From contig CAMBBS010000026.1 in NCBI GenBank assembly GCA_945863875.1, positions 1 through 59,504 on the forward strand: DNA of 59,504 bases. The letters run 5' to 3'. Below are positions 1-59,504 of the stretch, piece by piece. A model generated the notes under the pieces. That model ran no database searches, was not told where the DNA came from, and was given only the letters and a program-made list of their open reading frames with translations. The position numbers were made by a program, and so were the translations under genes. Numbering within the stretch: the stretch's first letter is position 1; each line of letters starts with the position of its first letter. This stretch comes from Desulfopila aestuarii DSM 18488. GTDB lineage: Bacteria > Desulfobacterota > Desulfobulbia > Desulfobulbales > Desulfocapsaceae.

Positions 1-1047
1 GGCGGCTTGGGCATGGCGGTCATTGTTGTTTCCACGGTATTTGCCGCCACAACCGGCATCGTCGGCGCCTCGGTTGTCGCCATGGGGTTGATGGCCGGCC
101 CGGCCTTGCTGAACCGCGGCTATGACAGAGCTCTCTCCGCCGGTATCATCTGTTCTTCCGGAACGCTTGGCATTCTCATCCCCCCCTCTATTATGCTCGT
201 CGTCTATGGCGGCCTGACCGGACAAAAAGAAACCTCCGTCGGCAACCTTTTTGCCGCTGCCATCATTCCGGGTTTGCTGCTGTCGGCCTTATACCTGCTC
301 TATGTCGGCGTGCTCTGCTATCTCAAGCCCAAGCTCGGTCCACCAATCCCTGCGGCAGATCGCACGGCAACCGTCATGCAGAAATTCACCATGACAATGA
401 AGAACTTTGTACCTCCCTTCGGTTTGATTCTCACCGTCATGGGCACCATTCTCGCCGGGGTTGCCACTCCTACAGAGGCAGCGGCACTCGGGGCTACCGG
501 CGCATTAATCCTGGCACTTGTCACCCGTAAACTCTCCTGGGAGGTCATTACCCAGGCCAGTATCTCGACTGCCCGGACGACGGCCATGATTATGGCCCTG
601 TTCATCGGCGGTAAATTCTTCTCCGTGGTCTTTTTAAGCATGGGTGGCGGTGACGTCGTCGCCGATGTCCTGCTGGGAATGGATGTCAGCCGCTGGGTGG
701 TGTTTTTCATCATGATGGCGGTTGTCTTCTTCATGGGCATGTTTATCGACTGGGCGGCAATCCTGCTCGTCGTCGTACCGATTTTCACACCGATCGCCAT
801 GGACCTGGAATTCGATCCGCTCTGGTTTGGCATGATGGTCTGTATCAACCTGCAGACATCTTTCCTCACTCCACCCTTCGGCTATTCCCTCTTTTACTTC
901 AAAGGGGTGGCGCCGCCGGAATATACCATGGGTGATGTTTATAAAGGGATTCTGCCCTTCGTTGCCATCCAGGTCTTCGGGCTCGCGCTCCTCGCAATCT
1001 TCCCGCAGCTTATCTCCTACCTGCCGGATCTTTTCTTCGGCAGATAG
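1..1047 (+). CDS. TRAP transporter large permease (DctM-type), 5' truncated by window edge
   Basis: This is the C-terminal part, 348 residues, of the large membrane subunit of a tripartite TRAP transporter, which imports organic acids by ion symport. The reading frame is open from base 1, so the true start lies outside the window. It is built of many hydrophobic helices with the family's conserved segments, such as GTLGILIPPS near residue 55 and ATPTEAAALG near residue 155. A typical DctM has about 425-440 residues, so roughly 80-90 are missing. The small permease and binding protein would be expected upstream. The following genes (sigma-54 activator, CoA-transferase, SDR, thiolase) suggest a hydroxy or keto acid as substrate; that is inference from context. 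Confidence 0.93.
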   Translation, partial: GGLGMAVIVVSTVFAATTGIVGASVVAMGLMAGPALLNRGYDRALSAGIICSSGTLGILIPPSIMLVVYGGLTGQKETSVGNLFAAAIIPGLLLSALYLLYVGVLCYLKPKLGPPIPAADRTATVMQKFTMTMKNFVPPFGLILTVMGTILAGVATPTEAAALGATGALILALVTRKLSWEVITQASISTARTTAMIMALFIGGKFFSVVFLSMGGGDVVADVLLGMDVSRWVVFFIMMAVVFFMGMFIDWAAILLVVVPIFTPIAMDLEFDPLWFGMMVCINLQTSFLTPPFGYSLFYFKGVAPPEYTMGDVYKGILPFVAIQVFGLALLAIFPQLISYLPDLFFGR

Positions 1048-1075
1048 TCACGCCAAAAGTGCGATAGAACATAGT

Positions 1076-1111
1076 GATAGGTATTTGTTTCTTCTGAAAC
1101 AAATACCTATC
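1076..1111 (+). terminator. Hairpin terminator after the TRAP permease
   Basis: A perfect 15-bp inverted repeat (GATAGGTATTTGTTT on the left arm) encloses a 6-nt loop, CTTCTG, and is followed by TTTGTTTC. It starts 28 bases after the TRAP stop codon. The stem is AT-rich, so termination strength is uncertain, but the length and perfection of the repeat support a transcript end between the TRAP genes and the regulator. Confidence 0.7.
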
Positions 1112-1124
1112 TTTGTTTCCATCG

Positions 1125-1140
1125 GGCAACTTTTGTTGCC
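1125..1140. repeat. Short perfect hairpin GGCAAC-TTTT-GTTGCC
   Basis: A 6-bp inverted repeat with a TTTT loop lies in the gap between the TRAP terminator and the sigma-54 activator. It could be part of the activator's untranslated leader or a protein-binding site. No T-run follows it, so it is not called a terminator. Confidence 0.4.
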
Positions 1141-1332
1141 GAACGTTTCTTCTCCCGCCGGCATTTCTTCCTCCACCTGTATCCAGAACCGACTTTGCTG
1201 TTCTCTTCCTGTTTTACATGGCACCGCAGCACCTCCTTGCTCTCTGCTTCATAAAGAATGCCGATATTACCACAAAGATCGGCAAATGCGGTTTTTCTCT
1301 TGGACAATCACTTTCGAGAAGCGTATAACTGT

Positions 1333-1366
1333 GTATCATATGTTCTACATGTAGAAAAACTGATAC
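1333..1366. promoter_or_regulatory. Nested inverted repeats just upstream of the sigma-54 activator
   Basis: A 14-bp perfect palindrome, TTCTACATGTAGAA (1343-1356), is flanked by a second inverted pair, GTATCA (1333-1338) and TGATAC (1361-1366). The set ends 9 bases before the activator's ATG. Its symmetry and position suggest an operator, perhaps for autoregulation. No factor can be assigned from sequence alone. Confidence 0.45.
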
Positions 1367-1375
1367 AAAAACTCC

Positions 1376-2815
1376 ATGACCAGACAACTGTCCTCCTCAC
1401 CCAAAGCCCTGTTGTTCCAACAACAGCAGCTCCTGACCAAAAATCAGCAATTGCAGGCACTGCAGCTTATTTTTGAGCAGATTCATGCCGGGGCCTGCGT
1501 CACCGATGCCGAGGGTATCATTACCCACTTCAACGAACCGTATGGCCGGTTTCTCGGAGTAGAAGCCAAAGAGCAGATCGGCAGACATATCACCGAGGTG
1601 GTCGAGAACACGCGCATGCATATCGTGGCGAAAACCGGCAAGGCGGAGAGCAACGCCAGACAATCGATACACGGCGAAAATATGCTCGTGCAGCGGATCC
1701 CGATCAAAGAAAACGGCAAGGTGGTCGCCGTCTTCGGCCAGGTAACCTTTAAAAGCATAAAAGAAGTGGGGCAACTTGCCAAAAAACTCGCCGAGCTCGA
1801 ATCTCAAGTCAGATTATATGAGAAGCAACTCAACTCGATGCGCACAACGCGCTATTCCTTTGACAGTATCATCGGCCAAAGCCCGTCCCTGCTCCGCTTG
1901 AAAAAGGAGGCCAGACAGGCGGCGGCAACCAACCTGTCGGTACTGATATCTGGAGAATCGGGCACCGGCAAGGAGCTCTTTGCCCAGTCTATTCACAATG
2001 CCAGTCCGCGCAAGCTGCAGCCCTTCATCCAGCTGAACTGTGCGGCCATCCCGAAAGACCTCCTGGAGGCAGAACTCTTTGGCTACGATAAAGGCGCCTT
2101 CACCGGGGCTAAATCCACCGGCAAACCCGGGAAATTTCAACTCGCCGATAGCGGATCGCTCTTTCTCGACGAAATCGGCGATCTGCCGCTGGAGATGCAG
2201 CCGAAACTGCTTCGCGCCCTGGAGGAAAAAGAATTTGAGCGGGTGGGCGGCAATACCATTATCCGCTCCGACTTCCGGCTCATCGCCGCAAGCAACCAGG
2301 ATCTCGAGGGCATGGTCATCCGCGGTGAATTCAGGGCCGACCTCTTTTATCGGTTGAATGTCGTGCCACTGCACATCCCGCCGCTCCGCGAGCGGGCAGA
2401 CGATATCGTCTGCCTGGCACGGCATCTTCTGCAGCAGAGTGTCGCTGACACAGCACAACCGATGGTCGACTTCACACCGACTGCCGAGGCCCTGCTGCAG
2501 CAGCATTCCTGGCCGGGAAATGTACGGGAGTTAAATAATGTTATTGAACGAACCATGGCTACCTTCGAAGGGGATCGCATCACTTCGGCCGATCTGCCAT
2601 TCTATCTGCACCGGGGCAAGGACAAGCTCAGCAGCGTCAACATGCCCAGTTCCCTGTTGAAAGAAGTAGTCGCCAAGGCGGAGAAAACGGCAATTCAAGA
2701 CGCCTTGAAAATGACCGGCTACAACAAGGTCAACGCGGCAGAATTACTCGGCATCCATCGAACATTGCTCTACAAGAAAATAAGCAGATACAACATCTCC
2801 CTCATTCCCGGTTGA
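1376..2815 (+). CDS. PAS-containing sigma-54-dependent transcriptional activator (NtrC/AtoC class)
   Basis: This 479-residue enhancer-binding protein opens promoters for sigma-54 RNA polymerase. A PAS sensory domain lies at about residues 35-120. The AAA+ domain follows, with Walker A GESGTGKE at 193-200, the sigma-54-contacting GAFTGA loop at 240-245, and Walker B LFLDEIGD shortly after. The C-terminus carries a Fis-type helix-turn-helix (motif NKVNAAELLGIHRTLLYKK). There is no receiver domain, so it probably senses a small molecule through PAS rather than a cognate kinase. A good -24/-12 element upstream of the neighbouring SDR gene makes the CoA-transferase/SDR/thiolase genes its likely targets. 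The family call is firm; the effector is unknown. Confidence 0.95.
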   Translation: MTRQLSSSPKALLFQQQQLLTKNQQLQALQLIFEQIHAGACVTDAEGIITHFNEPYGRFLGVEAKEQIGRHITEVVENTRMHIVAKTGKAESNARQSIHGENMLVQRIPIKENGKVVAVFGQVTFKSIKEVGQLAKKLAELESQVRLYEKQLNSMRTTRYSFDSIIGQSPSLLRLKKEARQAAATNLSVLISGESGTGKELFAQSIHNASPRKLQPFIQLNCAAIPKDLLEAELFGYDKGAFTGAKSTGKPGKFQLADSGSLFLDEIGDLPLEMQPKLLRALEEKEFERVGGNTIIRSDFRLIAASNQDLEGMVIRGEFRADLFYRLNVVPLHIPPLRERADDIVCLARHLLQQSVADTAQPMVDFTPTAEALLQQHSWPGNVRELNNVIERTMATFEGDRITSADLPFYLHRGKDKLSSVNMPSSLLKEVVAKAEKTAIQDALKMTGYNKVNAAELLGIHRTLLYKKISRYNISLIPG

Positions 2816-2861
2816 ACCATGCCAGGCAGGAACGGGGAGAACTGTGTGGAGGTAGGGCGAT

Positions 2862-4469
2862 TTACTCCGCCACTGGAGAAAGTTTCATATCCATCGGTGC
2901 GTCAAGAAATATCCTGCGGTCCATGAGACGCGGCGTCCCCTTGATGATTGGGGTAAAATCCATCTGCTCCAGCACATCTTTCTGCAGATCTATGCCTGGG
3001 GCAATTTCCGTTAGTTCCAGGCCGTCTTTGGTGAGCGAAAAAACACAGCGTTCGGTAATATAGACCACGTGCTGCCCTCGTTTTGCGGCATATTCGCCGC
3101 TAAAGGTGACATGTTCCACAGCTCCCCGGACAAATTTCCTGGCTTTACCTTCCTGGGCGATGCGCAGCTGACCATCCTCTATGGCCACCTTCAGTCCGCC
3201 GGCCGTAAAAGTACCGAGAAAGATAACCTTATGGGCATTCTGACTGATATTGATGAAGCCGCCCGCTCCTGCCAGATTAGTGCCGAACTTACTGACATTG
3301 ACGTTTCCGGTCATATCTGCCTGGGCCATGCCGAGAAAGGTGATGTCGAGTCCGCCGCCGTCATAAAAATCGAACTGGTAGGGCTGATCGATAATCGCAT
3401 CGGTATTGGAAGCGGCGCCAAAGCTGAGGCCTCCGGCGGGAATTCCACCGATTACTCCCGGCTCCGCGGTCATGATAATATGGTCGAGCATGCCCTCCTC
3501 ATTGACCACGTCGGAGACCCCTTCGGGCATACCGATACCGAGATTGACAATATCCCCCTCGGCAAATTCAAATGCCGCCCGCCTGGCAATCACCTTGCGT
3601 GGCCCCATGGCCATGGGCCGTATTGATTTTGCCGGTACTTTTATCTCGCAGCTGTAGGACGGGTTATATTTTTCAGCAAAAGTCTGCCAGTGATTCTCCG
3701 GCTCCGAGACGACCACATAATCAACAAATATACCGGGAATCTTTACCTGCCGGGCATTGAGGGTGCCATGATCGGCCACTCGCTCAACCTGGACAATAAC
3801 TTTGCCCCCCGAGTTTCGTGCGGCGATGGCTATGGCCAGTACTTCCAGGGTCAAGGCCTCTTTTTCCATGGTGATATTCCCGGCCGGGTCGGCGGTTGTG
3901 CCTCGCAACAGGGCGACATCAATCGGCAAGGTCTTGTAGGCGAGATATTCGACGCCGTCAAAGAGTATCAGCTCGACCAGATCCTCGGTGGTGGCCGCGT
4001 TGATTTTCCCCCCGCCGTTGCGCGGGTCGACAAAAGTACCGAGGCCGACCGCACTGATGGTTCGCGGTTTTTTGGCGGCAATATCCCGAAACATGGTCGA
4101 AATAATACCTTGCGGCAGATTATAGGCGATGATCTTATTGTCCACCGCCAGTTTCTGTAATTTCGGCACCAGCCCCCAGTGACCACCAATCACCCGGCCC
4201 ACCATGCCCTCATGGCCAAGGTGGTTCAGCCCCCTGGTCTTTCCGTCCCCCTGGCCTGCGGCATAAATAAGCGTTAAATTACGCGGTTCGGCCGTCTCCA
4301 GAAATCGCTGCTCCAGAGCAATGGTCAACTCTTCGGCAAATCCTATTCCGACAAAACCTCCGGTGGCTATGGTCGCACCACTTGGTATGGTGGCAACGGC
4401 GGCTGCGGCAGAGACGACCTTGTCTCTATTTAATTTTCTGGGGAGTTTCTGGCCTTGCTTGGTCTGCAT
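2862..4469 (-). CDS. Family I acyl-CoA:acetate/3-ketoacid CoA-transferase (fused alpha-beta)
   Basis: This enzyme of 535 residues moves CoA between acyl-CoA donors and short carboxylic acids, activating the acid for oxidation. Both halves of the family are present in one chain. The N-terminal half has the glycine-rich [12 protein letters not shown]. The C-terminal half has [10 protein letters not shown] and then TAEPGVIGG, whose Glu fits the catalytic residue that forms the glutamyl-CoA thioester in propionate CoA-transferase relatives. A TTG 27 bases further upstream keeps the frame open, but the ATG at 4469 has a ribosome site (AGGTGA) at proper distance and is preferred. It is divergent from the SDR-thiolase pair and likely supplies their substrate as a CoA ester. 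Confidence 0.92.
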
Positions 4470-4681
4470 TATTTCACCTATAAATATGCTATTCAATATG
4501 CTCTTCGTCTTCTCGTGGCGCTTTATTGCATTTCGCTGTACATCGGCCCCGGGGCAAACATCGAAATTCCAGGGCCAATGTGTGAACTATACAATAGTCG
4601 TGAGCAATAAATATGCCGAGTGTAGCTTAAAAAGGCCATTCAATGCGCCATTGCAAGAATATCCAGGATAAAAGAAGGGAA

Positions 4682-4699
4682 TTGGCGTAGAGTTTGCAA
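4682..4699 (+). promoter_or_regulatory. Candidate sigma-54 (-24/-12) promoter for the SDR-thiolase operon
   Basis: The sequence TTGGCGTAGAGTTTGCA has the GG and GC dinucleotides at 4684 and 4696, the 12-base register required by sigma-54 polymerase. It matches the consensus at TGGC and at TTGCA. It lies about 100 bases upstream of the SDR start and 1.9 kb from a sigma-54 activator gene, which makes the assignment plausible. Confidence 0.65.
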
Positions 4700-4800
4700 A
4701 GTTGTCCCTTGATGCAAAGTGTATACCGTTACCGATTTGTCCGGTAACCGAACGAATCCAAAAAAATATTTTAGAACGACGACACACAGGGAGAAAAACA

Positions 4801-5595
4801 ATGTTGACAGTGAAACAATCCGTAGCCGTCATTACCGGCGGCAGCGGTGGTATAGGCAAGTCTCTGGCGGAATACTGGCTGAAAAAAGGCGGCAAAGTGG
4901 TCATTGCCGATGTCCAGGAAGAGGCACTGCGGGCGGCCGAGACCGAACTGCGGGCAATCAGCGGCGACATCGCCTCTATCGTCTGTAACGTCACGAAAGA
5001 AGAAGACTGTTCCAGGCTGGCGCAATATGCCATCGAAAAATTCGGCGCCATCAATCTGGTCGCCCCCTTTGCCGGCATCACCGGAGACGCCATGATGATC
5101 AAGACCGATCGACAAACGGGCAAGGTCACCGGCAAGATGTCACTCGAAGTATTTCAGCGGGTCATCGATATCAACCTGACCGGGGTGTTTCTCACGGTTC
5201 GGGAGTGTGTTGAACAAATGATTAACCATGACTGCAGGGGGTTGATCTGTCTCGTTTCCTCTACCGGGTCGCTGGGAACAGCCGGGCAGATCAACTACTC
5301 ATCGTCCAAAGCGGCCATGTCCGTGTTTCCAAAGGTGTTGACCGCCGAGTTTTTTCGGCGTAATATTGCCGACAAAATCCGCTGCATGGCGGTCGCCCCG
5401 GGGTATGTCGGTACACCGATGGTGAAAAATATCGACGAGAAAATAATCGGCAAAATTATTGAGCAGGTACCCATCGGCAGGCTGATTGAACCGGAGGAGG
5501 TCACTTCCCTGGTCGCCGAGCTCTACCGAAACGAAGCCATGGCCGGCGAGACCGTCTTCATCCACGGTGGCCTGCGCCTCGGCTCCAAAGGATAA
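4801..5595 (+). CDS. SDR-family NAD(P)-dependent oxidoreductase
   Basis: This 264-residue short-chain dehydrogenase is probably a 3-hydroxyacyl or 3-hydroxybutyrate type dehydrogenase. The Rossmann nucleotide site TGGSGGIG is at the N-terminus. The catalytic Ser is in LVSSTGS and the Tyr-Lys pair is in YSSSK. The usual NNAG motif appears as APFAG. The ATG at 4801 is preceded by AGGGAGAAAAACA and starts right before the Rossmann fold; in-frame codons further upstream are unlikely starts. It is followed 27 bases later by the thiolase, so the two form an operon in which it would oxidise the hydroxyl group before thiolysis. The exact substrate cannot be read from sequence. Confidence 0.9.
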   Translation: MLTVKQSVAVITGGSGGIGKSLAEYWLKKGGKVVIADVQEEALRAAETELRAISGDIASIVCNVTKEEDCSRLAQYAIEKFGAINLVAPFAGITGDAMMIKTDRQTGKVTGKMSLEVFQRVIDINLTGVFLTVRECVEQMINHDCRGLICLVSSTGSLGTAGQINYSSSKAAMSVFPKVLTAEFFRRNIADKIRCMAVAPGYVGTPMVKNIDEKIIGKIIEQVPIGRLIEPEEVTSLVAELYRNEAMAGETVFIHGGLRLGSKG

Positions 5596-5622
5596 TAATT
5601 TTCGTAAACAAAGGAGAGATCG

Positions 5623-6912
5623 ATGAAAGAAGTGGTGATTATCAACGGCAGCAGAACGGCCATCGGCGCCTATGGCGGGAGCCTCAAATCCACCCCGGTG
5701 GTAGATCTTGGCGCGGCGGCATTAAAGGGAGCCCTGCTCACCGCCGGACTGCGACCCGGCGCCAGCGAACAGTGTATCAAATTTGCTGCAGACAGTATCC
5801 GCGATGATGGGCAGATTGAACTTGAACGCCGATACTACGACTATGACGATAATTTGCAGCCGGTGGAAATCGACCAGGTAATAATGGGCAATGTCCTCGG
5901 GGCGGGTCAGGGACAAAATGTTGCCCGACAGGCGATGATCAAGGCGGGCATCCCCAAGGAAACCAGTGCCACCGCTATCAATAAACTCTGTGCCTCGGGC
6001 ATGGAGGCGGTGGCTCTTGCGGTTCAGGCCATCCGCTGCGGCGATGCCGATACCATCCTCGCCGGTGGAATGGAAAATATGAGCCTGGTGCCCTATGCCC
6101 TGCCGGCTGCCCGCTGGGGACAGCGGATGGGCGACGGGCAGATGGTCGATCTGATGGTCTATGATGGGCTCTACGAATTTTTCTATGGCTACCACATGGG
6201 CATGACCGCGGAAAATATCGCCGAGAAATATGGCATCACCCGGGCGGATCAGGATGAAATCGGCGCCCTCAGCCATCAGCGGGCCGTCGCGGCCATCGCC
6301 AAGGGACTGTTCAAAAATGAGATTGTGCCGATAGAGATACCCCAGCGCAAAGGGGAGCCACTACGTTTTGATGTCGATGAGCGACCGATGGAGACCAGTG
6401 CCGGGAAGATGGCCAAGCTGCGTCCGGCCTTCAAAAAAGATGGTACGGTCACCGCCGGCAACGCCTCCGGCCTCAACGATGCCGCGGCCGCTTTACTGAT
6501 TATGTCAGCCGATAGAGCCAAAGAGCTGGGCCTGAAGCCGCTGGTAAAAATCAAGGCCCATTCCTCGGCCGGACTTGATCCGGCCTATATGGGCCTTGGA
6601 CCCATTCCTGCGGTTCGGAAAATTCTGCACAAGCATAAGCTGTCCATCAACGATTTTGATTCCATCGAGTTGAATGAGGCCTTTGCCTCCCAGGCGATCG
6701 CCTGTATTCGTGAGCTGGGCTGCAATATCGACAAGACCAATACGCTGGGAAGCGGCATTTCTCTTGGTCATCCCATTGGCTGCACCGGTGCCCGCATTCT
6801 CGTCACCCTGATGAACCAGATGAAACAGGAAAATCAGGCTTTGGGGCTGGCATCTCTCTGTATCGGCGGTGGCCAGGGCATGGCCATGGTGCTGGAAAAT
6901 GTTTCCGCATAG
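5623..6912 (+). CDS. Acetyl-CoA C-acyltransferase (thiolase) with an extra N-terminal insertion
   Basis: This enzyme cleaves beta-ketoacyl-CoA with CoA to give acetyl-CoA plus a shortened acyl-CoA. The catalytic residues are all visible: nucleophilic Cys123 in NKLCASGMEAVA, His383 in SLGHPIGCTGAR and Cys413 in LCIGGGQG. At 429 residues it is about 35 longer than the usual 390-395. The surplus is a charged insert near residues 46-78, before the conserved DQVIMGNVL strand. The ribosome site AAAGGAGAG is strong. It shares an operon with the SDR and, with the divergent CoA-transferase, completes an activate-oxidise-cleave route. Confidence 0.95.
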   Translation: MKEVVIINGSRTAIGAYGGSLKSTPVVDLGAAALKGALLTAGLRPGASEQCIKFAADSIRDDGQIELERRYYDYDDNLQPVEIDQVIMGNVLGAGQGQNVARQAMIKAGIPKETSATAINKLCASGMEAVALAVQAIRCGDADTILAGGMENMSLVPYALPAARWGQRMGDGQMVDLMVYDGLYEFFYGYHMGMTAENIAEKYGITRADQDEIGALSHQRAVAAIAKGLFKNEIVPIEIPQRKGEPLRFDVDERPMETSAGKMAKLRPAFKKDGTVTAGNASGLNDAAAALLIMSADRAKELGLKPLVKIKAHSSAGLDPAYMGLGPIPAVRKILHKHKLSINDFDSIELNEAFASQAIACIRELGCNIDKTNTLGSGISLGHPIGCTGARILVTLMNQMKQENQALGLASLCIGGGQGMAMVLENVSA

Positions 6913-6995
6913 AACCGTGTTACGGTGAATCATCCACCCAACTGCCGTGTTCTCGGCCAGAGGACGCGGCAGCTCATTTTGAGGACATAAAATCC

Positions 6996-7196
6996 ATGAG
7001 CGACAGACTACCTAACGTTGATAACCTTTGCACCAACCCGGACAACCACAAAATGCATCTCTGCGAGTTGACCAAAGCCGGTAAAACAGCAGAAATCGTC
7101 CGACTCCAGGAAAACCCCACCTTCATCTGCGGTAATTGCGGCCGGAAGGCCAATACCGCAGGCGCCCTCTGTGCGCCGGGGCCATTTCATCTCTAG
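6996..7196 (+). CDS. Small Cys-rich protein, probably metal-binding
   Basis: This 66-residue protein of unknown function is encoded 83 bases after the thiolase on the same strand, behind a GAGGACA ribosome site. It has six potential ligand Cys/His residues, including CGNCG near residue 45 and a third Cys twelve residues later, a pattern typical of a small zinc or iron site. It has no signal peptide or membrane segment. Because it follows the thiolase it may be co-transcribed, but no role in the pathway can be claimed. Confidence 0.6.
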   Translation: MSDRLPNVDNLCTNPDNHKMHLCELTKAGKTAEIVRLQENPTFICGNCGRKANTAGALCAPGPFHL

Positions 7197-7418
7197 GCCC
7201 GGCAAAAGAGAAGAATTCTTTCCCTATCAACACCCACACCCTTTTTCCGCCCGATTTCCATGGTTGCGCCACGAGGCTGAACCTCATTTTAAGGTTTTGC
7301 ATTTTTCGGTAAAGTCATTTAGTATGCAAGGTTCCATTTTTCGCTATCATGCTGTTCCCGGCAACAGCCTTAAAAATACCCCGCTCCACACCAACGATTC
7401 GAGCTAAGAAGGAAGAAA

Positions 7419-9020
7419 ATGGCCCATTTCATCGAGCTGTATGACACCACCCTCCGCGACGGGACCCAGGCGGAAAATTTCAACCTCTCCGTCGAGGATA
7501 AAATCAGAATCACCCTGGCGCTTGATGATCTCGGCATCGATTTCATCGAGGGAGGATGGCCCGGCTCTAACCCTGTTTCTGCCGAGTATTTTGATAGGAT
7601 GCACAGCGTTGAGCTAAAACATGCGAAACTGGCAGCCTTCGGCTCGACCCGACATTTCCGCAATAGACCTGAAAAAGATCCGAACCTGCTCGCACTTCTC
7701 AATGCAAAAACCCCGGTCATTACCATCTTCGGCAAGAGCTGGGATATTCACGTGCGAGACGCGCTGCATATTGAGCTGGAAGACAATCTGCTGCTCATCC
7801 AGGATACACTGACCTTTCTGCGCCCCTACGTGCAGCATCTCTTCTATGACGCCGAACACTTCTTTGACGGTTTCAAAAACAACGAGGAGTATGCGCTTGA
7901 AACCCTGACAAGCGCCGTGGATGGCGGGGCGGAAACGATCATTTTATGCGATACCAACGGCGGCACCCTGCCCCATGAAATTCCGCTGATCATCAACCGG
8001 GTCAAAGAATATCTGGCGGGAAAAAACAGAAGCGTCCAGCTGGGTATCCATGCGCACAACGACTCGGAGACCGCCGTCGCCAATAGCCTTATCGCCGTGT
8101 CGGAAACCCTGGTCAGGCAGATTCAGGGGACGATGAATGGTTTTGGTGAACGGTGCGGCAATGCCAACCTGACCTCTATTATTCCGGCCCTGGTTTTCAA
8201 AATGGAGGTGGACTGCGAGGTGCATCAACATATCGAAAAACTCTACACCACCTCCCGTCTTATCAACGAGCTGGCCAATCTGCCGCACAACCGCTACCAG
8301 CCCTACGTCGGGCAATCCGCCTTTGCCCACAAGGGCGGCATCCATGTCAGTGCCGTGAAGCACAACCCGCTGACCTACGAGCATATCGCCCCGGACAAGG
8401 TTGGCAACTTTCGGCGTATTCTCATCTCCGACCAGTCCGGACGGGCAAACATTCTCCATAAGGCTAAACAGTGGGGCCTGAAACTCGAACCGGACGATCC
8501 GGTACTGGCGACCATCATCAGTGAGTTGAAAGAACAGGAAAACCAGGGATTCCAGTATGAAGGGGCGGAGGCAAGTTTCGAGCTGCTCATGCGACGGGCG
8601 ATGGGGCTGCAGCGGAACTACTTCAAACTGGAGAGTTTCCGGGTCATGAACCACAAATACCGCATGGACAAACCCCCGCTTACCGAGGCGACAATCCGGC
8701 TTTATATCGGCGGCCGCGAGGTACATACCGCCGCCATGGGTGATGGTCCGGTCAATGCGCTCGACTGCGCCATCCGTAAGGCCCTCCTGCAATTCTACCC
8801 CTGCCTGGAAGAAATGGAACTGACCGACTATAAGGTCCGCGTCCTCTCCGGCGAACACGGCACCCAGGCGCGGGTGCGGGTCCTGGTCGACAGCAAAGAC
8901 CCGCTCTGCAACTGGGGCACGGTCGGCGTTTCGGTCAATATCATCGAGGCGAGCTGGCAGGCCCTTGTGGACAGCATAACCTACAAGCTGATGAAAGAGG
9001 ATAAGAAGAAGCTGGGCTGA
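7419..9020 (+). CDS. cimA: (R)-citramalate synthase
   Basis: This 533-residue enzyme condenses acetyl-CoA with pyruvate to (R)-citramalate, the entry to threonine-independent isoleucine synthesis. The N-terminal TIM-barrel begins with YDTTLRDGTQAE, typical of the isopropylmalate/citramalate synthase family, and has the metal-binding HAHND near residue 211. A C-terminal LeuA regulatory domain follows (about residues 400-525). The length and the N-terminal sequence fit the Geobacter/Leptospira-type citramalate synthase better than LeuA. It stands alone after a gap of about 220 bases, with a ribosome site AAGGAAG. Feedback control by isoleucine through the C-terminal domain is expected from the family. 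Confidence 0.88.
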   Translation: MAHFIELYDTTLRDGTQAENFNLSVEDKIRITLALDDLGIDFIEGGWPGSNPVSAEYFDRMHSVELKHAKLAAFGSTRHFRNRPEKDPNLLALLNAKTPVITIFGKSWDIHVRDALHIELEDNLLLIQDTLTFLRPYVQHLFYDAEHFFDGFKNNEEYALETLTSAVDGGAETIILCDTNGGTLPHEIPLIINRVKEYLAGKNRSVQLGIHAHNDSETAVANSLIAVSETLVRQIQGTMNGFGERCGNANLTSIIPALVFKMEVDCEVHQHIEKLYTTSRLINELANLPHNRYQPYVGQSAFAHKGGIHVSAVKHNPLTYEHIAPDKVGNFRRILISDQSGRANILHKAKQWGLKLEPDDPVLATIISELKEQENQGFQYEGAEASFELLMRRAMGLQRNYFKLESFRVMNHKYRMDKPPLTEATIRLYIGGREVHTAAMGDGPVNALDCAIRKALLQFYPCLEEMELTDYKVRVLSGEHGTQARVRVLVDSKDPLCNWGTVGVSVNIIEASWQALVDSITYKLMKEDKKKLG

Positions 9021-9082
9021 CAAAGAAGTAAAATAAATAACAACCACATCTGCAGTACACTCAACCCAACAACATAACAATT

Positions 9083-9619
9083 ATGAAAGATGACAAGAAA
9101 TTTCCGGAGATCAACCCGCACGCGCCAATCGTCTCCTCGGAACATCTGACCTCACCCGATTCCTGGCCTCTCAGTGAGTTCGAGTACGGCATGATTATCG
9201 CCCATAATGCGTTTTCACGATGGATGATTCGCTGTATGCATGCTGCAGGCTACGCCGACTTCAGCCCCCTGGATGTTCTGGTTCTGCACAATGTCAATCA
9301 CCGAAACCGCCAGAAACGACTGGTCGATATCTGTTTCGTTCTGCATATCGAAGACCAGCACACCGTTAATTATTCCCTGAAAAAACTGGTCAAAGCAGAA
9401 CTGGTCGAGCGGGAGAAACATGGCAAGGAGATTTTCTACTCTGCCACGGAGCAGGGCAAAGAGGCCTGTAAACGCTATAGGGAAATACGTGAGACGTGTT
9501 TAACCTCGGCCTATCGCAACCTGGATCAGGAGGGCCCGGAGATCAGCCAGGCCGCGGCCCTGCTCCGGCTGATGTCCGGGCTCTACGACCAGGCATCGCG
9601 GGCGGCATCATCTCTTTGA
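9083..9619 (+). CDS. Winged-helix MarR-like transcriptional regulator
   Basis: This 178-residue regulator has a MarR-type winged helix in its middle part: a recognition helix region around residues 85-105 (QHTVNYSLKKLVKAELVE) and a following wing. The N-terminal 30 residues are hydrophilic. It resembles the COG5631-type predicted regulators often found beside transporters. It lies 62 bases after cimA and is convergent with the TRAP operon, whose last gene ends only 20 bases away. The TRAP genes or the hydantoinase beyond them are the natural candidate targets, but this is inference. Confidence 0.8.
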   Translation: MKDDKKFPEINPHAPIVSSEHLTSPDSWPLSEFEYGMIIAHNAFSRWMIRCMHAAGYADFSPLDVLVLHNVNHRNRQKRLVDICFVLHIEDQHTVNYSLKKLVKAELVEREKHGKEIFYSATEQGKEACKRYREIRETCLTSAYRNLDQEGPEISQAAALLRLMSGLYDQASRAASSL

Positions 9620-9639
9620 AGGCGCGTAAGAATACGGTT

Positions 9640-10941
9640 TCAGCCGCCCATCATATTCGGCAATACCGTTACAATCGCAGGAAACACAACAATCAAGGCC
9701 AGGCCGACCAGCAGCAGGACAAAAAACGGTGCGGCGGCAACGGCCACTTTTAAAATATCCATGCCGGTCAAGCCCTGAATGACAAAGAGGTTGAACCCCA
9801 CCGGCGGGGTAATCTGGGCCATCTCAACGACGATGACCACGAAAATGCCGAACCAGAGAGGATCGATTCCCGCCTGCTCGACCATCGGCATAACCACCGA
9901 GGTCGTCAACACCACTACGGAAATTCCATCAAGAAAGCACCCCATGATGATGAAAAACAAGGTCAGTGCCCCAAGCAGTGCATAGGAAGACAGGTTCAGA
10001 TCGCTGATCCAGATAGCCAGCATCTTCGGAATACCGGTAAAGCCCATGGCCACCGTGAGATATGCCGCACCGGCCAGGATAAAAGCGATCATGCAGGATG
10101 TTTTTGTCGCTCCCACCAGGCTGTCGAAGAAGCTCTGTTTTGACAGCGACCCGGTATATTTTGACAGCACCAGCGCCAGCAGCACGCCGACCGCTGCCGC
10201 ATCGGTGGGCGAGGCTATGCCGGAATAGATTGAACCGATCACTCCGCCAATGAGCAGACAGACCGGAATCAAGCGACGGGAGCGGTTCAACTTCTCTTTT
10301 AACGGCAGGGAAGGTTCCCCAGGCGGAATGGCCTTCGGGTGCAGCAGTGACCACACCACCACATAGCCGACAAAGAGCGTCACCAGCATACAGCCAGGCA
10401 ACACGCCGGCGACAAAGAGCCGGGCAATCGACTGTTCCGTCGCCACACCATAGACGATGAGGATAATCGACGGCGGAATCAGCAAACCAAGAGTTGCTGA
10501 GCCGGCCAGGGTGCCGACCATCATTTTTTCCGGATAATTGCGCCTGTCCAGCTCGGGAATGGACATCTTGCCGATTGTCGCGGCGGTGGCGGCAGAGGAT
10601 CCTGATACGGCGGCAAAAATAGCGCAGCCGAGAATATTCACATGGAGTAATCGTCCGGGCAGATGGGTCAGCCAAGGGGACAGCCCGGTAAACATATCTT
10701 CCGAAAGACGGGAACGAAAGAGAATCTCCCCCATCCAGATAAACAGCGGCAAAGCGGCAAGCGCCCAGCCGCTGCTCGCACCCCAGATGGTGGTGGCCAT
10801 CACCTCCCCCAGGGGCGCGTCGGTAAAGAGTGCCATCCCAGCCATACCCACCGCCAGAAGCGAAAAAGCCACCCAGATACCGCTGCCCAGGAGAAAAAAC
10901 AGCAGAAGAAGCAAAGCCAGGGTCAAGGTTATTTCAGGCAT
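9640..10941 (-). CDS. TRAP transporter large permease (DctM-type)
   Basis: This 433-residue subunit is the main transmembrane subunit of a TRAP importer. It consists of about a dozen hydrophobic helices with family motifs, including SGSSAATAATIGKMSIPE near residue 105 and LLIPPSIILIVYG near residue 145. The frame stays open 195 bases further upstream through the small permease gene, but the Met at 10941 overlaps the previous stop by 8 bases and begins the typical N-terminus MPEITLTLALL, so it is chosen. It is the last gene of a P-Q-M order operon on the minus strand. The substrate is probably related to the divergent oxoprolinase-like enzyme. Confidence 0.94.
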   Translation of the reverse strand: MPEITLTLALLLLLFFLLGSGIWVAFSLLAVGMAGMALFTDAPLGEVMATTIWGASSGWALAALPLFIWMGEILFRSRLSEDMFTGLSPWLTHLPGRLLHVNILGCAIFAAVSGSSAATAATIGKMSIPELDRRNYPEKMMVGTLAGSATLGLLIPPSIILIVYGVATEQSIARLFVAGVLPGCMLVTLFVGYVVVWSLLHPKAIPPGEPSLPLKEKLNRSRRLIPVCLLIGGVIGSIYSGIASPTDAAAVGVLLALVLSKYTGSLSKQSFFDSLVGATKTSCMIAFILAGAAYLTVAMGFTGIPKMLAIWISDLNLSSYALLGALTLFFIIMGCFLDGISVVVLTTSVVMPMVEQAGIDPLWFGIFVVIVVEMAQITPPVGFNLFVIQGLTGMDILKVAVAAAPFFVLLLVGLALIVVFPAIVTVLPNMMGG

Positions 10942-11539
10942 ATTTTCCTTTTTCCCGAACAGCAGCGGAAGATATCGGCTCTGCCTGGCTCTCTGCCGCC
11001 AGGAGTTTTTCTCCTTTTCCGGCATAGCTGGGAGTATTTCCTCGGCATACCGCCACCAGTTCATCGAGAAGCGCCACGGCAAGAACAAAGAGTCCGAGAA
11101 GCATGGCCGCCTGGGGTATCCAGATGGGTACGGCAATCATCCCTGATGAAAGATCGTTATAGCTAAAGGAATCATAGGTCAGTTTGGCCGTATACCAGGT
11201 GAAATAAAGCGACGTCGCCAGGCCGAAAGCGATACACCAGATTTCCGCCATTCTCTGCATTTTCTCCGGCAGTTGGCCGACAACCAGGACAACCCGGATA
11301 TGTGCACCTTCGCGCAAGGTATGGGCCAGGGACAAAAAGGAGGCGGCGGCGAGGAGAAAGCCGGTAAAATCGGCATAGGAGGGAATGGTCAACCCAATAG
11401 CACTGCCGGTCAGCACGGTGCTGAGCCGATCGATCAGATTAAGCAGAACCTGGCAAACCACCAGCAGGCAAATAAGCGCGACAGAGCCTGCCCCGAGCCA
11501 AAAGCATGACTTATAAAGAACGTCCAACCATTTGCGCAT
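10934..11539 (-). CDS. TRAP transporter small permease (DctQ-type)
   Basis: This 201-residue small membrane subunit has four predicted transmembrane helices, as usual for DctQ, and couples the binding protein to the large permease. The start at 11539 follows a strong AAGGGGGAA ribosome site. Its end overlaps the large permease start by 8 bases, indicating translational coupling. The conserved HTLREGAHIRV segment after the second helix is typical of the family. Confidence 0.92.
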   Translation of the reverse strand: MRKWLDVLYKSCFWLGAGSVALICLLVVCQVLLNLIDRLSTVLTGSAIGLTIPSYADFTGFLLAAASFLSLAHTLREGAHIRVVLVVGQLPEKMQRMAEIWCIAFGLATSLYFTWYTAKLTYDSFSYNDLSSGMIAVPIWIPQAAMLLGLFVLAVALLDELVAVCRGNTPSYAGKGEKLLAAESQAEPISSAAVREKGKYA

Positions 11540-11621
11540 TATTCCCCCTTTACGGCGGCCGTTACCGGCAAAAGCGATAACGGCCAAAGTTCTACCACCA
11601 AGCCGGAATCAAGCCTCGACC

Positions 11622-12605
11622 TTATTTTACCCCATAGGCCTTCAGGAGTTCGGCTCCTTCCAGGCCGGCATCCTTTTTCCAGCTTTCCAGCATAGAGGCA
11701 CCGATCTCTTTCAGCCCGGCCATGAGCTCGGCGCTCGGCGTGACCACGATGATGCCATTCTCCTTGAGGATGGCAGTCTGCTCAGAGGTCTCTTTTTTAC
11801 TCATTTCCCAGCCTCGATCTTCTGCAGCTTTCGCTGCGGTCAGAATGGCTTGCTGGGTTTTTTCATCGAGTTTTCGAAATGCTTTTTTGCTGACCACAAC
11901 GATATTTTTCGGCAGCCAAGCCTGAATATCGGTGTAGTGGGTAACGAAGTCCCAGGCCTTGGAATTGGCTCCGGTGGACGGGGAGGTGATCATGGCTTCA
12001 ACCTGGCTTGTAGCAAACGCCTGGGGAATATCCGGTACTTCAACCTGGGTCGGTGCGGCGCCGATCTTGTTGGCAAAGAGTTCCAGAGTGGCGTTATAGG
12101 CCCTGAATTTAATGCCCTTCAGGTCATCAACTGTATTAATGGCTTTTTTGGTATACAGTCCCTGCGGTGGCCAGGGTACGGAAAAAAGCGGCATCAGCCC
12201 CTCTTTGTCGAGCAGGGTGGTTATAATCGGCCTCTGGGCATCCCAGAGCTTTTTCGCCTCATCGTAGTTTGTCGCCAAAAAAGGTTGGGAATCGGCGCCA
12301 AAAACCGCCTGTTCATTGGAAAGCAGGGAGACAAAGAATTCGCCGATCGGTACCTGCCCGCCGCGAACGGCATTTTTGATTTCAGGATGTTTAAATAAAG
12401 AGCCGGCGGAATGGATCTTGATCGTCACTTCCCCACCCGTCGCTTTGGCTACATCTTCGGCAAAGATGGCGATATTTTGGGTATGAAAGGTCTTGTCCGG
12501 ATAGGGAGTCGGCATATCCCAGCTGGCAGCCATCGCCCCTACTGTCATCCCCAGACCAACAGCCATTCCAGTCAACGCGGCTAAAGCATTCTTGCGTATA
12601 TTCAT
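11622..12605 (-). CDS. TRAP transporter periplasmic substrate-binding protein (DctP-type)
   Basis: This 327-residue protein is the extracytoplasmic solute receptor of the TRAP system. It has a clear Sec signal peptide (MNIRKNALAALTGMAVG and a following Ala-rich cleavage region near residue 26). The mature chain has DctP features such as the conserved Arg in IKFRAYN, which contacts the substrate carboxylate in this family. The ATG at 12605 follows CAGGAGG and is preferred over a longer reading. It is the first gene of the TRAP operon and is divergent from the fused hydantoinase, across a 263-base shared control region. Confidence 0.94.
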   Translation of the reverse strand: MNIRKNALAALTGMAVGLGMTVGAMAASWDMPTPYPDKTFHTQNIAIFAEDVAKATGGEVTIKIHSAGSLFKHPEIKNAVRGGQVPIGEFFVSLLSNEQAVFGADSQPFLATNYDEAKKLWDAQRPIITTLLDKEGLMPLFSVPWPPQGLYTKKAINTVDDLKGIKFRAYNATLELFANKIGAAPTQVEVPDIPQAFATSQVEAMITSPSTGANSKAWDFVTHYTDIQAWLPKNIVVVSKKAFRKLDEKTQQAILTAAKAAEDRGWEMSKKETSEQTAILKENGIIVVTPSAELMAGLKEIGASMLESWKKDAGLEGAELLKAYGVK

Positions 12606-12769
12606 GTTCCAGACCTCCTGATAATACTCTTTAATTTTTAAATACCTCGACTTCGCCCCCAACAGATACACCTAAGAATTGAGTGTACAGCATCCAAAGA
12701 AAAGGACCACTAGCAATAATGATATTGACTTTCCATACCATCCCGGCGATTATCACCGAATAATGACAC

Positions 12770-12781
12770 TTTGTCGACAAA
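12770..12781. promoter_or_regulatory. 12-bp palindrome in the TRAP/hydantoinase divergent control region
   Basis: TTTGTCGACAAA is a perfect palindrome in the intergenic region between the TRAP operon and the hydantoinase gene. A second half-site-like TTTGTCCGA occurs about 30 bases further right. Repeated TTTGTC elements between divergent catabolic genes suggest an operator. The nearby MarR-like regulator is one candidate binder; no evidence links them beyond proximity. Confidence 0.45.
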
Positions 12782-12868
12782 AATTCACTGGATGTCACAT
12801 TTTTGTCCGATTTTATAAAATTATCTGTGTTTTATCAGAGCGTTGAGTTACCAAACAGGGAGCGGACA

Positions 12869-15800
12869 ATGAAACAATGGCAGATATGGATTGATCGTGG
12901 CGGCACCTTTACCGATATAGTTGCCAAAAGACCGGACGGCAGCCTCGTCACCCATAAACTTCTCTCAGAAAACCCGGAAAAATATCAGGATGCCGCCGTG
13001 CACGGCATTCGCCAGCTGCTGAATATACCGTCATCCGCACCAATCCCCGCAAAGATGATCGGTGCAGTCAAGATGGGCACCACCGTCGCCACCAATGCCC
13101 TTCTCGAGCGTAAAGGAGATCGCACCCTGCTGGTGACCACCAGAGGCTTCGGCGACGCCCTGCGCATCGGTTACCAAACCCGTCCGCAACTCTTCGCCCG
13201 GCACATCGTCCTGCCGGAGATGCTCTATGAGAAAGTGCTCGAAATACCTGAACGGGTGTCGGCACACGGAGAAATCCTTATCCCTCTTGATGAAAAATCG
13301 GCAAGAGTCGGCCTGGAGAATGCCTACCTGCAGGGCATCCTGGCGGTGGCCATCGTTTTCATGCACGGCTATCGATACCCAAAGCATGAAGAAAGAGTTG
13401 CCGAAATGGCCAAAGAAACCGGCTTTACCCAGATCTCAGTCAGTCATCGGGTCAGCCCGCTGATGAAGCTGGTCTCCCGTGGTGACACCACCGTTGTCGA
13501 TGCCTATCTCTCGCCCATTCTCAGGCGCTATGTCGACCAGATAGCCGACCAGCTGGGTACCGCGGACGATTCCGGGCCAAAACTGATGTTCATGCAATCA
13601 AACGGCGGTCTGACCAATGCCCGGCTGTTTCAGGGCAAGGATGCTATCCTTTCCGGACCGGCCGGCGGCGTGGTCGGCATGGTCAAGACCGCAGCCATGG
13701 GCGGTTTCAGTAAACTGATCGGTTTTGATATGGGGGGCACGTCCACCGATGTCGCCCACTACAACGGCGAATATGAAAGAAGTTTTGAAACGATGGTCGC
13801 CGGAGTCCGCATGCGCGCACCGATGATGCATATCCATACCGTTGCCGCCGGCGGCGGTTCCATTGTCAATTTCGACGGCGCCAGATATCGCGTCGGTCCT
13901 GAATCCGCCGGAGCCAATCCCGGTCCGGCCTGTTATCGCCGCGGCGGGCCCCTGGCTGTGACTGACTGCAACGTCATCCTTGGCAAAATTCAACCGGAAT
14001 ACTTTCCCCGGGTCTTTGGTCCAAAGAGCAATCAGCCACTGGATATCGAAACGGTGCGCCGGGGTTTTCGCACCCTGGCCGAAACAATTGCTCGAGCCAC
14101 CGATTCTCCCGTCCAGCCCCCGGAGAAAATTGCCGAAGGTTTTTTACACATCGCCGTAGCAAACATGGCCAATGCCATCAAAAAAATATCCGTGCAGCGG
14201 GGCTATGATGTGACCGAATATACCCTGAACTGCTTCGGCGGCGCCGGCGGGCAGCACGCCTGCCTCGTCGCCGACGCCCTGGGCATGAAAAGGGTTTTCC
14301 TGCATCCTTTCGCCGGGGTTTTATCCGCCTACGGCATGGGGCTGGCCGACATCCGGGCGCTGCGCGAAGTGCACCTGGAATTCCCGCTCAATGGTGCGGC
14401 ACCGCAGCGTATCGACCGGGCCTGTCGGCCGCTGATTGGTGAGGTGGAAGCAGAGGTTCTCGCCCAGGACATCGGCAGAGATCACCTCGAAATATTCTGC
14501 AAGGCCCATCTTCGTTATGAAGGAACGGACAGCGCCCTCCTCGTCGACGTCGACAGTCCGGCCAGGATGACCAAAGATTTTGAGAAGGCGCACAAACAGC
14601 GCTTCGGGTTTATCGCCAGAGAAAGGGGCCTTGTCGTCGAAGCACTTTCCGTCGAGGCCGTGGGCACCACCGAAACAATAGCCGATAAAAGCCGGCCGTT
14701 AATGACCGAAGGTGCCCCCCCCGTCCACCACGATATGGTACAGATGCACAGCAATGGACAATTCCAGGCCTGCCCGCTGTACCTCCGCGACGCCCTGCTC
14801 CCCGGACAGAGGATTACCGGTCCGGCAATCATCGCCGAACAAACCGGGACGGTGGTCGTCGAAGAGGACTGGTCGGCCGAGACGAACCACCAGGGCCACC
14901 TCATTCTCCGCCGATTCAGAGAGAGGCCGGGACGACAGGCAATCGGCACCTCGGCAGATCCGGTCATGCTCGAGGTCTTTAATAATCTCTTTATGTCCAT
15001 TGCCGAGCAGATGGGTGCAACTCTCGCCAACACCGCCTATTCCGTCAATATTAAAGAGCGCCTCGATTTTTCCTGTGCCCTGTTTGACCCTGAGGGACAG
15101 TTGGTCGCCAATGCCCCGCACGTGCCGGTCCATCTCGGGTCGATGGGCGAATCGATCAAGACAATCATCAGGGAAAACCGCACGACCATGCGGCCGGGCA
15201 ACGTCTATATGCTCAATGCCCCCTATAACGGCGGCACCCACCTGCCGGACGTCACAGTCATCACCCCGGTTTTTGATGAAGTTAGCCTTGAGGTGCAGTT
15301 CTATGTTGCCTCGCGGGGACACCACGCCGATATCGGCGGCCGGACACCCGGATCGTCGCCGCCGGACAGCCGCCATATCGTAGAAGAAGGGGTGCTCATC
15401 GACAACTTTCTCCTGGTAAAAAGGGGGGTCCTCCAGGAACAGGAAACCAGAGAACTGCTCGCCTCCGGCCCCTATCCCTGTCGAAATATCAACCAGAACA
15501 TGGCCGACCTGACCGCCCAGATTGCCGCCAATGAAACGGGGGTCAGAGAACTGCGCAAAATGGTCGACAGCTATGGTCTCCAGGTTGTCCATGCCTATAT
15601 GCAGCACGTGCAGGATAACGCCGAAGAGTCGGTGCGCCGCGTGCTGGGAGTTCTGCAGGATTGCAGCTTTGACTATCCGATGGACGGGGGCCAGCAGATC
15701 CGGGTACGCATCTCGGTGAACCAGGAGAAGCGGCAGGCGACCATCGATTTCACCGGCACCTCGCCGCAGAGTCCCGGCAACTACAATGCCCCGACCGCCG

Positions 15801-16498
15801 TATGCAAGGCAGCGGTGCTCTATGTTTTCCGCACCCTCGTGGCCGACAATATTCCACTCAACGAAGGATGCATGAAACCCCTGACGCTGATCATTCCGCC
15901 AAAAACGATGATCAGCCCGGAATATCCGGCGGCGGTCATTTCCGGCAACACCGAGGTTTCCCAGGCCATCACCGATGCCCTGTTCGGCGCTCTCGGTTTG
16001 CTCGCATCCTCCCAGGGCACCATGAACAATTTCATCTACGGCAATGCCATCCACCAGAACTACGAAACCATCTGCGGCGGCACCGGTGCCGGCCCCGATC
16101 ATCCCGGCACCAGCGCCGTACACAGCCATATGACCAATACCAGAATGACCGATCCCGAGGTGGTCGAGTGGCGCTTTCCGGTCCAGGTCGAGTCTTTTGC
16201 CATCCGCCACGGCAGCGGCGGCACAGGATATTTTCCCGGCGGCGACGGCGTCGTCCGCCAAATACGCTTTCTCGAACCGATGACGGCGACGGTTCTCTCC
16301 TCACACCGGGAGACCGAACCCTATGGCCTGGAAGGCGGCGGACCTGGGAAAAAAGGCGAGAACTGTGTGCTGCACCCAGACGGGACAACCACTCTCTTAG
16401 CCGGCAACGATGAAGTTTTTTTGTCGCCCAATGACATTTTCATCATCAAGACTCCGGGCGGCGGCGGTTATGGAAAGGCAACAAATCCCAAATCATAA
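12869..16498 (+). CDS. Fused hydantoinase A/B (5-oxoprolinase-like ATP-hydrolysing amidohydrolase)
   Basis: This very large enzyme of 1209 residues joins the two hydantoinase halves, as in 5-oxoprolinase, which opens cyclic amides with ATP. The N-terminal HyuA part starts with the nucleotide-binding motif [10 protein letters not shown] and contains [12 protein letters not shown] near residue 290, both marks of the actin-like ATPase fold. The HyuB part starts near residue 690 ([14 protein letters not shown]) and contains [15 protein letters not shown] and [14 protein letters not shown]. The ATG at 12869 has a CAGGGAGCGG ribosome site. The divergent TRAP system probably imports the substrate. 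5-Oxoproline, a hydantoin or a related cyclic amide cannot be told apart here. Confidence 0.9.
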
Positions 16499-16659
16499 TA
16501 TTTTTTATATTTCACATCAGCACTACTGATATGAAAATCATTACGGATTCGCTCCTTGAGCTGGATTCCTGCTGGACATTATGGTATCTTGCCTCTGTTT
16601 TGTGCGTAACAAGACGTTTTTGTGGTATAAATCCGATACTCTTTGCAAAGGAGAACCAA

Positions 16660-17637
16660 ATGAAAACCCCAGTACGTGTCGCAATCACCGGTGCCGCCGG
16701 CCAAATCAGCTATTCCCTTATCTTCCGTGTCGCATCGGGTGATATGCTCGGAAAAGACCAGCCGGTCATTCTGCAGCTCCTCGAAATCCCACCGGCGATG
16801 GGTGCATTGGCCGGTGTGGTCATGGAAATCAACGACTGCGCCTTTCCTCTGGTTGCCGGTATCGTCCCCACCGACGATCCGAATATTGCCTTCAAAGACG
16901 CTGATTACGCCCTTCTGGTCGGCTCAAGACCACGTGGTCCCGGCATGGAGCGTTCAGACCTGCTCAAAGCAAACGGTGCCATCTTCACCGTTCAGGGCAA
17001 GGCGCTTAACGATCATGCCAGCCGTAACGTCAAGGTCTTGGTTGTCGGTAACCCCGCCAACACCAACGCCCTTATCGCCATGAAAAATGCCCCGGATCTC
17101 AATCCCCGCAATTTCACCTCGATGATGCGCCTTGACCACAACCGTTCTCTGTCCCAGATCGCCACAAAAACCGGCAGCCATTCCACCAAGGTGGAAAAAA
17201 TGGTCGTCTGGGGCAACCATTCGGCCACGCAGTTTCCTGACATCAGCTTTGCAACGGTCGACGGTGTTCCCGTGAAAGATAAAGTGGACAACGACTGGTA
17301 TGTCAAGGAATTCATTCCGACGGTACAGCAGCGCGGCGCAGCCATCATCAAGGCTCGCGGCGCCTCCAGTGCCGCTTCCGCGGCTTCTTCCGCCGTCGAT
17401 CATATGCGTGACTGGGCCCTCGGCTCAAATGGCGGCTGGGTCAGCATGGGCGTCTTCAGTGCCGGCAACAGCTACGGCATCAACGGGGACATCATGTACG
17501 CGCTGCCCATCACCTGCGAAAACGGCGAATGGAAAGAGATCAAGGGTCTCGAAATCAGCGAGTTCTCCCGTAAAATGATGACTGCGACGGAAGCAGAGCT
17601 GCTCTCCGAGAAAGAGGCGATTACCGACCTGCTGTAA
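16660..17637 (+). CDS. mdh: Malate dehydrogenase (NAD-dependent)
   Basis: This 325-residue enzyme interconverts malate and oxaloacetate in the citric acid cycle. The dinucleotide fold starts with [17 protein letters not shown], typical of the cytosolic-type MDH. The substrate arginines lie in [14 protein letters not shown] near residue 95. The catalytic His is in [13 protein letters not shown] near residue 187. The start at 16660 follows AAAGGAG; in-frame codons 129 bases upstream would add an unrelated extension. It is a single gene ending in a strong terminator. Confidence 0.96.
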
Positions 17638-17675
17638 CCCTGCCTGTACCACTGTCACAGTTCACCATATTCAAC

Positions 17676-17718
17676 AACAAAAGGCAGCTTCCCGTCGAAC
17701 GGGAAGCTGCCTTTTGTT
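17676..17718. terminator. Strong bidirectional terminator between mdh and AOR
   Basis: An inverted repeat of 19 bp (core AAAAGGCAGCTTCCCG) with the loop TCGAA ends in TTTTGTT on the plus strand and in the mirrored T-run on the minus strand. It lies 38 bases after the mdh stop and 36 bases from the end of the convergent AOR gene, so it can serve both. Confidence 0.93.
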
Positions 17719-17754
17719 CGTTTCCTGGAAAACACAGGCAGAGTCTTCTCTTCA

Positions 17755-19500
17755 TCAGCCGGCACCAATAATTGCTTCGATCCTTCGGCCATATTCTTTT
17801 TTCAGGTTGTCGAGATACGTCTTATCGATCTGACCTTTCCATGTCTTGACCTGATAAAAACGTTTCGGTATGGAAAAATTATCCGGATCAAAGCCGGTCT
17901 GGGCCCGCACCTGCCAGCGCAGGGTTCGAATATGCTCGGCGACTTTACCAATCGACCCGGACAAGGTATCGAACCCGACGGTTTGCAGACACTCCGCCAG
18001 CTGCTCTTCGGTATAGACGGATCGGGCAAAAAGACAGCCGACCATCGAGGTAAGAAACGCCCGGCCAGGCTCATCGGTGATGAGAAAATCAACCGCGCGC
18101 GTCACATCCCGGTCATTATTCTTTTGATCATAGCTGTAGGCTCCGGTATCCAGATGTGAATGCCGGAAGCCAAGTGTCTGCGCGGCAAAGAACAGTTCAC
18201 CGGTGGCGTATCCGGCCATTTCCTGGCCGAGTACACAGCCGAACTCGCCGCCGCCATACACTGCAGCCGCCTTCAGCGTCCCCTGTCCGAGAAGACGATA
18301 AAAGTCGTTGCTGCCCCGGCCAAGATGCCTCGCCGCCTGCTGGTAGGCTGCAGCATCGCCAAACACCAAGGGCACAAGGGTTTCTTTCTCGGAAATTAAA
18401 CCCTGTTCGGTGGCCTCCGTCGCCCAGCCAAGGGCCACCCCGCCGGACATCGCATCGAGACCGACCTTTTCCATGACCTCGAGGATGCGCAGCACATCGA
18501 AGCTATTGGTCACCCCCAGCATGGTTCCGGCAGCAAAGATCGGTTCGTAGTCATAAGCCACCTGGTGATAGTGGTAGCGATTGTCCGCGGCCATCTTTTC
18601 CCGGATAAAGCCAATATGAATACAGCCGACCGGACAGCCGGAACAGGCACCGTTGCGCAGAAGGGTCTCATCGGCAAAACTTTTGCCGGTAATTGTCGCA
18701 ATCCCGGGGTCACTGGTCTGCTGGAGATTTCTCCAGGGCAATGAGTCGATATCATTGAGCCCCTGCAGGTTTGCCGCCGTTCCGAGATTATGATATTTGC
18801 GCATCATGTCGGTGGAGGTGACTTTCTTATAGATCTCCTCGTACAAGCAGGAATACTCCTTTCCGCCAGGAAGAGTAAAATCACTGTCTCCGTGGATGAC
18901 GATGGCCTTTATATTTTTTGCGCCCATGGCTGCCCCGCCGCCCATCCGCCCGAAATGACGGTAGGTGTCGACATTGACACAGGCCATGGCGGAACCGAGC
19001 TCACCGGAGGGACCAATGCGCATGATGGAACGGTGACCGCTGCCACCCTTAAACATCCGCCGGATAAGTTTCCCGGAGCTTTCCGCGTCCATCCCCCGGA
19101 GAAAGGTCGCATCTTTTAGCTGCAGATGGTTCGCGCCAATACTCAGACAGCTGAGCTTTTTTGCCCTGCCGACCAGAACCAGGGCATCATAATCAGAGAA
19201 ACGCAGGGAGAGCGCGGCACGCCCACCGGCATGACTTTCGGTGTATTCGCCATGATAATTCGATTTGAACGAGCAGACCATCTTGCTCATCAACGGGAAT
19301 AAACCGGTCAAGGGACCAATGGCAAAGATCAGGGGCTGGGCCGGATCGTTCCAGGGAAGGTTCGGTTGACCGTATTTGACATAAAGCAGGGCCGCAAGGC
19401 CGCTCCCGCCGGCTACCTCATTCCGACCGTCAAGATGGACGACCTTTCCTTTGCCGACCGTGGTATCTATCAAGAGAATACGAAACTCTTCTCTTATCAT
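17755..19500 (-). CDS. Aldehyde:ferredoxin oxidoreductase family enzyme (tungsten/molybdopterin)
   Basis: This 581-residue enzyme belongs to the AOR family, which oxidises aldehydes to acids, or the reverse, with a bis-pterin tungsten cofactor and a [4Fe-4S] cluster. The cluster motif CSGCPVGC is near residue 285, and a later Cys in TSMVGCLF can be the fourth ligand. The N-terminal pterin-binding domain contains ESHAGGRAALSLRF. The conserved GFRHSHLDTGAYSYD is near residue 470. The start ATG overlaps the stop of the ferredoxin gene (ATGA), so the two are translationally coupled. It lies near metabolic genes but has no obvious partner dehydrogenase. Confidence 0.92.
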   Translation of the reverse strand: MIREEFRILLIDTTVGKGKVVHLDGRNEVAGGSGLAALLYVKYGQPNLPWNDPAQPLIFAIGPLTGLFPLMSKMVCSFKSNYHGEYTESHAGGRAALSLRFSDYDALVLVGRAKKLSCLSIGANHLQLKDATFLRGMDAESSGKLIRRMFKGGSGHRSIMRIGPSGELGSAMACVNVDTYRHFGRMGGGAAMGAKNIKAIVIHGDSDFTLPGGKEYSCLYEEIYKKVTSTDMMRKYHNLGTAANLQGLNDIDSLPWRNLQQTSDPGIATITGKSFADETLLRNGACSGCPVGCIHIGFIREKMAADNRYHYHQVAYDYEPIFAAGTMLGVTNSFDVLRILEVMEKVGLDAMSGGVALGWATEATEQGLISEKETLVPLVFGDAAAYQQAARHLGRGSNDFYRLLGQGTLKAAAVYGGGEFGCVLGQEMAGYATGELFFAAQTLGFRHSHLDTGAYSYDQKNNDRDVTRAVDFLITDEPGRAFLTSMVGCLFARSVYTEEQLAECLQTVGFDTLSGSIGKVAEHIRTLRWQVRAQTGFDPDNFSIPKRFYQVKTWKGQIDKTYLDNLKKEYGRRIEAIIGAG

Positions 19501-19919
19501 ACGACCACCTCTTCGATACTGCTGCTTTCGACCATTTCCAGACAATTCTGCGGACAGAATGGTACGCAACGGCCACAATGGATACAGACATAGACATCGC
19601 CCATGCGATCCTGGTAAATGGCGTCAACAGGACAGGCAGCGACACATTTCCCGCACTGAATGCACAAACTTTTCTTGACAAGAACTCCGCCTCCGGGCCG
19701 TTTTGTAAAGGCGCCGGTGGGGCAGACCTCGGCGCAGGGCGGAGGATCACAGGCCAGGCACCTGTTGGCGACAAAACCGGTGGACACCCCGCCGGAAGAT
19801 TGAATGCGAATCCCCGCGGTATTCCACGAAATCCTTTTGTGCACCAGGCGTGCACAGGCCAGCGAGCATGACTGGCAACCGATACACTGATCCATACGTG
19901 GGGTGGTAAGCTGTTTCAT
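19497..19919 (-). CDS. Polyferredoxin with four [4Fe-4S] motifs, electron partner of AOR
   Basis: This 140-residue electron carrier has four cysteine sets: CIGCQSCSLAC, CLACDPPPCAEVC, CIQCGKCVAAC and CIHCGRCVPFC. They could hold four [4Fe-4S] clusters, the arrangement of AOR-associated ferredoxin subunits. There is no signal peptide, so it is cytoplasmic like AOR. The start is placed at 19919 because the upstream frame is not ferredoxin-like; an AGGAGA ribosome site lies 11 bases before it. The ATGA overlap with AOR supports a complex of the two proteins. Confidence 0.9.
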   Translation of the reverse strand: MKQLTTPRMDQCIGCQSCSLACARLVHKRISWNTAGIRIQSSGGVSTGFVANRCLACDPPPCAEVCPTGAFTKRPGGGVLVKKSLCIQCGKCVAACPVDAIYQDRMGDVYVCIHCGRCVPFCPQNCLEMVESSSIEEVVV

Positions 19920-20193
19920 ATTCTTTTTGGTTCTCCTGAGGCTGACCAATTCCTTCGCGCTGCAAGCCATATCATATACAAAAAAAGGCCAAAAATAACT
20001 ATCCAATCACCAAAAAAAGGTTGCCCCTCTTTTTCTAATTACCAGTTTCTCCTCTTTTCGACCACGCCTGAATGGCAAAATGCCAAAAGATATCTTCCAT
20101 TTTCACTACAGCTGCTTTAGATTCATGGGATGATTTCCCTAATTGTTCCTTAATATTTTCTCTGTTGAGAGATATTTGCATCCTTTGGCGACA

Positions 20194-21090
20194 ATGGCTG
20201 ACGACATAAAAAAGCGACTGCACCAGTTTTTCCCTGCTGAAACCTTTCCGGTCTCCGAGATAGAACTGGCGCTGGAAAAAGGGGATATCCTCGCCACAAA
20301 GGAAGCAATTCTGCCCTTTCTGCAGACCGCCCTATTCGACGAAAAGGTGCTGGAGATTGAGCTCGACAGCTTGCCGCGCACCTATTTTTCAAGACTGAAA
20401 GACGATCTTCCCGGCGTGACCGAAGGCGAGGAGGATGCAGTTTTGCAGGAGGAAGACGAGTACAATCAAGGCGATTATTTAACCCTTATGAGCCATATTG
20501 TCACCTTGCCCCTGGAACCCGGGCTCGGTAATCTGCACCTTCGCCATTCCCGCTCCATCGTTTTGCGTATGTTCACCAACACCTACGCCGTGGAACTCGC
20601 CACGACCTTTGAGGAGCTAACCACGGTCGGCGATCTCCCTGTGCTGAAACTGGCCTACCCCACGCTGGCAAGAAAAGTCTACAATGCCCGCGAGTTTCGG
20701 GCAAAAGTCCCGGAAAGCCTGAATTTCGTCGTCTCTATCGAACTTGACGAAGATGTCTCGGAGCTGGAAACGGTGCCCGTTGACATCAGTATCAAGGGAA
20801 TGGCCTTTTCCGTGAGCAAGGAGGAACAGAAAATGTTTACCATAGAAACGACGCACACGCTGAAACTCTATGTCAAGGATGAACTCCAGGCAGTGCTTGA
20901 TGGAACGATCAGACACCTCTCCAAAGTACGCAAAAAAGGCGGCATCGAATATGTCTGCGGGGTCGAGTTCGACCTGGCAACGCGAACACTGGCCGCCGTG
21001 GTCGAATCTCTTGTCGCGTCCGTGCAGCGGGCCCATCTCAAGGATCTGGCCGAGAAATCGGACGCCAGCGGCATCAACCTGATAGCCTGA
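20194..21090 (+). CDS. PilZ-like domain protein
   Basis: This 298-residue protein carries a C-terminal PilZ-like domain, about residues 185-285, with DISIKGMAF matching the D/NxSxxG motif and CGVEFDL near its end. The usual RxxxR motif is replaced by REFRAK, so cyclic-di-GMP binding is uncertain. The N-terminal 180 residues are acidic and unrecognised. The start is uncertain: the Met at 20194 lacks a clear ribosome site and an in-frame TTG lies 51 bases upstream. The nearby diguanylate cyclase (34 kb region) would make a receiver of cyclic-di-GMP plausible. Confidence 0.7.
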   Translation: MADDIKKRLHQFFPAETFPVSEIELALEKGDILATKEAILPFLQTALFDEKVLEIELDSLPRTYFSRLKDDLPGVTEGEEDAVLQEEDEYNQGDYLTLMSHIVTLPLEPGLGNLHLRHSRSIVLRMFTNTYAVELATTFEELTTVGDLPVLKLAYPTLARKVYNAREFRAKVPESLNFVVSIELDEDVSELETVPVDISIKGMAFSVSKEEQKMFTIETTHTLKLYVKDELQAVLDGTIRHLSKVRKKGGIEYVCGVEFDLATRTLAAVVESLVASVQRAHLKDLAEKSDASGINLIA

Positions 21091-21143
21091 AACGTGCCGG
21101 TCAACAACGTTAAAAAACAAATAAATATTCAGGAGAGACGGCG

Positions 21144-21374
21144 ATGGTCAGATTCAGCGTGCACAACCTGGGTGAACATACCATAGACAATATGGTCGTC
21201 AGCGGCCCCTTTGCGGCAGTCGTCATGGAAATGGCCGAGCTGTTCCTCGCCACCTATGCCGGACCAGCCGATGGAGATCTCGACTATCACTTTGCCGAGT
21301 ATATCATTAAGAATTCCTACGGCCAGGGACAAATACTCGAATGGGCACGAGCATCTTCCGGGCCAATACACTAA
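21144..21374 (+). CDS. Small protein of unknown function
   Basis: This 76-residue, mildly acidic protein has no recognised domain, signal peptide or membrane helix. It is behind a strong ribosome site (CAGGAGAGACGGCG) 53 bases after the PilZ-like gene, which supports a real gene in the same transcript. It is convergent with the NifU-like gene, the two stop codons being only 14 bases apart. No function is proposed. Confidence 0.65.
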   Translation: MVRFSVHNLGEHTIDNMVVSGPFAAVVMEMAELFLATYAGPADGDLDYHFAEYIIKNSYGQGQILEWARASSGPIH

Positions 21375-21388
21375 GTTGTTGAGAAAAA

Positions 21389-21811
21389 TCAGGTGGGTTC
21401 AGCTCTCTGCTCTGCGGCGGCGCCCTTTGTACAATCGGCCAGTGCCAGATAGAGCGTGCCGACGGCCAGTTCGGCACAGTGGTGATGATCTTCCGGCAAG
21501 GTTTCAAGAAAATCGATAACAGCAGCCGGCGTAAGCTCCCATCCTTGCTCCAGTGGTTTCCCTTCGACGAGAACGGCCACAGCATTCGAGCAGGCATTGG
21601 TATTCGTGCAGCCGTCTAAGATAAATGTCAGCCGCTCGATGATCCCCTCTTTTACCGACAGGTACATGGTGATGGTATCCCCGCAGTCGCCGGTCTTTCT
21701 GCCGACACCAGCGGCATTTGCCGTCGCCATCCTCCTGTCCCAGAGATTGGCCATGACCAGAAATTGTTCGGAATGGTCCTGCCAGTAATCAAATTTTTCT
21801 ACCATCGCCAT
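21389..21811 (-). CDS. NifU/IscU-type iron-sulfur cluster scaffold homologue
   Basis: This 140-residue protein has the three-cysteine plan of the IscU/NifU N-terminal scaffold: GDCGDTI near residue 43, GCTNTNACSNAV near 68 and HHHCAELAV near 110. The family assembles [2Fe-2S] or [4Fe-4S] clusters for delivery to apo-proteins. No cysteine desulfurase or other isc/nif gene is nearby, so it is an orphan scaffold or a specialised variant. Abundant Fe-S proteins such as the AOR ferredoxin nearby could be clients, but this is speculation. Confidence 0.8.
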   Translation of the reverse strand: MAMVEKFDYWQDHSEQFLVMANLWDRRMATANAAGVGRKTGDCGDTITMYLSVKEGIIERLTFILDGCTNTNACSNAVAVLVEGKPLEQGWELTPAAVIDFLETLPEDHHHCAELAVGTLYLALADCTKGAAAEQRAEPT

Positions 21812-21849
21812 ATTCCCAGATCTTTACTCCCGGCGTCGTGCTGCCGGTC

Positions 21850-22344
21850 CTACTTGTCGGTTTTTTCCCTGTCCGCGAGCGGTATAACAAACTGGGATTC
21901 GGTATCCCAGGGAAAAAGAATCCAGGTATCCTGACTCACCTCGGTGATAAAAGTATCCACAAGAGGACGGCCGGCAGGTTTTGCATAGACCGTGGCAAAA
22001 TGGGCCTTCGGCACAATTTCCCTCACTACCTGGGCTGTTCGGCCGGTATCGACGAGGTCGTCAAGGAGCAGCCACCCCGCCCCGTTCCCGTCAAAAGTCT
22101 TCAAGGTATCCACTTCGCCCTTTCTGTTTTTCCAGTCATAACTGGACAGACAGATGGTATCAATCAAGCGAATATCAAGCTCCCTGGCGATGATCGCGGC
22201 AGGAACCATGCCACCACGGGTGATGGCGATTATCCCCTTGAAATCAGCTATATGCAAAAGTCTCCAGGCCAACGCCTTGGAGTCCCGATGCAGTTGATCC
22301 CAGGAAATCGGGTATGTTTTTTTGTATTTTTCCTGTGCCGACAT
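21850..22344 (-). CDS. gpt: Xanthine-guanine phosphoribosyltransferase
   Basis: This 164-residue purine salvage enzyme transfers phosphoribose from PRPP to guanine, xanthine or hypoxanthine. The PRPP-binding loop is LLLDDLVDTGRTA near residue 95. The N-terminal YPISWDQLHRDSKALAWRL and the C-terminal WILFPWD are hallmarks of Gpt. It is separated from the NifU-like gene by 38 bases on the same strand and from the ABC transporter by 53, so it may be co-transcribed with either. Confidence 0.93.
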   Translation of the reverse strand: MSAQEKYKKTYPISWDQLHRDSKALAWRLLHIADFKGIIAITRGGMVPAAIIARELDIRLIDTICLSSYDWKNRKGEVDTLKTFDGNGAGWLLLDDLVDTGRTAQVVREIVPKAHFATVYAKPAGRPLVDTFITEVSQDTWILFPWDTESQFVIPLADREKTDK

Positions 22345-22397
22345 AGTACTTCGTTCCCTTACAACCTGTGGCGGAAATTTGTCCGTAAGGCCTGCGA

Positions 22398-23132
22398 TTA
22401 AAGGACCTGTTTCAAGAACAGCTTGGCCCTTTCTTCCTTGGGATTGGTAAAGAAATGCTCAGGAGTTCCCACTTCAACCACCTTGCCTTCATCCATAAAG
22501 ATAACACGGTCGGCAACTTCACGGGCAAAGCCCATTTCATGGGTAACGACGATCATGGTCATCCCCTCCCGGGCAAGCTGTTTCATGACATCGAGTACCT
22601 CACCGACCATTTCTGGATCAAGGGCGGAGGTTGGCTCATCAAAGAGCATAACCTTCGGATCCATGGCCAGTGCCCTGGCAATCGCCACACGCTGTTGCTG
22701 TCCGCCGGAAAGCCTTGACGGATACTCCGTGGCTTTTTCCGGGATACCAACTTTTTTCAACAGTGCCTGCGCCTTTTCTTCCGCCACTTTTTTGCTGCGC
22801 TTTCGAACGCGACACTGGGCCAGGGTAAGATTTTCCAGCACCGTCTTATGGGGAAACAGGTTGAACTGCTGGAACACCATGCCCACTTCAGCACGCACCT
22901 TATTGATGTTGGTTTTTTTATCGGCGAGGTCGACACCATCAATAATAATGTGCCCCTCGGTAAAAGTCTCCAGGCCATTTATGCAGCGGAGAAAGGTTGA
23001 TTTACCGGAGCCGGAGGGACCGATAACGACAACCACTTCCCCTCTCGCCACTTCTGTCGACACCCCGTCGACGGCCCGGACAACACCCGAGCGGCCGGCA
23101 AAAATTTTCACAACGTTCTCGGCTTTAATCAC
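22398..23132 (-). CDS. Amino-acid ABC transporter ATP-binding protein (GlnQ-type)
   Basis: This 244-residue ATPase of a polar amino-acid importer has Walker [10 protein letters not shown], the signature [15 protein letters not shown], Walker [14 protein letters not shown] and the H-loop [11 protein letters not shown] at 23132 is chosen as start because GGAGG lies 9 bases upstream and it overlaps the permease stop by 8 bases. The frame opens further upstream inside the permease gene. It is the last gene of the three-gene operon (binding protein, permease, ATPase). Confidence 0.95.
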
Positions 23133-24084
23133 TGACGGCAAGCCTCCGTTCCATATAATAAACAAGTTGTGACAATACTGAAGTCACCAAGAGATACATC
23201 GCCGCGACAACAAGCCAGACTTCGAAGGTGGCAAAGGTCGAGGTAATAATTTCCCGCCCCGATTTTGTCAGATCGGTAATGGCAATAACCGAAACCAATG
23301 AAGAATCTTTGATCAGGCTAATAAACTGTCCGGACAACGGCGGCAGGATTTTCTTAAAGGCCTGGGGCAGAATAATATCCCTCATGGTCTGAAAGGCGGT
23401 CATACCCAGCGACCTGGAGGCCTCCATCTGCCCTTTCGGGATACTCTGCACCCCCGCACGAACAATCTCCGCGACATAGGCCCCGGCGAACAGCGCCAGG
23501 GCACCGATACCACAGACATTACGGCTGAGATTAAAAACCGTCCCGAGGAAAAAATAAGCGATAAAAATCTGCACAAGCAGCGGGGTTCCACGTATACATT
23601 CCACGTAGATCATCGCCAGGCCCCGGAGGGTAATATTTTTCGAAACCCTGGCAATGCCGGTAAAAAGCCCGAGAAAGAGTGCAAAGACACTGGAAATAGC
23701 AGAAAGCCAGAGCGTCGTCCATAAGCCGACCATGAGGGGGCCAAGTCGCAGGTTTTTTTCAAAACCAACGATATCCCCTTCGAACAGATCTTCGCCTTCA
23801 GATACCTTCAGGCTCTCCGATTCCACTTTGATGACTCTTTCTTCGGATGTCTCGGAGATTAAGGTAACTCGAGCAGTCGCCCCATCCTTGACAATGGAAC
23901 CGACCTTGCCGTCAAAGGGAATCTTTTGTACATCATCCGCGAGGTAAAAAAAATACTCCGGCACCCGATACCATCGCCACTTATAATCGATCTTTTTGAT
24001 TGCACCCCAGGTACCGGCGGCCACCCCAAGCAGGATGGCCACCAGGAGCAGTTTCCAGGGCCATGTCTTATCTCTGGCTTTCAA
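23125..24084 (-). CDS. Amino-acid ABC transporter permease with an unusual periplasmic insert
   Basis: This 319-residue permease is of the HisM/GlnP type. The C-terminal 210 residues are the classic five-helix core, with the EAA-like loop [22 protein letters not shown], which docks to the ATPase. Unlike the usual 220-residue members, it has a first transmembrane helix followed by about 95 charged residues (30-120) before the core. This insert is predicted to be periplasmic and could form a sensory or docking domain. It lies between the binding protein and ATPase genes. Confidence 0.92.
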
Positions 24085-24102
24085 AATTGCGCTTCCTTAT
24101 AT

Positions 24103-24915
24103 TTACTGGATTTCTTTCAACCAGGCATCATCATGAAACCATTTGTCATAAATCTTGTCATAAACGCCGTCGTATTTAATCTGGCTCATGAAGTTATTTA
24201 ACCAGTTCAAGAAATCGGGATCCCCGCGGCGAATAGCCCAGGCAAGAGGTTCTTTGGTAAAAGGTTCGTCAAGATGAACAAATTTACCTTGTCCCTTCTG
24301 GCTCTGAGCAATGGCATTGAACGGCAGATCGTAAATAAATGCATCAATCTTGCCGTTGGCGAGTTCCATGACCCCTTCCTGCTCGGTCTCGTAAGAGATA
24401 TATTTGGCATCAGGAATCATGCGCTTTGTAGCCTGCTCACCGGTGGTACCGAGTTTAGAGGCGATGGTATATTTCGCATTGTTCAGATCACTGTATGATT
24501 TGACCACATCGGCAAGTTCTTTTTTCAGCAGGACCGACTGCCCGATAAGAATATACGGGGTGGCAAAATTGACGGTCAGATTTCTTTCCTGGGTGAGGGT
24601 CATCCCGGACATGAGGATATCAAACTTATTGGTCAGCAGGGCCGGAATGATACCATCCCAGGCAGTAGAAACCAGTTCCAGCTCGACTTTCATGGCCTTG
24701 GCCATTCTTTTCGCCATATCGACGTCAAAACCTATAATTTCGCCTTTCTTGTTGGTTAACTCAAAAGGCATATAGCCAGGCTCCATGCCGACACGCAGTG
24801 TTCCTCGCTTTTGGATCTCCGCCAGGGTATCTGTTGCAAAGACACTCCCCGCGGAAAAGGTGATCATCACAGCCAGTGCAGCGGCCAAGAATAATGACAT
24901 TTTTTTCATCTTCAT
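24103..24915 (-). CDS. Amino-acid ABC transporter substrate-binding protein (family 3)
   Basis: This 270-residue periplasmic binding protein has a signal peptide (hydrophobic stretch at residues 7-22 ending at ASA/VFA-type cleavage). The mature chain carries the family 3 motifs: GTLRVGMEPGYMPFE at its start, GFDVDMAKRMA and GTTGEQ. It captures polar amino acids for the permease. It is the first gene of the operon, with its stop 18 bases from the permease start, so it is probably made in excess. Confidence 0.95.
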   Translation of the reverse strand: MKMKKMSLFLAAALAVMITFSAGSVFATDTLAEIQKRGTLRVGMEPGYMPFELTNKKGEIIGFDVDMAKRMAKAMKVELELVSTAWDGIIPALLTNKFDILMSGMTLTQERNLTVNFATPYILIGQSVLLKKELADVVKSYSDLNNAKYTIASKLGTTGEQATKRMIPDAKYISYETEQEGVMELANGKIDAFIYDLPFNAIAQSQKGQGKFVHLDEPFTKEPLAWAIRRGDPDFLNWLNNFMSQIKYDGVYDKIYDKWFHDDAWLKEIQ

Positions 24916-25248
24916 CTCCTTTTTTTGTTAATGTAATAGAAGGGCACAATCCGAAATACCTCGTGCTCACTAACTCACCAAATATCCACGACTTCCTTGC
25001 GTAACAAACTCCAGGACAAAACTCAAGGATATTCTATGCACTACGCTTGTTACCATGACTTCTAGGATTTCTGTATAAAAAATCTTCATAACGGCGCTTG
25101 CTCGACCACAATAAAGTCTCTTTTTAGCTTTCCTGCCATTCCCTGCGAGATATTTCCGCTCAGATCGTTTATGTTCGGCAATCTGACATAATTGGTGCTT
25201 CTTTTAAACCGCATACCCCTTCTTTCTTCCCGGCAGGTTACCCTACCG
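24916..25248. other. Non-coding gap between the ABC operon and the DMT gene
   Basis: These 333 bases separate two divergent genes and must contain both promoters. No convincing reading frame, riboswitch or strong palindrome is seen. The stretch is AT-rich in places, for example near 25070-25090, but no clear -35/-10 pair can be named with confidence. Confidence 0.5.
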
Positions 25249-26160
25249 ATGCAAACTGAAAATTCACTTCTGACATACCTGGCTCTGTCCATGGTGGTTG
25301 TTTTCCGGGTACTTTCTTTTGTCGTCACCAAGATTGCCCTGCAGGGTTTTTCCCTTTTCTGTCTCATTTTCTATCGTCTTTTTATCGCTGCGATTTTTTT
25401 CATTATCCTGCTCTGGCGCACCGGCTTCCCGTCCCTTAGCCGAAAAACCTTTAAAACCTTTGTGCTGCTGGCCCTTATGCAACCCGGCCTCTATTTTCTC
25501 TTTGAGACCTTAGGCCTCCAGTACACCCCGGCGACGAAGACATCCCAGATCATCGCCACTATTCCCATTGTCGTCCTGATGCTTTCTGCACTCTTTTTAA
25601 AAGAACGGCTCCACCCCATCAATATGCTTGGCATTGTCTGCTCCCTGGCCGGAGTGGCGATGCTCATTTTCGGCGACCGCGTCCAAACGGCGCTGCACGG
25701 CATGATCCTCGGCGATATGCTGATCTTCGGCGCGGTCCTCACCACCTCGATCTATATGAACATGACCCGGAAATTAGGCGAATCGCTCTCCTCTCTGCAC
25801 ATTACCGGCATGCAGATTTTTTTCGGCGCCCTGCTTTTCTTTCCCCTCTCACTCTGGGATCTTCCCGAATTCAACTGGCAGGCAACCTCCAGGGAATCCC
25901 TCATCGCTGTGATCGTTTTGACGATTTTTGCCACCATGGGCGCATTTTTTCGCTATAATTATGCCCTGACAAGAATTCCCGCAGCGCGGGCCGCCGCCTG
26001 TATCCACCGTATCCCTCTGGTGACTTCCTGCGCGGCATGGATATTGCTCGGAAAAACCCGTTCATTTCTGCAACTCATGGGAGGGGCACTCGTCCTGACA
26101 GCAGTTTTTCTGGCCAACCACACCCTAAAATCGATACCATTCCGAAAATGGCTCATATAA
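25249..26160 (+). CDS. DMT-superfamily transporter (EamA domain)
   Basis: This 303-residue membrane protein has ten predicted helices made of two EamA repeats, the pattern of drug/metabolite exporters such as amino-acid or amine exporters. The N-terminal repeat contains FYRLFIAAIFF and ALFLKERLHPINMLG, the conserved E-R pattern at the end of helix 4. The start at 25249 is uncertain: an in-frame TTG 57 bases upstream also exists, and neither has a strong ribosome site. It is divergent from the ABC transporter and precedes the sugar kinase by 59 bases. The substrate is unknown. Confidence 0.88.
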   Translation: MQTENSLLTYLALSMVVVFRVLSFVVTKIALQGFSLFCLIFYRLFIAAIFFIILLWRTGFPSLSRKTFKTFVLLALMQPGLYFLFETLGLQYTPATKTSQIIATIPIVVLMLSALFLKERLHPINMLGIVCSLAGVAMLIFGDRVQTALHGMILGDMLIFGAVLTTSIYMNMTRKLGESLSSLHITGMQIFFGALLFFPLSLWDLPEFNWQATSRESLIAVIVLTIFATMGAFFRYNYALTRIPAARAAACIHRIPLVTSCAAWILLGKTRSFLQLMGGALVLTAVFLANHTLKSIPFRKWLI

Positions 26161-26219
26161 GACCTTCTTACTTCGAATAAAAATCAACCCACCCACAACC
26201 CCAACGCAAGGTTTACCCG

Positions 26220-27143
26220 ATGAAGAACATATTTATCTCCGGCTCACTCGCCTACGATCGTATCATGAATTTTCCCGAGAGCTTTTCCGACCATATCCTG
26301 CCGGATAAAATCCATAGCCTCAACGTCTGCTTCCAGGTCGACGGGGTGACGGAAAACTACGGCGGCACTGCCGGCAATATTGCCTATGCCCTCAGGCTTA
26401 TGGGCAAAAATTCCACCATCACCGCCACCATCGGCAGCGACCACCATAAATATTTTGCCTGGCTGGACAAGCATAATATTTCACGGAACGGCATTACGGT
26501 GATCCCGGAGGAACTGACGGCCGGGGCCTATATAACAACGGATAAAAGCAACAATCAGATTACCGGCTTCAATCCCGGGGCAATGAAATATTCCTCCAAC
26601 CTCGACATCGAGGGACTCAACACCAAAGAGACCCTTCTTCTGGTCTCACCCGGCAACCTTTTCGATATGATCAACTACCCAAAGCTTTGCAAGCAAAAGG
26701 CTATCAGATATATTTTCGACCCCGGCCAGGCCCTTCCGGTGCTCAAGGCGCAGGATTTACTCGATGTCATTACCGGCTGCACGCTCCTCATCGTTAATGA
26801 TTACGAATTCAACCTGATCATGGACAAGACCGGCCTGACGAAGGATGGGCTTCTTGCCCTTGCCGAAAATACCATTATCACTCTGGGCGGCGCCGGTTCG
26901 GAGCTCTATGGCCAGAATAGTAAAATAACCATCCCGCCGTTCAAGGCGGCCCAGGTGGTTGACCCAACCGGCGCGGGAGATGCCTACCGTGGCGGCCTGC
27001 TCAGCGGCTTGATGAGCGGCAGTGATCTGCAAACCAGCGCCATGCAAGGCAGCGTCTGCGCCTCCTTTGCCGTCGAATGCAAGGGCACCCAGGTTTATTC
27101 GTTCACCCCCGAGGAATTCAACAACCGCCTGCTGGCAAATTAG
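26220..27143 (+). CDS. PfkB-family carbohydrate kinase (adenosine/ribokinase-like)
   Basis: This 307-residue kinase phosphorylates a sugar or nucleoside. The N-terminal signature NYGGTAGNIAYALRLMG near residue 47 and the C-terminal DPTGAGDAYRGG near residue 250, with the catalytic Asp in GAGD, define the PfkB family. The sequence is closest in character to adenosine kinase-like members. The gene follows the DMT transporter on the same strand. An inverted repeat lies 20 bases after its stop codon. Confidence 0.88.
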   Translation: MKNIFISGSLAYDRIMNFPESFSDHILPDKIHSLNVCFQVDGVTENYGGTAGNIAYALRLMGKNSTITATIGSDHHKYFAWLDKHNISRNGITVIPEELTAGAYITTDKSNNQITGFNPGAMKYSSNLDIEGLNTKETLLLVSPGNLFDMINYPKLCKQKAIRYIFDPGQALPVLKAQDLLDVITGCTLLIVNDYEFNLIMDKTGLTKDGLLALAENTIITLGGAGSELYGQNSKITIPPFKAAQVVDPTGAGDAYRGGLLSGLMSGSDLQTSAMQGSVCASFAVECKGTQVYSFTPEEFNNRLLAN

Positions 27144-27163
27144 CAGTGCACCGAATACAATAA

Positions 27164-27190
27164 AAGGAGAGGTGCCCGGCACCTTTCCCG
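27164..27190. repeat. Compact palindromic hairpin (REP- or terminator-like)
   Basis: AGGTGCC and GGCACCT face each other around a single central C (27170-27184), with AAGG and CCTTTCC-type flanks extending the fold. It is 20 bases after the PfkB stop and about 60 bases before the kinase gene. It may be a terminator or a REP-like dispersed element; copies elsewhere would decide. Confidence 0.45.
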
Positions 27191-27250
27191 TAGTCGTTAA
27201 ATGTCTCATGTTACCTTTTCCCATTTCCACTGGATTGGAGGTCCTCGCTT

Positions 27251-29170
27251 ATGCCTACTCCCACCCCTTCCTCCTGCCCGCCTCCTCCTGATGCATGCCA
27301 CTCGATCACTGAGCTGATCGACCTGAAAAAACTCCAGCAAATCCAGGACGCCTTCGCCGTGGCCAACCAGGTCGCCTCTTCTCTGATCGATGTCACCGGT
27401 GTTCTTGTGACAAAACCGAGTAATCACTCAAAGGTTTGTGACATGATTCGGGCAACAGAAAAGGGACTGAAGAATTGTATGTTGTCAGGCAAAGAGCTGG
27501 GGCGACAAGCCCATGAAAAGAAAAAATCAATCCACCAGCAATGCGCCAGCATTGGTTTCATCGATGCCGCGGCACCGATAATCGTCAACGGCAGACATAT
27601 CGCCAACTGGTTGATCGGTCAGTATCATGTCGGCAACGTCGACACAGCACACGTCAGGAAATATGCCGAGGAAATCGGCACAGATCCGGAGGAGATGGTT
27701 CGGGAATTTGAAAAAATGCCAAAATTGAGCAGAGAGGACTTCGAAAAAAAACTCGTTTTTCTCCAGGTGATGACCGATGAACTGTCGCTGATGGCCTACC
27801 AGAAATTAATGCAGCAGCAACAGAACGTAGAGCTGAACCATATCAAAAAGGAGCTGGAAAAATATCAATCGCACCTTGAAAATCTGGTTGAAGAACGAAC
27901 AGCCGCCCTGCAGCAGGCAAATCAGCAATTAATCGCTGAAATCGAACAGAAGACCACGATGCAAGAGCGACAGAACCGGCTCGTCACCGCTATCAAATGT
28001 GCCGCCGAGTCGATTGTCATTACATCTCTCCGCGGAGAGATAATCTTTGTCAACCCGGCTTTCGAGAAACTTACCGGCTACAGTGCCGACGAGGTTATCA
28101 ACAAATCGCCGAAAATTCTGCAAAGCGGCGCCCATGACGAAGGCTTCTACCGTGACTTATGGCAGACAATCTTAGCCGGCCGGGTCTGGGTTGGACGCTT
28201 CACCAACAGAAAGAAAGATGGTACGACCTACCTGGAGGAAGCGACCATTTCGCCGGTGCGGGACGAGCAGGGGAAAATAATCAATTTTGTCGCTGTAAAA
28301 AAGGACATCACCAAGGAAGTGGCCCTGGAGAGGCAACTCAACCAGGCACAAAAGCTTGAATCCATCGGCATCCTGGCAGCCGGAATGGCCCATGAGATCA
28401 ACACACCCATCCAGTATCTGCTGAGTAACACCGAGTTTCTGCGGGAAGTACTCAACGATTTAGCCAAAATGCAGACAGGTCATGACAACCTCATTAACGC
28501 CGTTTCCGCAGCGGGAGCCTTTGGTGATGAGGTTGCGGCGATCAACCAGCTGGCCGAGGAACTGGATTTGGCTTACCTCACGGTTGAAGCGGACAAGGCC
28601 CTTCTCGAAACACTTGAAGGAATTCATCGCATATCCACCATCGTCACGGCAATGAAGGCATTCGCCCAACCGGAGAGTGCCGAAAAGCAACCGGAAAATT
28701 TACACGCAATTATTGAGAACACAGTCGATGTATCCCGCCGTCAATGGCAGAATGTGGCGGACCTTGAGCTCTGCTTCGATGCCCAACTGCCGCCCGTCCC
28801 CCTGATCGCCGGACGATTCAAACAGGTTCTTCTCGATATGATTATCAATGCAAGCTATGCCATGGCGGAGAAATATCCCGCTCCGGCTCAAAGGAAAGGA
28901 CGAATGACCATCACCACCAACAAGGTGGCAGATAAAGTAGAACTGCACCTGGCCGACACCGGCACCGGCATTCCGCAAAGGAACATCGATAAAATCTTTG
29001 ATCCTTTCTTTACCACAAAACCGGTAGGGCAAGGGAGCGGACAGGGGCTCTCGGTTGCCCACGGCATAATTGTCGATCTCCATGGGGGAACAATCTCGGT
29101 TGCTTCGACAGAGGGTGAAGGCACGGCATTCACCATCACCCTTCCACTCAAGAAGGCTGTTGATAAATGA
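27251..29170 (+). CDS. PocR-PAS sensor histidine kinase
   Basis: This 639-residue soluble kinase opens with a PocR sensory domain (about residues 20-190), which includes the conserved Cys-rich region with CIHQQC-like spacing, and an N-terminal stretch of prolines. A coiled coil leads to a PAS domain (about 235-355). The histidine kinase core has phospho-acceptor His381 in GMAHEINTPIQ and an ATPase domain with DTGTGIP and GQGLSVAHG. The ribosome site TGGAGG precedes the ATG by about 9 bases. The stop overlaps a possible ATG of the next gene, a response regulator, so they form a two-component pair. The PocR ligand is unknown; the family often senses small organics. Confidence 0.92.
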   Translation: MPTPTPSSCPPPPDACHSITELIDLKKLQQIQDAFAVANQVASSLIDVTGVLVTKPSNHSKVCDMIRATEKGLKNCMLSGKELGRQAHEKKKSIHQQCASIGFIDAAAPIIVNGRHIANWLIGQYHVGNVDTAHVRKYAEEIGTDPEEMVREFEKMPKLSREDFEKKLVFLQVMTDELSLMAYQKLMQQQQNVELNHIKKELEKYQSHLENLVEERTAALQQANQQLIAEIEQKTTMQERQNRLVTAIKCAAESIVITSLRGEIIFVNPAFEKLTGYSADEVINKSPKILQSGAHDEGFYRDLWQTILAGRVWVGRFTNRKKDGTTYLEEATISPVRDEQGKIINFVAVKKDITKEVALERQLNQAQKLESIGILAAGMAHEINTPIQYLLSNTEFLREVLNDLAKMQTGHDNLINAVSAAGAFGDEVAAINQLAEELDLAYLTVEADKALLETLEGIHRISTIVTAMKAFAQPESAEKQPENLHAIIENTVDVSRRQWQNVADLELCFDAQLPPVPLIAGRFKQVLLDMIINASYAMAEKYPAPAQRKGRMTITTNKVADKVELHLADTGTGIPQRNIDKIFDPFFTTKPVGQGSGQGLSVAHGIIVDLHGGTISVASTEGEGTAFTITLPLKKAVDK

Positions 29171-29292
29171 CGCAAAGAACAGAAAATTTGACTCCTTCTG
29201 GAAATAACACGATACTTACCGAGGAGCCTGTCCGAGACAGTTCGATAGTTTTTATTTCTTCCCGTATTCCGACCGCACCAAAAGAGGCAAGA

Positions 29293-30426
29293 ATGACCGA
29301 TAAAGTTCTATTCGTCGATGATGAAGAAAATATATTGCATTCGATAAAGCGGGATCTTCGTAAACGCTTCACGATACACACGGCCGGCAGCGGCGCCGAA
29401 GCCCTTGATATTCTTAAAAAGGAAGGCCCTTTCGCGGTCATTGTCGCGGATATGCGCATGCCGCTGATGGATGGCATTCAGCTTCTTGGCTCCGTCAAAG
29501 ACCAGTATCCGGAAACAGTGCGTTTGATGCTCACCGGGAACGCCGACCAGGAAACGGCAATCGAAGCGGTCAACAAGGGGCAGATCTTCCGCTTTCTTAA
29601 CAAGCCCTGTCCGATATCCACCCTGGCGATTTCCATTGCTCTGGCCCAGAGGCAATATCGACTCATTACCGCCGAGAAAGAACTTCTCGACAAAACCCTG
29701 AAGGGCAGCATTACCGTTCTTTCCGAAATTCTCAGTCTAGCCAGCCCGATAGCCTTCAGCAGTGGCTTGAGGATGAAACCCGTGGTGGTGGCCATTGCCG
29801 AAAAACTGCAATTGCTTAATATCTGGCAGTTCGAGATAGCAGCGCTGATGTCACAGATAGGTTGTATCACCTTGCCGCCGGAAACACTGAATAAGGTATA
29901 TGCAGGCCAGAAGCTGGAGGCACAGGAGGAGGCAATGTACCGTGACCATCCGCATGTCGGCTCAAAACTCCTGGAGAAGATCCCTCGAATGGAAACGGTT
30001 GCAGCGATTATTGCCCATCAACTCCTCCCCTATGCATCCTTTGCCGAGTACAAAGATCTCAAGGAAGAAGTCTGCCTAGGCGCCCAGATTCTGAAACTAT
30101 GCACAGATTTTGACTCTCTTCTGCATCGCGGTTCTCCTCGCTCCGCGGCGCTGCATAACCTGCAAAACAGAACTGCCGAATATAATCCTCTTTTGCTTAA
30201 CATCCTCGCCGAAATCAAACTGATTCCCGGCAGCGAACAGCTCGTATCGGCGTATATTCGCGATTTGTCCGTCGGCATGATTGCCGAACAGGATATCATG
30301 GCTTTAAATGGCGTGTTGATTGCCCCAAAAGGCCAGGAGATAACCTGGTCACTGATCAAGGGACTGAAAAATTTTTCTCAGCAGGTCGGCATCAAGGAAC
30401 CGATTTTAGTGAAAACGAGAAAATGA
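29293..30426 (+). CDS. Response regulator with a degenerate HD-GYP-like output domain
   Basis: This 377-residue protein starts with an intact receiver domain (phospho-acceptor Asp in VADMRMPLMDG). The output resembles HD-GYP phosphodiesterases in outline, with HPHVGSKLLEKIPRMETVAAII near residues 215-240. The HD pair is replaced by SQIG, HHE is replaced by AHQ, and no GYP is visible. Cyclic-di-GMP hydrolysis is therefore unlikely. The ATG at 29293 has AGAGG at 6 bases. An upstream ATG at 29167 overlaps the kinase stop and would add 42 unrelated residues; this alternative start is possible. It is the partner of the PocR kinase. Confidence 0.85.
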   Translation: MTDKVLFVDDEENILHSIKRDLRKRFTIHTAGSGAEALDILKKEGPFAVIVADMRMPLMDGIQLLGSVKDQYPETVRLMLTGNADQETAIEAVNKGQIFRFLNKPCPISTLAISIALAQRQYRLITAEKELLDKTLKGSITVLSEILSLASPIAFSSGLRMKPVVVAIAEKLQLLNIWQFEIAALMSQIGCITLPPETLNKVYAGQKLEAQEEAMYRDHPHVGSKLLEKIPRMETVAAIIAHQLLPYASFAEYKDLKEEVCLGAQILKLCTDFDSLLHRGSPRSAALHNLQNRTAEYNPLLLNILAEIKLIPGSEQLVSAYIRDLSVGMIAEQDIMALNGVLIAPKGQEITWSLIKGLKNFSQQVGIKEPILVKTRK

Positions 30427-30439
30427 TTCCGGTGAACTT

Positions 30440-31830
30440 GATGCATCGGGACGCCAGGGCATCACGCACCTTAACGGCCAGATAGTCACGAGAAAAACGT
30501 TTCTGGAGAAAATTCACCCCGGCATCGAGTACACCTCGGTGGGCGATGACATCGGCGATATAGCCGGACATGAACAGCACTTTTATCTCGGGATAGAGCG
30601 CCAAAAATTCCTCAGCGGGTCACGGCCGTTCATCTCCGGCGTGACCACATCGGTTATCAGCGGATGGATCTCGTCCCGATGTTCTTCAGCAAGCTCCATA
30701 GCCAGTTCCGGGGATATCGCCTCCAGAACGGTACAATTCAGTGTTTTTAACATTTTTCCGGCCATGCTCAGGACGGCTGCTTCATCCTCGACAGTTTCAA
30801 TGGTGATCTTGCCCACCTCGGCGATAGCGTTCCGGGCATTGACAAAGATAGGCGCCGGGAGCTGATCCAGCTTGGACGGATCGATATTGACCGACCATAA
30901 ACCGTGATCTGCCTGCCAGGAAAAATCGATGTCTTCGCCGATAAGCCGGCGGAGCATTTTCACCATGCCGTCAATTGTGTCCTTGAGCCCGAGCACCCGA
31001 GGAGCAATGGTCTGCTTACGGGCAAAGGCTAGCAGTGAGCCGGGCGGCTTCAAGAACTTGCGGCAGGTCATCTGCCAGCGGACTAATCCAGGCCAGTTTG
31101 CCAAAGACAAGCTCGGTGAATTTTGCACTGGAAAAAAAGTTTTTCCTTGATTATCCGAGATCACCATGCCCACCGGCGCCAGCTCGGCAAACAGCCGGAA
31201 GCGGGATTCACTTTCCCGCAGCGCCTCTTCGGCCAACGTCTTTTCCGTAATATCCACCACGGTGGTGATAAAATAGACAGGTTGGTCGAAACTGGCCCGC
31301 CCTGCGGGTAACGCTGACGAAAGGGGAAACCAGGTGGGATGGAGCAAACGCGAAGTCCCGGTCCCGCTCACTTGAGTAGAACATGCCCTGGAGAGTATCG
31401 ACTTCACCGCTTCGCAATCCTTCTAGTATATCCGCCCGCGGTCCCAAACGGAACTGCACTGCCATGTTCGTCTCTTCGGCAATGGCCCCCAATATCATCC
31501 AGATACTCGAAAGGTGGGTCGTTGTGATCCCCCTCGACAATGATCGCCCGATCGACAGGGAGCTGCAGGGCGGCAAACCATTTGCATGCAGAGACATATA
31601 CGGGAAGGTTAAATCTAAGATCTCTTCCCGTTCCGGGGAGCGGCCGACCGGAGGAAGCGCCTCAATCTCCACCCGCTCCAGCAGACCGCGTACCTCGAAC
31701 CAGGGGCCGGTATGAAAACTGACCTGACGATTCATCGCCGACAGCGTGGCCCGTACCAATTCCACGGAAACACCTTCCGCCAGACCATTTGCTCCGACTA
31801 TGGAACACGGTGGACAGAGGTATTTTGAAA
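30440..31830 (-). pseudogene. Decayed hybrid sensor kinase (family-3 binding domain, PAS, kinase, receiver)
   Basis: Fragments in different frames spell a broken gene. Reading downstream: a periplasmic family-3 binding domain remnant (VELVRATLSAMNRQVSF and DLTFPYMSLH, about 31590-31830), a PAS piece (ESRFRLFAELAPVGMVISD, near 31190), part of an ATPase domain ([15 protein letters not shown] and following, 30835-31035), a jump straight into a receiver (VEDEAAVLSMAG), then a frameshift at about 30610 before FMSGYIADVIAHRGVLDAG. The His-containing dimerisation region and the C-terminal half of the ATPase domain are missing. The ATPase part closely matches the intact kinase at 35105-37369, including an identical 28-base tract. 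Confidence 0.85.
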
Positions 31831-31975
31831 TTCACAAGATGTAATCCTAAATATGTTTGCCGCCAATTGTAATACAAAAAATATTTCTCTATTTGGTACC
31901 CGCGTGTTGCCGATACCCTCGTTAACCGGCACCAACAGTCCTGCATGGAACGGCTTAAGAAAATAATATCCTATA

Positions 31976-33607
31976 TTATGCAGAGGGTTGGCCAGTAATG
32001 AAACAACTGTTCTCCGGCAATGAGAAACTAAAAATTGCCCCGCCGCCAGGCGCCGACGTCACCCAGATCCGTCCAAGATGGCGTTCGACGATGGCCTGAC
32101 AAATCGCCAGCCCCAGACCGGTTCCTTCATATTCTTCCCGAGTGTGCAGGCGACTGAAGACCCTGAAAATCCGTTCGTGGTCCTTTTCATCGATACCGAT
32201 GCCGTTATCCTGCACGGAAAAAACCCAGGCGCCATCATCCTGTTTCGCGGAAATTTTGATTTTCATCGCAGAATTCTTGTTGTATTTCAAGCTGTTACCA
32301 ATAATATTCTGCATGAGTTGAATCATCTGTGTCTTATCGGCCCAGACTGCCGGCAGGGTATCAAAAACGATATTGGCGGCTGTTTTTTCGATGCGATCCT
32401 GCAAACCGGCCAACGCCGAAGCAACAACTTTATTCATAGAAATCTTTTTCAGCGATTTTCCATCGATATGCAGTCGGGAGAGATCGAGCAGACTGTCAAT
32501 CATGTCCTGCATGCGTAACGCTCCATCACGGGAATAATGTATATACATATCAGCCTTGGCATCGAGCTTGCCCTGGTATTGCTCTGCCAGCAGCTGCAGA
32601 TAGCTGTTCACCATCCTGAGCGGCTCACGCAGATCATGGGAAGCGCTATAGGCAAATTGCTCCAGCCGTCGGTTGCTTGTTTCAAGTTTGGTCTGAGTTA
32701 TCCGCAGATCGCTGATAAGCTTATATTCCCGAGTGAGATCAGAAAACACCAGGACATAGCCACTAAATTTTTCGCTGATATCAACCATGGCCGAACAGAG
32801 GACATCCACATCAAAATGTTTGTCCCACAACGTGACCCGGCGGTGCAGGGTAATCATCTTATGTGCATCAGAGAGTTTTTCCGTGCAGCCATCAAGCCAG
32901 GGAAAAATTTCCGTGTAATATTTGCCATGCAGCGAACAATTAATGGCATCCGCGTCCGGCGTTATGGCATAAAAACGATTGCCAGCAAGCTGTAGCCATT
33001 CCGCGGCCGCACCGTTGAGCCGATCGAAAAAACCATCTTTTGTCAAGAGGACAACAGGATGTGAAAGACTCTCAAAAAGGGTGAGATATTTATTTTTCTC
33101 ATTGGTCATCGTCCGGTTGGATGCCTGCAGTTCGCTTATTCGCTCTGCATCACTGCCCGCTATCCATTCCCCACAGAGGCCAAGTTCAATCCGGTCAAAA
33201 TAGCGGTGCAAAAAGTTGGTGCATCTGCTCTTTTCCGCCAAAGTGAAGTCGCCTATTTCAAGAAGATCTAGGTACGCCTGTCGATAATACTTGAAAAGTC
33301 CGAGAAACGTGGCGATGGAGATGCCGCGCCGGCGATGGAGTCTTGCCTCATGGATACCAAAATCGGCGATTGCATCCAGGCTGTAATCTTCATCGGGATG
33401 GAGTTCAAGGCTCAAAGGTTGCTGAGTCAGAGCTTCAAGCAGCGGGGCTGAAAGTCCGCAGATCGACAGGCGCCAGGGTTCAACCAGTGTCGAGGTATAG
33501 GCCGAATATCCCCGGTCGATGGCAGAGTGGAGAATGCTCTGCATCAAGCGGTCTTCGTTGTCGCTGATCAGGCCATGGAGCTTTAGAGCGAGATGTTTGT
33601 CAATCAT
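31976..33607 (-). CDS. Soluble sensor histidine kinase with RsbRD-like N-terminal domain
   Basis: This 543-residue kinase has no membrane segment. An all-helical N-terminal region (1-150), reminiscent of the RsbRD N-terminal sensor domain, is followed by a PAS-like region (about 175-300). The kinase core has His324 in SASHDLREPLRMV, N box QNIIGNSLKYNK, G1 DNGIGID and G2 TGLGLAI. It belongs to the phytochrome-like HisKA class. It follows the decayed sensor gene on the same strand and precedes the bacteriohemerythrin gene upstream on the minus strand, so these may share a transcript. The N-terminal assignment is tentative. Confidence 0.88.
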   Translation of the reverse strand: MIDKHLALKLHGLISDNEDRLMQSILHSAIDRGYSAYTSTLVEPWRLSICGLSAPLLEALTQQPLSLELHPDEDYSLDAIADFGIHEARLHRRRGISIATFLGLFKYYRQAYLDLLEIGDFTLAEKSRCTNFLHRYFDRIELGLCGEWIAGSDAERISELQASNRTMTNEKNKYLTLFESLSHPVVLLTKDGFFDRLNGAAAEWLQLAGNRFYAITPDADAINCSLHGKYYTEIFPWLDGCTEKLSDAHKMITLHRRVTLWDKHFDVDVLCSAMVDISEKFSGYVLVFSDLTREYKLISDLRITQTKLETSNRRLEQFAYSASHDLREPLRMVNSYLQLLAEQYQGKLDAKADMYIHYSRDGALRMQDMIDSLLDLSRLHIDGKSLKKISMNKVVASALAGLQDRIEKTAANIVFDTLPAVWADKTQMIQLMQNIIGNSLKYNKNSAMKIKISAKQDDGAWVFSVQDNGIGIDEKDHERIFRVFSRLHTREEYEGTGLGLAICQAIVERHLGRIWVTSAPGGGAIFSFSLPENSCFITGQPSA

Positions 33608-33668
33608 GCTGGCAGCAACCCCCTTACTTTTGATTTTATTACTTTTTGACGGTCTGGTCTGATGCGAT

Positions 33669-34079
33669 TCAGGGGATATCCTGCTTCTCCTTGAGAAAGG
33701 GACCGTATTTCTTATCGCAGTCCTGGATATGATTCGCCAGCCATTCCCGAAGAAAGCGATACAGTTCCGTTACTCCATCGGGAAAATTGGCGGCGATGCG
33801 CCTCTGGAAATTTTGCGCCTCCTGTTTCAAGAGACTATGCTCTGCCCGATGCGCCTCAAGTTCCGGATACCCGACTGCCGCCATCGCCTTTTCTTCGTTG
33901 TCGAAATGCGAGACGGCATAGGCGACGAGTTCATCGCAGGCCGTTTCTGCAACCTCCTTGCCGCTTTTATCACGAACGGCACTGTGCATCATTTCAATCA
34001 ACTCGATCAGTTTGTGATGTTCCCGGTCAAATTCGGCCACACCGGTATTGAAGGAATCCCGCCATTTGATCACTGTCAT
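33669..34079 (-). CDS. Bacteriohemerythrin
   Basis: This 136-residue protein belongs to the oxygen-binding hemerythrin family with a carboxylate-bridged di-iron site. Ligands are visible in order: His21 in FDREHHKL, HFDNEEK (His and Glu) near residue 58, HRAEH near residue 73 and HIQDCD near residue 116. The chain length is usual for a free-standing bacteriohemerythrin. It probably binds or senses oxygen in a largely anaerobic cell. It sits between two signalling genes. Confidence 0.95.
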   Translation of the reverse strand: MTVIKWRDSFNTGVAEFDREHHKLIELIEMMHSAVRDKSGKEVAETACDELVAYAVSHFDNEEKAMAAVGYPELEAHRAEHSLLKQEAQNFQRRIAANFPDGVTELYRFLREWLANHIQDCDKKYGPFLKEKQDIP

Positions 34080-34115
34080 CCTCTCACCTTATTTTTGTGT
34101 TGTACAGCGGCTCTC

Positions 34116-35018
34116 TCACCCAAGGGTCAGACGATTTCTGCCCTTTATTTTGCTCTCATACAAAAGGATATCGGCCCTTTTGATCAGGCTTTCCATGGTG
34201 TCGGTTTCTATGACCATCGTCGCACCAAGTGAAATATTGACGCTCAGCTTCTGATTTTCATGGAGGAGGTAAGAATGCTCGATCAACATCCGCATCCTGT
34301 TGCCAAGCAGAACGAGATCCTCCGTCCCGGTATTGCGGATAAGGCCGATAAATTCTTCCCCGCCCCAGCGGCCATAAAGATCAAAAGGGCGTGAATTGGT
34401 CGTGAAGGTGGTGGCGACAAATTGCAGGATCTTATCGCCAACATCATGGCCGTAGACATCGTTGACCTTTTTGAAATGATCAATATCGATAAAAAGAACA
34501 CCGAACGATTCCTGGTACCGTTTTAACTTTTCAAAACGGGAGCGAAACTCTCTTTCCAAATAATTTCTATTGGCAAGCAGGGTCAGGGTATCGAGCATGG
34601 CAAGTTTTTCAAGTTCCTGCACCCTGGCGCTGTTGACCAGTATCGTACTCATATCGGTAAACAACTCCAACCCGCCGAGCACGTTACCCGCAGCATCACG
34701 CAAGGTACTTACCCGGACCAAAACCGGCACCCGGTGACCATCCTTATGATGCAGATAAACTTCCGCCTCACGCTCCCGACCATCGCCAATGCTTGCCGCC
34801 AGCGGGCAGCAACCGAAACAAAGAGAATTGCCCTCACCATCGACATGGCTGAGAACATTGTCAGCACAGGATCTGCCGACAACCTCGGCGGCTGAAAAGC
34901 CGGTTATCCTTTGCGCACCTTTGTTCCAGTAGGTGATTATCCTGTCGGTATCAACAAAGTACAGACCGTCATGAAGATTATCCAGTATGCGCGCATACGT
35001 CTCGTGATCAAACTGCAT
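34116..35018 (-). CDS. PAS-GGDEF diguanylate cyclase
   Basis: This 300-residue enzyme makes cyclic-di-GMP from two GTP. The N-terminal PAS domain (1-125) includes a cysteine cluster, CFGCCPLAA, that can bind metal or sense redox state. The GGDEF domain carries GGEEF in RWGGEEFIGLI, an active form, and an RPFD five residues before it, matching the RxxD inhibitory site. Product inhibition is therefore expected. It lies between the bacteriohemerythrin and a hybrid kinase on the same strand; redox or oxygen control is plausible but inferred. Confidence 0.93.
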   Translation of the reverse strand: MQFDHETYARILDNLHDGLYFVDTDRIITYWNKGAQRITGFSAAEVVGRSCADNVLSHVDGEGNSLCFGCCPLAASIGDGREREAEVYLHHKDGHRVPVLVRVSTLRDAAGNVLGGLELFTDMSTILVNSARVQELEKLAMLDTLTLLANRNYLEREFRSRFEKLKRYQESFGVLFIDIDHFKKVNDVYGHDVGDKILQFVATTFTTNSRPFDLYGRWGGEEFIGLIRNTGTEDLVLLGNRMRMLIEHSYLLHENQKLSVNISLGATMVIETDTMESLIKRADILLYESKIKGRNRLTLG

Positions 35019-35104
35019 GGTATCCTTGTAGGGGCGGATGTTTCTTTAAAATTATCTTCTCCAGCTAAAATACCTGAAAAAATCAATAGCGCGGCAATAT
35101 GTTT

Positions 35105-37369
35105 TTATTCAAGCACGGCATACACCTTTTCCGCCAGATCTTTTTGGGAGAAAGGTTTATGGATGAAGTTTATACCTTCATCCAGCACGCCATGGGCGGC
35201 TATGACGCTGGATGTATACCCGGACATGAAGAGAAACTTCAAACCGGGAATTCGTGGGCGCAATAGTTCCGCCAGCTCCCGGCCATTCATTTCCGGCATA
35301 ACGACATCGATAATGAGCAGCTGGATGTTTTCTCGATGTGTATCGGCCAGGCCAATTGCCTCGACCACGGTAGCGGCGGTATGAACCACGTACCCCAGAT
35401 TTTCCAAAATCTTGCCGGTCATTCGGAGAATTGCCGGTTCATCTTCGACGACCAGCACTGTTTCACCCCGCCCTTGCTGAACATACCTGTCTTTTTCATT
35501 TTCCATTTTGCCGTCCAGTTCGTCATACTGCGGCAGATATATCTTGAAACTGGCGCCCTGCCCCGGCTCACTGTATAAGGTTATGAAACCGTTGTTTTGT
35601 TTGACGATACCATAAACGGTGGCCAGACCAAGACCGGTTCCCTGTCCCTGCTTCTTGGTGGTGAAAAATGGCTCGAAGATATTATCCTGCACCTCCTTCG
35701 CCATACCGCAGCCGTTGTCCTCGACCGTTAAAAGGACATATTTCCCGGGGATCGCACCGATGTGCCGGGCAGAATAGCTTTCATCGAAAACAGCATGCCC
35801 GGTTTCGATGGTTATTTTGCCGACGCCGGTGATCGCATCGCGGGAGTTGACACAAAGATTGGCAAGAAGCTGATCAATCTGCGAGGGATCGATCTTCGTC
35901 AGCCAGAGGCTGGATTGTGGCCGCCAGACCAGATTGATATCCTCCCCAAGCAGTCGCCGCAGCATCTTCAGCATATCTTCAATGGTCTCGTTGAGATTCA
36001 AGACCCTGGGAGCAATGGTCTGCTTACGGGCAAAGGCCAGTAATTGCCTGGTAATATTGGCGGAACGCTTCGCTGCATCGAGCACTTCCAGCAGGTCTTC
36101 GTGCAGAATTGAACCTGGTTTTATCTTGTCGATAGCCATCTGGGTAAAACCCAAAATGACACTGAGCATGTTGTTGAAATCGTGGGCCACACCACCCGCC
36201 AGCCGGCCGACCGATTCCATCTTCTGGGCCTGCAGCAATTGGGCCTCGAGCAGCAGCTTCTCGGTTATGTCGCGCTTGACCGCGACATAACTGGTAATAT
36301 TCCCCGCCAAATTTCGTATCGGTGAAATGGTCGAGGCTTCGGTGAACAAGCTACCGTCCTTGCGCCGGTTGATTAAACGTCCGGTCCAGTTCTTGCCGCC
36401 GGCAATGGTTGCCCAGAGGTTGTCATAGAGTGCCCTATCCTGCTGGCCACTTTTAAATATATTGGTTTGACTGCCGATGAGCTCCTGCCTGGAGTAGCCG
36501 GTAACTCTCTCCGCCACCGGGTTGATATATTCTATCGTCCCTTCGGTGTCGGTAATGACAATCGTCTCGCCTGCCTGGTCGATTGCTGCCTGCAGACGTT
36601 CTCGTTCCCGCTCGGCCTGTTTGCGCTGGGTAATGTCGTGAACAATCGAATGGATAAGCTCCTTGTTTCCCGTGTTAATTGTGCCGCTGTATACTTCGAC
36701 ATCCCGGATGGAGCCGTCGGCAAGGCGATGACGAAACTCAAAGTGATTTTTCTTCTTTAAGCGAATATTTTCTTTTATTACGTGCAACTCCTCTATCGAA
36801 AGAGTGTTTATTTGCTCGACGTTCATAGTTCGCAGTTCGGCAACGGACCAACCGTAAAAGGCCGCCGCGGCATCATTAGCATCGATAATAGCTCCCGTGC
36901 CCTGATCAACCACGAACTTGATGGCCGAGTGATGACGAAAGAGACTTTCGAACAATGCCACACTGTCACGCAATGATTGTTCGGTCTTTCTGCGTTGCAG
37001 TGCGTGGTGCAGCGTAACAGTCAGCTGCATCGAACTGAATGTTCCTTTCACCAGATAATCCATAGCCCCGCGTTCGATCGCCGCTATGCCGATATCCTCG
37101 TTGTTATTTCCGGTGAGAACGATGACCGGTCCCGTCCAGTTGTCGACAATACGGTCGAGGGTAGCAAGGCCCTCCGAATCCGGCAGGTGCAGGTCAAGAA
37201 GGACGATATCACAGCTCTGCTCAGCCAGGTATCCGAGCGCCTTTTCCATTCTTTCAACAACGAAATAATGAGCCGGGGTTGTTTTACAGTTGAGGAGCAT
37301 TTCCTGGATGAGGAAGGCATCGCCGGGATTGTCTTCCACCACAAGGATGTTCATGTCAGTCAGGTTCAT
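35105..37369 (-). CDS. Hybrid histidine kinase: REC-PAS-PAS-HisKA-ATPase-REC
   Basis: This 754-residue cytoplasmic hybrid kinase starts with a receiver domain (Asp in [12 protein letters not shown], about residue 57), followed by two PAS domains. Its catalytic His396 is in [14 protein letters not shown], and the ATPase motifs are DNGCGMA and [12 protein letters not shown] second receiver has Asp688 in [13 protein letters not shown]. It can relay phosphate to the C-terminal receiver and receive it at the N-terminal one, so it may sit in a branched relay. It shares a closely related ATPase region with the pseudogene at 30440-31830. Confidence 0.93.
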
Positions 37370-37590
37370 AGCACTATTTTCCGCCGGAGAGATGAGAGAA
37401 TTTTTATTTTAATCATTCTATATTGAATCCCCGAAAAATACAAAAAAGAATCGTTACGGCGGGTGGAGGCGGCTTTTTCCATAGCCGGATAAAGGAGATA
37501 GACCTTGTCAGCCAAATTGGCTCCATGATATGATTTGGTGCAAGCGGAATACACACTTTTCAATTTACTTTTTACTTGTAAGGACAGTTT

Positions 37591-38324
37591 TCATGGAATT
37601 CTTTCCAGGACCTTTCCAAGGTCCTGAAGACCGGCCTTCTCTGGCGGGAGTCGGCCGGCAGTGAGGATTTTACCGGAGACATCCATCGCCGGTTAGCCGC
37701 TGCAATCGAGGAAGCGGATATCGCCTCTTTCCTCGATGAAATCTCTGCAGCAATTGAGCAGAGGGTTGAAGGCGTCGGTCGAGTGGAGAAGATTATGCGG
37801 GCCATGAAAGATTTCCCCCATCCCGGCAGTGATGAAAAAAAGGCGGCGAACATCAACAAGATTCTTAAAAGCACGGTAACCGTGAGCAGAAATGGAGATG
37901 GACTGTGCAGCGGAGTTACCACTTATTCCCTGTCTTGCAAGCGAACTCAGCCAGGTCTTTTTACACATTACTGTCAATAGCGCCCATGCCATAGGTGATA
38001 TGAGCGAAGGCCGCAAAAAAGAAATGGGGAAAATTGCAATCCAGACAACAAAAACACCTCATGGCGTGGAAATTTGTATCACCGATACCGGTGGAGGAAT
38101 ACCCGAGCAAATTCAAGAACGCGTTTTTGAACCTTTTTTACCACAAAGCTACGAGGCAAGGGGACAGGACAGGGACTGGCTATTGCCCATCGCGTGATCG
38201 TCGTCAAGCACACGGAAGACTCTCTTTTGCCTCCGAAAAAGGCCGGGGGACGACATTTGTCATTGAACTTCCAGTAGATGACAATGAGGGTTTCACTCAG
38301 CCTGCCCGCGGCATGGGTTTGCAA
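37591..38324 (+). pseudogene. Decayed histidine kinase C-terminus
   Basis: The frame from 37591 to about 37900 encodes a normal kinase dimerisation and linker segment, ending in GVGRVEKIMRAMKDFPHPG and NINKILKSTVTVSRN. It then shifts into another frame for LPLIPCLASELSQVF, NSAHAIGDMSEG and EICITDTGGGIPEQIQERVFEPF. It shifts again for SFASEKGRGTTFVIELPV. The order and motifs match an ATPase domain, like the intact kinase at 27251-29170, but no single frame spans it. The N-terminal sensor and phospho-acceptor His are absent. A gene-truncation or sequencing error at each shift would need checking. Confidence 0.82.
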
Positions 38325-38559
38325 TAAAAATCAAGCTACACGTCCAGACCCTGGCCGTAAGTCGATTTGCTTCAGCCCTGCAGAAAAAGCTGCAGGGCTG
38401 GATTGATTAGCCGGACAATCAACCAACGCATCGAAAAACAGCTGCCGGCAGTAGTCCTTAGGCAAAGGACTGATCTGGGCCACGCCCATCTGTTCAGTAT
38501 GGAGAAAAAATTAGTCGACTCGAGATATCCTTGGGCTAAAAATCAGAGTCGCCGGCGGC

Positions 38560-39370
38560 GTGGCAAACGAATTGCGCATCAGCACCCTGGGGGGGGGACC
38601 CCAGTCGGTATTCCCTGGCCGAACTAGCCCGAATATATGCTTCAAGGAAAAATTGACGCCAACTTAACTAGTTACGAGACAATTGAAAGCGCAGGACTGG
38701 AAGACAAGGGCATTCGTAATGCGTTTGAAGACAGTCAATATTTCCCGCAATACTTACCCCTTGTGCGCGGTTCTTTTTGGCGAAGGCCCTCCCCGGAAAT
38801 ACACGAAGGTCAACATGTCAAAGCAATTTACCGACGCCATCGGTGATGCTCGACAGCTCAAAGGCGATAACTGGCTTATCATCCTGCTGGCCTGTCTGGT
38901 CGTCGGCACCAGACATAAGGCAGATCATGCACGTAATTTTCTCAGTCGCCGGATGGAAAATCAGGCCGGAGTGTTTGCCGGTGACCTCCTGCAGGATGTT
39001 CCGCTGTTTTCCCCGCTGACCAAATTTCTGCCGCTTGCCGGCGCCGGCAAGTGTATGAAGACAGCGAAAGTATCATAGCCACATCACAGTTGACGGGCTT
39101 TCCCTTTAATATAGCCGTGGCCGGTAGCAAAGAGCTCATCTTCGCCGATTGGCAGGCCTGGACGAGAAAAAATCTGGCGGTTCTTGCCATCAGTGCCTTG
39201 CTGGCCGGAGCGGCGACGGTGCTGGCCTGGTCACACCGGAAAAAAAGGTGGAAGAGCATATCGGCAGGCCGACCGGAACGGAGTTCAGCCATAGCATCTG
39301 CCCTGGGTGCGCCGCCACACATCATCCGGATATGGATATATACGGCACGACACGCAAGAGTATTTACGAC
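38560..39370 (+). pseudogene. Remnant of a membrane sensor with Cache-like domain
   Basis: Between the kinase remnant and the next gene, several short frames read in sequence. ENQAGVFAGDLLQDVPLF and FLPLAGAG are in one frame. After a shift near 39050, VYEDSESIIATSQLTGFPFNIAVAG, ADWQAW and a transmembrane stretch (NLAVLAISALLAGAATVLAW) follow. This is the end of a periplasmic PDC/Cache-type sensor and its exit helix. The 5' part (38560-38820) has peptide-like fragments such as GKIDANLTSYETIESAG that I cannot assign. No intact gene is present here. Confidence 0.6.
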
Positions 39371-39374
39371 GCTA

Positions 39375-40583
39375 TCATTCTTCAGGCTGCATCATCTCAG
39401 CATAGATTCTCTCCCAGTCAACAAGCGCATCCTGCAGACCAAGGCGCTCAAGAACCGACATGTTCATCGCCACAGGTTTACCAATGATCTCTTCCGGTCG
39501 ATTCCGGTAATAGAGAATATTCGCCACATGCACGGCAAGGGTCGGGGTAAAGACATCCCCCGGATATCTTTCCATACAGTTTTGAAAACCGATGGCCTCG
39601 ATAATCGGTCCACGAAACCCCCAAAGACCGACAAGATATGAGCCGACCGCACTCTGACTTGCGCCAAAGATTTCCTGTTCCCCTTCCGGCATGGTTATGT
39701 TTCGCTCCTCAGTCAAATCGATCACTTGGCGATACTGATCGGGCAGGCAGGAGAGCAACACCAGTTTGCCGAGGTCATGCAGCGTCCCCGCCAGAAAAGT
39801 ATCGCTGATCATTTCCTGGTCATCAGTCTGCCCGACAGCAATGGTTCTGGCCAGTTTACCGACCGTAAGGCTATGCTCCCACAGCCGGTCAAGCTGAAAA
39901 ATATCTTCCGAGACCTTGATCTGGGAAAAGAGTTCCAGGCTCAGAACCAGCACCTTGATGGTGTCGAGCCCAAGCAAGGTCACCGCGCGAGCAGGGGTAT
40001 CCACCCGCGAGTAGATGCCAAAAAAAGACGAATTAACCAACTGCATGATCTTGGCGGTCATGGCTATATCTTCGGCTATGATTTTGCCAATTTTTTTTAT
40101 TTCCACACCAGGTGTTGCGATCGCCTTCTGCAAACGGGCATAGGTCTCCGGCAGGCTCGGCAAGGTGCCGATTTTCGAAATGACATCCTTCAAACCGCCG
40201 TCGGACAACATATCCTGCAGGGCACTCGTCCGGCTTAAAACTATTTTGAGTTGTTCTGGATCGCAGGGTTTCGCCAGAAACTGGTGGACAACGCCGACGG
40301 TGCGCAATATCGAAACTTCATCGGCCTGCCCGGTGAGCATGATACGTATCGCGTGGGGATATTTTTCCTGTATTTTCTCGAGAAGTTCGGCACCATCCAT
40401 GCCTGGCATGCGCATATCGGAAACGACGACATCGAAACGGTCCTTAGTCATACATTTGAGTGCTTCCCTTCCTCCAGAGGCGAAATGCAGTGTATAATCG
40501 TTGCGCAACGGTCGCAGCATCCGCCGCAGACCCTCGAGAATGTTCGGTTCGTCATCAACAAAAAGTATTTTTTTCTTTTCCAC
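39375..40583 (-). CDS. Response regulator with HDOD output domain
   Basis: This 402-residue regulator has an N-terminal receiver domain (Asp in VVSDMRMPGMDG). A HDOD domain follows (about 135-330) with LPSLPETYARL, IIAEDIAMTAKIMQLVNSSFFG and the HD-like pair in AGTLHDLGKL. HDOD proteins are non-enzymatic signalling relays in chemotaxis, secretion or cyclic-di-GMP networks. It begins with GTG at 40583. It is the last gene of a run on the minus strand with the CheY-like protein, the membrane kinase and the binding lipoprotein. Confidence 0.92.
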   Translation of the reverse strand: MEKKKILFVDDEPNILEGLRRMLRPLRNDYTLHFASGGREALKCMTKDRFDVVVSDMRMPGMDGAELLEKIQEKYPHAIRIMLTGQADEVSILRTVGVVHQFLAKPCDPEQLKIVLSRTSALQDMLSDGGLKDVISKIGTLPSLPETYARLQKAIATPGVEIKKIGKIIAEDIAMTAKIMQLVNSSFFGIYSRVDTPARAVTLLGLDTIKVLVLSLELFSQIKVSEDIFQLDRLWEHSLTVGKLARTIAVGQTDDQEMISDTFLAGTLHDLGKLVLLSCLPDQYRQVIDLTEERNITMPEGEQEIFGASQSAVGSYLVGLWGFRGPIIEAIGFQNCMERYPGDVFTPTLAVHVANILYYRNRPEEIIGKPVAMNMSVLERLGLQDALVDWERIYAEMMQPEE

Positions 40584-40604
40584 TTTACTTTTCCATTGCC
40601 GTCA

Positions 40605-41051
40605 TCAGTGATGGCCATCCGGTAATTTGACGATAGTCAGCCAGAAATCCTGGATCGATTGCACGACTTTGGTAAATTGCGTGAAATCCAGCGGTTTGGT
40701 AATATAGCAGTTGGCATGCAGATTATAGCTTTTGAGTATGTCCTCGTCCGCTTGCGACGAAGTGAGAATCACCACCGGAATCCGTTTCAGATTGTCATCC
40801 TGTTTGATTTCGGCAAGCACCTCGCGACCATCCTTGCGGGGGAGATTCAGGTCAAGCAGAATGATATCCGGTCGTGGAACCGTGCTGTAGGGTGGCTCCT
40901 TCCTGAGAAACCGCATGGCCTTTTCGCCATCGTTAACGACATGGAGGTTATTTTTTATCTTGCAGGTCACCAGGGATTCCCTGGCCAGATCGGCATCACC
41001 TGGATTATCTTCAACGAGCAGTATCTCGATCATGTGCAGCTCCATTGCCAT
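40605..41051 (-). CDS. CheY/Rcp1-like single-domain response regulator
   Basis: This 148-residue receiver domain stands alone, with the acidic pair EDNPGDADL, phospho-acceptor Asp in [13 protein letters not shown] and Lys in YITKPLDF. It is of the Rcp1 type that partners phytochrome-like kinases. The start at 41051 has an AAGGAG ribosome site 9 bases upstream; the longer frame is antisense-like and not used. It follows the membrane kinase gene by 46 bases and probably takes phosphate from it. Confidence 0.9.
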
Positions 41052-41097
41052 ATGCTGATTCTCCTTTTGTGATAACGCGTTCTTGCTCCTTTTTTCT

Positions 41098-42957
41098 TCA
41101 GCCGTTGCCTTTCGGGAAAGTGAAGAAAAAAATCGTTCCTCTATCCACTGACGACTGAAATCCAATTTCTCCGCCGTGCCGCTCGACAATACGTTTGCAT
41201 AGAGCAAGGCCGATACCAGTCCCTGGATACTCCTCGCGGGTGTGCAACCGCTGGAAAATGACAAATATTTTATCGGCATATTTGGCGTCGATACCTATAC
41301 CATTATCCTGTACCGTAATCCGCCAGGTGTCAACACTCTCTTCGGCGCCGACATGGATTCTGGGAGATACGTTGACACAGAATTTGATGGCGTTGCCGAG
41401 CAGGTTTTGCAAAACAAGCGTTATCTGCATTGCATCGCCATACACCTGCGGCAACGGATCACTGGTGATCTCGGCCCCTTTGTCAGCGATACTGGCCTGG
41501 AGATGAACAAGCGCCTGCCGCAGGAGCGTATTGCAGTCGACCACTTCGAAGGCTCGTCCTTTTGTCGTCACTCTGGAGAAGCTGAGCAGATCCTGAATAA
41601 GCGTCTGCATTCGCACGGCACCGTCGACGGCGTAGTTGATGAACTTCTGAGCCTTGTCATCGAGCTGATTCGTATATCGCTCAGAGAGCAGTTGCACATA
41701 GCTGGATACCATGCGCAGAGGTTCCTGCAAATCATGGGAGGCGACATAGGCGAACTGCTCCAGCTCCTGATTGGAACGAGTGAGCTGGGTCATGGTGAGC
41801 TGCAGCTTTTTTTCCGTCTCTCTTCTGACATCCACCTCCTGCTGCAGGGTATCACGGGAGACCAGAGTATTTTGCAGACGCTCGGTCATGGCTGCAAAAA
41901 CTTTCGCCAGATGGGCAATTTCATTATTTCCGGAGAATTTTTCTGTAAAAACAAGATGCTCCGCATCCATTTTGTCCACGGCCGTCACCAGGCGATGCAG
42001 AGGCGAGAAAAGTGCGGAAGATACCGCCCAGCCGGCGGCAAGTGACAGTCCCGCCATCAGCACGCCGATATTGATAATGGTCTTTTGCATTTCCTTGCCG
42101 GCGGCAAGATATTCCTCCTCATCGACTTCGGTTATCAGAGCAATATTCAAGTCTGGCAGATAGGTATAGGCACCATAAACGGCAACTCCCCGATAATCGA
42201 CATAGCGCGCCGTACCCTTTTCTCCCTGCAAGGCCTTCTTGACGCCGTCAGTATGGACAGTTGTCCTGAGGGCAAACTTGTTGCCGTATAACGGCTCGGT
42301 GATAAAAAAATTCTGCGCGTTCACCAGATAGGTGTCCTCAGATGCCCGCATCCCGCTACGTTCTCGCATGATGACGGAAAGGTTTTGCAGGTTCATACGC
42401 GCACAGAGAATTGTTGTGACAATACCGTACTCATCCTTGACCGGGGTAGCTATAACCATGCTCGGCTGTTGGTAGGCCATGGAATAGAATATATTCTGCA
42501 CGAAGGTGCCTTGCTGACCTTTTTCGAAATAGCTATAATCCCGCTTGATTTTTCCCTCTTGGTCGATGTCGGAGGAAAGGATAACCGTCCCGTCCGTCGG
42601 CCGGAGAAGAAATAATTCATTAAATATTCCTTTGTTAATGACCGGCAAAAAATAAAGGTTACGCATGGCGGTATGACTTTTCTCGTCACCACGGCTGATC
42701 TGATCCTTCCTTCCGACGATTGACTGCAGCACCTCCCGGTATAATGGATTCGTGGCAAGGTATTCCAAATCGCTCACGGCCGTGGTGATCCAGGCCGATA
42801 TCTGTGAACTTTTCTGCAGGTTCACGGTGACAAGAAAGGAGCTGATTTCCTTTTCAAGGGCCTCCCGGCCGATACGATAGGCCAGGTAGCCGGTCAGCAA
42901 TACCGGCAGTTGGGCGAGTAGAATAAAGAACAAGAGAATTTTTGTCCGCAGAGTCAC
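41098..42957 (-). CDS. Membrane sensor histidine kinase (dCache-HAMP-HisKA-ATPase)
   Basis: This 619-residue kinase has an N-terminal transmembrane helix, a periplasmic dCache-type domain (about 30-275), a second helix, HAMP (about 300-350) and a coiled coil. Its core has His408 in [13 protein letters not shown] and ATPase motifs DNGIGID and [12 protein letters not shown]. It starts with GTG at 42957, overlapping the stop of the upstream lipoprotein (GTGA), so the two are translationally coupled. It likely receives the lipoprotein's bound-ligand signal at its periplasmic domain. Confidence 0.93.
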
Positions 42958-43970
42958 TTTTCCACCGAAGGGTATATCGTCTTAAGCAGGTCAGAAGTGA
43001 AGATCGCGTTGATATCGACGACCGGCTGGTGCAGGAATCCCTGCTGCAGGAGGAGATCATGCATATCCTGCCAGACTTCCTTTTGCATCCAGCCGATCGG
43101 ATACAACCCGGTATGCACAAGGGGGATTTGTGCCTCATGCATGTCGAGCTGCATTTTCCGATCCTTGCTTTTGGTATACTGCATAGTTGCATCAACAGCT
43201 TCTTCCGAATGTTCGATGGCATACTGCCAGCCTTTCAAAGTGGCGCGCAGGAATCGCAGGGCGGTATCTCTGTTATTTTTCAGGTATTCCGATGAGGTCA
43301 CCAGCGTGTCGCAGTAAAAAGATATGCCATAGTCACCAGGCCAGATAAGGCGCAGATCAACACCCTGGTTGCGGAGTTTTATGACCCCTCCCGTGATATA
43401 GGATGGCGTAACATCCACTATATCCGCCAGAAAATCCGCATAGAGCATGTCATAGGGCGCGACGGTGATGCCGGCAGTGCCTACCCCGACCTTTTGCATC
43501 AGGGCTTGAAACTGGACATGCGCCTCAACGAATCCTCCACTGTCCATATTACCGACGGCGATCGTCTTGCCAGTAAAATCATCGGGCCGTCGTATGGCGG
43601 ATTGCTTTTTGGCAACAAAAACAACGGCGCTGCGCTGGTAAATAGCCGCCAGAGCGACCAGCGGATGGCCGGGAGTTTGCCTGAGGAAGACGGTCTCAGC
43701 CGCGGTCACCGCGATGTCGGCCTTGCCGTAAACGAGTTGCTCGCACTGGTCGATGTCATGCCCCCCTTCGATAAAGGTTACATGCAGGTTTTCATCGGCA
43801 TAGAACCCTTTTTCCAAGGCCAGATAATACCCGGCGAACTGGGCCTGGTGCAGCCATTTTAGCTGAAGCCTGACCTGATCCCTTGGCTTTTCCTCCGGCT
43901 CTGACGGGCTGCAGGCAAAGAGCGACAGCACGACGACCGAGAAAAACAAAAAAGCAATCCGGTTTGTCAT
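42954..43970 (-). CDS. NMT1/THI5-like substrate-binding lipoprotein
   Basis: This 338-residue periplasmic binding protein is lipid-anchored by the lipobox LFAC near residue 19. The mature chain shows NMT1/THI5/SsuA-type motifs: LKWLHQAQFAGYYLALEKGFY near residue 38 and GKADIAVTAAE near residue 82. In the family it binds thiamine precursors, sulfonates or similar small molecules. No permease or ATPase is beside it. Instead it overlaps a membrane kinase, so it may feed a signalling system rather than transport. The ribosome site GGAGG is present. Confidence 0.9.
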   Translation of the reverse strand: MTNRIAFLFFSVVVLSLFACSPSEPEEKPRDQVRLQLKWLHQAQFAGYYLALEKGFYADENLHVTFIEGGHDIDQCEQLVYGKADIAVTAAETVFLRQTPGHPLVALAAIYQRSAVVFVAKKQSAIRRPDDFTGKTIAVGNMDSGGFVEAHVQFQALMQKVGVGTAGITVAPYDMLYADFLADIVDVTPSYITGGVIKLRNQGVDLRLIWPGDYGISFYCDTLVTSSEYLKNNRDTALRFLRATLKGWQYAIEHSEEAVDATMQYTKSKDRKMQLDMHEAQIPLVHTGLYPIGWMQKEVWQDMHDLLLQQGFLHQPVVDINAIFTSDLLKTIYPSVEK

Positions 43971-44036
43971 AGCGGCTATTTCCTCCGTTGACGGCGTTAT
44001 TTCAAAATCTACCGACGTGGCTAAAATCGATACGCA

Positions 44037-44738
44037 TCAAAGACCTGGAGTCGACGGCCCCTCCCCGTCTATCAGCGCCCTGCGCAATGGACAGGACAAA
44101 GGGATATCCGTCCCCTCGCGATAGCGTTGCAGGAGGCCTATCGATTGCGAAGCCAACTCTCTTCGCACCTGGCGTCTTTCTCCCTTCACCGGGGCAATGG
44201 CCATATGATCATAGCCGGTGGTTTGATGGCGCATCCAGGCAATAACCGCACTGCGCGCCCGATCTGCCAGAGGGATGCGCTCGGTCCGCGCTACCGTTCC
44301 GCTACCGACCGGGGTGGCCAGCTCGGTGACCGCTCGTGCCAGTCGTGCGGCCAGTGTCGCATAGCGAGGATGAAAATTGAGGAAATCGACCACTTCGGTA
44401 TAAAAATCCTCGATGTAAACCAGTTGTTTGTTCTCTCTTCGTACCAGATCCTGCCGACGTTTTTGTGCATAACCAGGTGCGCAACGTTTCTCCTCCAGCT
44501 CCTCTCTGGCAGCAAGAATATGGTCTTCCTTGGCCCAGATCCCCTTGGAGATAAACCTCTTCTTAAACTTTACCTGGACGAGCCAAGTTGGTCCCTTCGC
44601 CTTGACTATTTTGGTCAGCGGGCCGTCTCCCGGCGGGAGCAAGGCCCAATCCGCCGGGACAGCCAGCTGTTCTCCGGCATCGGTCAAAACACTCCGGTCC
44701 GTTCGACCCGGACCGACAATACGATTTTGTTGCGGCAT
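44037..44738 (-). CDS. DUF2293-family protein
   Basis: This 233-residue basic protein belongs to the DUF2293 family, shown by WALLPPGDGPLTKIVKAKGP near residue 31, FLNFHPRYATLAARLARAV in the middle, VGSGTVARTERIPL and VIAWMRHQTTGYD in the C-terminal half. The function is not known. It has many Arg and Lys residues, suggesting nucleic-acid contact. It lies 12 bases after the CheY-like gene of the chemosensory run, and in the same transcript as the lipoprotein 67 bases further, which is unusual placement for the family. Confidence 0.85.
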   Translation of the reverse strand: MPQQNRIVGPGRTDRSVLTDAGEQLAVPADWALLPPGDGPLTKIVKAKGPTWLVQVKFKKRFISKGIWAKEDHILAAREELEEKRCAPGYAQKRRQDLVRRENKQLVYIEDFYTEVVDFLNFHPRYATLAARLARAVTELATPVGSGTVARTERIPLADRARSAVIAWMRHQTTGYDHMAIAPVKGERRQVRRELASQSIGLLQRYREGTDIPLSCPLRRALIDGEGPSTPGL

Positions 44739-44750
44739 AACTGGTGTCTC

Positions 44751-45122
44751 TTATCTGGTGTGCTTTTCTATAGCTGCGAGAAGGGCATCGTCCGTATAGG
44801 GTTTGGTGATATAATCATCCGCGCCCTGTTTCATTCCCCAGAACTTATCGCTGGGCTGGTCTTTACTGCTGACGATGATGATCTTGATATCCCTGGTTTC
44901 GGCATTCGTTTTTAACTGCCGGCACAGCTGAAAACCATTTTTGTTGGGCAAAATAACATCAAGCAGAATCAGATCCGGTTTTTTGGCGATCGCCGTCGCG
45001 ACAACCTTATCCCCTTCTGTCACGCCGATGGTTCTATAGCCGTTCTCCGAACAGGCGATTTCCGCGATGCGCATGTCCGTCGGACTGTCTTCCACTATCA
45101 GTATCAGTTTTGTTGCTGCCAT
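44751..45122 (-). CDS. CheY-like response regulator (PilH-type)
   Basis: This 123-residue single receiver domain has the acidic pair in IVEDSPTDMRI, the phospho-acceptor Asp in DLILLDVILPNKNG, and conserved Thr/Ser and Lys in VSSKDQ and ITKPY. It follows the CheA gene by 78 bases and is most similar in layout to PilH of the Pil-Chp system. It would receive phosphate from CheA. No flagellar gene is nearby. Confidence 0.92.
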   Translation of the reverse strand: MAATKLILIVEDSPTDMRIAEIACSENGYRTIGVTEGDKVVATAIAKKPDLILLDVILPNKNGFQLCRQLKTNAETRDIKIIIVSSKDQPSDKFWGMKQGADDYITKPYTDDALLAAIEKHTR

Positions 45123-45200
45123 GGATCTTTCCCTTCTGTTTCAAAAATTGGTGGCGTCGTACAAACTCTTTATTTCTTCTTATGTGCCGGAGAGAGGTTT

Positions 45201-48200
45201 TCACCTTCCTCTCACCTGTAAACCGCTGCGGATATTTTCCAACAGGCGTACGAAGGCATCCTCCTTATACGGCTTGGTCAGATAGTGCGTAATGCCTAGC
45301 TCCCTGGCTTTTTTCTGGTGCTTTTCCGAGGCCCGCGAGGTGATCATCACCACGGGAATATCCTTGTACAGCTGTTGATTATTCAGACTTGACTTAAACT
45401 CATAGCCGTTCATTCGCGGCATTTCGATATCAAGGATAATCACATCGGGGAGAAAACTGTCCATTTTGGCCAGGGCGTCCCGTCCGTCCACCGCCTGCAG
45501 CTGCTGCCAACCCTGGCTCTCCACCAGTCGCGCGACACTGTGCCGGACACTGATGGAATCATCGACAATCAGTACCTTAGGGGGGGCAGTCGACTCCATT
45601 TGCCGCAGGGGTGTACTGTCCGCCAACCCGCCGGTCATGCGTATGGCCACCAGCTCTCTCAGGTTAAGAATTGGAATTATCCCGCCGGAGCCGGTCAAGG
45701 TCACGCCGCTTATCCCTCGAACATGGGTGAGATGACTGCCGAGATTTTTCACGACAATCTCCCGCTGCTCGACAATCGCCTCGACGGCGACGGCACACTG
45801 TTCTTCCCCCTGCATAAACAGGATGGCCAAGATGCCCTCGGAAGTTGATCCCGTTGGGACCAATTTTTTCTCCAGCTGCAAGTGGTAGCCGAGATTGCTC
45901 ACCTCGACCAATGCGTCGCCAAAGGGCAGAAACAGGCCCGCAGTATCGTCCTTATATACCAGCTCGGCGGCGGAAAAATGTTTCACCTGGAGAATATCCT
46001 GCAGGGGAACGGCAAACTCTCGCCCGGCCACAGAAACGAGGGCGGCGCGGTTGACGGACAGGGTGAAAGGAATATGGATTTCAAATTCCACTCCCTGACC
46101 TGGAGTATTGTGTATCTGAATGGACCCATGCAGATTGCTGATATTTTGCCGGACGACATCAAGGCCCACTCCCCGCCCGGAAAGCGTGGTAATCTGCTGC
46201 CTGGTGGTAAAACTTGGGTGAAAGAGATATTCAAGCAGTTCTTTTTCGTCCAGGGTTTCCGGCTTCTCCGCGAGCCCATCACGGCTGATTTTGTCTCTGA
46301 CAAGCGACATATCAATGCCGCCGCCGTCATCGGCTATACGTAGAACCACATTCCTGCTCCGCTGTTCGGCCTGAAGGATAATTGTCCCGGTCTCCGGCTT
46401 GCCGGCAGCGGCGCGTACCTCAGCGGATTCAATGCCGTGGTCGACCCCGTTTCGCAGAATATGCATCAGCGGATCGGTTATCCCCGCCCAGACGAACCGG
46501 TCCATAACGACATCTTCGCCACGAATGCGCAGAGTCGCTTTTTTGCCGAGCTTTGCGGCGGTATCTCGCACCGTCCGGAATAGAACCCGCGAAATGGAGG
46601 ATAAAGGAGTCATCCTGATACGCATCAGTTTGTCCTGCATCAGCCGCATGGTCAACTGCTGTTTTCCGACCTGCCCACCGATATCGCCGGCCAGGGAAGT
46701 GAGGGAGGCATGGATGGAGTTCACATCGACGGAGATCTCGTTCAGGGATCGAATGATCAGATGCAACTGTGAATAACGGTCCAGCTCAATCGGATCAAAA
46801 TCGGCAAGCCCGTCGGCTATCGGCGCATCGTTGCCATTTTCTGCTGTCAGCGAATTAAAACCATAGAGTGACTGCACCTCAAATCCCAACTCCAGTTCCT
46901 GCGACTTTCGACGGAGATTTTCTTTGACATTTTCCAACTCATCCAGGGTCTGATAAAACACCTCGACCATTTTTTCCATAGCGCCACGGGCGACAACGAG
47001 CTCGCCTTCGATGCTCACCAGCTCATTGAGATCTTCCATTCTGACCCGCAGGACAGTGGCGTCACCGGGCAGGGCGACATCAGCAACAGCACTACCCGCC
47101 GGTTCCGGCTGTCTCGGCTCATCAACGAACACCGATTGTTCGGTTGCCGCTGGTTTTTCGACTATCGCCCAGACCGGCTGGTCGGTCGACGCCGCCTCGG
47201 TGTCGGCCGGTTTCGACCGGGAATGAAGATATTTCCTGAGGACGGCAACGACGCTGTCAAGACGGGGGGAATCCGTGGCCTCTGGGCTTTGTGACAGCGT
47301 CTCAATGACATCGATGCCGGTAGCTATGAGCTGCACTTCCTCGGGCAGGATTTCTTCTGCCTCGTCATGCAGCCAATCGAGCAGATCTTCCAGTGCGTGT
47401 GCGCCCCCGGCAAGCAGGTTCATCCTGGTCATCGACGCCGCACCTTTCAATGTATGCACGGCTCGCCGCATCTCACCGACCGATGCTCGCAGCTTCTGGG
47501 TCAGGACCGACGGTTCCTTGACCCTACCTTCCAGATGATTGAGCGACTGGTTGATGACAATAAAATGCTCATCGCATTCCTCGCAAAAGATTGCCTGAAG
47601 GAGGAGTTGATCCTCATCAACCGGTTCATCGAGCAGTTCATCGTCCAATTCCTCAACGGCTTGATCCTCGATAAAATTCGTGCCGACCAACTCGTCCAGA
47701 AAATCTACCGACGAATCATCTCCGGCTGGATCAGCAAAGGCAGAGAGCGCATCAACGTCTAAGGCCTCGTCCAGGAAAAAAAGGTCTTCCTGCATTTGCT
47801 CCGGTGGCGCCAGAAGCACTTTACATCTTTCAAGTTGTTGTTGCACCCGGTGGATAGTAGTGTTGTTTTCCGGATCCTCATGGGAAAAGCTCGCCTCAAG
47901 AAAGCGCAGAAAATCCTGCATAAGTCCGGACATCTCCGGCTGGTGGGTAATGGCCGTGAAAGACAGCTCCTCCAGCACAAGCTGGAAATCCTGCATCAAC
48001 CGGCCTTGCCGCTGCATGCTCGCCGCCACGAGGGTTGCCGACAGGAGCGATACCGCATGGGCGAGTTTGCCGTAGACAGCCCCGTTGAGCGCTGTATCGC
48101 CGCCGTCCAAACAGCCGGCGAGTTCCTGCAGCAGCGGGAAGATCGAACGAACATCATGTACATACTCCTGTCGCCTGTTATTCTCATGCTGCTCGCGCCC

Positions 48201-48608
48201 TACCGCTTCATCTCCTTGACAAGTACTAAATATTGCCTCGACCTGCTCACAAAAGTCTTGTCCCTCTTCTCCTGCGGCAAGAAAATGATTTTTATCATTG
48301 CTGGACAAAATGAGCAGATCGACCGTCTCGTGAAGAGCGGTCAGCAAAGGAGCGGAGATGGGCCGTTTCGCTGCAAGCAACACGTCCAGAGCTGTTTCAA
48401 CGACCTTGGCTCCTTTGCTTAAATCAGACAACTGCACCTGGGATGCCGCCCCTTTGATATTATGAAAAAGTCTGTGCAGCTCTTCTATGGTGGTCGATGC
48501 AGCTCTATCTAATGCAAGCAGGTCGAGGCCCTGGCGTATCGCCGGAATATACGAGGTAACCTCGAGAAAAAAGAACTCAAGGAGCTCCGGTTTTGCAAAC
48601 TTTACCAT
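45201..48608 (-). CDS. ChpA-like hybrid CheA kinase (two Hpt, ATPase, CheW, REC)
   Basis: This 1135-residue kinase is a hybrid CheA of the Pil-Chp type. It has two phosphotransfer domains: His49 in RLFHNIKGAAS and His385 in AVHTLKGAASM. A dimerisation/ATPase block follows with N box HILRNGVDHGIE and G1 DDGGGID, then a CheW domain (RAALVSVAGREFAVPL) and a C-terminal receiver with Asp in VIILDIEMPRMNG. The ATG at 48608 has an AAGGG site; the frame opens 21 bases earlier. It lies in an operon with CheW, a double-REC protein and an MCP. It would pass phosphate to the CheY-like protein downstream. Confidence 0.93.
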   Translation of the reverse strand: MVKFAKPELLEFFFLEVTSYIPAIRQGLDLLALDRAASTTIEELHRLFHNIKGAASQVQLSDLSKGAKVVETALDVLLAAKRPISAPLLTALHETVDLLILSSNDKNHFLAAGEEGQDFCEQVEAIFSTCQGDEAVGREQHENNRRQEYVHDVRSIFPLLQELAGCLDGGDTALNGAVYGKLAHAVSLLSATLVAASMQRQGRLMQDFQLVLEELSFTAITHQPEMSGLMQDFLRFLEASFSHEDPENNTTIHRVQQQLERCKVLLAPPEQMQEDLFFLDEALDVDALSAFADPAGDDSSVDFLDELVGTNFIEDQAVEELDDELLDEPVDEDQLLLQAIFCEECDEHFIVINQSLNHLEGRVKEPSVLTQKLRASVGEMRRAVHTLKGAASMTRMNLLAGGAHALEDLLDWLHDEAEEILPEEVQLIATGIDVIETLSQSPEATDSPRLDSVVAVLRKYLHSRSKPADTEAASTDQPVWAIVEKPAATEQSVFVDEPRQPEPAGSAVADVALPGDATVLRVRMEDLNELVSIEGELVVARGAMEKMVEVFYQTLDELENVKENLRRKSQELELGFEVQSLYGFNSLTAENGNDAPIADGLADFDPIELDRYSQLHLIIRSLNEISVDVNSIHASLTSLAGDIGGQVGKQQLTMRLMQDKLMRIRMTPLSSISRVLFRTVRDTAAKLGKKATLRIRGEDVVMDRFVWAGITDPLMHILRNGVDHGIESAEVRAAAGKPETGTIILQAEQRSRNVVLRIADDGGGIDMSLVRDKISRDGLAEKPETLDEKELLEYLFHPSFTTRQQITTLSGRGVGLDVVRQNISNLHGSIQIHNTPGQGVEFEIHIPFTLSVNRAALVSVAGREFAVPLQDILQVKHFSAAELVYKDDTAGLFLPFGDALVEVSNLGYHLQLEKKLVPTGSTSEGILAILFMQGEEQCAVAVEAIVEQREIVVKNLGSHLTHVRGISGVTLTGSGGIIPILNLRELVAIRMTGGLADSTPLRQMESTAPPKVLIVDDSISVRHSVARLVESQGWQQLQAVDGRDALAKMDSFLPDVIILDIEMPRMNGYEFKSSLNNQQLYKDIPVVMITSRASEKHQKKARELGITHYLTKPYKEDAFVRLLENIRSGLQVRGR

Positions 48609-48685
48609 TAGTACCGGTCCCTTCTCCATCCGTTCATCGCCATACCGCTCCTGCTGGATCGTTTATTTACTGCGTACATGGCTCA

Positions 48686-49252
48686 TCATTTCCCTGTGTT
48701 GTTATAGTCGACAAGTCGGGAAGCCGACAAAAATCTTTTGACGCTAAGGATATAATATAACTTCTTGCCGACCAGCAGACCGGAGGTAACCAGGCCGGCA
48801 TGCAAAGAATTTCTATCCACCGGTTCAAGGAGCTGTTTCTCCGAAACAGCTTTATTGACGGTGCCGATAATGCGATCGAGACGCAGGCCGATTTTCTGCT
48901 TTTTATGCCGCAGGATGGCAAAGCGGTTACCGTTGCAGATTGCCCTGCCGCTCATGCCGAGAAAACCGACAAAATCGACAATGGAAACTATTTCGCTGCG
49001 TATATTGACGATGCCCAGAATCCAGGCGGGGAGATTCGGTAAGGCAGTGATCGTCGGCAACGGCCCGACCTCTGCCAGGTCATCAATGGCTATCGCCAGA
49101 TGCAAGGCGCCGATTTCGACCACTACATAGCGGTTCATCTCCTCGCGGTCGGCAGCTGGCTGCCGTGCAGTCATCACCTCCTCGTCGATCACCTCGACCG
49201 GCTGCGAATCGATATGTCTGATGAGGTTTTTTAGTTCAGGTGCACTTGACAT
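48686..49252 (-). CDS. CheW/PilI-like adaptor protein
   Basis: This 188-residue adaptor links the MCP to CheA. The CheW domain (about 40-180) includes RYVVVEIGALHLAIAIDDLAEV and PAWILGIVNIRSEIVSIVD. The N-terminal 40 residues are charged and not conserved. The ribosome site GAGGG precedes the ATG. It lies between the double-REC gene and the CheA gene, with 78 bases to CheA, and fits PilI in order. Confidence 0.93.
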   Translation of the reverse strand: MSSAPELKNLIRHIDSQPVEVIDEEVMTARQPAADREEMNRYVVVEIGALHLAIAIDDLAEVGPLPTITALPNLPAWILGIVNIRSEIVSIVDFVGFLGMSGRAICNGNRFAILRHKKQKIGLRLDRIIGTVNKAVSEKQLLEPVDRNSLHAGLVTSGLLVGKKLYYILSVKRFLSASRLVDYNNTGK

Positions 49253-49297
49253 GGATTCCCTCGGAAATTTTTTTGCCGGGTTAGATGACTCATTGGC

Positions 49298-51160
49298 TTA
49301 AAGAGAGCTCCTTATGACCGAGAGCAGTTTGTCCGGATTAAAAGGTTTGGTCAGATAGGCCACCGCCCCGGCCCGCAGCCCTTTCTCCCTGTCTATTGGA
49401 CTGTCTTTCGCCGTCAGCATGACCACGGGAATCGACTTCAGTCGCTGATCCTGCTGCAGCTCTGCGAGGATATCGTAGCCGGTCATATCAGGCAGCATCG
49501 CATCGAGCAGGATCAGGTGCGGCGGCTGGTCATGCACCTTTCTGAGCGCCTCCGATCCGCTCGCCGCTTCTTCGACCACATAACCCTTTCTCGACAAGAC
49601 CATGGAAATAACTTTTCGCGAGGTCGGGCTGTCCTCGACAACCAGAATGGATTTCTCCGGGCCATTTTTCTTCGGCTGCGCAGCTGTTGGCATGGTCGGT
49701 TGTGTTTTGGTCACGTCCGGTTGTGCCGCAAGTGCAACGGCAGGTGGCCGAGGCTTCTCCCGTGTTGCAGCAGGTGCCTGCCGTGGTGCTGCAGTTTTCT
49801 TTGACGAATCGAGGTATTTGCCAAGCACACTGAGCAGCTTGACAGGGTCAAAAGGTTTGGTCAGGTATTCACTTGCGCCGCTGAGCATACCTTTTTGCCG
49901 ATCGGCGGCGTCGCATTTACCGGTCAGCATGACCACGGGAACCCGGCAGAGTTCAGCCTTTTTTCGAATTGCCGACAACACCTCATAGCCGGTAATATCC
50001 GGCAGCATCACATCAAGGAGTACGAGATCCGGGGTCACCCCTTCGATGGCCAGAAGCGCCTCCGTCCCGCTTGTCGTTTCGAGAATCTTGTACCCTTTAC
50101 GGCCAAGCACCATGGAAATCACCTTCCTCGCCGTCCTGCTGTCTTCAACGACGAGAACAGTTTTATCCGCTTTTATTTCCTGCCCGGCAGATATTTTTGC
50201 AGACACAACCGGCTGCACCCTAGCCACACTGTGCCCGTGCGCCGGGGTCTTTTTTACCGGCTCCCGCAGCAAAGCGGCAGCCCGGACAAAAAGAGGTTCC
50301 TGGGGGGAAATTTTCAGTGCGGCATTAATGCAACTACGTGCCCGATCAATTTTCCCAAGAGAGCAGAATCCGAGGCAGAGACAATAGGCAATGCGCGAAT
50401 TCCTGGGATTGTGACGCATTGCTTCGGCATAGTGCGACAAGGCCCGGTGCAGTTCCTCGGTAGCCGCGGTGCCAGTCCCAACACCCTTGGCGACTCGCTG
50501 CAGTCCGCCGCAATGAGGACAGCATTCCTCCCCCGATCCAACCAGAGACCAGCAAAAAATGCAGCGCCTCACCGTCTCCAATGAGCCGGTACATTGCTGC
50601 ATGATTTTCTGCACTTCCCCTTGTATTGACGGATCAGCATTGCCCCACTTGCCCGCCTCGTTCAGCGCCTTTTTAATATGGTCCTCCCGGGTCATCAGCC
50701 GGGAATGCCAGAGCCAGGCCGGATAATAAAAACGGTTACTGCGCAGCACTTCAATCAGTTTGGCCGCCGCTTCCCTGCGTCGAAACTGATAAAAAAGACC
50801 GACGGCCTCCTGACACGTTCGCTCTTCATCACAATAATTGGCAGCCTGTGAAAGGCTGGGCAGCCTGGCTAAAAAATGTTCGACCTGGGCGACCGTCACC
50901 GATACGTTGCGTTCAAATGGTTTGACCAATTCGCCGGCAGTAACTTCCCCCTCTCCCATTGCCAGCAGGGTGAGAAACGCCCCATTGCCCTTAAGACTGC
51001 CGCATTCCCCGGCAAAGACCTGCCCTTGTCGCAGCTGCATGGAGCCGGTCCTTTGCCCTCGCACCTGAACCTCCAGGCTACCAGGCGCAAATCGCAAGGA
51101 TCTCAGATATTCGAGAATGTTTCTTGGTGTTTCAAGCGAAGCTGGCGGAGAATCGGTCAT
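49298..51160 (-). CDS. DUF4388-type, zinc ribbon, TPR, double receiver protein
   Basis: This 620-residue signalling protein has an N-terminal domain (about 10-95) of the PatA/DUF4388 type (GQVFAGECGSLKGNGAFLTLL) and a middle region with a zinc-ribbon pair, CIFCW and CPHCGG. TPR-like repeats follow (RIAYCLCLGFCSLGKIDRARS). Two full receiver domains end the protein, each with EDSRTARKVISM-type or EDSPTSRKVISM start and phospho-acceptor Asp in LVLLDVMLPDITG and LILLDAMLPDMTG. The two receivers are closely similar, so they arose by duplication. It lies between the MCP and CheW genes. A PilG-like role is possible. Confidence 0.88.
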   Translation of the reverse strand: MTDSPPASLETPRNILEYLRSLRFAPGSLEVQVRGQRTGSMQLRQGQVFAGECGSLKGNGAFLTLLAMGEGEVTAGELVKPFERNVSVTVAQVEHFLARLPSLSQAANYCDEERTCQEAVGLFYQFRRREAAAKLIEVLRSNRFYYPAWLWHSRLMTREDHIKKALNEAGKWGNADPSIQGEVQKIMQQCTGSLETVRRCIFCWSLVGSGEECCPHCGGLQRVAKGVGTGTAATEELHRALSHYAEAMRHNPRNSRIAYCLCLGFCSLGKIDRARSCINAALKISPQEPLFVRAAALLREPVKKTPAHGHSVARVQPVVSAKISAGQEIKADKTVLVVEDSRTARKVISMVLGRKGYKILETTSGTEALLAIEGVTPDLVLLDVMLPDITGYEVLSAIRKKAELCRVPVVMLTGKCDAADRQKGMLSGASEYLTKPFDPVKLLSVLGKYLDSSKKTAAPRQAPAATREKPRPPAVALAAQPDVTKTQPTMPTAAQPKKNGPEKSILVVEDSPTSRKVISMVLSRKGYVVEEAASGSEALRKVHDQPPHLILLDAMLPDMTGYDILAELQQDQRLKSIPVVMLTAKDSPIDREKGLRAGAVAYLTKPFNPDKLLSVIRSSL

Positions 51161-51289
51161 AAAAAGCCTTGAATGTTAAAAAATGCAACGTTGTCCCTGC
51201 TCAACAACCTTGTCTCTGTTGAAGCTTTCCAGGCCGGGTGTATATGAAAAAACTGTATATCCAGCAAGCTGTAAACGTTTCGCCGTTTT

Positions 51290-53446
51290 CTACGCCTGAC
51301 TGTCACCAATCCGGAAGACCTCGACCGCCGAACGAAGATCCCGCGCCGTCTTGCTCAAAATGTTCATTGATGTCGCCGTATCCTGGGAAGAAAGTGACGA
51401 TTCCCGACTTACCTCCCCGACATCCTCCATGGTTTTAGCTATGGATTCAGACATTTTCACCTGATTGATCGTTGCAGTGGTAATGGCCTCGATGAGCTGG
51501 GCAAGCTGGTTGGCCACATCCTCTATTTCTTGCAGCTTGCAGTGGGCCCCGTCGGCAAGTTTCGAGCCTTGGACAACCTTGCCGATACTCTCGTCAATTC
51601 GATTGGTGACGTCTCTAATTTCGGTCTGGATGCTTTTTATGAGCAGCTCTATCTGCTTTGTCGAGTTACTCGAACTGTCGGCGAGACGCTGCACCTCATC
51701 GGCAACCACCGCAAAGCCATGACCGGCCTCCCCGGCCATGGCGGCCTGGATCGAGGCGTTCAACGCGAGAATCGAGGTACGATCGGCGATATCGTCAATA
51801 ATTCGGACGATATTGCCGATTTCCAGCGAACTTTCCCCAAGGCGTTTAATGGAGCGGGCCGTCTCGTTAATCTGTTCACGAATCTCGGCCATCGCCTTAC
51901 CGGTCTCGCTCACCGCCTGGGCGCCCTCCTGGGCATTCTGTCTCGACCTTCTGGAGACCGAGGCCGACTGCAGGGCGTTATCGGCCACCTGGCGAATCGA
52001 CGCGATCATTTCCTCAATAGCGTCTACCGCGGCAGTGACGCCCCTCACCTGCTCAATGTTTTTCTCGGCCAGCCCCATGGTCTGACGTGCAACCTGCACG
52101 GTGGTAATATCTACCGATTCCGTGGCTGTTTTTACCTTTCTGATGATATCGGAAAACTGGTCAGCCATGGCGTTGAAAGAGTCGGCAATGGCCCCGGTCA
52201 TATCCTCGGTCACTTCGGCCCGGACGGTAAAATCGCCATCGGACAGCGCACTGATCTCTTCGAGAAGCTTCATAATCGATTCCTGGATGGTATCTCGCTC
52301 CTCCTGACTCTGGATGAGGACGGTAATATTATCAAGCATGGCATTCAGGCCCGCCGCTATGACGCCAAGTTCATCATGTGTGACCACCGCGCTACGGGCC
52401 TGGAAATTACCCCTGCCGATCTCAGACAGCAAGCCAGTGATATGGTTTACCTGCACGGTCACCCCCCGGGAGAGTCTGATTGTCATGAATACCCCGATCA
52501 GAACGGAGACAAGACCAACAGCCACAACAAGCTGTATAACCTGCGATGCCCTGTGTTCCATAGCCGCAAGGATTTCGACTTCATTTTGCACAGCGTAATC
52601 GAGAAACGATTGAATGATCGGTTCCGCGCGCTGCACCGCATCCTGACAACTGCTGCTTCTGGCGGCAATAATACCATCACTGTTTACTACCTCGACAAAC
52701 CATTTTTTGAACGCCGCCAGGTGCTCCTGCACCAGCTCCTTTGTCGCCGGGATGACCGGGGAAACATCAACAAGATTCTGCAGAGTTGCACTCTTCTCAT
52801 GGAGCAAGGCAATAGTGTCGACGTTTGGTGTGGTCAAATAGTCCAGCAGGCCGGCTTTGAGCAGGTACCAGGCATTATTGACAGGAAAAGATTCGATGGC
52901 CATGACCGCATCACCAAGAACATCCTGGCTCTGTTGCAGTTTGACCTGTTCTCCGGATGCCTCATCCATCCTGTCTTCGAGAATGTTTACCGTACCGGCA
53001 AAGACACTACTGTATTCCTTGATGGCATCCATCGCCGCCTGTGCGGCATCAACATCCTGGGGAGCGGCAGCCAATTCCTGGATCTCCGCCAGGCGCTGAT
53101 TCGCCTCAATGCCAGAGCCGACAAAGGGGCCAAGATACAGCTCCTTGGCCCGAGCAATTCCCATCTTGTGATACTGCAGGAGAAAATCTCTTTCATAACC
53201 CTGCATAAGGCGAAGGGCCTTTTCCGTTTCCAGGCTGAGACGGGCAATTTTGCCATCAACGCGAACCAGCCCATTGATTGTCCTCTGGACAGAGCTCTGT
53301 GACAGGATGGTGATGGCGATTACCATAAGAATCAGGGCAATCAAGGTCATAAACGACCATATCAGCTTGCCGCGAATCTTCCGGCGTCCAGCCATTTTCA
53401 AGACTTTCCTCTCTGGTACTCCAGATCTCGTGTTTCTATCAACCAT
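51290..53446 (-). CDS. Methyl-accepting chemotaxis protein (PilJ-like)
   Basis: This 718-residue receptor has two transmembrane helices (near residues 32-52 and 325-350), a helical periplasmic domain between them, HAMP segments and a cytoplasmic signalling hairpin whose tip is IVRIIDDIADRTSILALNASIQAAMAG. The start at 53446 has GGAG 5 bases upstream; a Met at 53395 with GAGGA is an alternative. It is the first gene of the chemosensory run. No CheR or CheB gene is visible in the window, so its adaptation is unclear. Confidence 0.92.
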   Translation of the reverse strand: MVDRNTRSGVPERKVLKMAGRRKIRGKLIWSFMTLIALILMVIAITILSQSSVQRTINGLVRVDGKIARLSLETEKALRLMQGYERDFLLQYHKMGIARAKELYLGPFVGSGIEANQRLAEIQELAAAPQDVDAAQAAMDAIKEYSSVFAGTVNILEDRMDEASGEQVKLQQSQDVLGDAVMAIESFPVNNAWYLLKAGLLDYLTTPNVDTIALLHEKSATLQNLVDVSPVIPATKELVQEHLAAFKKWFVEVVNSDGIIAARSSSCQDAVQRAEPIIQSFLDYAVQNEVEILAAMEHRASQVIQLVVAVGLVSVLIGVFMTIRLSRGVTVQVNHITGLLSEIGRGNFQARSAVVTHDELGVIAAGLNAMLDNITVLIQSQEERDTIQESIMKLLEEISALSDGDFTVRAEVTEDMTGAIADSFNAMADQFSDIIRKVKTATESVDITTVQVARQTMGLAEKNIEQVRGVTAAVDAIEEMIASIRQVADNALQSASVSRRSRQNAQEGAQAVSETGKAMAEIREQINETARSIKRLGESSLEIGNIVRIIDDIADRTSILALNASIQAAMAGEAGHGFAVVADEVQRLADSSSNSTKQIELLIKSIQTEIRDVTNRIDESIGKVVQGSKLADGAHCKLQEIEDVANQLAQLIEAITTATINQVKMSESIAKTMEDVGEVSRESSLSSQDTATSMNILSKTARDLRSAVEVFRIGDSQA

Positions 53447-53675
53447 CACGTCTCCATAAGTTCCGTATAAACGCTCACCAGCGCCGTATCTGTTATGTCC
53501 TGTCGGCGGACAGTGCCTAGAGCCTGTCCGACTCTGGCTGCCGTTGCGAATATTGCCTGCACCCACCGTCTATTGAGATTCTAAAAAATTATTTATAGGC
53601 TATCGCAAATTCGTCGCCCATTGCAAATTTTTTTTTCGCCGCCGGCCCATGTTTTTATAGCCGATAAAACGAGAA
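53447..53675. other. Non-coding gap between the MCP gene and the transketolase terminator
   Basis: This stretch must hold the promoter of the chemosensory run, reading leftwards. No convincing reading frame, riboswitch or repeat is seen. An AT-rich stretch near 53580-53630 could carry the -10 region, but no clear box pair is assigned. Confidence 0.45.
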
Positions 53676-53707
53676 AGGCCCGCCTCCCTCTTACGGGAAA
53701 CGGGCCT
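53676..53707 (-). terminator. Terminator after transketolase
   Basis: An inverted repeat AGGCCCG/CGGGCCT with an 18-base apical region lies 49 bases after the transketolase stop. On the minus strand it is followed by TTTCTCGTTTT. The GC-rich stem and T-rich tail fit a rho-independent terminator. Confidence 0.75.
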
Positions 53708-53755
53708 GAATGAATTGAAAAAAAGGTGTTTTTTACTGTCAGACGCAGTGCGGCA

Positions 53756-55645
53756 TCAACGATGCATGGAGAGAATTTTCTTTTTAATATCTTCGACCGC
53801 CAGACCTTGATGCGGCAGCTGTTCTGCTATGCCGCCATGGCCTATTTTGTGAGTGCCCATGAGCGAGTACTGAGGAGCCAGCCCTCTTTCCAGCAGCCAG
53901 GTGCCATAGCGCACGCCAAGGCCGGTCTTGGCATTCTGACTCTCGACCACCAGGACAAAAGGACTGCTGCCGACTTTTTTCAGCATGTCGTCATCAATGA
54001 CGTTCAAGGTTGGTTTATTGATCAGTCCAACATTCAGCCCCTGGGTTCTCAGCTGCAAAACAGCATCAAGGCATCTGTAGGTCATCTCGCCATAGGTGAC
54101 GATATACCCATCGCTGCCTTCTCGAATAACCTCGTCCTTGCCGGGCTGAAAAACATAACCGTCACCAAAGATTTTTCCCCCCTGCTCATCGAGCAGCGCA
54201 GGCGTGGCGGACCGGGTGGAGAAAACAAAACGCAGGCCTTTATCATGAAAGATTTTCTTCAGCATCGCCCGCAGCTGCAGAACATCCGCCGGGAAATAAA
54301 GCCTCGTCGCATCGCCTTCGGCGACCGCGTTATCGGCAAAGAAATTATTGATGCCGAAATGACAGGTATTATCCGCCATATCGTCAATGCCGGAATGGGA
54401 AAAATGGGCGAGGACGTTGGCCTCATTGAGCCGGGCCATGGTAATTTCGGAAACGACCATTTCCAGAAAAGCGGCAAAGGTGCCGAATATGCCCTGGCGG
54501 CCCGCTTCGGAGCCAAAACCGGCGGCAACCGAATAATTATTGCGCTCCATGATCCCCCCGTGCACATACACCTCGGGATGGTTCTTGCGGATATGGTGCA
54601 GACCGCAGGACCCCTCGAGATCGGAGTCGACCACCAATACCTTGCTTGCCGGATTGTCCATATCATCAAGGATTTCAGAGACTACTTTGCCGAAATCGTC
54701 CCGCACCTTGCCCATTTCCGGAGTGCTGCCCAGGTAGGTGATTTTCACTTTTACCACCGGAAAGTTCTGCAACATGTCGACGGCTGCGGTGTGTCCCTTT
54801 TCGGTAAGATAGTCAACAGCCAGCTTGACCGCGATGACATCATGACCCTTGGGCGAGCCCTCAATTCCGGCAACACCAATCGCCATGAGCCGTTTGTTGA
54901 TAAGGGCGACCGGACCATCGGCAACCAGTGCCTTCTGAATGCGGCCAAAGAGGGCGTCGATATCTTCCCCGTCGCCGACATTGGCTGCAAGCCCATGCCC
55001 CTCAAGGGTTTTTGCGACATCATAGCCCTGCATATATTGGCTTGGATGACCGGCAATCGTGACATTGTTGTCATCGATGAGAAGCTTGACCTTCAGGTTT
55101 CTCGCCACCGCATAGCGGGCCGCCTCTGCATTATCGCCCTCCATCTGCGAGCCGTCACTGCCGAACATGACGACGGTCTTGCCGGTATCCGCTTCGGCAA
55201 CCCCGTTGACGTAGCTCCATAAATGACCAAGTCGTCCCGAAGAGAAGAAAACGCCATTTTTTTCATCGCGCTCAGGATGACCATAGTAGCCTTTATCATA
55301 TTCCCGGTAATGCAGGAGCGATTCGGGCTTTTGATAACCATTGAGCACCGCCATCATATACTGAATCGCCACGCGGTGTCCCGCCTCATCGAAATAGACC
55401 GGATGAATCGAGTCCGAGCCTTTCATAAAGCCGTCAATAATCAACAGTTCCGGAACGATATCAAATGCCCCGCCGGTATGACCGCCAAGCCCTTTGACAT
55501 TGGCCAGGGCGGTAAAAAACACCAGGCTGTCACGAACTATGGCAATGTTACCGAGCAGCGCCTTCCGCTGCTCTTCGCTGAGCTGCTCCTGGTTCAGAGC
55601 ATATTTCTGTGCAACGTAGTTACTTAAATCTATTGGAAAATCCAT
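53756..55645 (-). CDS. Transketolase
   Basis: This 629-residue enzyme of the non-oxidative pentose phosphate pathway transfers two-carbon units with thiamine diphosphate. The cofactor-binding GSDGSQMEGDN motif near residue 162 ends in DDNN, as in the family. His and Gly residues in KGLGGHTGGAFD are conserved near the N-terminus. The central domain has FSHSGIDD and the C-terminal domain follows. It is a complete one-chain transketolase, slightly shorter than the E. coli enzyme. The ribosome site TGGAGGCAGG is strong. Its terminator is downstream. Confidence 0.93.
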   Translation of the reverse strand: MDFPIDLSNYVAQKYALNQEQLSEEQRKALLGNIAIVRDSLVFFTALANVKGLGGHTGGAFDIVPELLIIDGFMKGSDSIHPVYFDEAGHRVAIQYMMAVLNGYQKPESLLHYREYDKGYYGHPERDEKNGVFFSSGRLGHLWSYVNGVAEADTGKTVVMFGSDGSQMEGDNAEAARYAVARNLKVKLLIDDNNVTIAGHPSQYMQGYDVAKTLEGHGLAANVGDGEDIDALFGRIQKALVADGPVALINKRLMAIGVAGIEGSPKGHDVIAVKLAVDYLTEKGHTAAVDMLQNFPVVKVKITYLGSTPEMGKVRDDFGKVVSEILDDMDNPASKVLVVDSDLEGSCGLHHIRKNHPEVYVHGGIMERNNYSVAAGFGSEAGRQGIFGTFAAFLEMVVSEITMARLNEANVLAHFSHSGIDDMADNTCHFGINNFFADNAVAEGDATRLYFPADVLQLRAMLKKIFHDKGLRFVFSTRSATPALLDEQGGKIFGDGYVFQPGKDEVIREGSDGYIVTYGEMTYRCLDAVLQLRTQGLNVGLINKPTLNVIDDDMLKKVGSSPFVLVVESQNAKTGLGVRYGTWLLERGLAPQYSLMGTHKIGHGGIAEQLPHQGLAVEDIKKKILSMHR

Positions 55646-55683
55646 TCCTGCCTCCAGTTGAGTACTGTCGAAGTCCTGTCAAA

Positions 55684-55736
55684 ACCCCTCTCTTTTACCT
55701 GTCGCATGCATGGTCTGCATGGCAAAGAGGGGAGTT
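55684..55736 (-). terminator. Probable terminator after uraA
   Basis: Downstream of the uraA stop on the minus strand, an imperfect stem of CCCCTCTTTGCC with GGTAAAAGAGAGGGG is followed by TTTTG. The stem has a two-base bulge and a long apical region containing GCATGC. It lies between uraA and transketolase and likely isolates them. Confidence 0.6.
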
Positions 55737-55825
55737 CTTGTTATTCATAAATAAATCCTGTACAGCCACCCATTTGGCCATTGAACAGCACATCCGCTAC
55801 CTGTCGGTATGCACCGGCAAGGCCC

Positions 55826-57151
55826 TCACGATTCCTGTTTTCTTTCCTGGGGTAAAATTATGTTCAGAACCAGCCCCAATATTCCGGCCAGACCGATTTT
55901 TTCGATGGCAAAAGAACCGGCGGTGAATTTCATCCCGCCAATACCGCAGACCAGAATCACCGCGACGATGATCAGATTCCTCGGCGTGGTCAAATCCTGA
56001 CCGGACCGCACCAGAGTATTAATACCGATTACGGTAATCATACCAAAGAGCAGGATCATAATTCCGCCCATGACCGGCGAGGGAATAGTCGCCAGCATGG
56101 CGCCGATCTTTCCGACAAAAGAGAGAAAAATGGCGGTAAGAGCAGCCCAGGTCATGATTGCCGGGTTATAGGCCTTGGTAAGCGCTACCGCTCCGCTCAC
56201 CTCCGAATAGGTCGTGTTCGGCGGCCCGCCTAGCATGGAGGCGATGGACGTGGCAATACCGTCCCCGAGCATGGTGTTTTCAATACCTGGATCCTTGACA
56301 TAATCTTTGCCGGTGATGGAACCAACAGCCAGCACATCACCGAAATGTTCAATGGCCGGGGCGACCGCCACCGGTACAATGAACAGGATTGCCTCCCATT
56401 TCCACTCGGGAAACACAAAGGCCGGCATGACCAGCCAGGCCTTTTCGGCAATCGGCGTGAAAACAATAAGAGCCGGTGCGGTCCAGTTCTGCAGGCTGCC
56501 TGGATCAAAAACGGCCTGAAAGGAGGTGGAATATCCAGTGACATCGAGGGCCAGGGACGTCAGATACCCGGCACAGATACCGCTTAAGATCGGGACAAGC
56601 CGGAACCAACCCTTGCCGAGCAAGGCTACAAGCGCGGTTGTTACCAGAGAAACACCCGAGATAATCATCGCTGTCTTGCCGGGCACAAGCCACGCCGAAC
56701 CATCGCCCGTTCGGCCCATGGCCATATGCACGGCGACCGGCGCCAGCACCAGGCCGATGACCATAATAACCGGTCCGGTAACCACAGCCGGAAGGTATTT
56801 ATGCAAAATTCCGGCACCAAAATAGCGGATGGCAAAGCTCATCAGCACATACAGCAGACCGGCTGCGGTCAGCCCGCACATCGTCGCCGGAATACCCCAG
56901 GTTTGTACGCCGTAAATAATGGGTGCGATGAAAGCAAAAGACGAGGCAAGAAAGACAGGTACTTTCCCCCTGGTGATAACCTGGAAAACCAGTGTGCCGA
57001 TACCGGCAGTAAAGAGAGCGACATTTGGATCAAGCCCGGTCAAAATGGGGACGAGAACCAGAGCTCCGAAAGCGACAAACAGCATCTGGGCCCCCAGAAG
57101 ACTGTCAGCGAAACGGAACTGATAGGTGGTATTTGGTGGAACTTCAGACAT
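55826..57151 (-). CDS. uraA: Uracil permease (NCS2/NAT family)
   Basis: This 441-residue proton-coupled importer of uracil has about fourteen hydrophobic helices. It carries family motifs QMLFVAFGALVLVPILTGLDP near residue 22 and AIEHFGDVLAVG and PNTTYSEVSGAVALT (the NCS2 signature region) in the C-terminal half. The Glu in AIEHFGD is a key substrate contact in UraA. It follows upp on the same strand after a terminator and has a strong AAGGAGG ribosome site. Together they form the uracil salvage pair. Confidence 0.95.
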   Translation of the reverse strand: MSEVPPNTTYQFRFADSLLGAQMLFVAFGALVLVPILTGLDPNVALFTAGIGTLVFQVITRGKVPVFLASSFAFIAPIIYGVQTWGIPATMCGLTAAGLLYVLMSFAIRYFGAGILHKYLPAVVTGPVIMVIGLVLAPVAVHMAMGRTGDGSAWLVPGKTAMIISGVSLVTTALVALLGKGWFRLVPILSGICAGYLTSLALDVTGYSTSFQAVFDPGSLQNWTAPALIVFTPIAEKAWLVMPAFVFPEWKWEAILFIVPVAVAPAIEHFGDVLAVGSITGKDYVKDPGIENTMLGDGIATSIASMLGGPPNTTYSEVSGAVALTKAYNPAIMTWAALTAIFLSFVGKIGAMLATIPSPVMGGIMILLFGMITVIGINTLVRSGQDLTTPRNLIIVAVILVCGIGGMKFTAGSFAIEKIGLAGILGLVLNIILPQERKQES

Positions 57152-57269
57152 TACAACGACCTCCTTTACACATTATTTCTGTTATTTATTATACGCCGCA
57201 TAGGCTTATTCACCCGCTAGAAGTCTGTCCTATAAAATCTTTTTCTACCTTGTCGTTGCAATCTCTCTC

Positions 57270-57300
57270 AAAAAAAAGTCATTACAGAAACTGTAATGAC
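57270..57300 (-). terminator. Strong terminator after upp
   Basis: A perfect 10-bp stem, GTCATTACAG/CTGTAATGAC, with a 3-base loop lies at 57278-57300, immediately after the upp stop on the minus strand. It is followed by an uninterrupted T-run (A-run on the plus strand at 57270-57277). This is a textbook rho-independent terminator. Read-through would be needed to reach uraA, so uraA may have its own promoter. Confidence 0.93.
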
Positions 57301-57308
57301 TCCCGGTC

Positions 57309-57935
57309 CTATTTCGTGCCGAAGATCTTATCTCCGGCATCCCCTAATCCCGGCAGTATATAGCCAACCTCATTGAGTCGCTCGTCAACTGCGGCGACAT
57401 AGATGTCCACGTCGGGATGGGCCTCGGTTATTCTTTTTAATCCCTCGGGAGCAGCGACAAGGAACAGGCCTTTAATAGTCTGGCAGCCGGCCTTTTTCAA
57501 GGTTTCAATGGTGGCCATCAGGGTCCCTCCGGTGGCCAGCATGGGATCGAGGATCAATGCCACCCGTTCCTTGATATCGTTTGCCGTTTTGACATAGTAT
57601 TCCACCGGCTGAAGGGTCTCTTCATTGCGATAATAACCAACCACACTGACCTTGGCGGAAGGAATGAGATCGATGACGCCGGCCATCATGCCAAGCCCCG
57701 CCCGGAGAATGGGCACAATAGTTATTTTCTTACCTTTCAGTGAATCGACCTCGACGGGCCCGGCCCATCCCTGAATGGTTTTTCTCTGGGTCTGCAGGTC
57801 TTTTGTTGCCTCATAGGTAAGAAGACGGGCAACTTCCGACGAGAGGTCGCGAAAATCCTTTGTGGAAATATCATGTTGACGCATAAGGCCGAGCTTATGC
57901 TTGATGAGTGGGTGATCCGCGACATGTACGGCCAT
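57309..57935 (-). CDS. upp: Uracil phosphoribosyltransferase
   Basis: This 208-residue enzyme makes UMP from uracil and PRPP, the salvage step after uracil import. PRPP-site motif [12 protein letters not shown] is near residue 128. The N-terminal [12 protein letters not shown] and the C-terminal [11 protein letters not shown] are typical of Upp. The start at 57935 follows GAGGAG at 8 bases; the longer frame is not used. It is the first gene of the upp-uraA pair on the minus strand. Confidence 0.96.
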
Positions 57936-58326
57936 AATTTTCTCCTCGGAATGATTAAATAGATACAACATGGCCTCAGCTGTTATCAGCACTGCGGAAG
58001 CCTCTTGTCTTTTCAGGAAGTGCCACTTTCGGGGAGCAAATTTTCCACGCCCATGGTGTTAAAATCTGCTTATTTTCAGTGAAACCTACGTGACCTCCTG
58101 TTTTAAGAAAATCTGGGAAAAAAGCAAGCAATTTTCCCTGCATCTTACCGCCGGAATCTCTGCCTAAGGCCTTAGGCCATGGAAAAAATTGGTATTTCAG
58201 CTGCGAGGTGAAATAACCCTCTCCCTCTCCTGGGAAAAACTCTCCTTACATTAGTTTTATTAGTTTTTCCCATAAGACATATTGATCGAAGGTGCGCTTC
58301 CATGGTAGGGTGCAAGAATCAGTTAC
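57936..58326. other. Non-coding gap with a 16-bp perfect palindrome
   Basis: No reading frame is seen between upp and the noncoding RNA. A perfect 16-bp palindrome, GCCTAAGGCCTTAGGC, lies at 58162-58177. The upp promoter must be at the left part. The right part is where the left end of the IscB-type element should be, but no terminal repeat or tnpA gene is visible. Confidence 0.5.
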
Positions 58327-58568
58327 ATGGACAGCATCGTAAGTCAACTACCCCGCCCTGAAAGACGGAGCTTGTGCAAGCAGGTTCCTCTGTTGACCAG
58401 GCACAGCCAGGGCCGTAAGGCTAACGGGCTGCGTTAAGAAAGAACAGAGAGGCACTCTGGAATGCTCCACCAGTTCCAGGCTCTGCGACAAGTGGTTAAA
58501 CAGGTTGAAGGGGTTAAGCCAGTGGTGCTGGTACAAAACCTTTCATTACCATTGCCGAGGTGGTTTTT
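58327..58568 (+). ncRNA. omegaRNA (HEARO)-like guide RNA upstream of an IscB-family gene
   Basis: This region directly upstream of the IscB-like gene folds into a chain of nested hairpins typical of the IscB-associated RNA. An outer stem GTCAAC (58343-58348) pairs with GTTGAC (58392-58397). CAGCC/GGCTG (58404-58431) encloses GCC-GTAA-GGC. CAGAG/CTCTG (58445-58485) encloses CTGGAA/TTCCAG. GGTT/AACC (58503-58540) encloses CCAG/CTGG. ACCA/TGGT is followed by a T-run to 58568. In IscB systems the guide lies 5' of the scaffold, so about 16 bases before 58343 are the candidate guide. Ends are approximate. The first hairpin after GTCAAC has two mismatches in its arm. Confidence 0.72.
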
Positions 58569-58604
58569 ACTCGCGAAAACGAAGAATTTTAAAGGCAACT
58601 TTCA

Positions 58605-59504
58605 ATGCAGCATGTGTTGGTCATAGACAAAAACAAAATGTTCTTGATGCCTTGTCATCCGGCAGGGGCGAGGGAGCTTTTGCGAAAGGGAAAAGCTGCT
58701 GTCTATAAAAGATGTCCTTTTCGTATCATTTTAAAAGAAAAGAGCGGCAGTGATGTTCAAGATCTTCAGTTAAAGCTCGATCCAGGGAGCAAGACCACAA
58801 CCATTGCCCTGGTGGCGGAGTGTCAGCAGGGCAGAAAGGTTGTTTGGGCCGGAGAGCTTACTCACCGTGGACAGGCCATCAGAGATAATCTCCTCTCGAG
58901 GGTGGACAATGTTTTTACCTGGGCGAAGCGTCTCATCAACTTTGCTCCAGTATCCGGGATGGTGGTTGATCTTTGTAAGCGGTTCATCAACATTCCTGCC
59001 CGGGCCAAAGCACCGTTAAAGGATGGTGGTGCAAGCAACTCGATTCGCCATGCCACCGGCGGCAGGTTGCAGGCATTCGGCCTGCAGGTTTCCTTCTGGT
59101 CCGGGGGAAGAACCACGTATAACCGGACGAACCAAAGCTACGGAAAATCCCATTGGCTTGATGCCGTTTGTGTCGGCGAAACAGGCGGGCGTGTCCATAT
59201 TCCGCCGGGACGGCAACCTCTTTATGTTTCTGCTGCTGGCAGAGGATCACGGCAGATGTGCCGGGTGGATACATATGGTCTTCCTCGAACGTCAGCGAAA
59301 GCAAGAAGAGTTGTCAATGGATGTAAAACCGGGGATCTGGTCAGAACACTGGTCAACAAAGGCAAAAAGCCCGGGACGTATGTTGGCAGGGTGTCTGTGC
59401 GAAAGTCCGGCAGTTTCAATATCAAGACAGAAGCGGGTACAATACAGGGGATTGCATGGAAACATTGCTCTCTTTTGCAGCGTGCCGATGGTTACAACTA
59501 CTAC
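58605..59504 (+). CDS. IscB-family RNA-guided nuclease lacking bridge helix and HNH domain (3' end cut by window)
   Basis: From the ATG at 58605 the frame is open for 300 codons to the window edge, with no stop. The N-terminal PLMP domain (FLMP at residues 13-16) is followed by RuvC-I with Asp59 in KLDPGSKTT. Residues 84-99 read ELTHRGQAIRDNLLSR, then jump to VDNVFTWAKRL, skipping the arginine-rich bridge helix (about 35 residues in IscB). RuvC-II is altered, with Asp122 where Glu is expected, and it runs directly into ARAKAPLKD (from residue 132), which in IscB lies after the HNH domain. RuvC-III is intact (His183 and Asp186 in KSHWLDAVCVG), as is the C-terminal GRGSRQMCRVD and KSGSFNIKT region. 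Full IscB proteins have about 400-500 residues; this would be about 305. A decayed IscB or a compact IsrB-like form are both possible. Confidence 0.82.
   Translation, partial: MQHVLVIDKNKMFLMPCHPAGARELLRKGKAAVYKRCPFRIILKEKSGSDVQDLQLKLDPGSKTTTIALVAECQQGRKVVWAGELTHRGQAIRDNLLSRVDNVFTWAKRLINFAPVSGMVVDLCKRFINIPARAKAPLKDGGASNSIRHATGGRLQAFGLQVSFWSGGRTTYNRTNQSYGKSHWLDAVCVGETGGRVHIPPGRQPLYVSAAGRGSRQMCRVDTYGLPRTSAKARRVVNGCKTGDLVRTLVNKGKKPGTYVGRVSVRKSGSFNIKTEAGTIQGIAWKHCSLLQRADGYNYY

What the first reader, a model, noticed from the sequence alone, without database searches (positions are those of the whole stretch)
58605..59504. Compact IscB-like protein without bridge helix and HNH domain, still in frame
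Seen: one open frame of 300 codons joins PLMP and RuvC-I (Asp59) to a RuvC-III and C-terminal region that match IscB, with two clean in-frame jumps: after residue 99 (bridge helix missing) and near residue 126 (RuvC-II tail and all of HNH missing). Known: IscB is the RNA-guided ancestor of Cas9 and uses HNH plus RuvC to cut; IsrB lacks HNH but keeps the bridge helix. Losing both, without any frameshift or stop, is not a described form to my knowledge. It could be a minimal guided DNA-binding or single-strand nicking protein, or a recent deletion derivative.
Basis: partly seen in the sequence, partly recalled or inferred. Interest (0 to 1): 0.9.

Follow-up and report, generated by a model that had tools for sequence, protein, structure and literature searches.

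The report
Shrunken IscB transposons at gene starts
The odd small protein is one of about 27 shrunken copies of a Cas9-ancestor transposon scattered through one bacterial genome, mostly sitting exactly at the start codons of host genes, where the copies keep an open reading frame but not the protein's sequence, perhaps because ribosomes must pass through them to express the host gene.

Summary
In detail: the 300-codon frame at 58605-59504 is an IscB lacking the bridge helix (108-bp deletion) and the RuvC-II end plus HNH (264+6 bp), behind an intact HEARO/omega RNA. An exact 149-bp overlap with contig C30 gives the full 309-aa frame and its stop. It is not a lone new enzyme. The same genome holds 27 copies of the element plus three right-end remnants: one full length, one cut by its contig end, 25 with lost parts; six share this double deletion. 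None of 14 congeners has the element. Amino-acid changes look neutral (N/S about 1; family-conserved codons hit as often as expected). Yet the frame is protected: no real stop in readable frames (about 9 expected), frameshifting small indels 0.14/kb against 1.4 and 1.0, shared deletions in frame in 6 of 7. Of 23 right ends, 18 abut an ATG opening a host ORF of 60 aa or more (36% of random ATGA sites do). I propose that copies persist as translated bridges into the downstream gene: frame selected, protein not. Position and frame protection are shown by sequence; the expression mechanism is inferred. A compact guided nickase or binder is unlikely.

The parts
58319..58342 (+). host leader next to the element; by the IscB precedent it would be transcribed as the guide (length about 16-24 nt assumed)
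   Evidence: inferred: flank immediately 5' of the conserved left end; guide role not tested
58343..59504 (+). HEARO/IscB element, deletion derivative; continues on contig C30 to its right end ..GTAATTTTAG just before a host ATG
   Evidence: left end shared by copies; exact 149-bp overlap with C30; right end on C30
58343..58570 (+). HEARO omega RNA
   Evidence: RF02033, 126.3 bits, gathering 83, E 8.5e-26
58605..59504 (+). IscB-derived open frame, 300 codons in window, 309 aa with C30
   Evidence: NF040563 147.2 bits, below cut-off 175
58614..58901 (+). PLMP + RuvC-I part (RRXRR), Asp59 kept, nearly invariant Gly66 changed to Thr
58888..58898 (+). junction 1: 108-bp in-frame deletion of the bridge helix, seen in 12 of 27 copies; exact point ambiguous through a short imperfect repeat
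58967..58977 (+). junction 2: 264-bp plus 6-bp in-frame deletion (RuvC-II tail and HNH), seen in 9 of 27 copies; Glu158 of the full-length copy becomes Asp122
59145..59177 (+). RuvC-III motif KSHWLDAVCVG, His183 and Asp186 kept
59178..59504 (+). C-terminal (TAM-interacting-like) domain, continues on C30
   Evidence: model; Foldseek to IsrB 8dmb and IscB 7xht; domain name from passages of PMC9581776

Best explanation
The window protein is the product of a non-autonomous, internally deleted copy of a HEARO/IscB element that spread in one genome. The elements sit just upstream of an ATGA that is usually a host start codon. The host leader then lies left of the omega RNA, the IscB frame runs through the element, and the host ATG follows the right end. 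Host transcription must now cross about 0.6-1.6 kb of element before the host ATG. I propose that the IscB frame is kept open because ribosomes translating it protect the read-through mRNA from Rho-type polarity and decay, and deliver ribosomes next to the host start. Nonsense and frameshift changes are therefore removed while amino-acid changes and in-frame deletions are free. Shown by sequence: copy number, deletions, start-codon position, frame protection, neutral amino-acid evolution. Inferred: the expression mechanism, mobilisation in trans, and the guide and TAM roles.
For: 27 ORF-bearing copies in one genome (27 rows after merging contig pairs). Of 23 right ends, 18 have ATG opening an ORF of at least 60 aa, a 19th has ATG at +3; 36% of 570 ATGA sites of the window do so (18 of 23, P 5e-5). 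Strict test (ATG, at least 100 aa, in-frame stop within 30 codons upstream of the joined site): 12 of 21 right ends with a left flank, against 34 of 570 ATGA sites. Pfam names eight host ORFs tried: ArgJ, NAPRTase, Mrp-type, CBS, Macro, SIMPL, CbiK, PilZ. Empty gcvPA/gcvPB-like junction (names from memory) in 7 congeners. Frame tests: stops 1 nominal, 0 real, 9.0 expected, other frames 15/10.2 and 10/11.2; private changes only, 1 nominal vs 5.4; small frameshifting indels 2 in 14,082 readable bases, 8 in 5,670 unreadable, 6 in 5,848 RNA bases; shared deletions 6 of 7 in frame, singletons 2 of 11 (tally by hand). N/S 0.90-1.12. Of the two readable small indels, L020's is compensated by a second deletion and L025 is a copy with no host gene after it.
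Against: Termination-reinitiation over 29 nt is weak in published tests (passages of PMC10666635), so direct coupling is doubtful for the -29 stop and polarity must carry the argument. L015 sits before a PilZ-domain ORF with its own ATG frame broken after 39 codons. Several copies before host ORFs have lost the element start codon (L022, L023, L028, L031) or the left end (L030, L040), though each still has some ORF of 40 codons or more ending near the ATG. L012 keeps an open frame with no host gene after it. For L022 and the L019+L014 copy the in-frame upstream stop is far (51 and 107 codons). Half of the unreadable indels are in one decayed copy, L034; without it readable against unreadable is 2/13,855 vs 4/5,084, P 0.048, and against unreadable plus RNA P 0.011. 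Unreadable stretches also show few stops (2 vs 5.7). The double-deletion copies taken alone hint at weak constraint (N/S 0.76). Several tests were devised after seeing the data, and copies are related and mosaic, so P values are guides. Other IscB loci do not always show the geometry: 15 of 46 have a downstream start within 60 nt, and 3 annotated plasmid loci show +69, a convergent gene and +94.
Confidence: 0.55

Rival explanations
1. The open frame is left over from selection on the source elements: a copy had to be translated, or make some IscB product in cis, in order to multiply, and inserted copies have had too little time to gather stops.
For: Shared deletions are mostly in frame and singletons mostly not, as expected if only in-frame forms multiplied. 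Shared changes also lack stops: 0 vs 3.9 expected.
Against: Changes private to one copy, which on this view arose after insertion, also avoid stops (0 real, 1 nominal vs 5.4, P 0.029) while N/S is 1.08; small indels are rare in readable frames but commoner in unreadable ones and in the RNA. Shared changes also have N/S near 0.9 and hit conserved sites freely, so no protein function seems to have been kept in the source copies.
Confidence: 0.23
2. The compact protein works as a minimal RNA-guided DNA binder or nickase.
For: Omega RNA intact, frame intact to a stop, Asp59, His183 and Asp186 kept, confident model, pLDDT 84.1, pTM 0.79, resembling IsrB 8dmb (TMq 0.72) and IscB 7xht (0.70). Six copies share the form. 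N/S 0.76 in these copies.
Against: RuvC-II Glu replaced by Asp, Gly66 by Thr, arginine-rich bridge helix gone. In IsrB, deleting residues of the linker that stands in place of HNH abolished nicking, and bridge-helix arginines contact the guide (passages of PMC9581776). Conserved codons are hit as often as expected across the copies. Other copies delete RuvC-I or shift the C-terminus instead.
Confidence: 0.08
3. Plain decay: dead transposon copies whose frames are open by chance.
For: Neutral amino-acid evolution; substitution rate in RNA and ORF alike; all 18 distinct ORF deletions taken together are not enriched for in-frame ones (8, 6 expected; tally by hand).
Against: Frame-specific lack of stops and frameshifting indels, with the two other frames and the unreadable stretches as internal controls.
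Confidence: 0.12
4. Assembly or sequencing artefact.
For: The window ends inside the element and several contigs break at these repeats.
Against: The same deletions are in several contigs with distinct flanks, some well inside contigs up to 163 kb.
Confidence: 0.02

Closest known systems
IscB / HEARO (OMEGA RNA-guided nuclease, RF02033, NF040563, PF14239)
   Same: omega RNA upstream, PLMP, RuvC-I and RuvC-III motifs and C-terminal domain; a full-length parent with HNH and bridge helix is in the same genome
   Different: bridge helix, RuvC-II Glu and HNH missing; below the NCBIfam cut-off; amino acids unconstrained across the copies
IsrB (HNH-less OMEGA nickase, 8dmb)
   Same: no HNH, about 300-350 aa, omega RNA, similar overall model
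   Different: bridge helix missing, RuvC-II Glu missing, and origin by deletion from an IscB of the same genome
Non-autonomous internal-deletion derivatives of transposons (MITE-like, IS200/IS605-type)
   Same: both ends conserved in most copies, many different internal deletions, dispersed copies
   Different: reading frame kept open and position before host start codons; the mobilising transposase is not identified
Translationally coupled gene pairs
   Same: upstream frame ends close to a downstream ATG; -4 overlaps are the commonest gene spacing (passages of PMC10666635)
   Different: the upstream frame is a transposon relic and ends mostly 29 nt before the ATG, longer than the published efficient range

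Membership tests
IscB | PLMP / RRXRR N-terminus with RuvC-I Asp | tested here: met
   PF14239 1.2e-28, residues 4-99; Asp59
IscB | arginine-rich bridge helix | tested here: not met
   108-bp deletion; Arg103 absent
IscB | RuvC-II Glu | tested here: not met
   invariant E158 replaced by Asp at the junction
IscB | HNH domain | tested here: not met
   264-bp deletion; no HNH match
IscB | RuvC-III His and Asp | tested here: met
   H309 and D312 of the full-length copy kept
IscB | omega RNA directly upstream | tested here: met
   RF02033 126.3 bits
IscB | curated NCBIfam score | tested here: not met
   147.2 under 175
IsrB | bridge helix kept, HNH absent, own lineage | tested here: not met
   HNH absent but bridge helix also absent; the deletion copies branch from full-length IscB of the same genome
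IS200/IS605-type mobile element | conserved ends, insertion without target duplication | tested here: inconclusive
   ends conserved; one empty site seen, with no duplication but 6 bp fewer than in congeners
IS200/IS605-type mobile element | mobilised by a Y1 transposase acting on its ends | tested here: inconclusive
   Y1 genes present in the genome, but the flanks of the four inspected here show only a short generic hairpin likeness
Active RNA-guided nuclease | guide-dependent cleavage or binding | not testable with these tools
   needs a biochemical assay

The most novel reading that the evidence does not exclude
HEARO/IscB elements can persist as 'translated bridges': placed between a host leader and its start codon, their frame is selected by the host gene to stay open while the encoded nuclease is free to lose any domain. 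This would be a way in which a nuclease gene is kept as an open frame for its translatability alone, and a source of in-frame, domain-deleted IscB variants on which new functions could be built.
Probability: 0.48. Interest if true: 0.75.

Novelty: new variant of a known kind. Interest (0 to 1): 0.6.

Why it matters
It warns that small 'domain-minimal' IscB proteins found in genomes can be by-products of frame-only selection and not functional minimal nucleases. If the bridge model holds, it also gives a testable account of how elements that sit at start codons avoid silencing their host genes, and of one way in which in-frame domain loss can build up in OMEGA proteins. The genome offers a natural deletion series of IscB in one background.

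Tried and rejected
Recurrent deletion at long perfect repeats: only four exact direct repeats of at least 9 bp exist in the full-length element and two were used; many junctions show short imperfect likeness, some hardly any, so shared deletions are more likely inherited or exchanged. Left and right parts of the element give conflicting groupings, suggesting exchange between copies; not tested formally.

Chance in-frame deletions: counting all 18 distinct ORF deletions (my tally by hand after merging contig pairs, taking 264+6 as one; left out are deletions that touch the start codon or lie upstream: 177, 375, 940, 199; losses of an element end; and all of 11 nt or less), 8 are in frame where 6 are expected, which is nothing; only the split between shared (6 of 7) and singleton (2 of 11) is notable.

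A general rule that other IscBs sit at host starts: 15 of 46 loci within 60 nt, five with a -4 overlap (ATGA or GTGA: L073, L079, L084, L087, L106), but most cyanobacterial ones not; left as a lead. Shine-Dalgarno enrichment in left flanks is modest: 7 of 21 vs 12 of 105, P 0.018. Control genomes rich in IscB: seven plus G042 searched; by eye about 50 of roughly 75 listed matches over the cut-off span the model end to end (list cut), whereas in G000 one match does, so the deletion burst looks unusual, though partial copies occur elsewhere too. Search for the compact form elsewhere: none in the 256 other genomes (order and class gave the same 257 genomes), where G042 has a full-length IscB; none in viral contigs, close relatives only; the 8 of 63 plasmid records listed all align in two pieces. 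Weak matches in 9 of 14 congeners (E 2.7e-6 to 9.7e-4, 31-43% identity) cover mainly the HNH region and are not this element. Phage matches (45 records, all under 60% identity) were not followed.

Papers: nine searches; I saw listings, and passages of PMC9755519, PMC9581776, PMC13180657 and PMC10666635. None of what I saw reports start-codon insertion or frame-only selection for IscB; the founding HEARO paper (Weinberg et al. 2009) is not held. From memory only, I believe it reported insertion at ATGA or GTGA, so the target preference itself may be known.

Full report
What is there. The window is the whole of contig C26 of a 4.69-Mb, 93-contig genome. The frame at 58605-59504 is open for 300 codons to the contig end. 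It matches RRXRR over residues 4-99 and the guided_IscB model at 147.2 bits, under the 175 cut-off. A HEARO omega RNA stands directly upstream at 58343-58570 (126.3 bits). The same genome has one full-length copy, C4:61641-62945, 435 aa. Against it the window frame lacks 108 bp and 264+6 bp, all in frame. The first loss removes the bridge helix, the second the end of RuvC-II and HNH; the RuvC-II Glu, invariant among the aligned relatives, becomes Asp at the junction. Contig C30 starts with the last 149 bases of the window exactly and carries the frame to a stop, 309 aa in all.

A family in one genome. A search with the window protein gave 62 matches in G000. I fetched 32 stretches. Mapping them to the full-length copy and merging five contig pairs by exact 149-bp overlaps left 27 ORF-bearing elements; C51 and C52 both overlap C43, so one of these two is counted only as a partial copy. 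One is full length (L018); one has no deletion up to its contig end (L029); the other 25 have internal deletions or lost an end. Three further right-end remnants came from a pattern search, one of them only 21 matching bases long. The double deletion of the window is in six elements (L009, L010, L011, L012, L017, L019), of which L012 and L017 have a further deletion and L019 is joined from two contigs. The bridge-helix deletion is in 12 of 27 and the 264+6 deletion in 9 of 27, combined with other deletions in a mosaic way (tally by hand). Of 14 other genomes of the genus none has the element (the weak matches lie mainly in the HNH region). The nearest relative in the order is 69% identical DNA over nearly the full length (G042) and serves as outgroup: full-length copies branch at the base, deletion copies form a derived set with conflicting left and right trees. 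In seven other IscB-rich genomes most listed strong matches span the whole model (list cut, counted by eye).

Protein sequence is not visibly under constraint. Changes counted against the majority sequence give N/S, relative to a neutral expectation with the same mutation spectrum, of 1.12 for private and 0.96 for shared changes, 0.95 in readable stretches, and 1.08 for private and 0.90 for shared readable changes after merging contig pairs. Codons conserved in at least 80% of 39 relatives are hit by 97 amino-acid changes where 85.4 are expected. The RNA part changes at about the same rate as the ORF. The six double-deletion copies taken alone hint at weak constraint (0.76). The full-length copy's own private changes are few: 3 amino-acid, 5 silent.

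The reading frame is under constraint. In stretches readable from the element's own ATG there is no real stop codon; 1 nominal stop-making change (it reads no stop in the actual copy) stands against 9.03 expected, P 0.0012, while the two other frames show 15 vs 10.2 and 10 vs 11.2. Unreadable stretches have 2 real stops, 5.7 expected. Small frameshifting indels: 2 in 14,082 readable bases, 8 in 5,670 unreadable bases, 6 in 5,848 RNA bases; readable against unreadable P 0.0012. Four of the eight are in one decayed copy, L034; without it the figures are 2/13,855, 4/5,084 and 5/5,586, P 0.048 against unreadable and 0.011 against both. Of the two readable ones, L020's 2-bp loss is balanced by a 334-bp deletion, and L025 has no host gene after it. 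Deletions shared by at least two elements are in frame in 6 of 7 cases, singletons in 2 of 11 (Fisher P 0.013; tally by hand).

Setting. The right end reads ..GTAATTTTAG, with one to a few changes in some copies, followed by ATGA (TTGA in L010, GTGA in the remnant L154). Of 23 right ends of ORF-bearing copies, 18 have an ATG there that opens an ORF of at least 60 aa (16 of at least 100); 36% of 570 ATGA sites of the window open 60 aa or more, P 5e-5. By a stricter test, at least 100 aa and an in-frame stop within 30 codons upstream once the flanks are joined, 12 of the 21 right ends with a left flank pass, against 34 of 570 sites. The in-frame upstream stop lies within 25 codons in 14 of the 16 that could be looked at; L022 (51) and L019+L014 (107) are exceptions, though in the latter the Pfam NAPRTase N-terminal domain begins at residue 10. 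Besides the 18, L010 has ATG at +3 (298 aa), L027+L037 opens 58 aa, L017 has a 374-aa ORF starting 56 nt on; L012 and L025 have no such gene. Of the remnants, L154 opens a 123-aa GTG ORF, L153 lies 22 nt before an ORF that reads like SmpB (name from memory), L152 opens 53 aa. Pfam on eight of the host ORFs names ArgJ, NAPRTase, an Mrp-type ATPase, CBS, Macro, SIMPL, CbiK and PilZ. The window copy precedes the CBS-domain ORF on C30. For one site, which I read as gcvPA/gcvPB from memory, seven congeners have the uninterrupted junction, in most of them with 6 bp between ..GAGGT and ATGA that the joined flanks of G000 lack; I cannot explain this.

Where the frame ends. For 16 copies with both own start and right end, plus L027+L037, the frame ends at -29 (10 copies), -6 (3), -55 or -58 (2), +26 (1) relative to the host ATG; L015 breaks early. 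The window copy ends at -29.

Mechanism. Host transcription must cross the element before the host ATG. A translated element frame would keep such a transcript covered by ribosomes; an untranslated one would invite polarity and decay. Published tests make reinitiation across 29 nt weak (passages of PMC10666635), so I put more weight on polarity than on direct coupling. That the frame is protected and the protein sequence is not is what the sequence shows; that the host gene is the selecting agent is inference from position. Mobilisation is unresolved: Y1 transposase genes exist but the ends of the four inspected do not clearly match.

Structure. The compact protein is modelled with confidence (pLDDT 84.1, pTM 0.79) except at 126-131 and 136-138, just after the second junction, and 214-217. 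It resembles IsrB and IscB, as does the full-length model. The RuvC core can therefore close in the model without the bridge helix; this says nothing of activity, and the alignment used contains full-length relatives, which favours the family fold.

Verdict. Observation confirmed; deletion-derivative reading supported; compact-enzyme reading unlikely; a frame-only, host-linked selection is the best present account, with moderate confidence.

Noticed in passing
L079, L084, L087, L106 (ATGA) and L073 (GTGA): In IscB loci of other bacteria the IscB stop overlaps the next ORF's start by 4 nt, some with a Shine-Dalgarno-like GGAG inside the IscB end; the target site may supply the IscB stop codon.
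   Followed up: partly
L031 (C5:34425-34996): A 572-bp deletion copy splits what I read as the gcvPA/gcvPB overlap; a frame that starts in the host leader 19 nt left of the element runs through it to -6 before the ATG.
   Followed up: partly
L020 (C10): A 2-bp loss and a 334-bp deletion together restore the frame, leaving a stretch read in another frame.
   Followed up: partly
G000 C4: Three element copies lie within 20 kb (61.6, 71.3 and 80.9 kb) in the same orientation.
   Followed up: no
private substitutions in all copies: A-to-G and T-to-C changes outnumber C-to-T and G-to-A (111 vs 77), against the usual bacterial bias (recalled).
   Followed up: no
L055, L056, L057, L059, L060: Short stretches like the element's left end in other genomes of the order without a match to the rest of the element, possibly other HEARO elements.
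   Followed up: no
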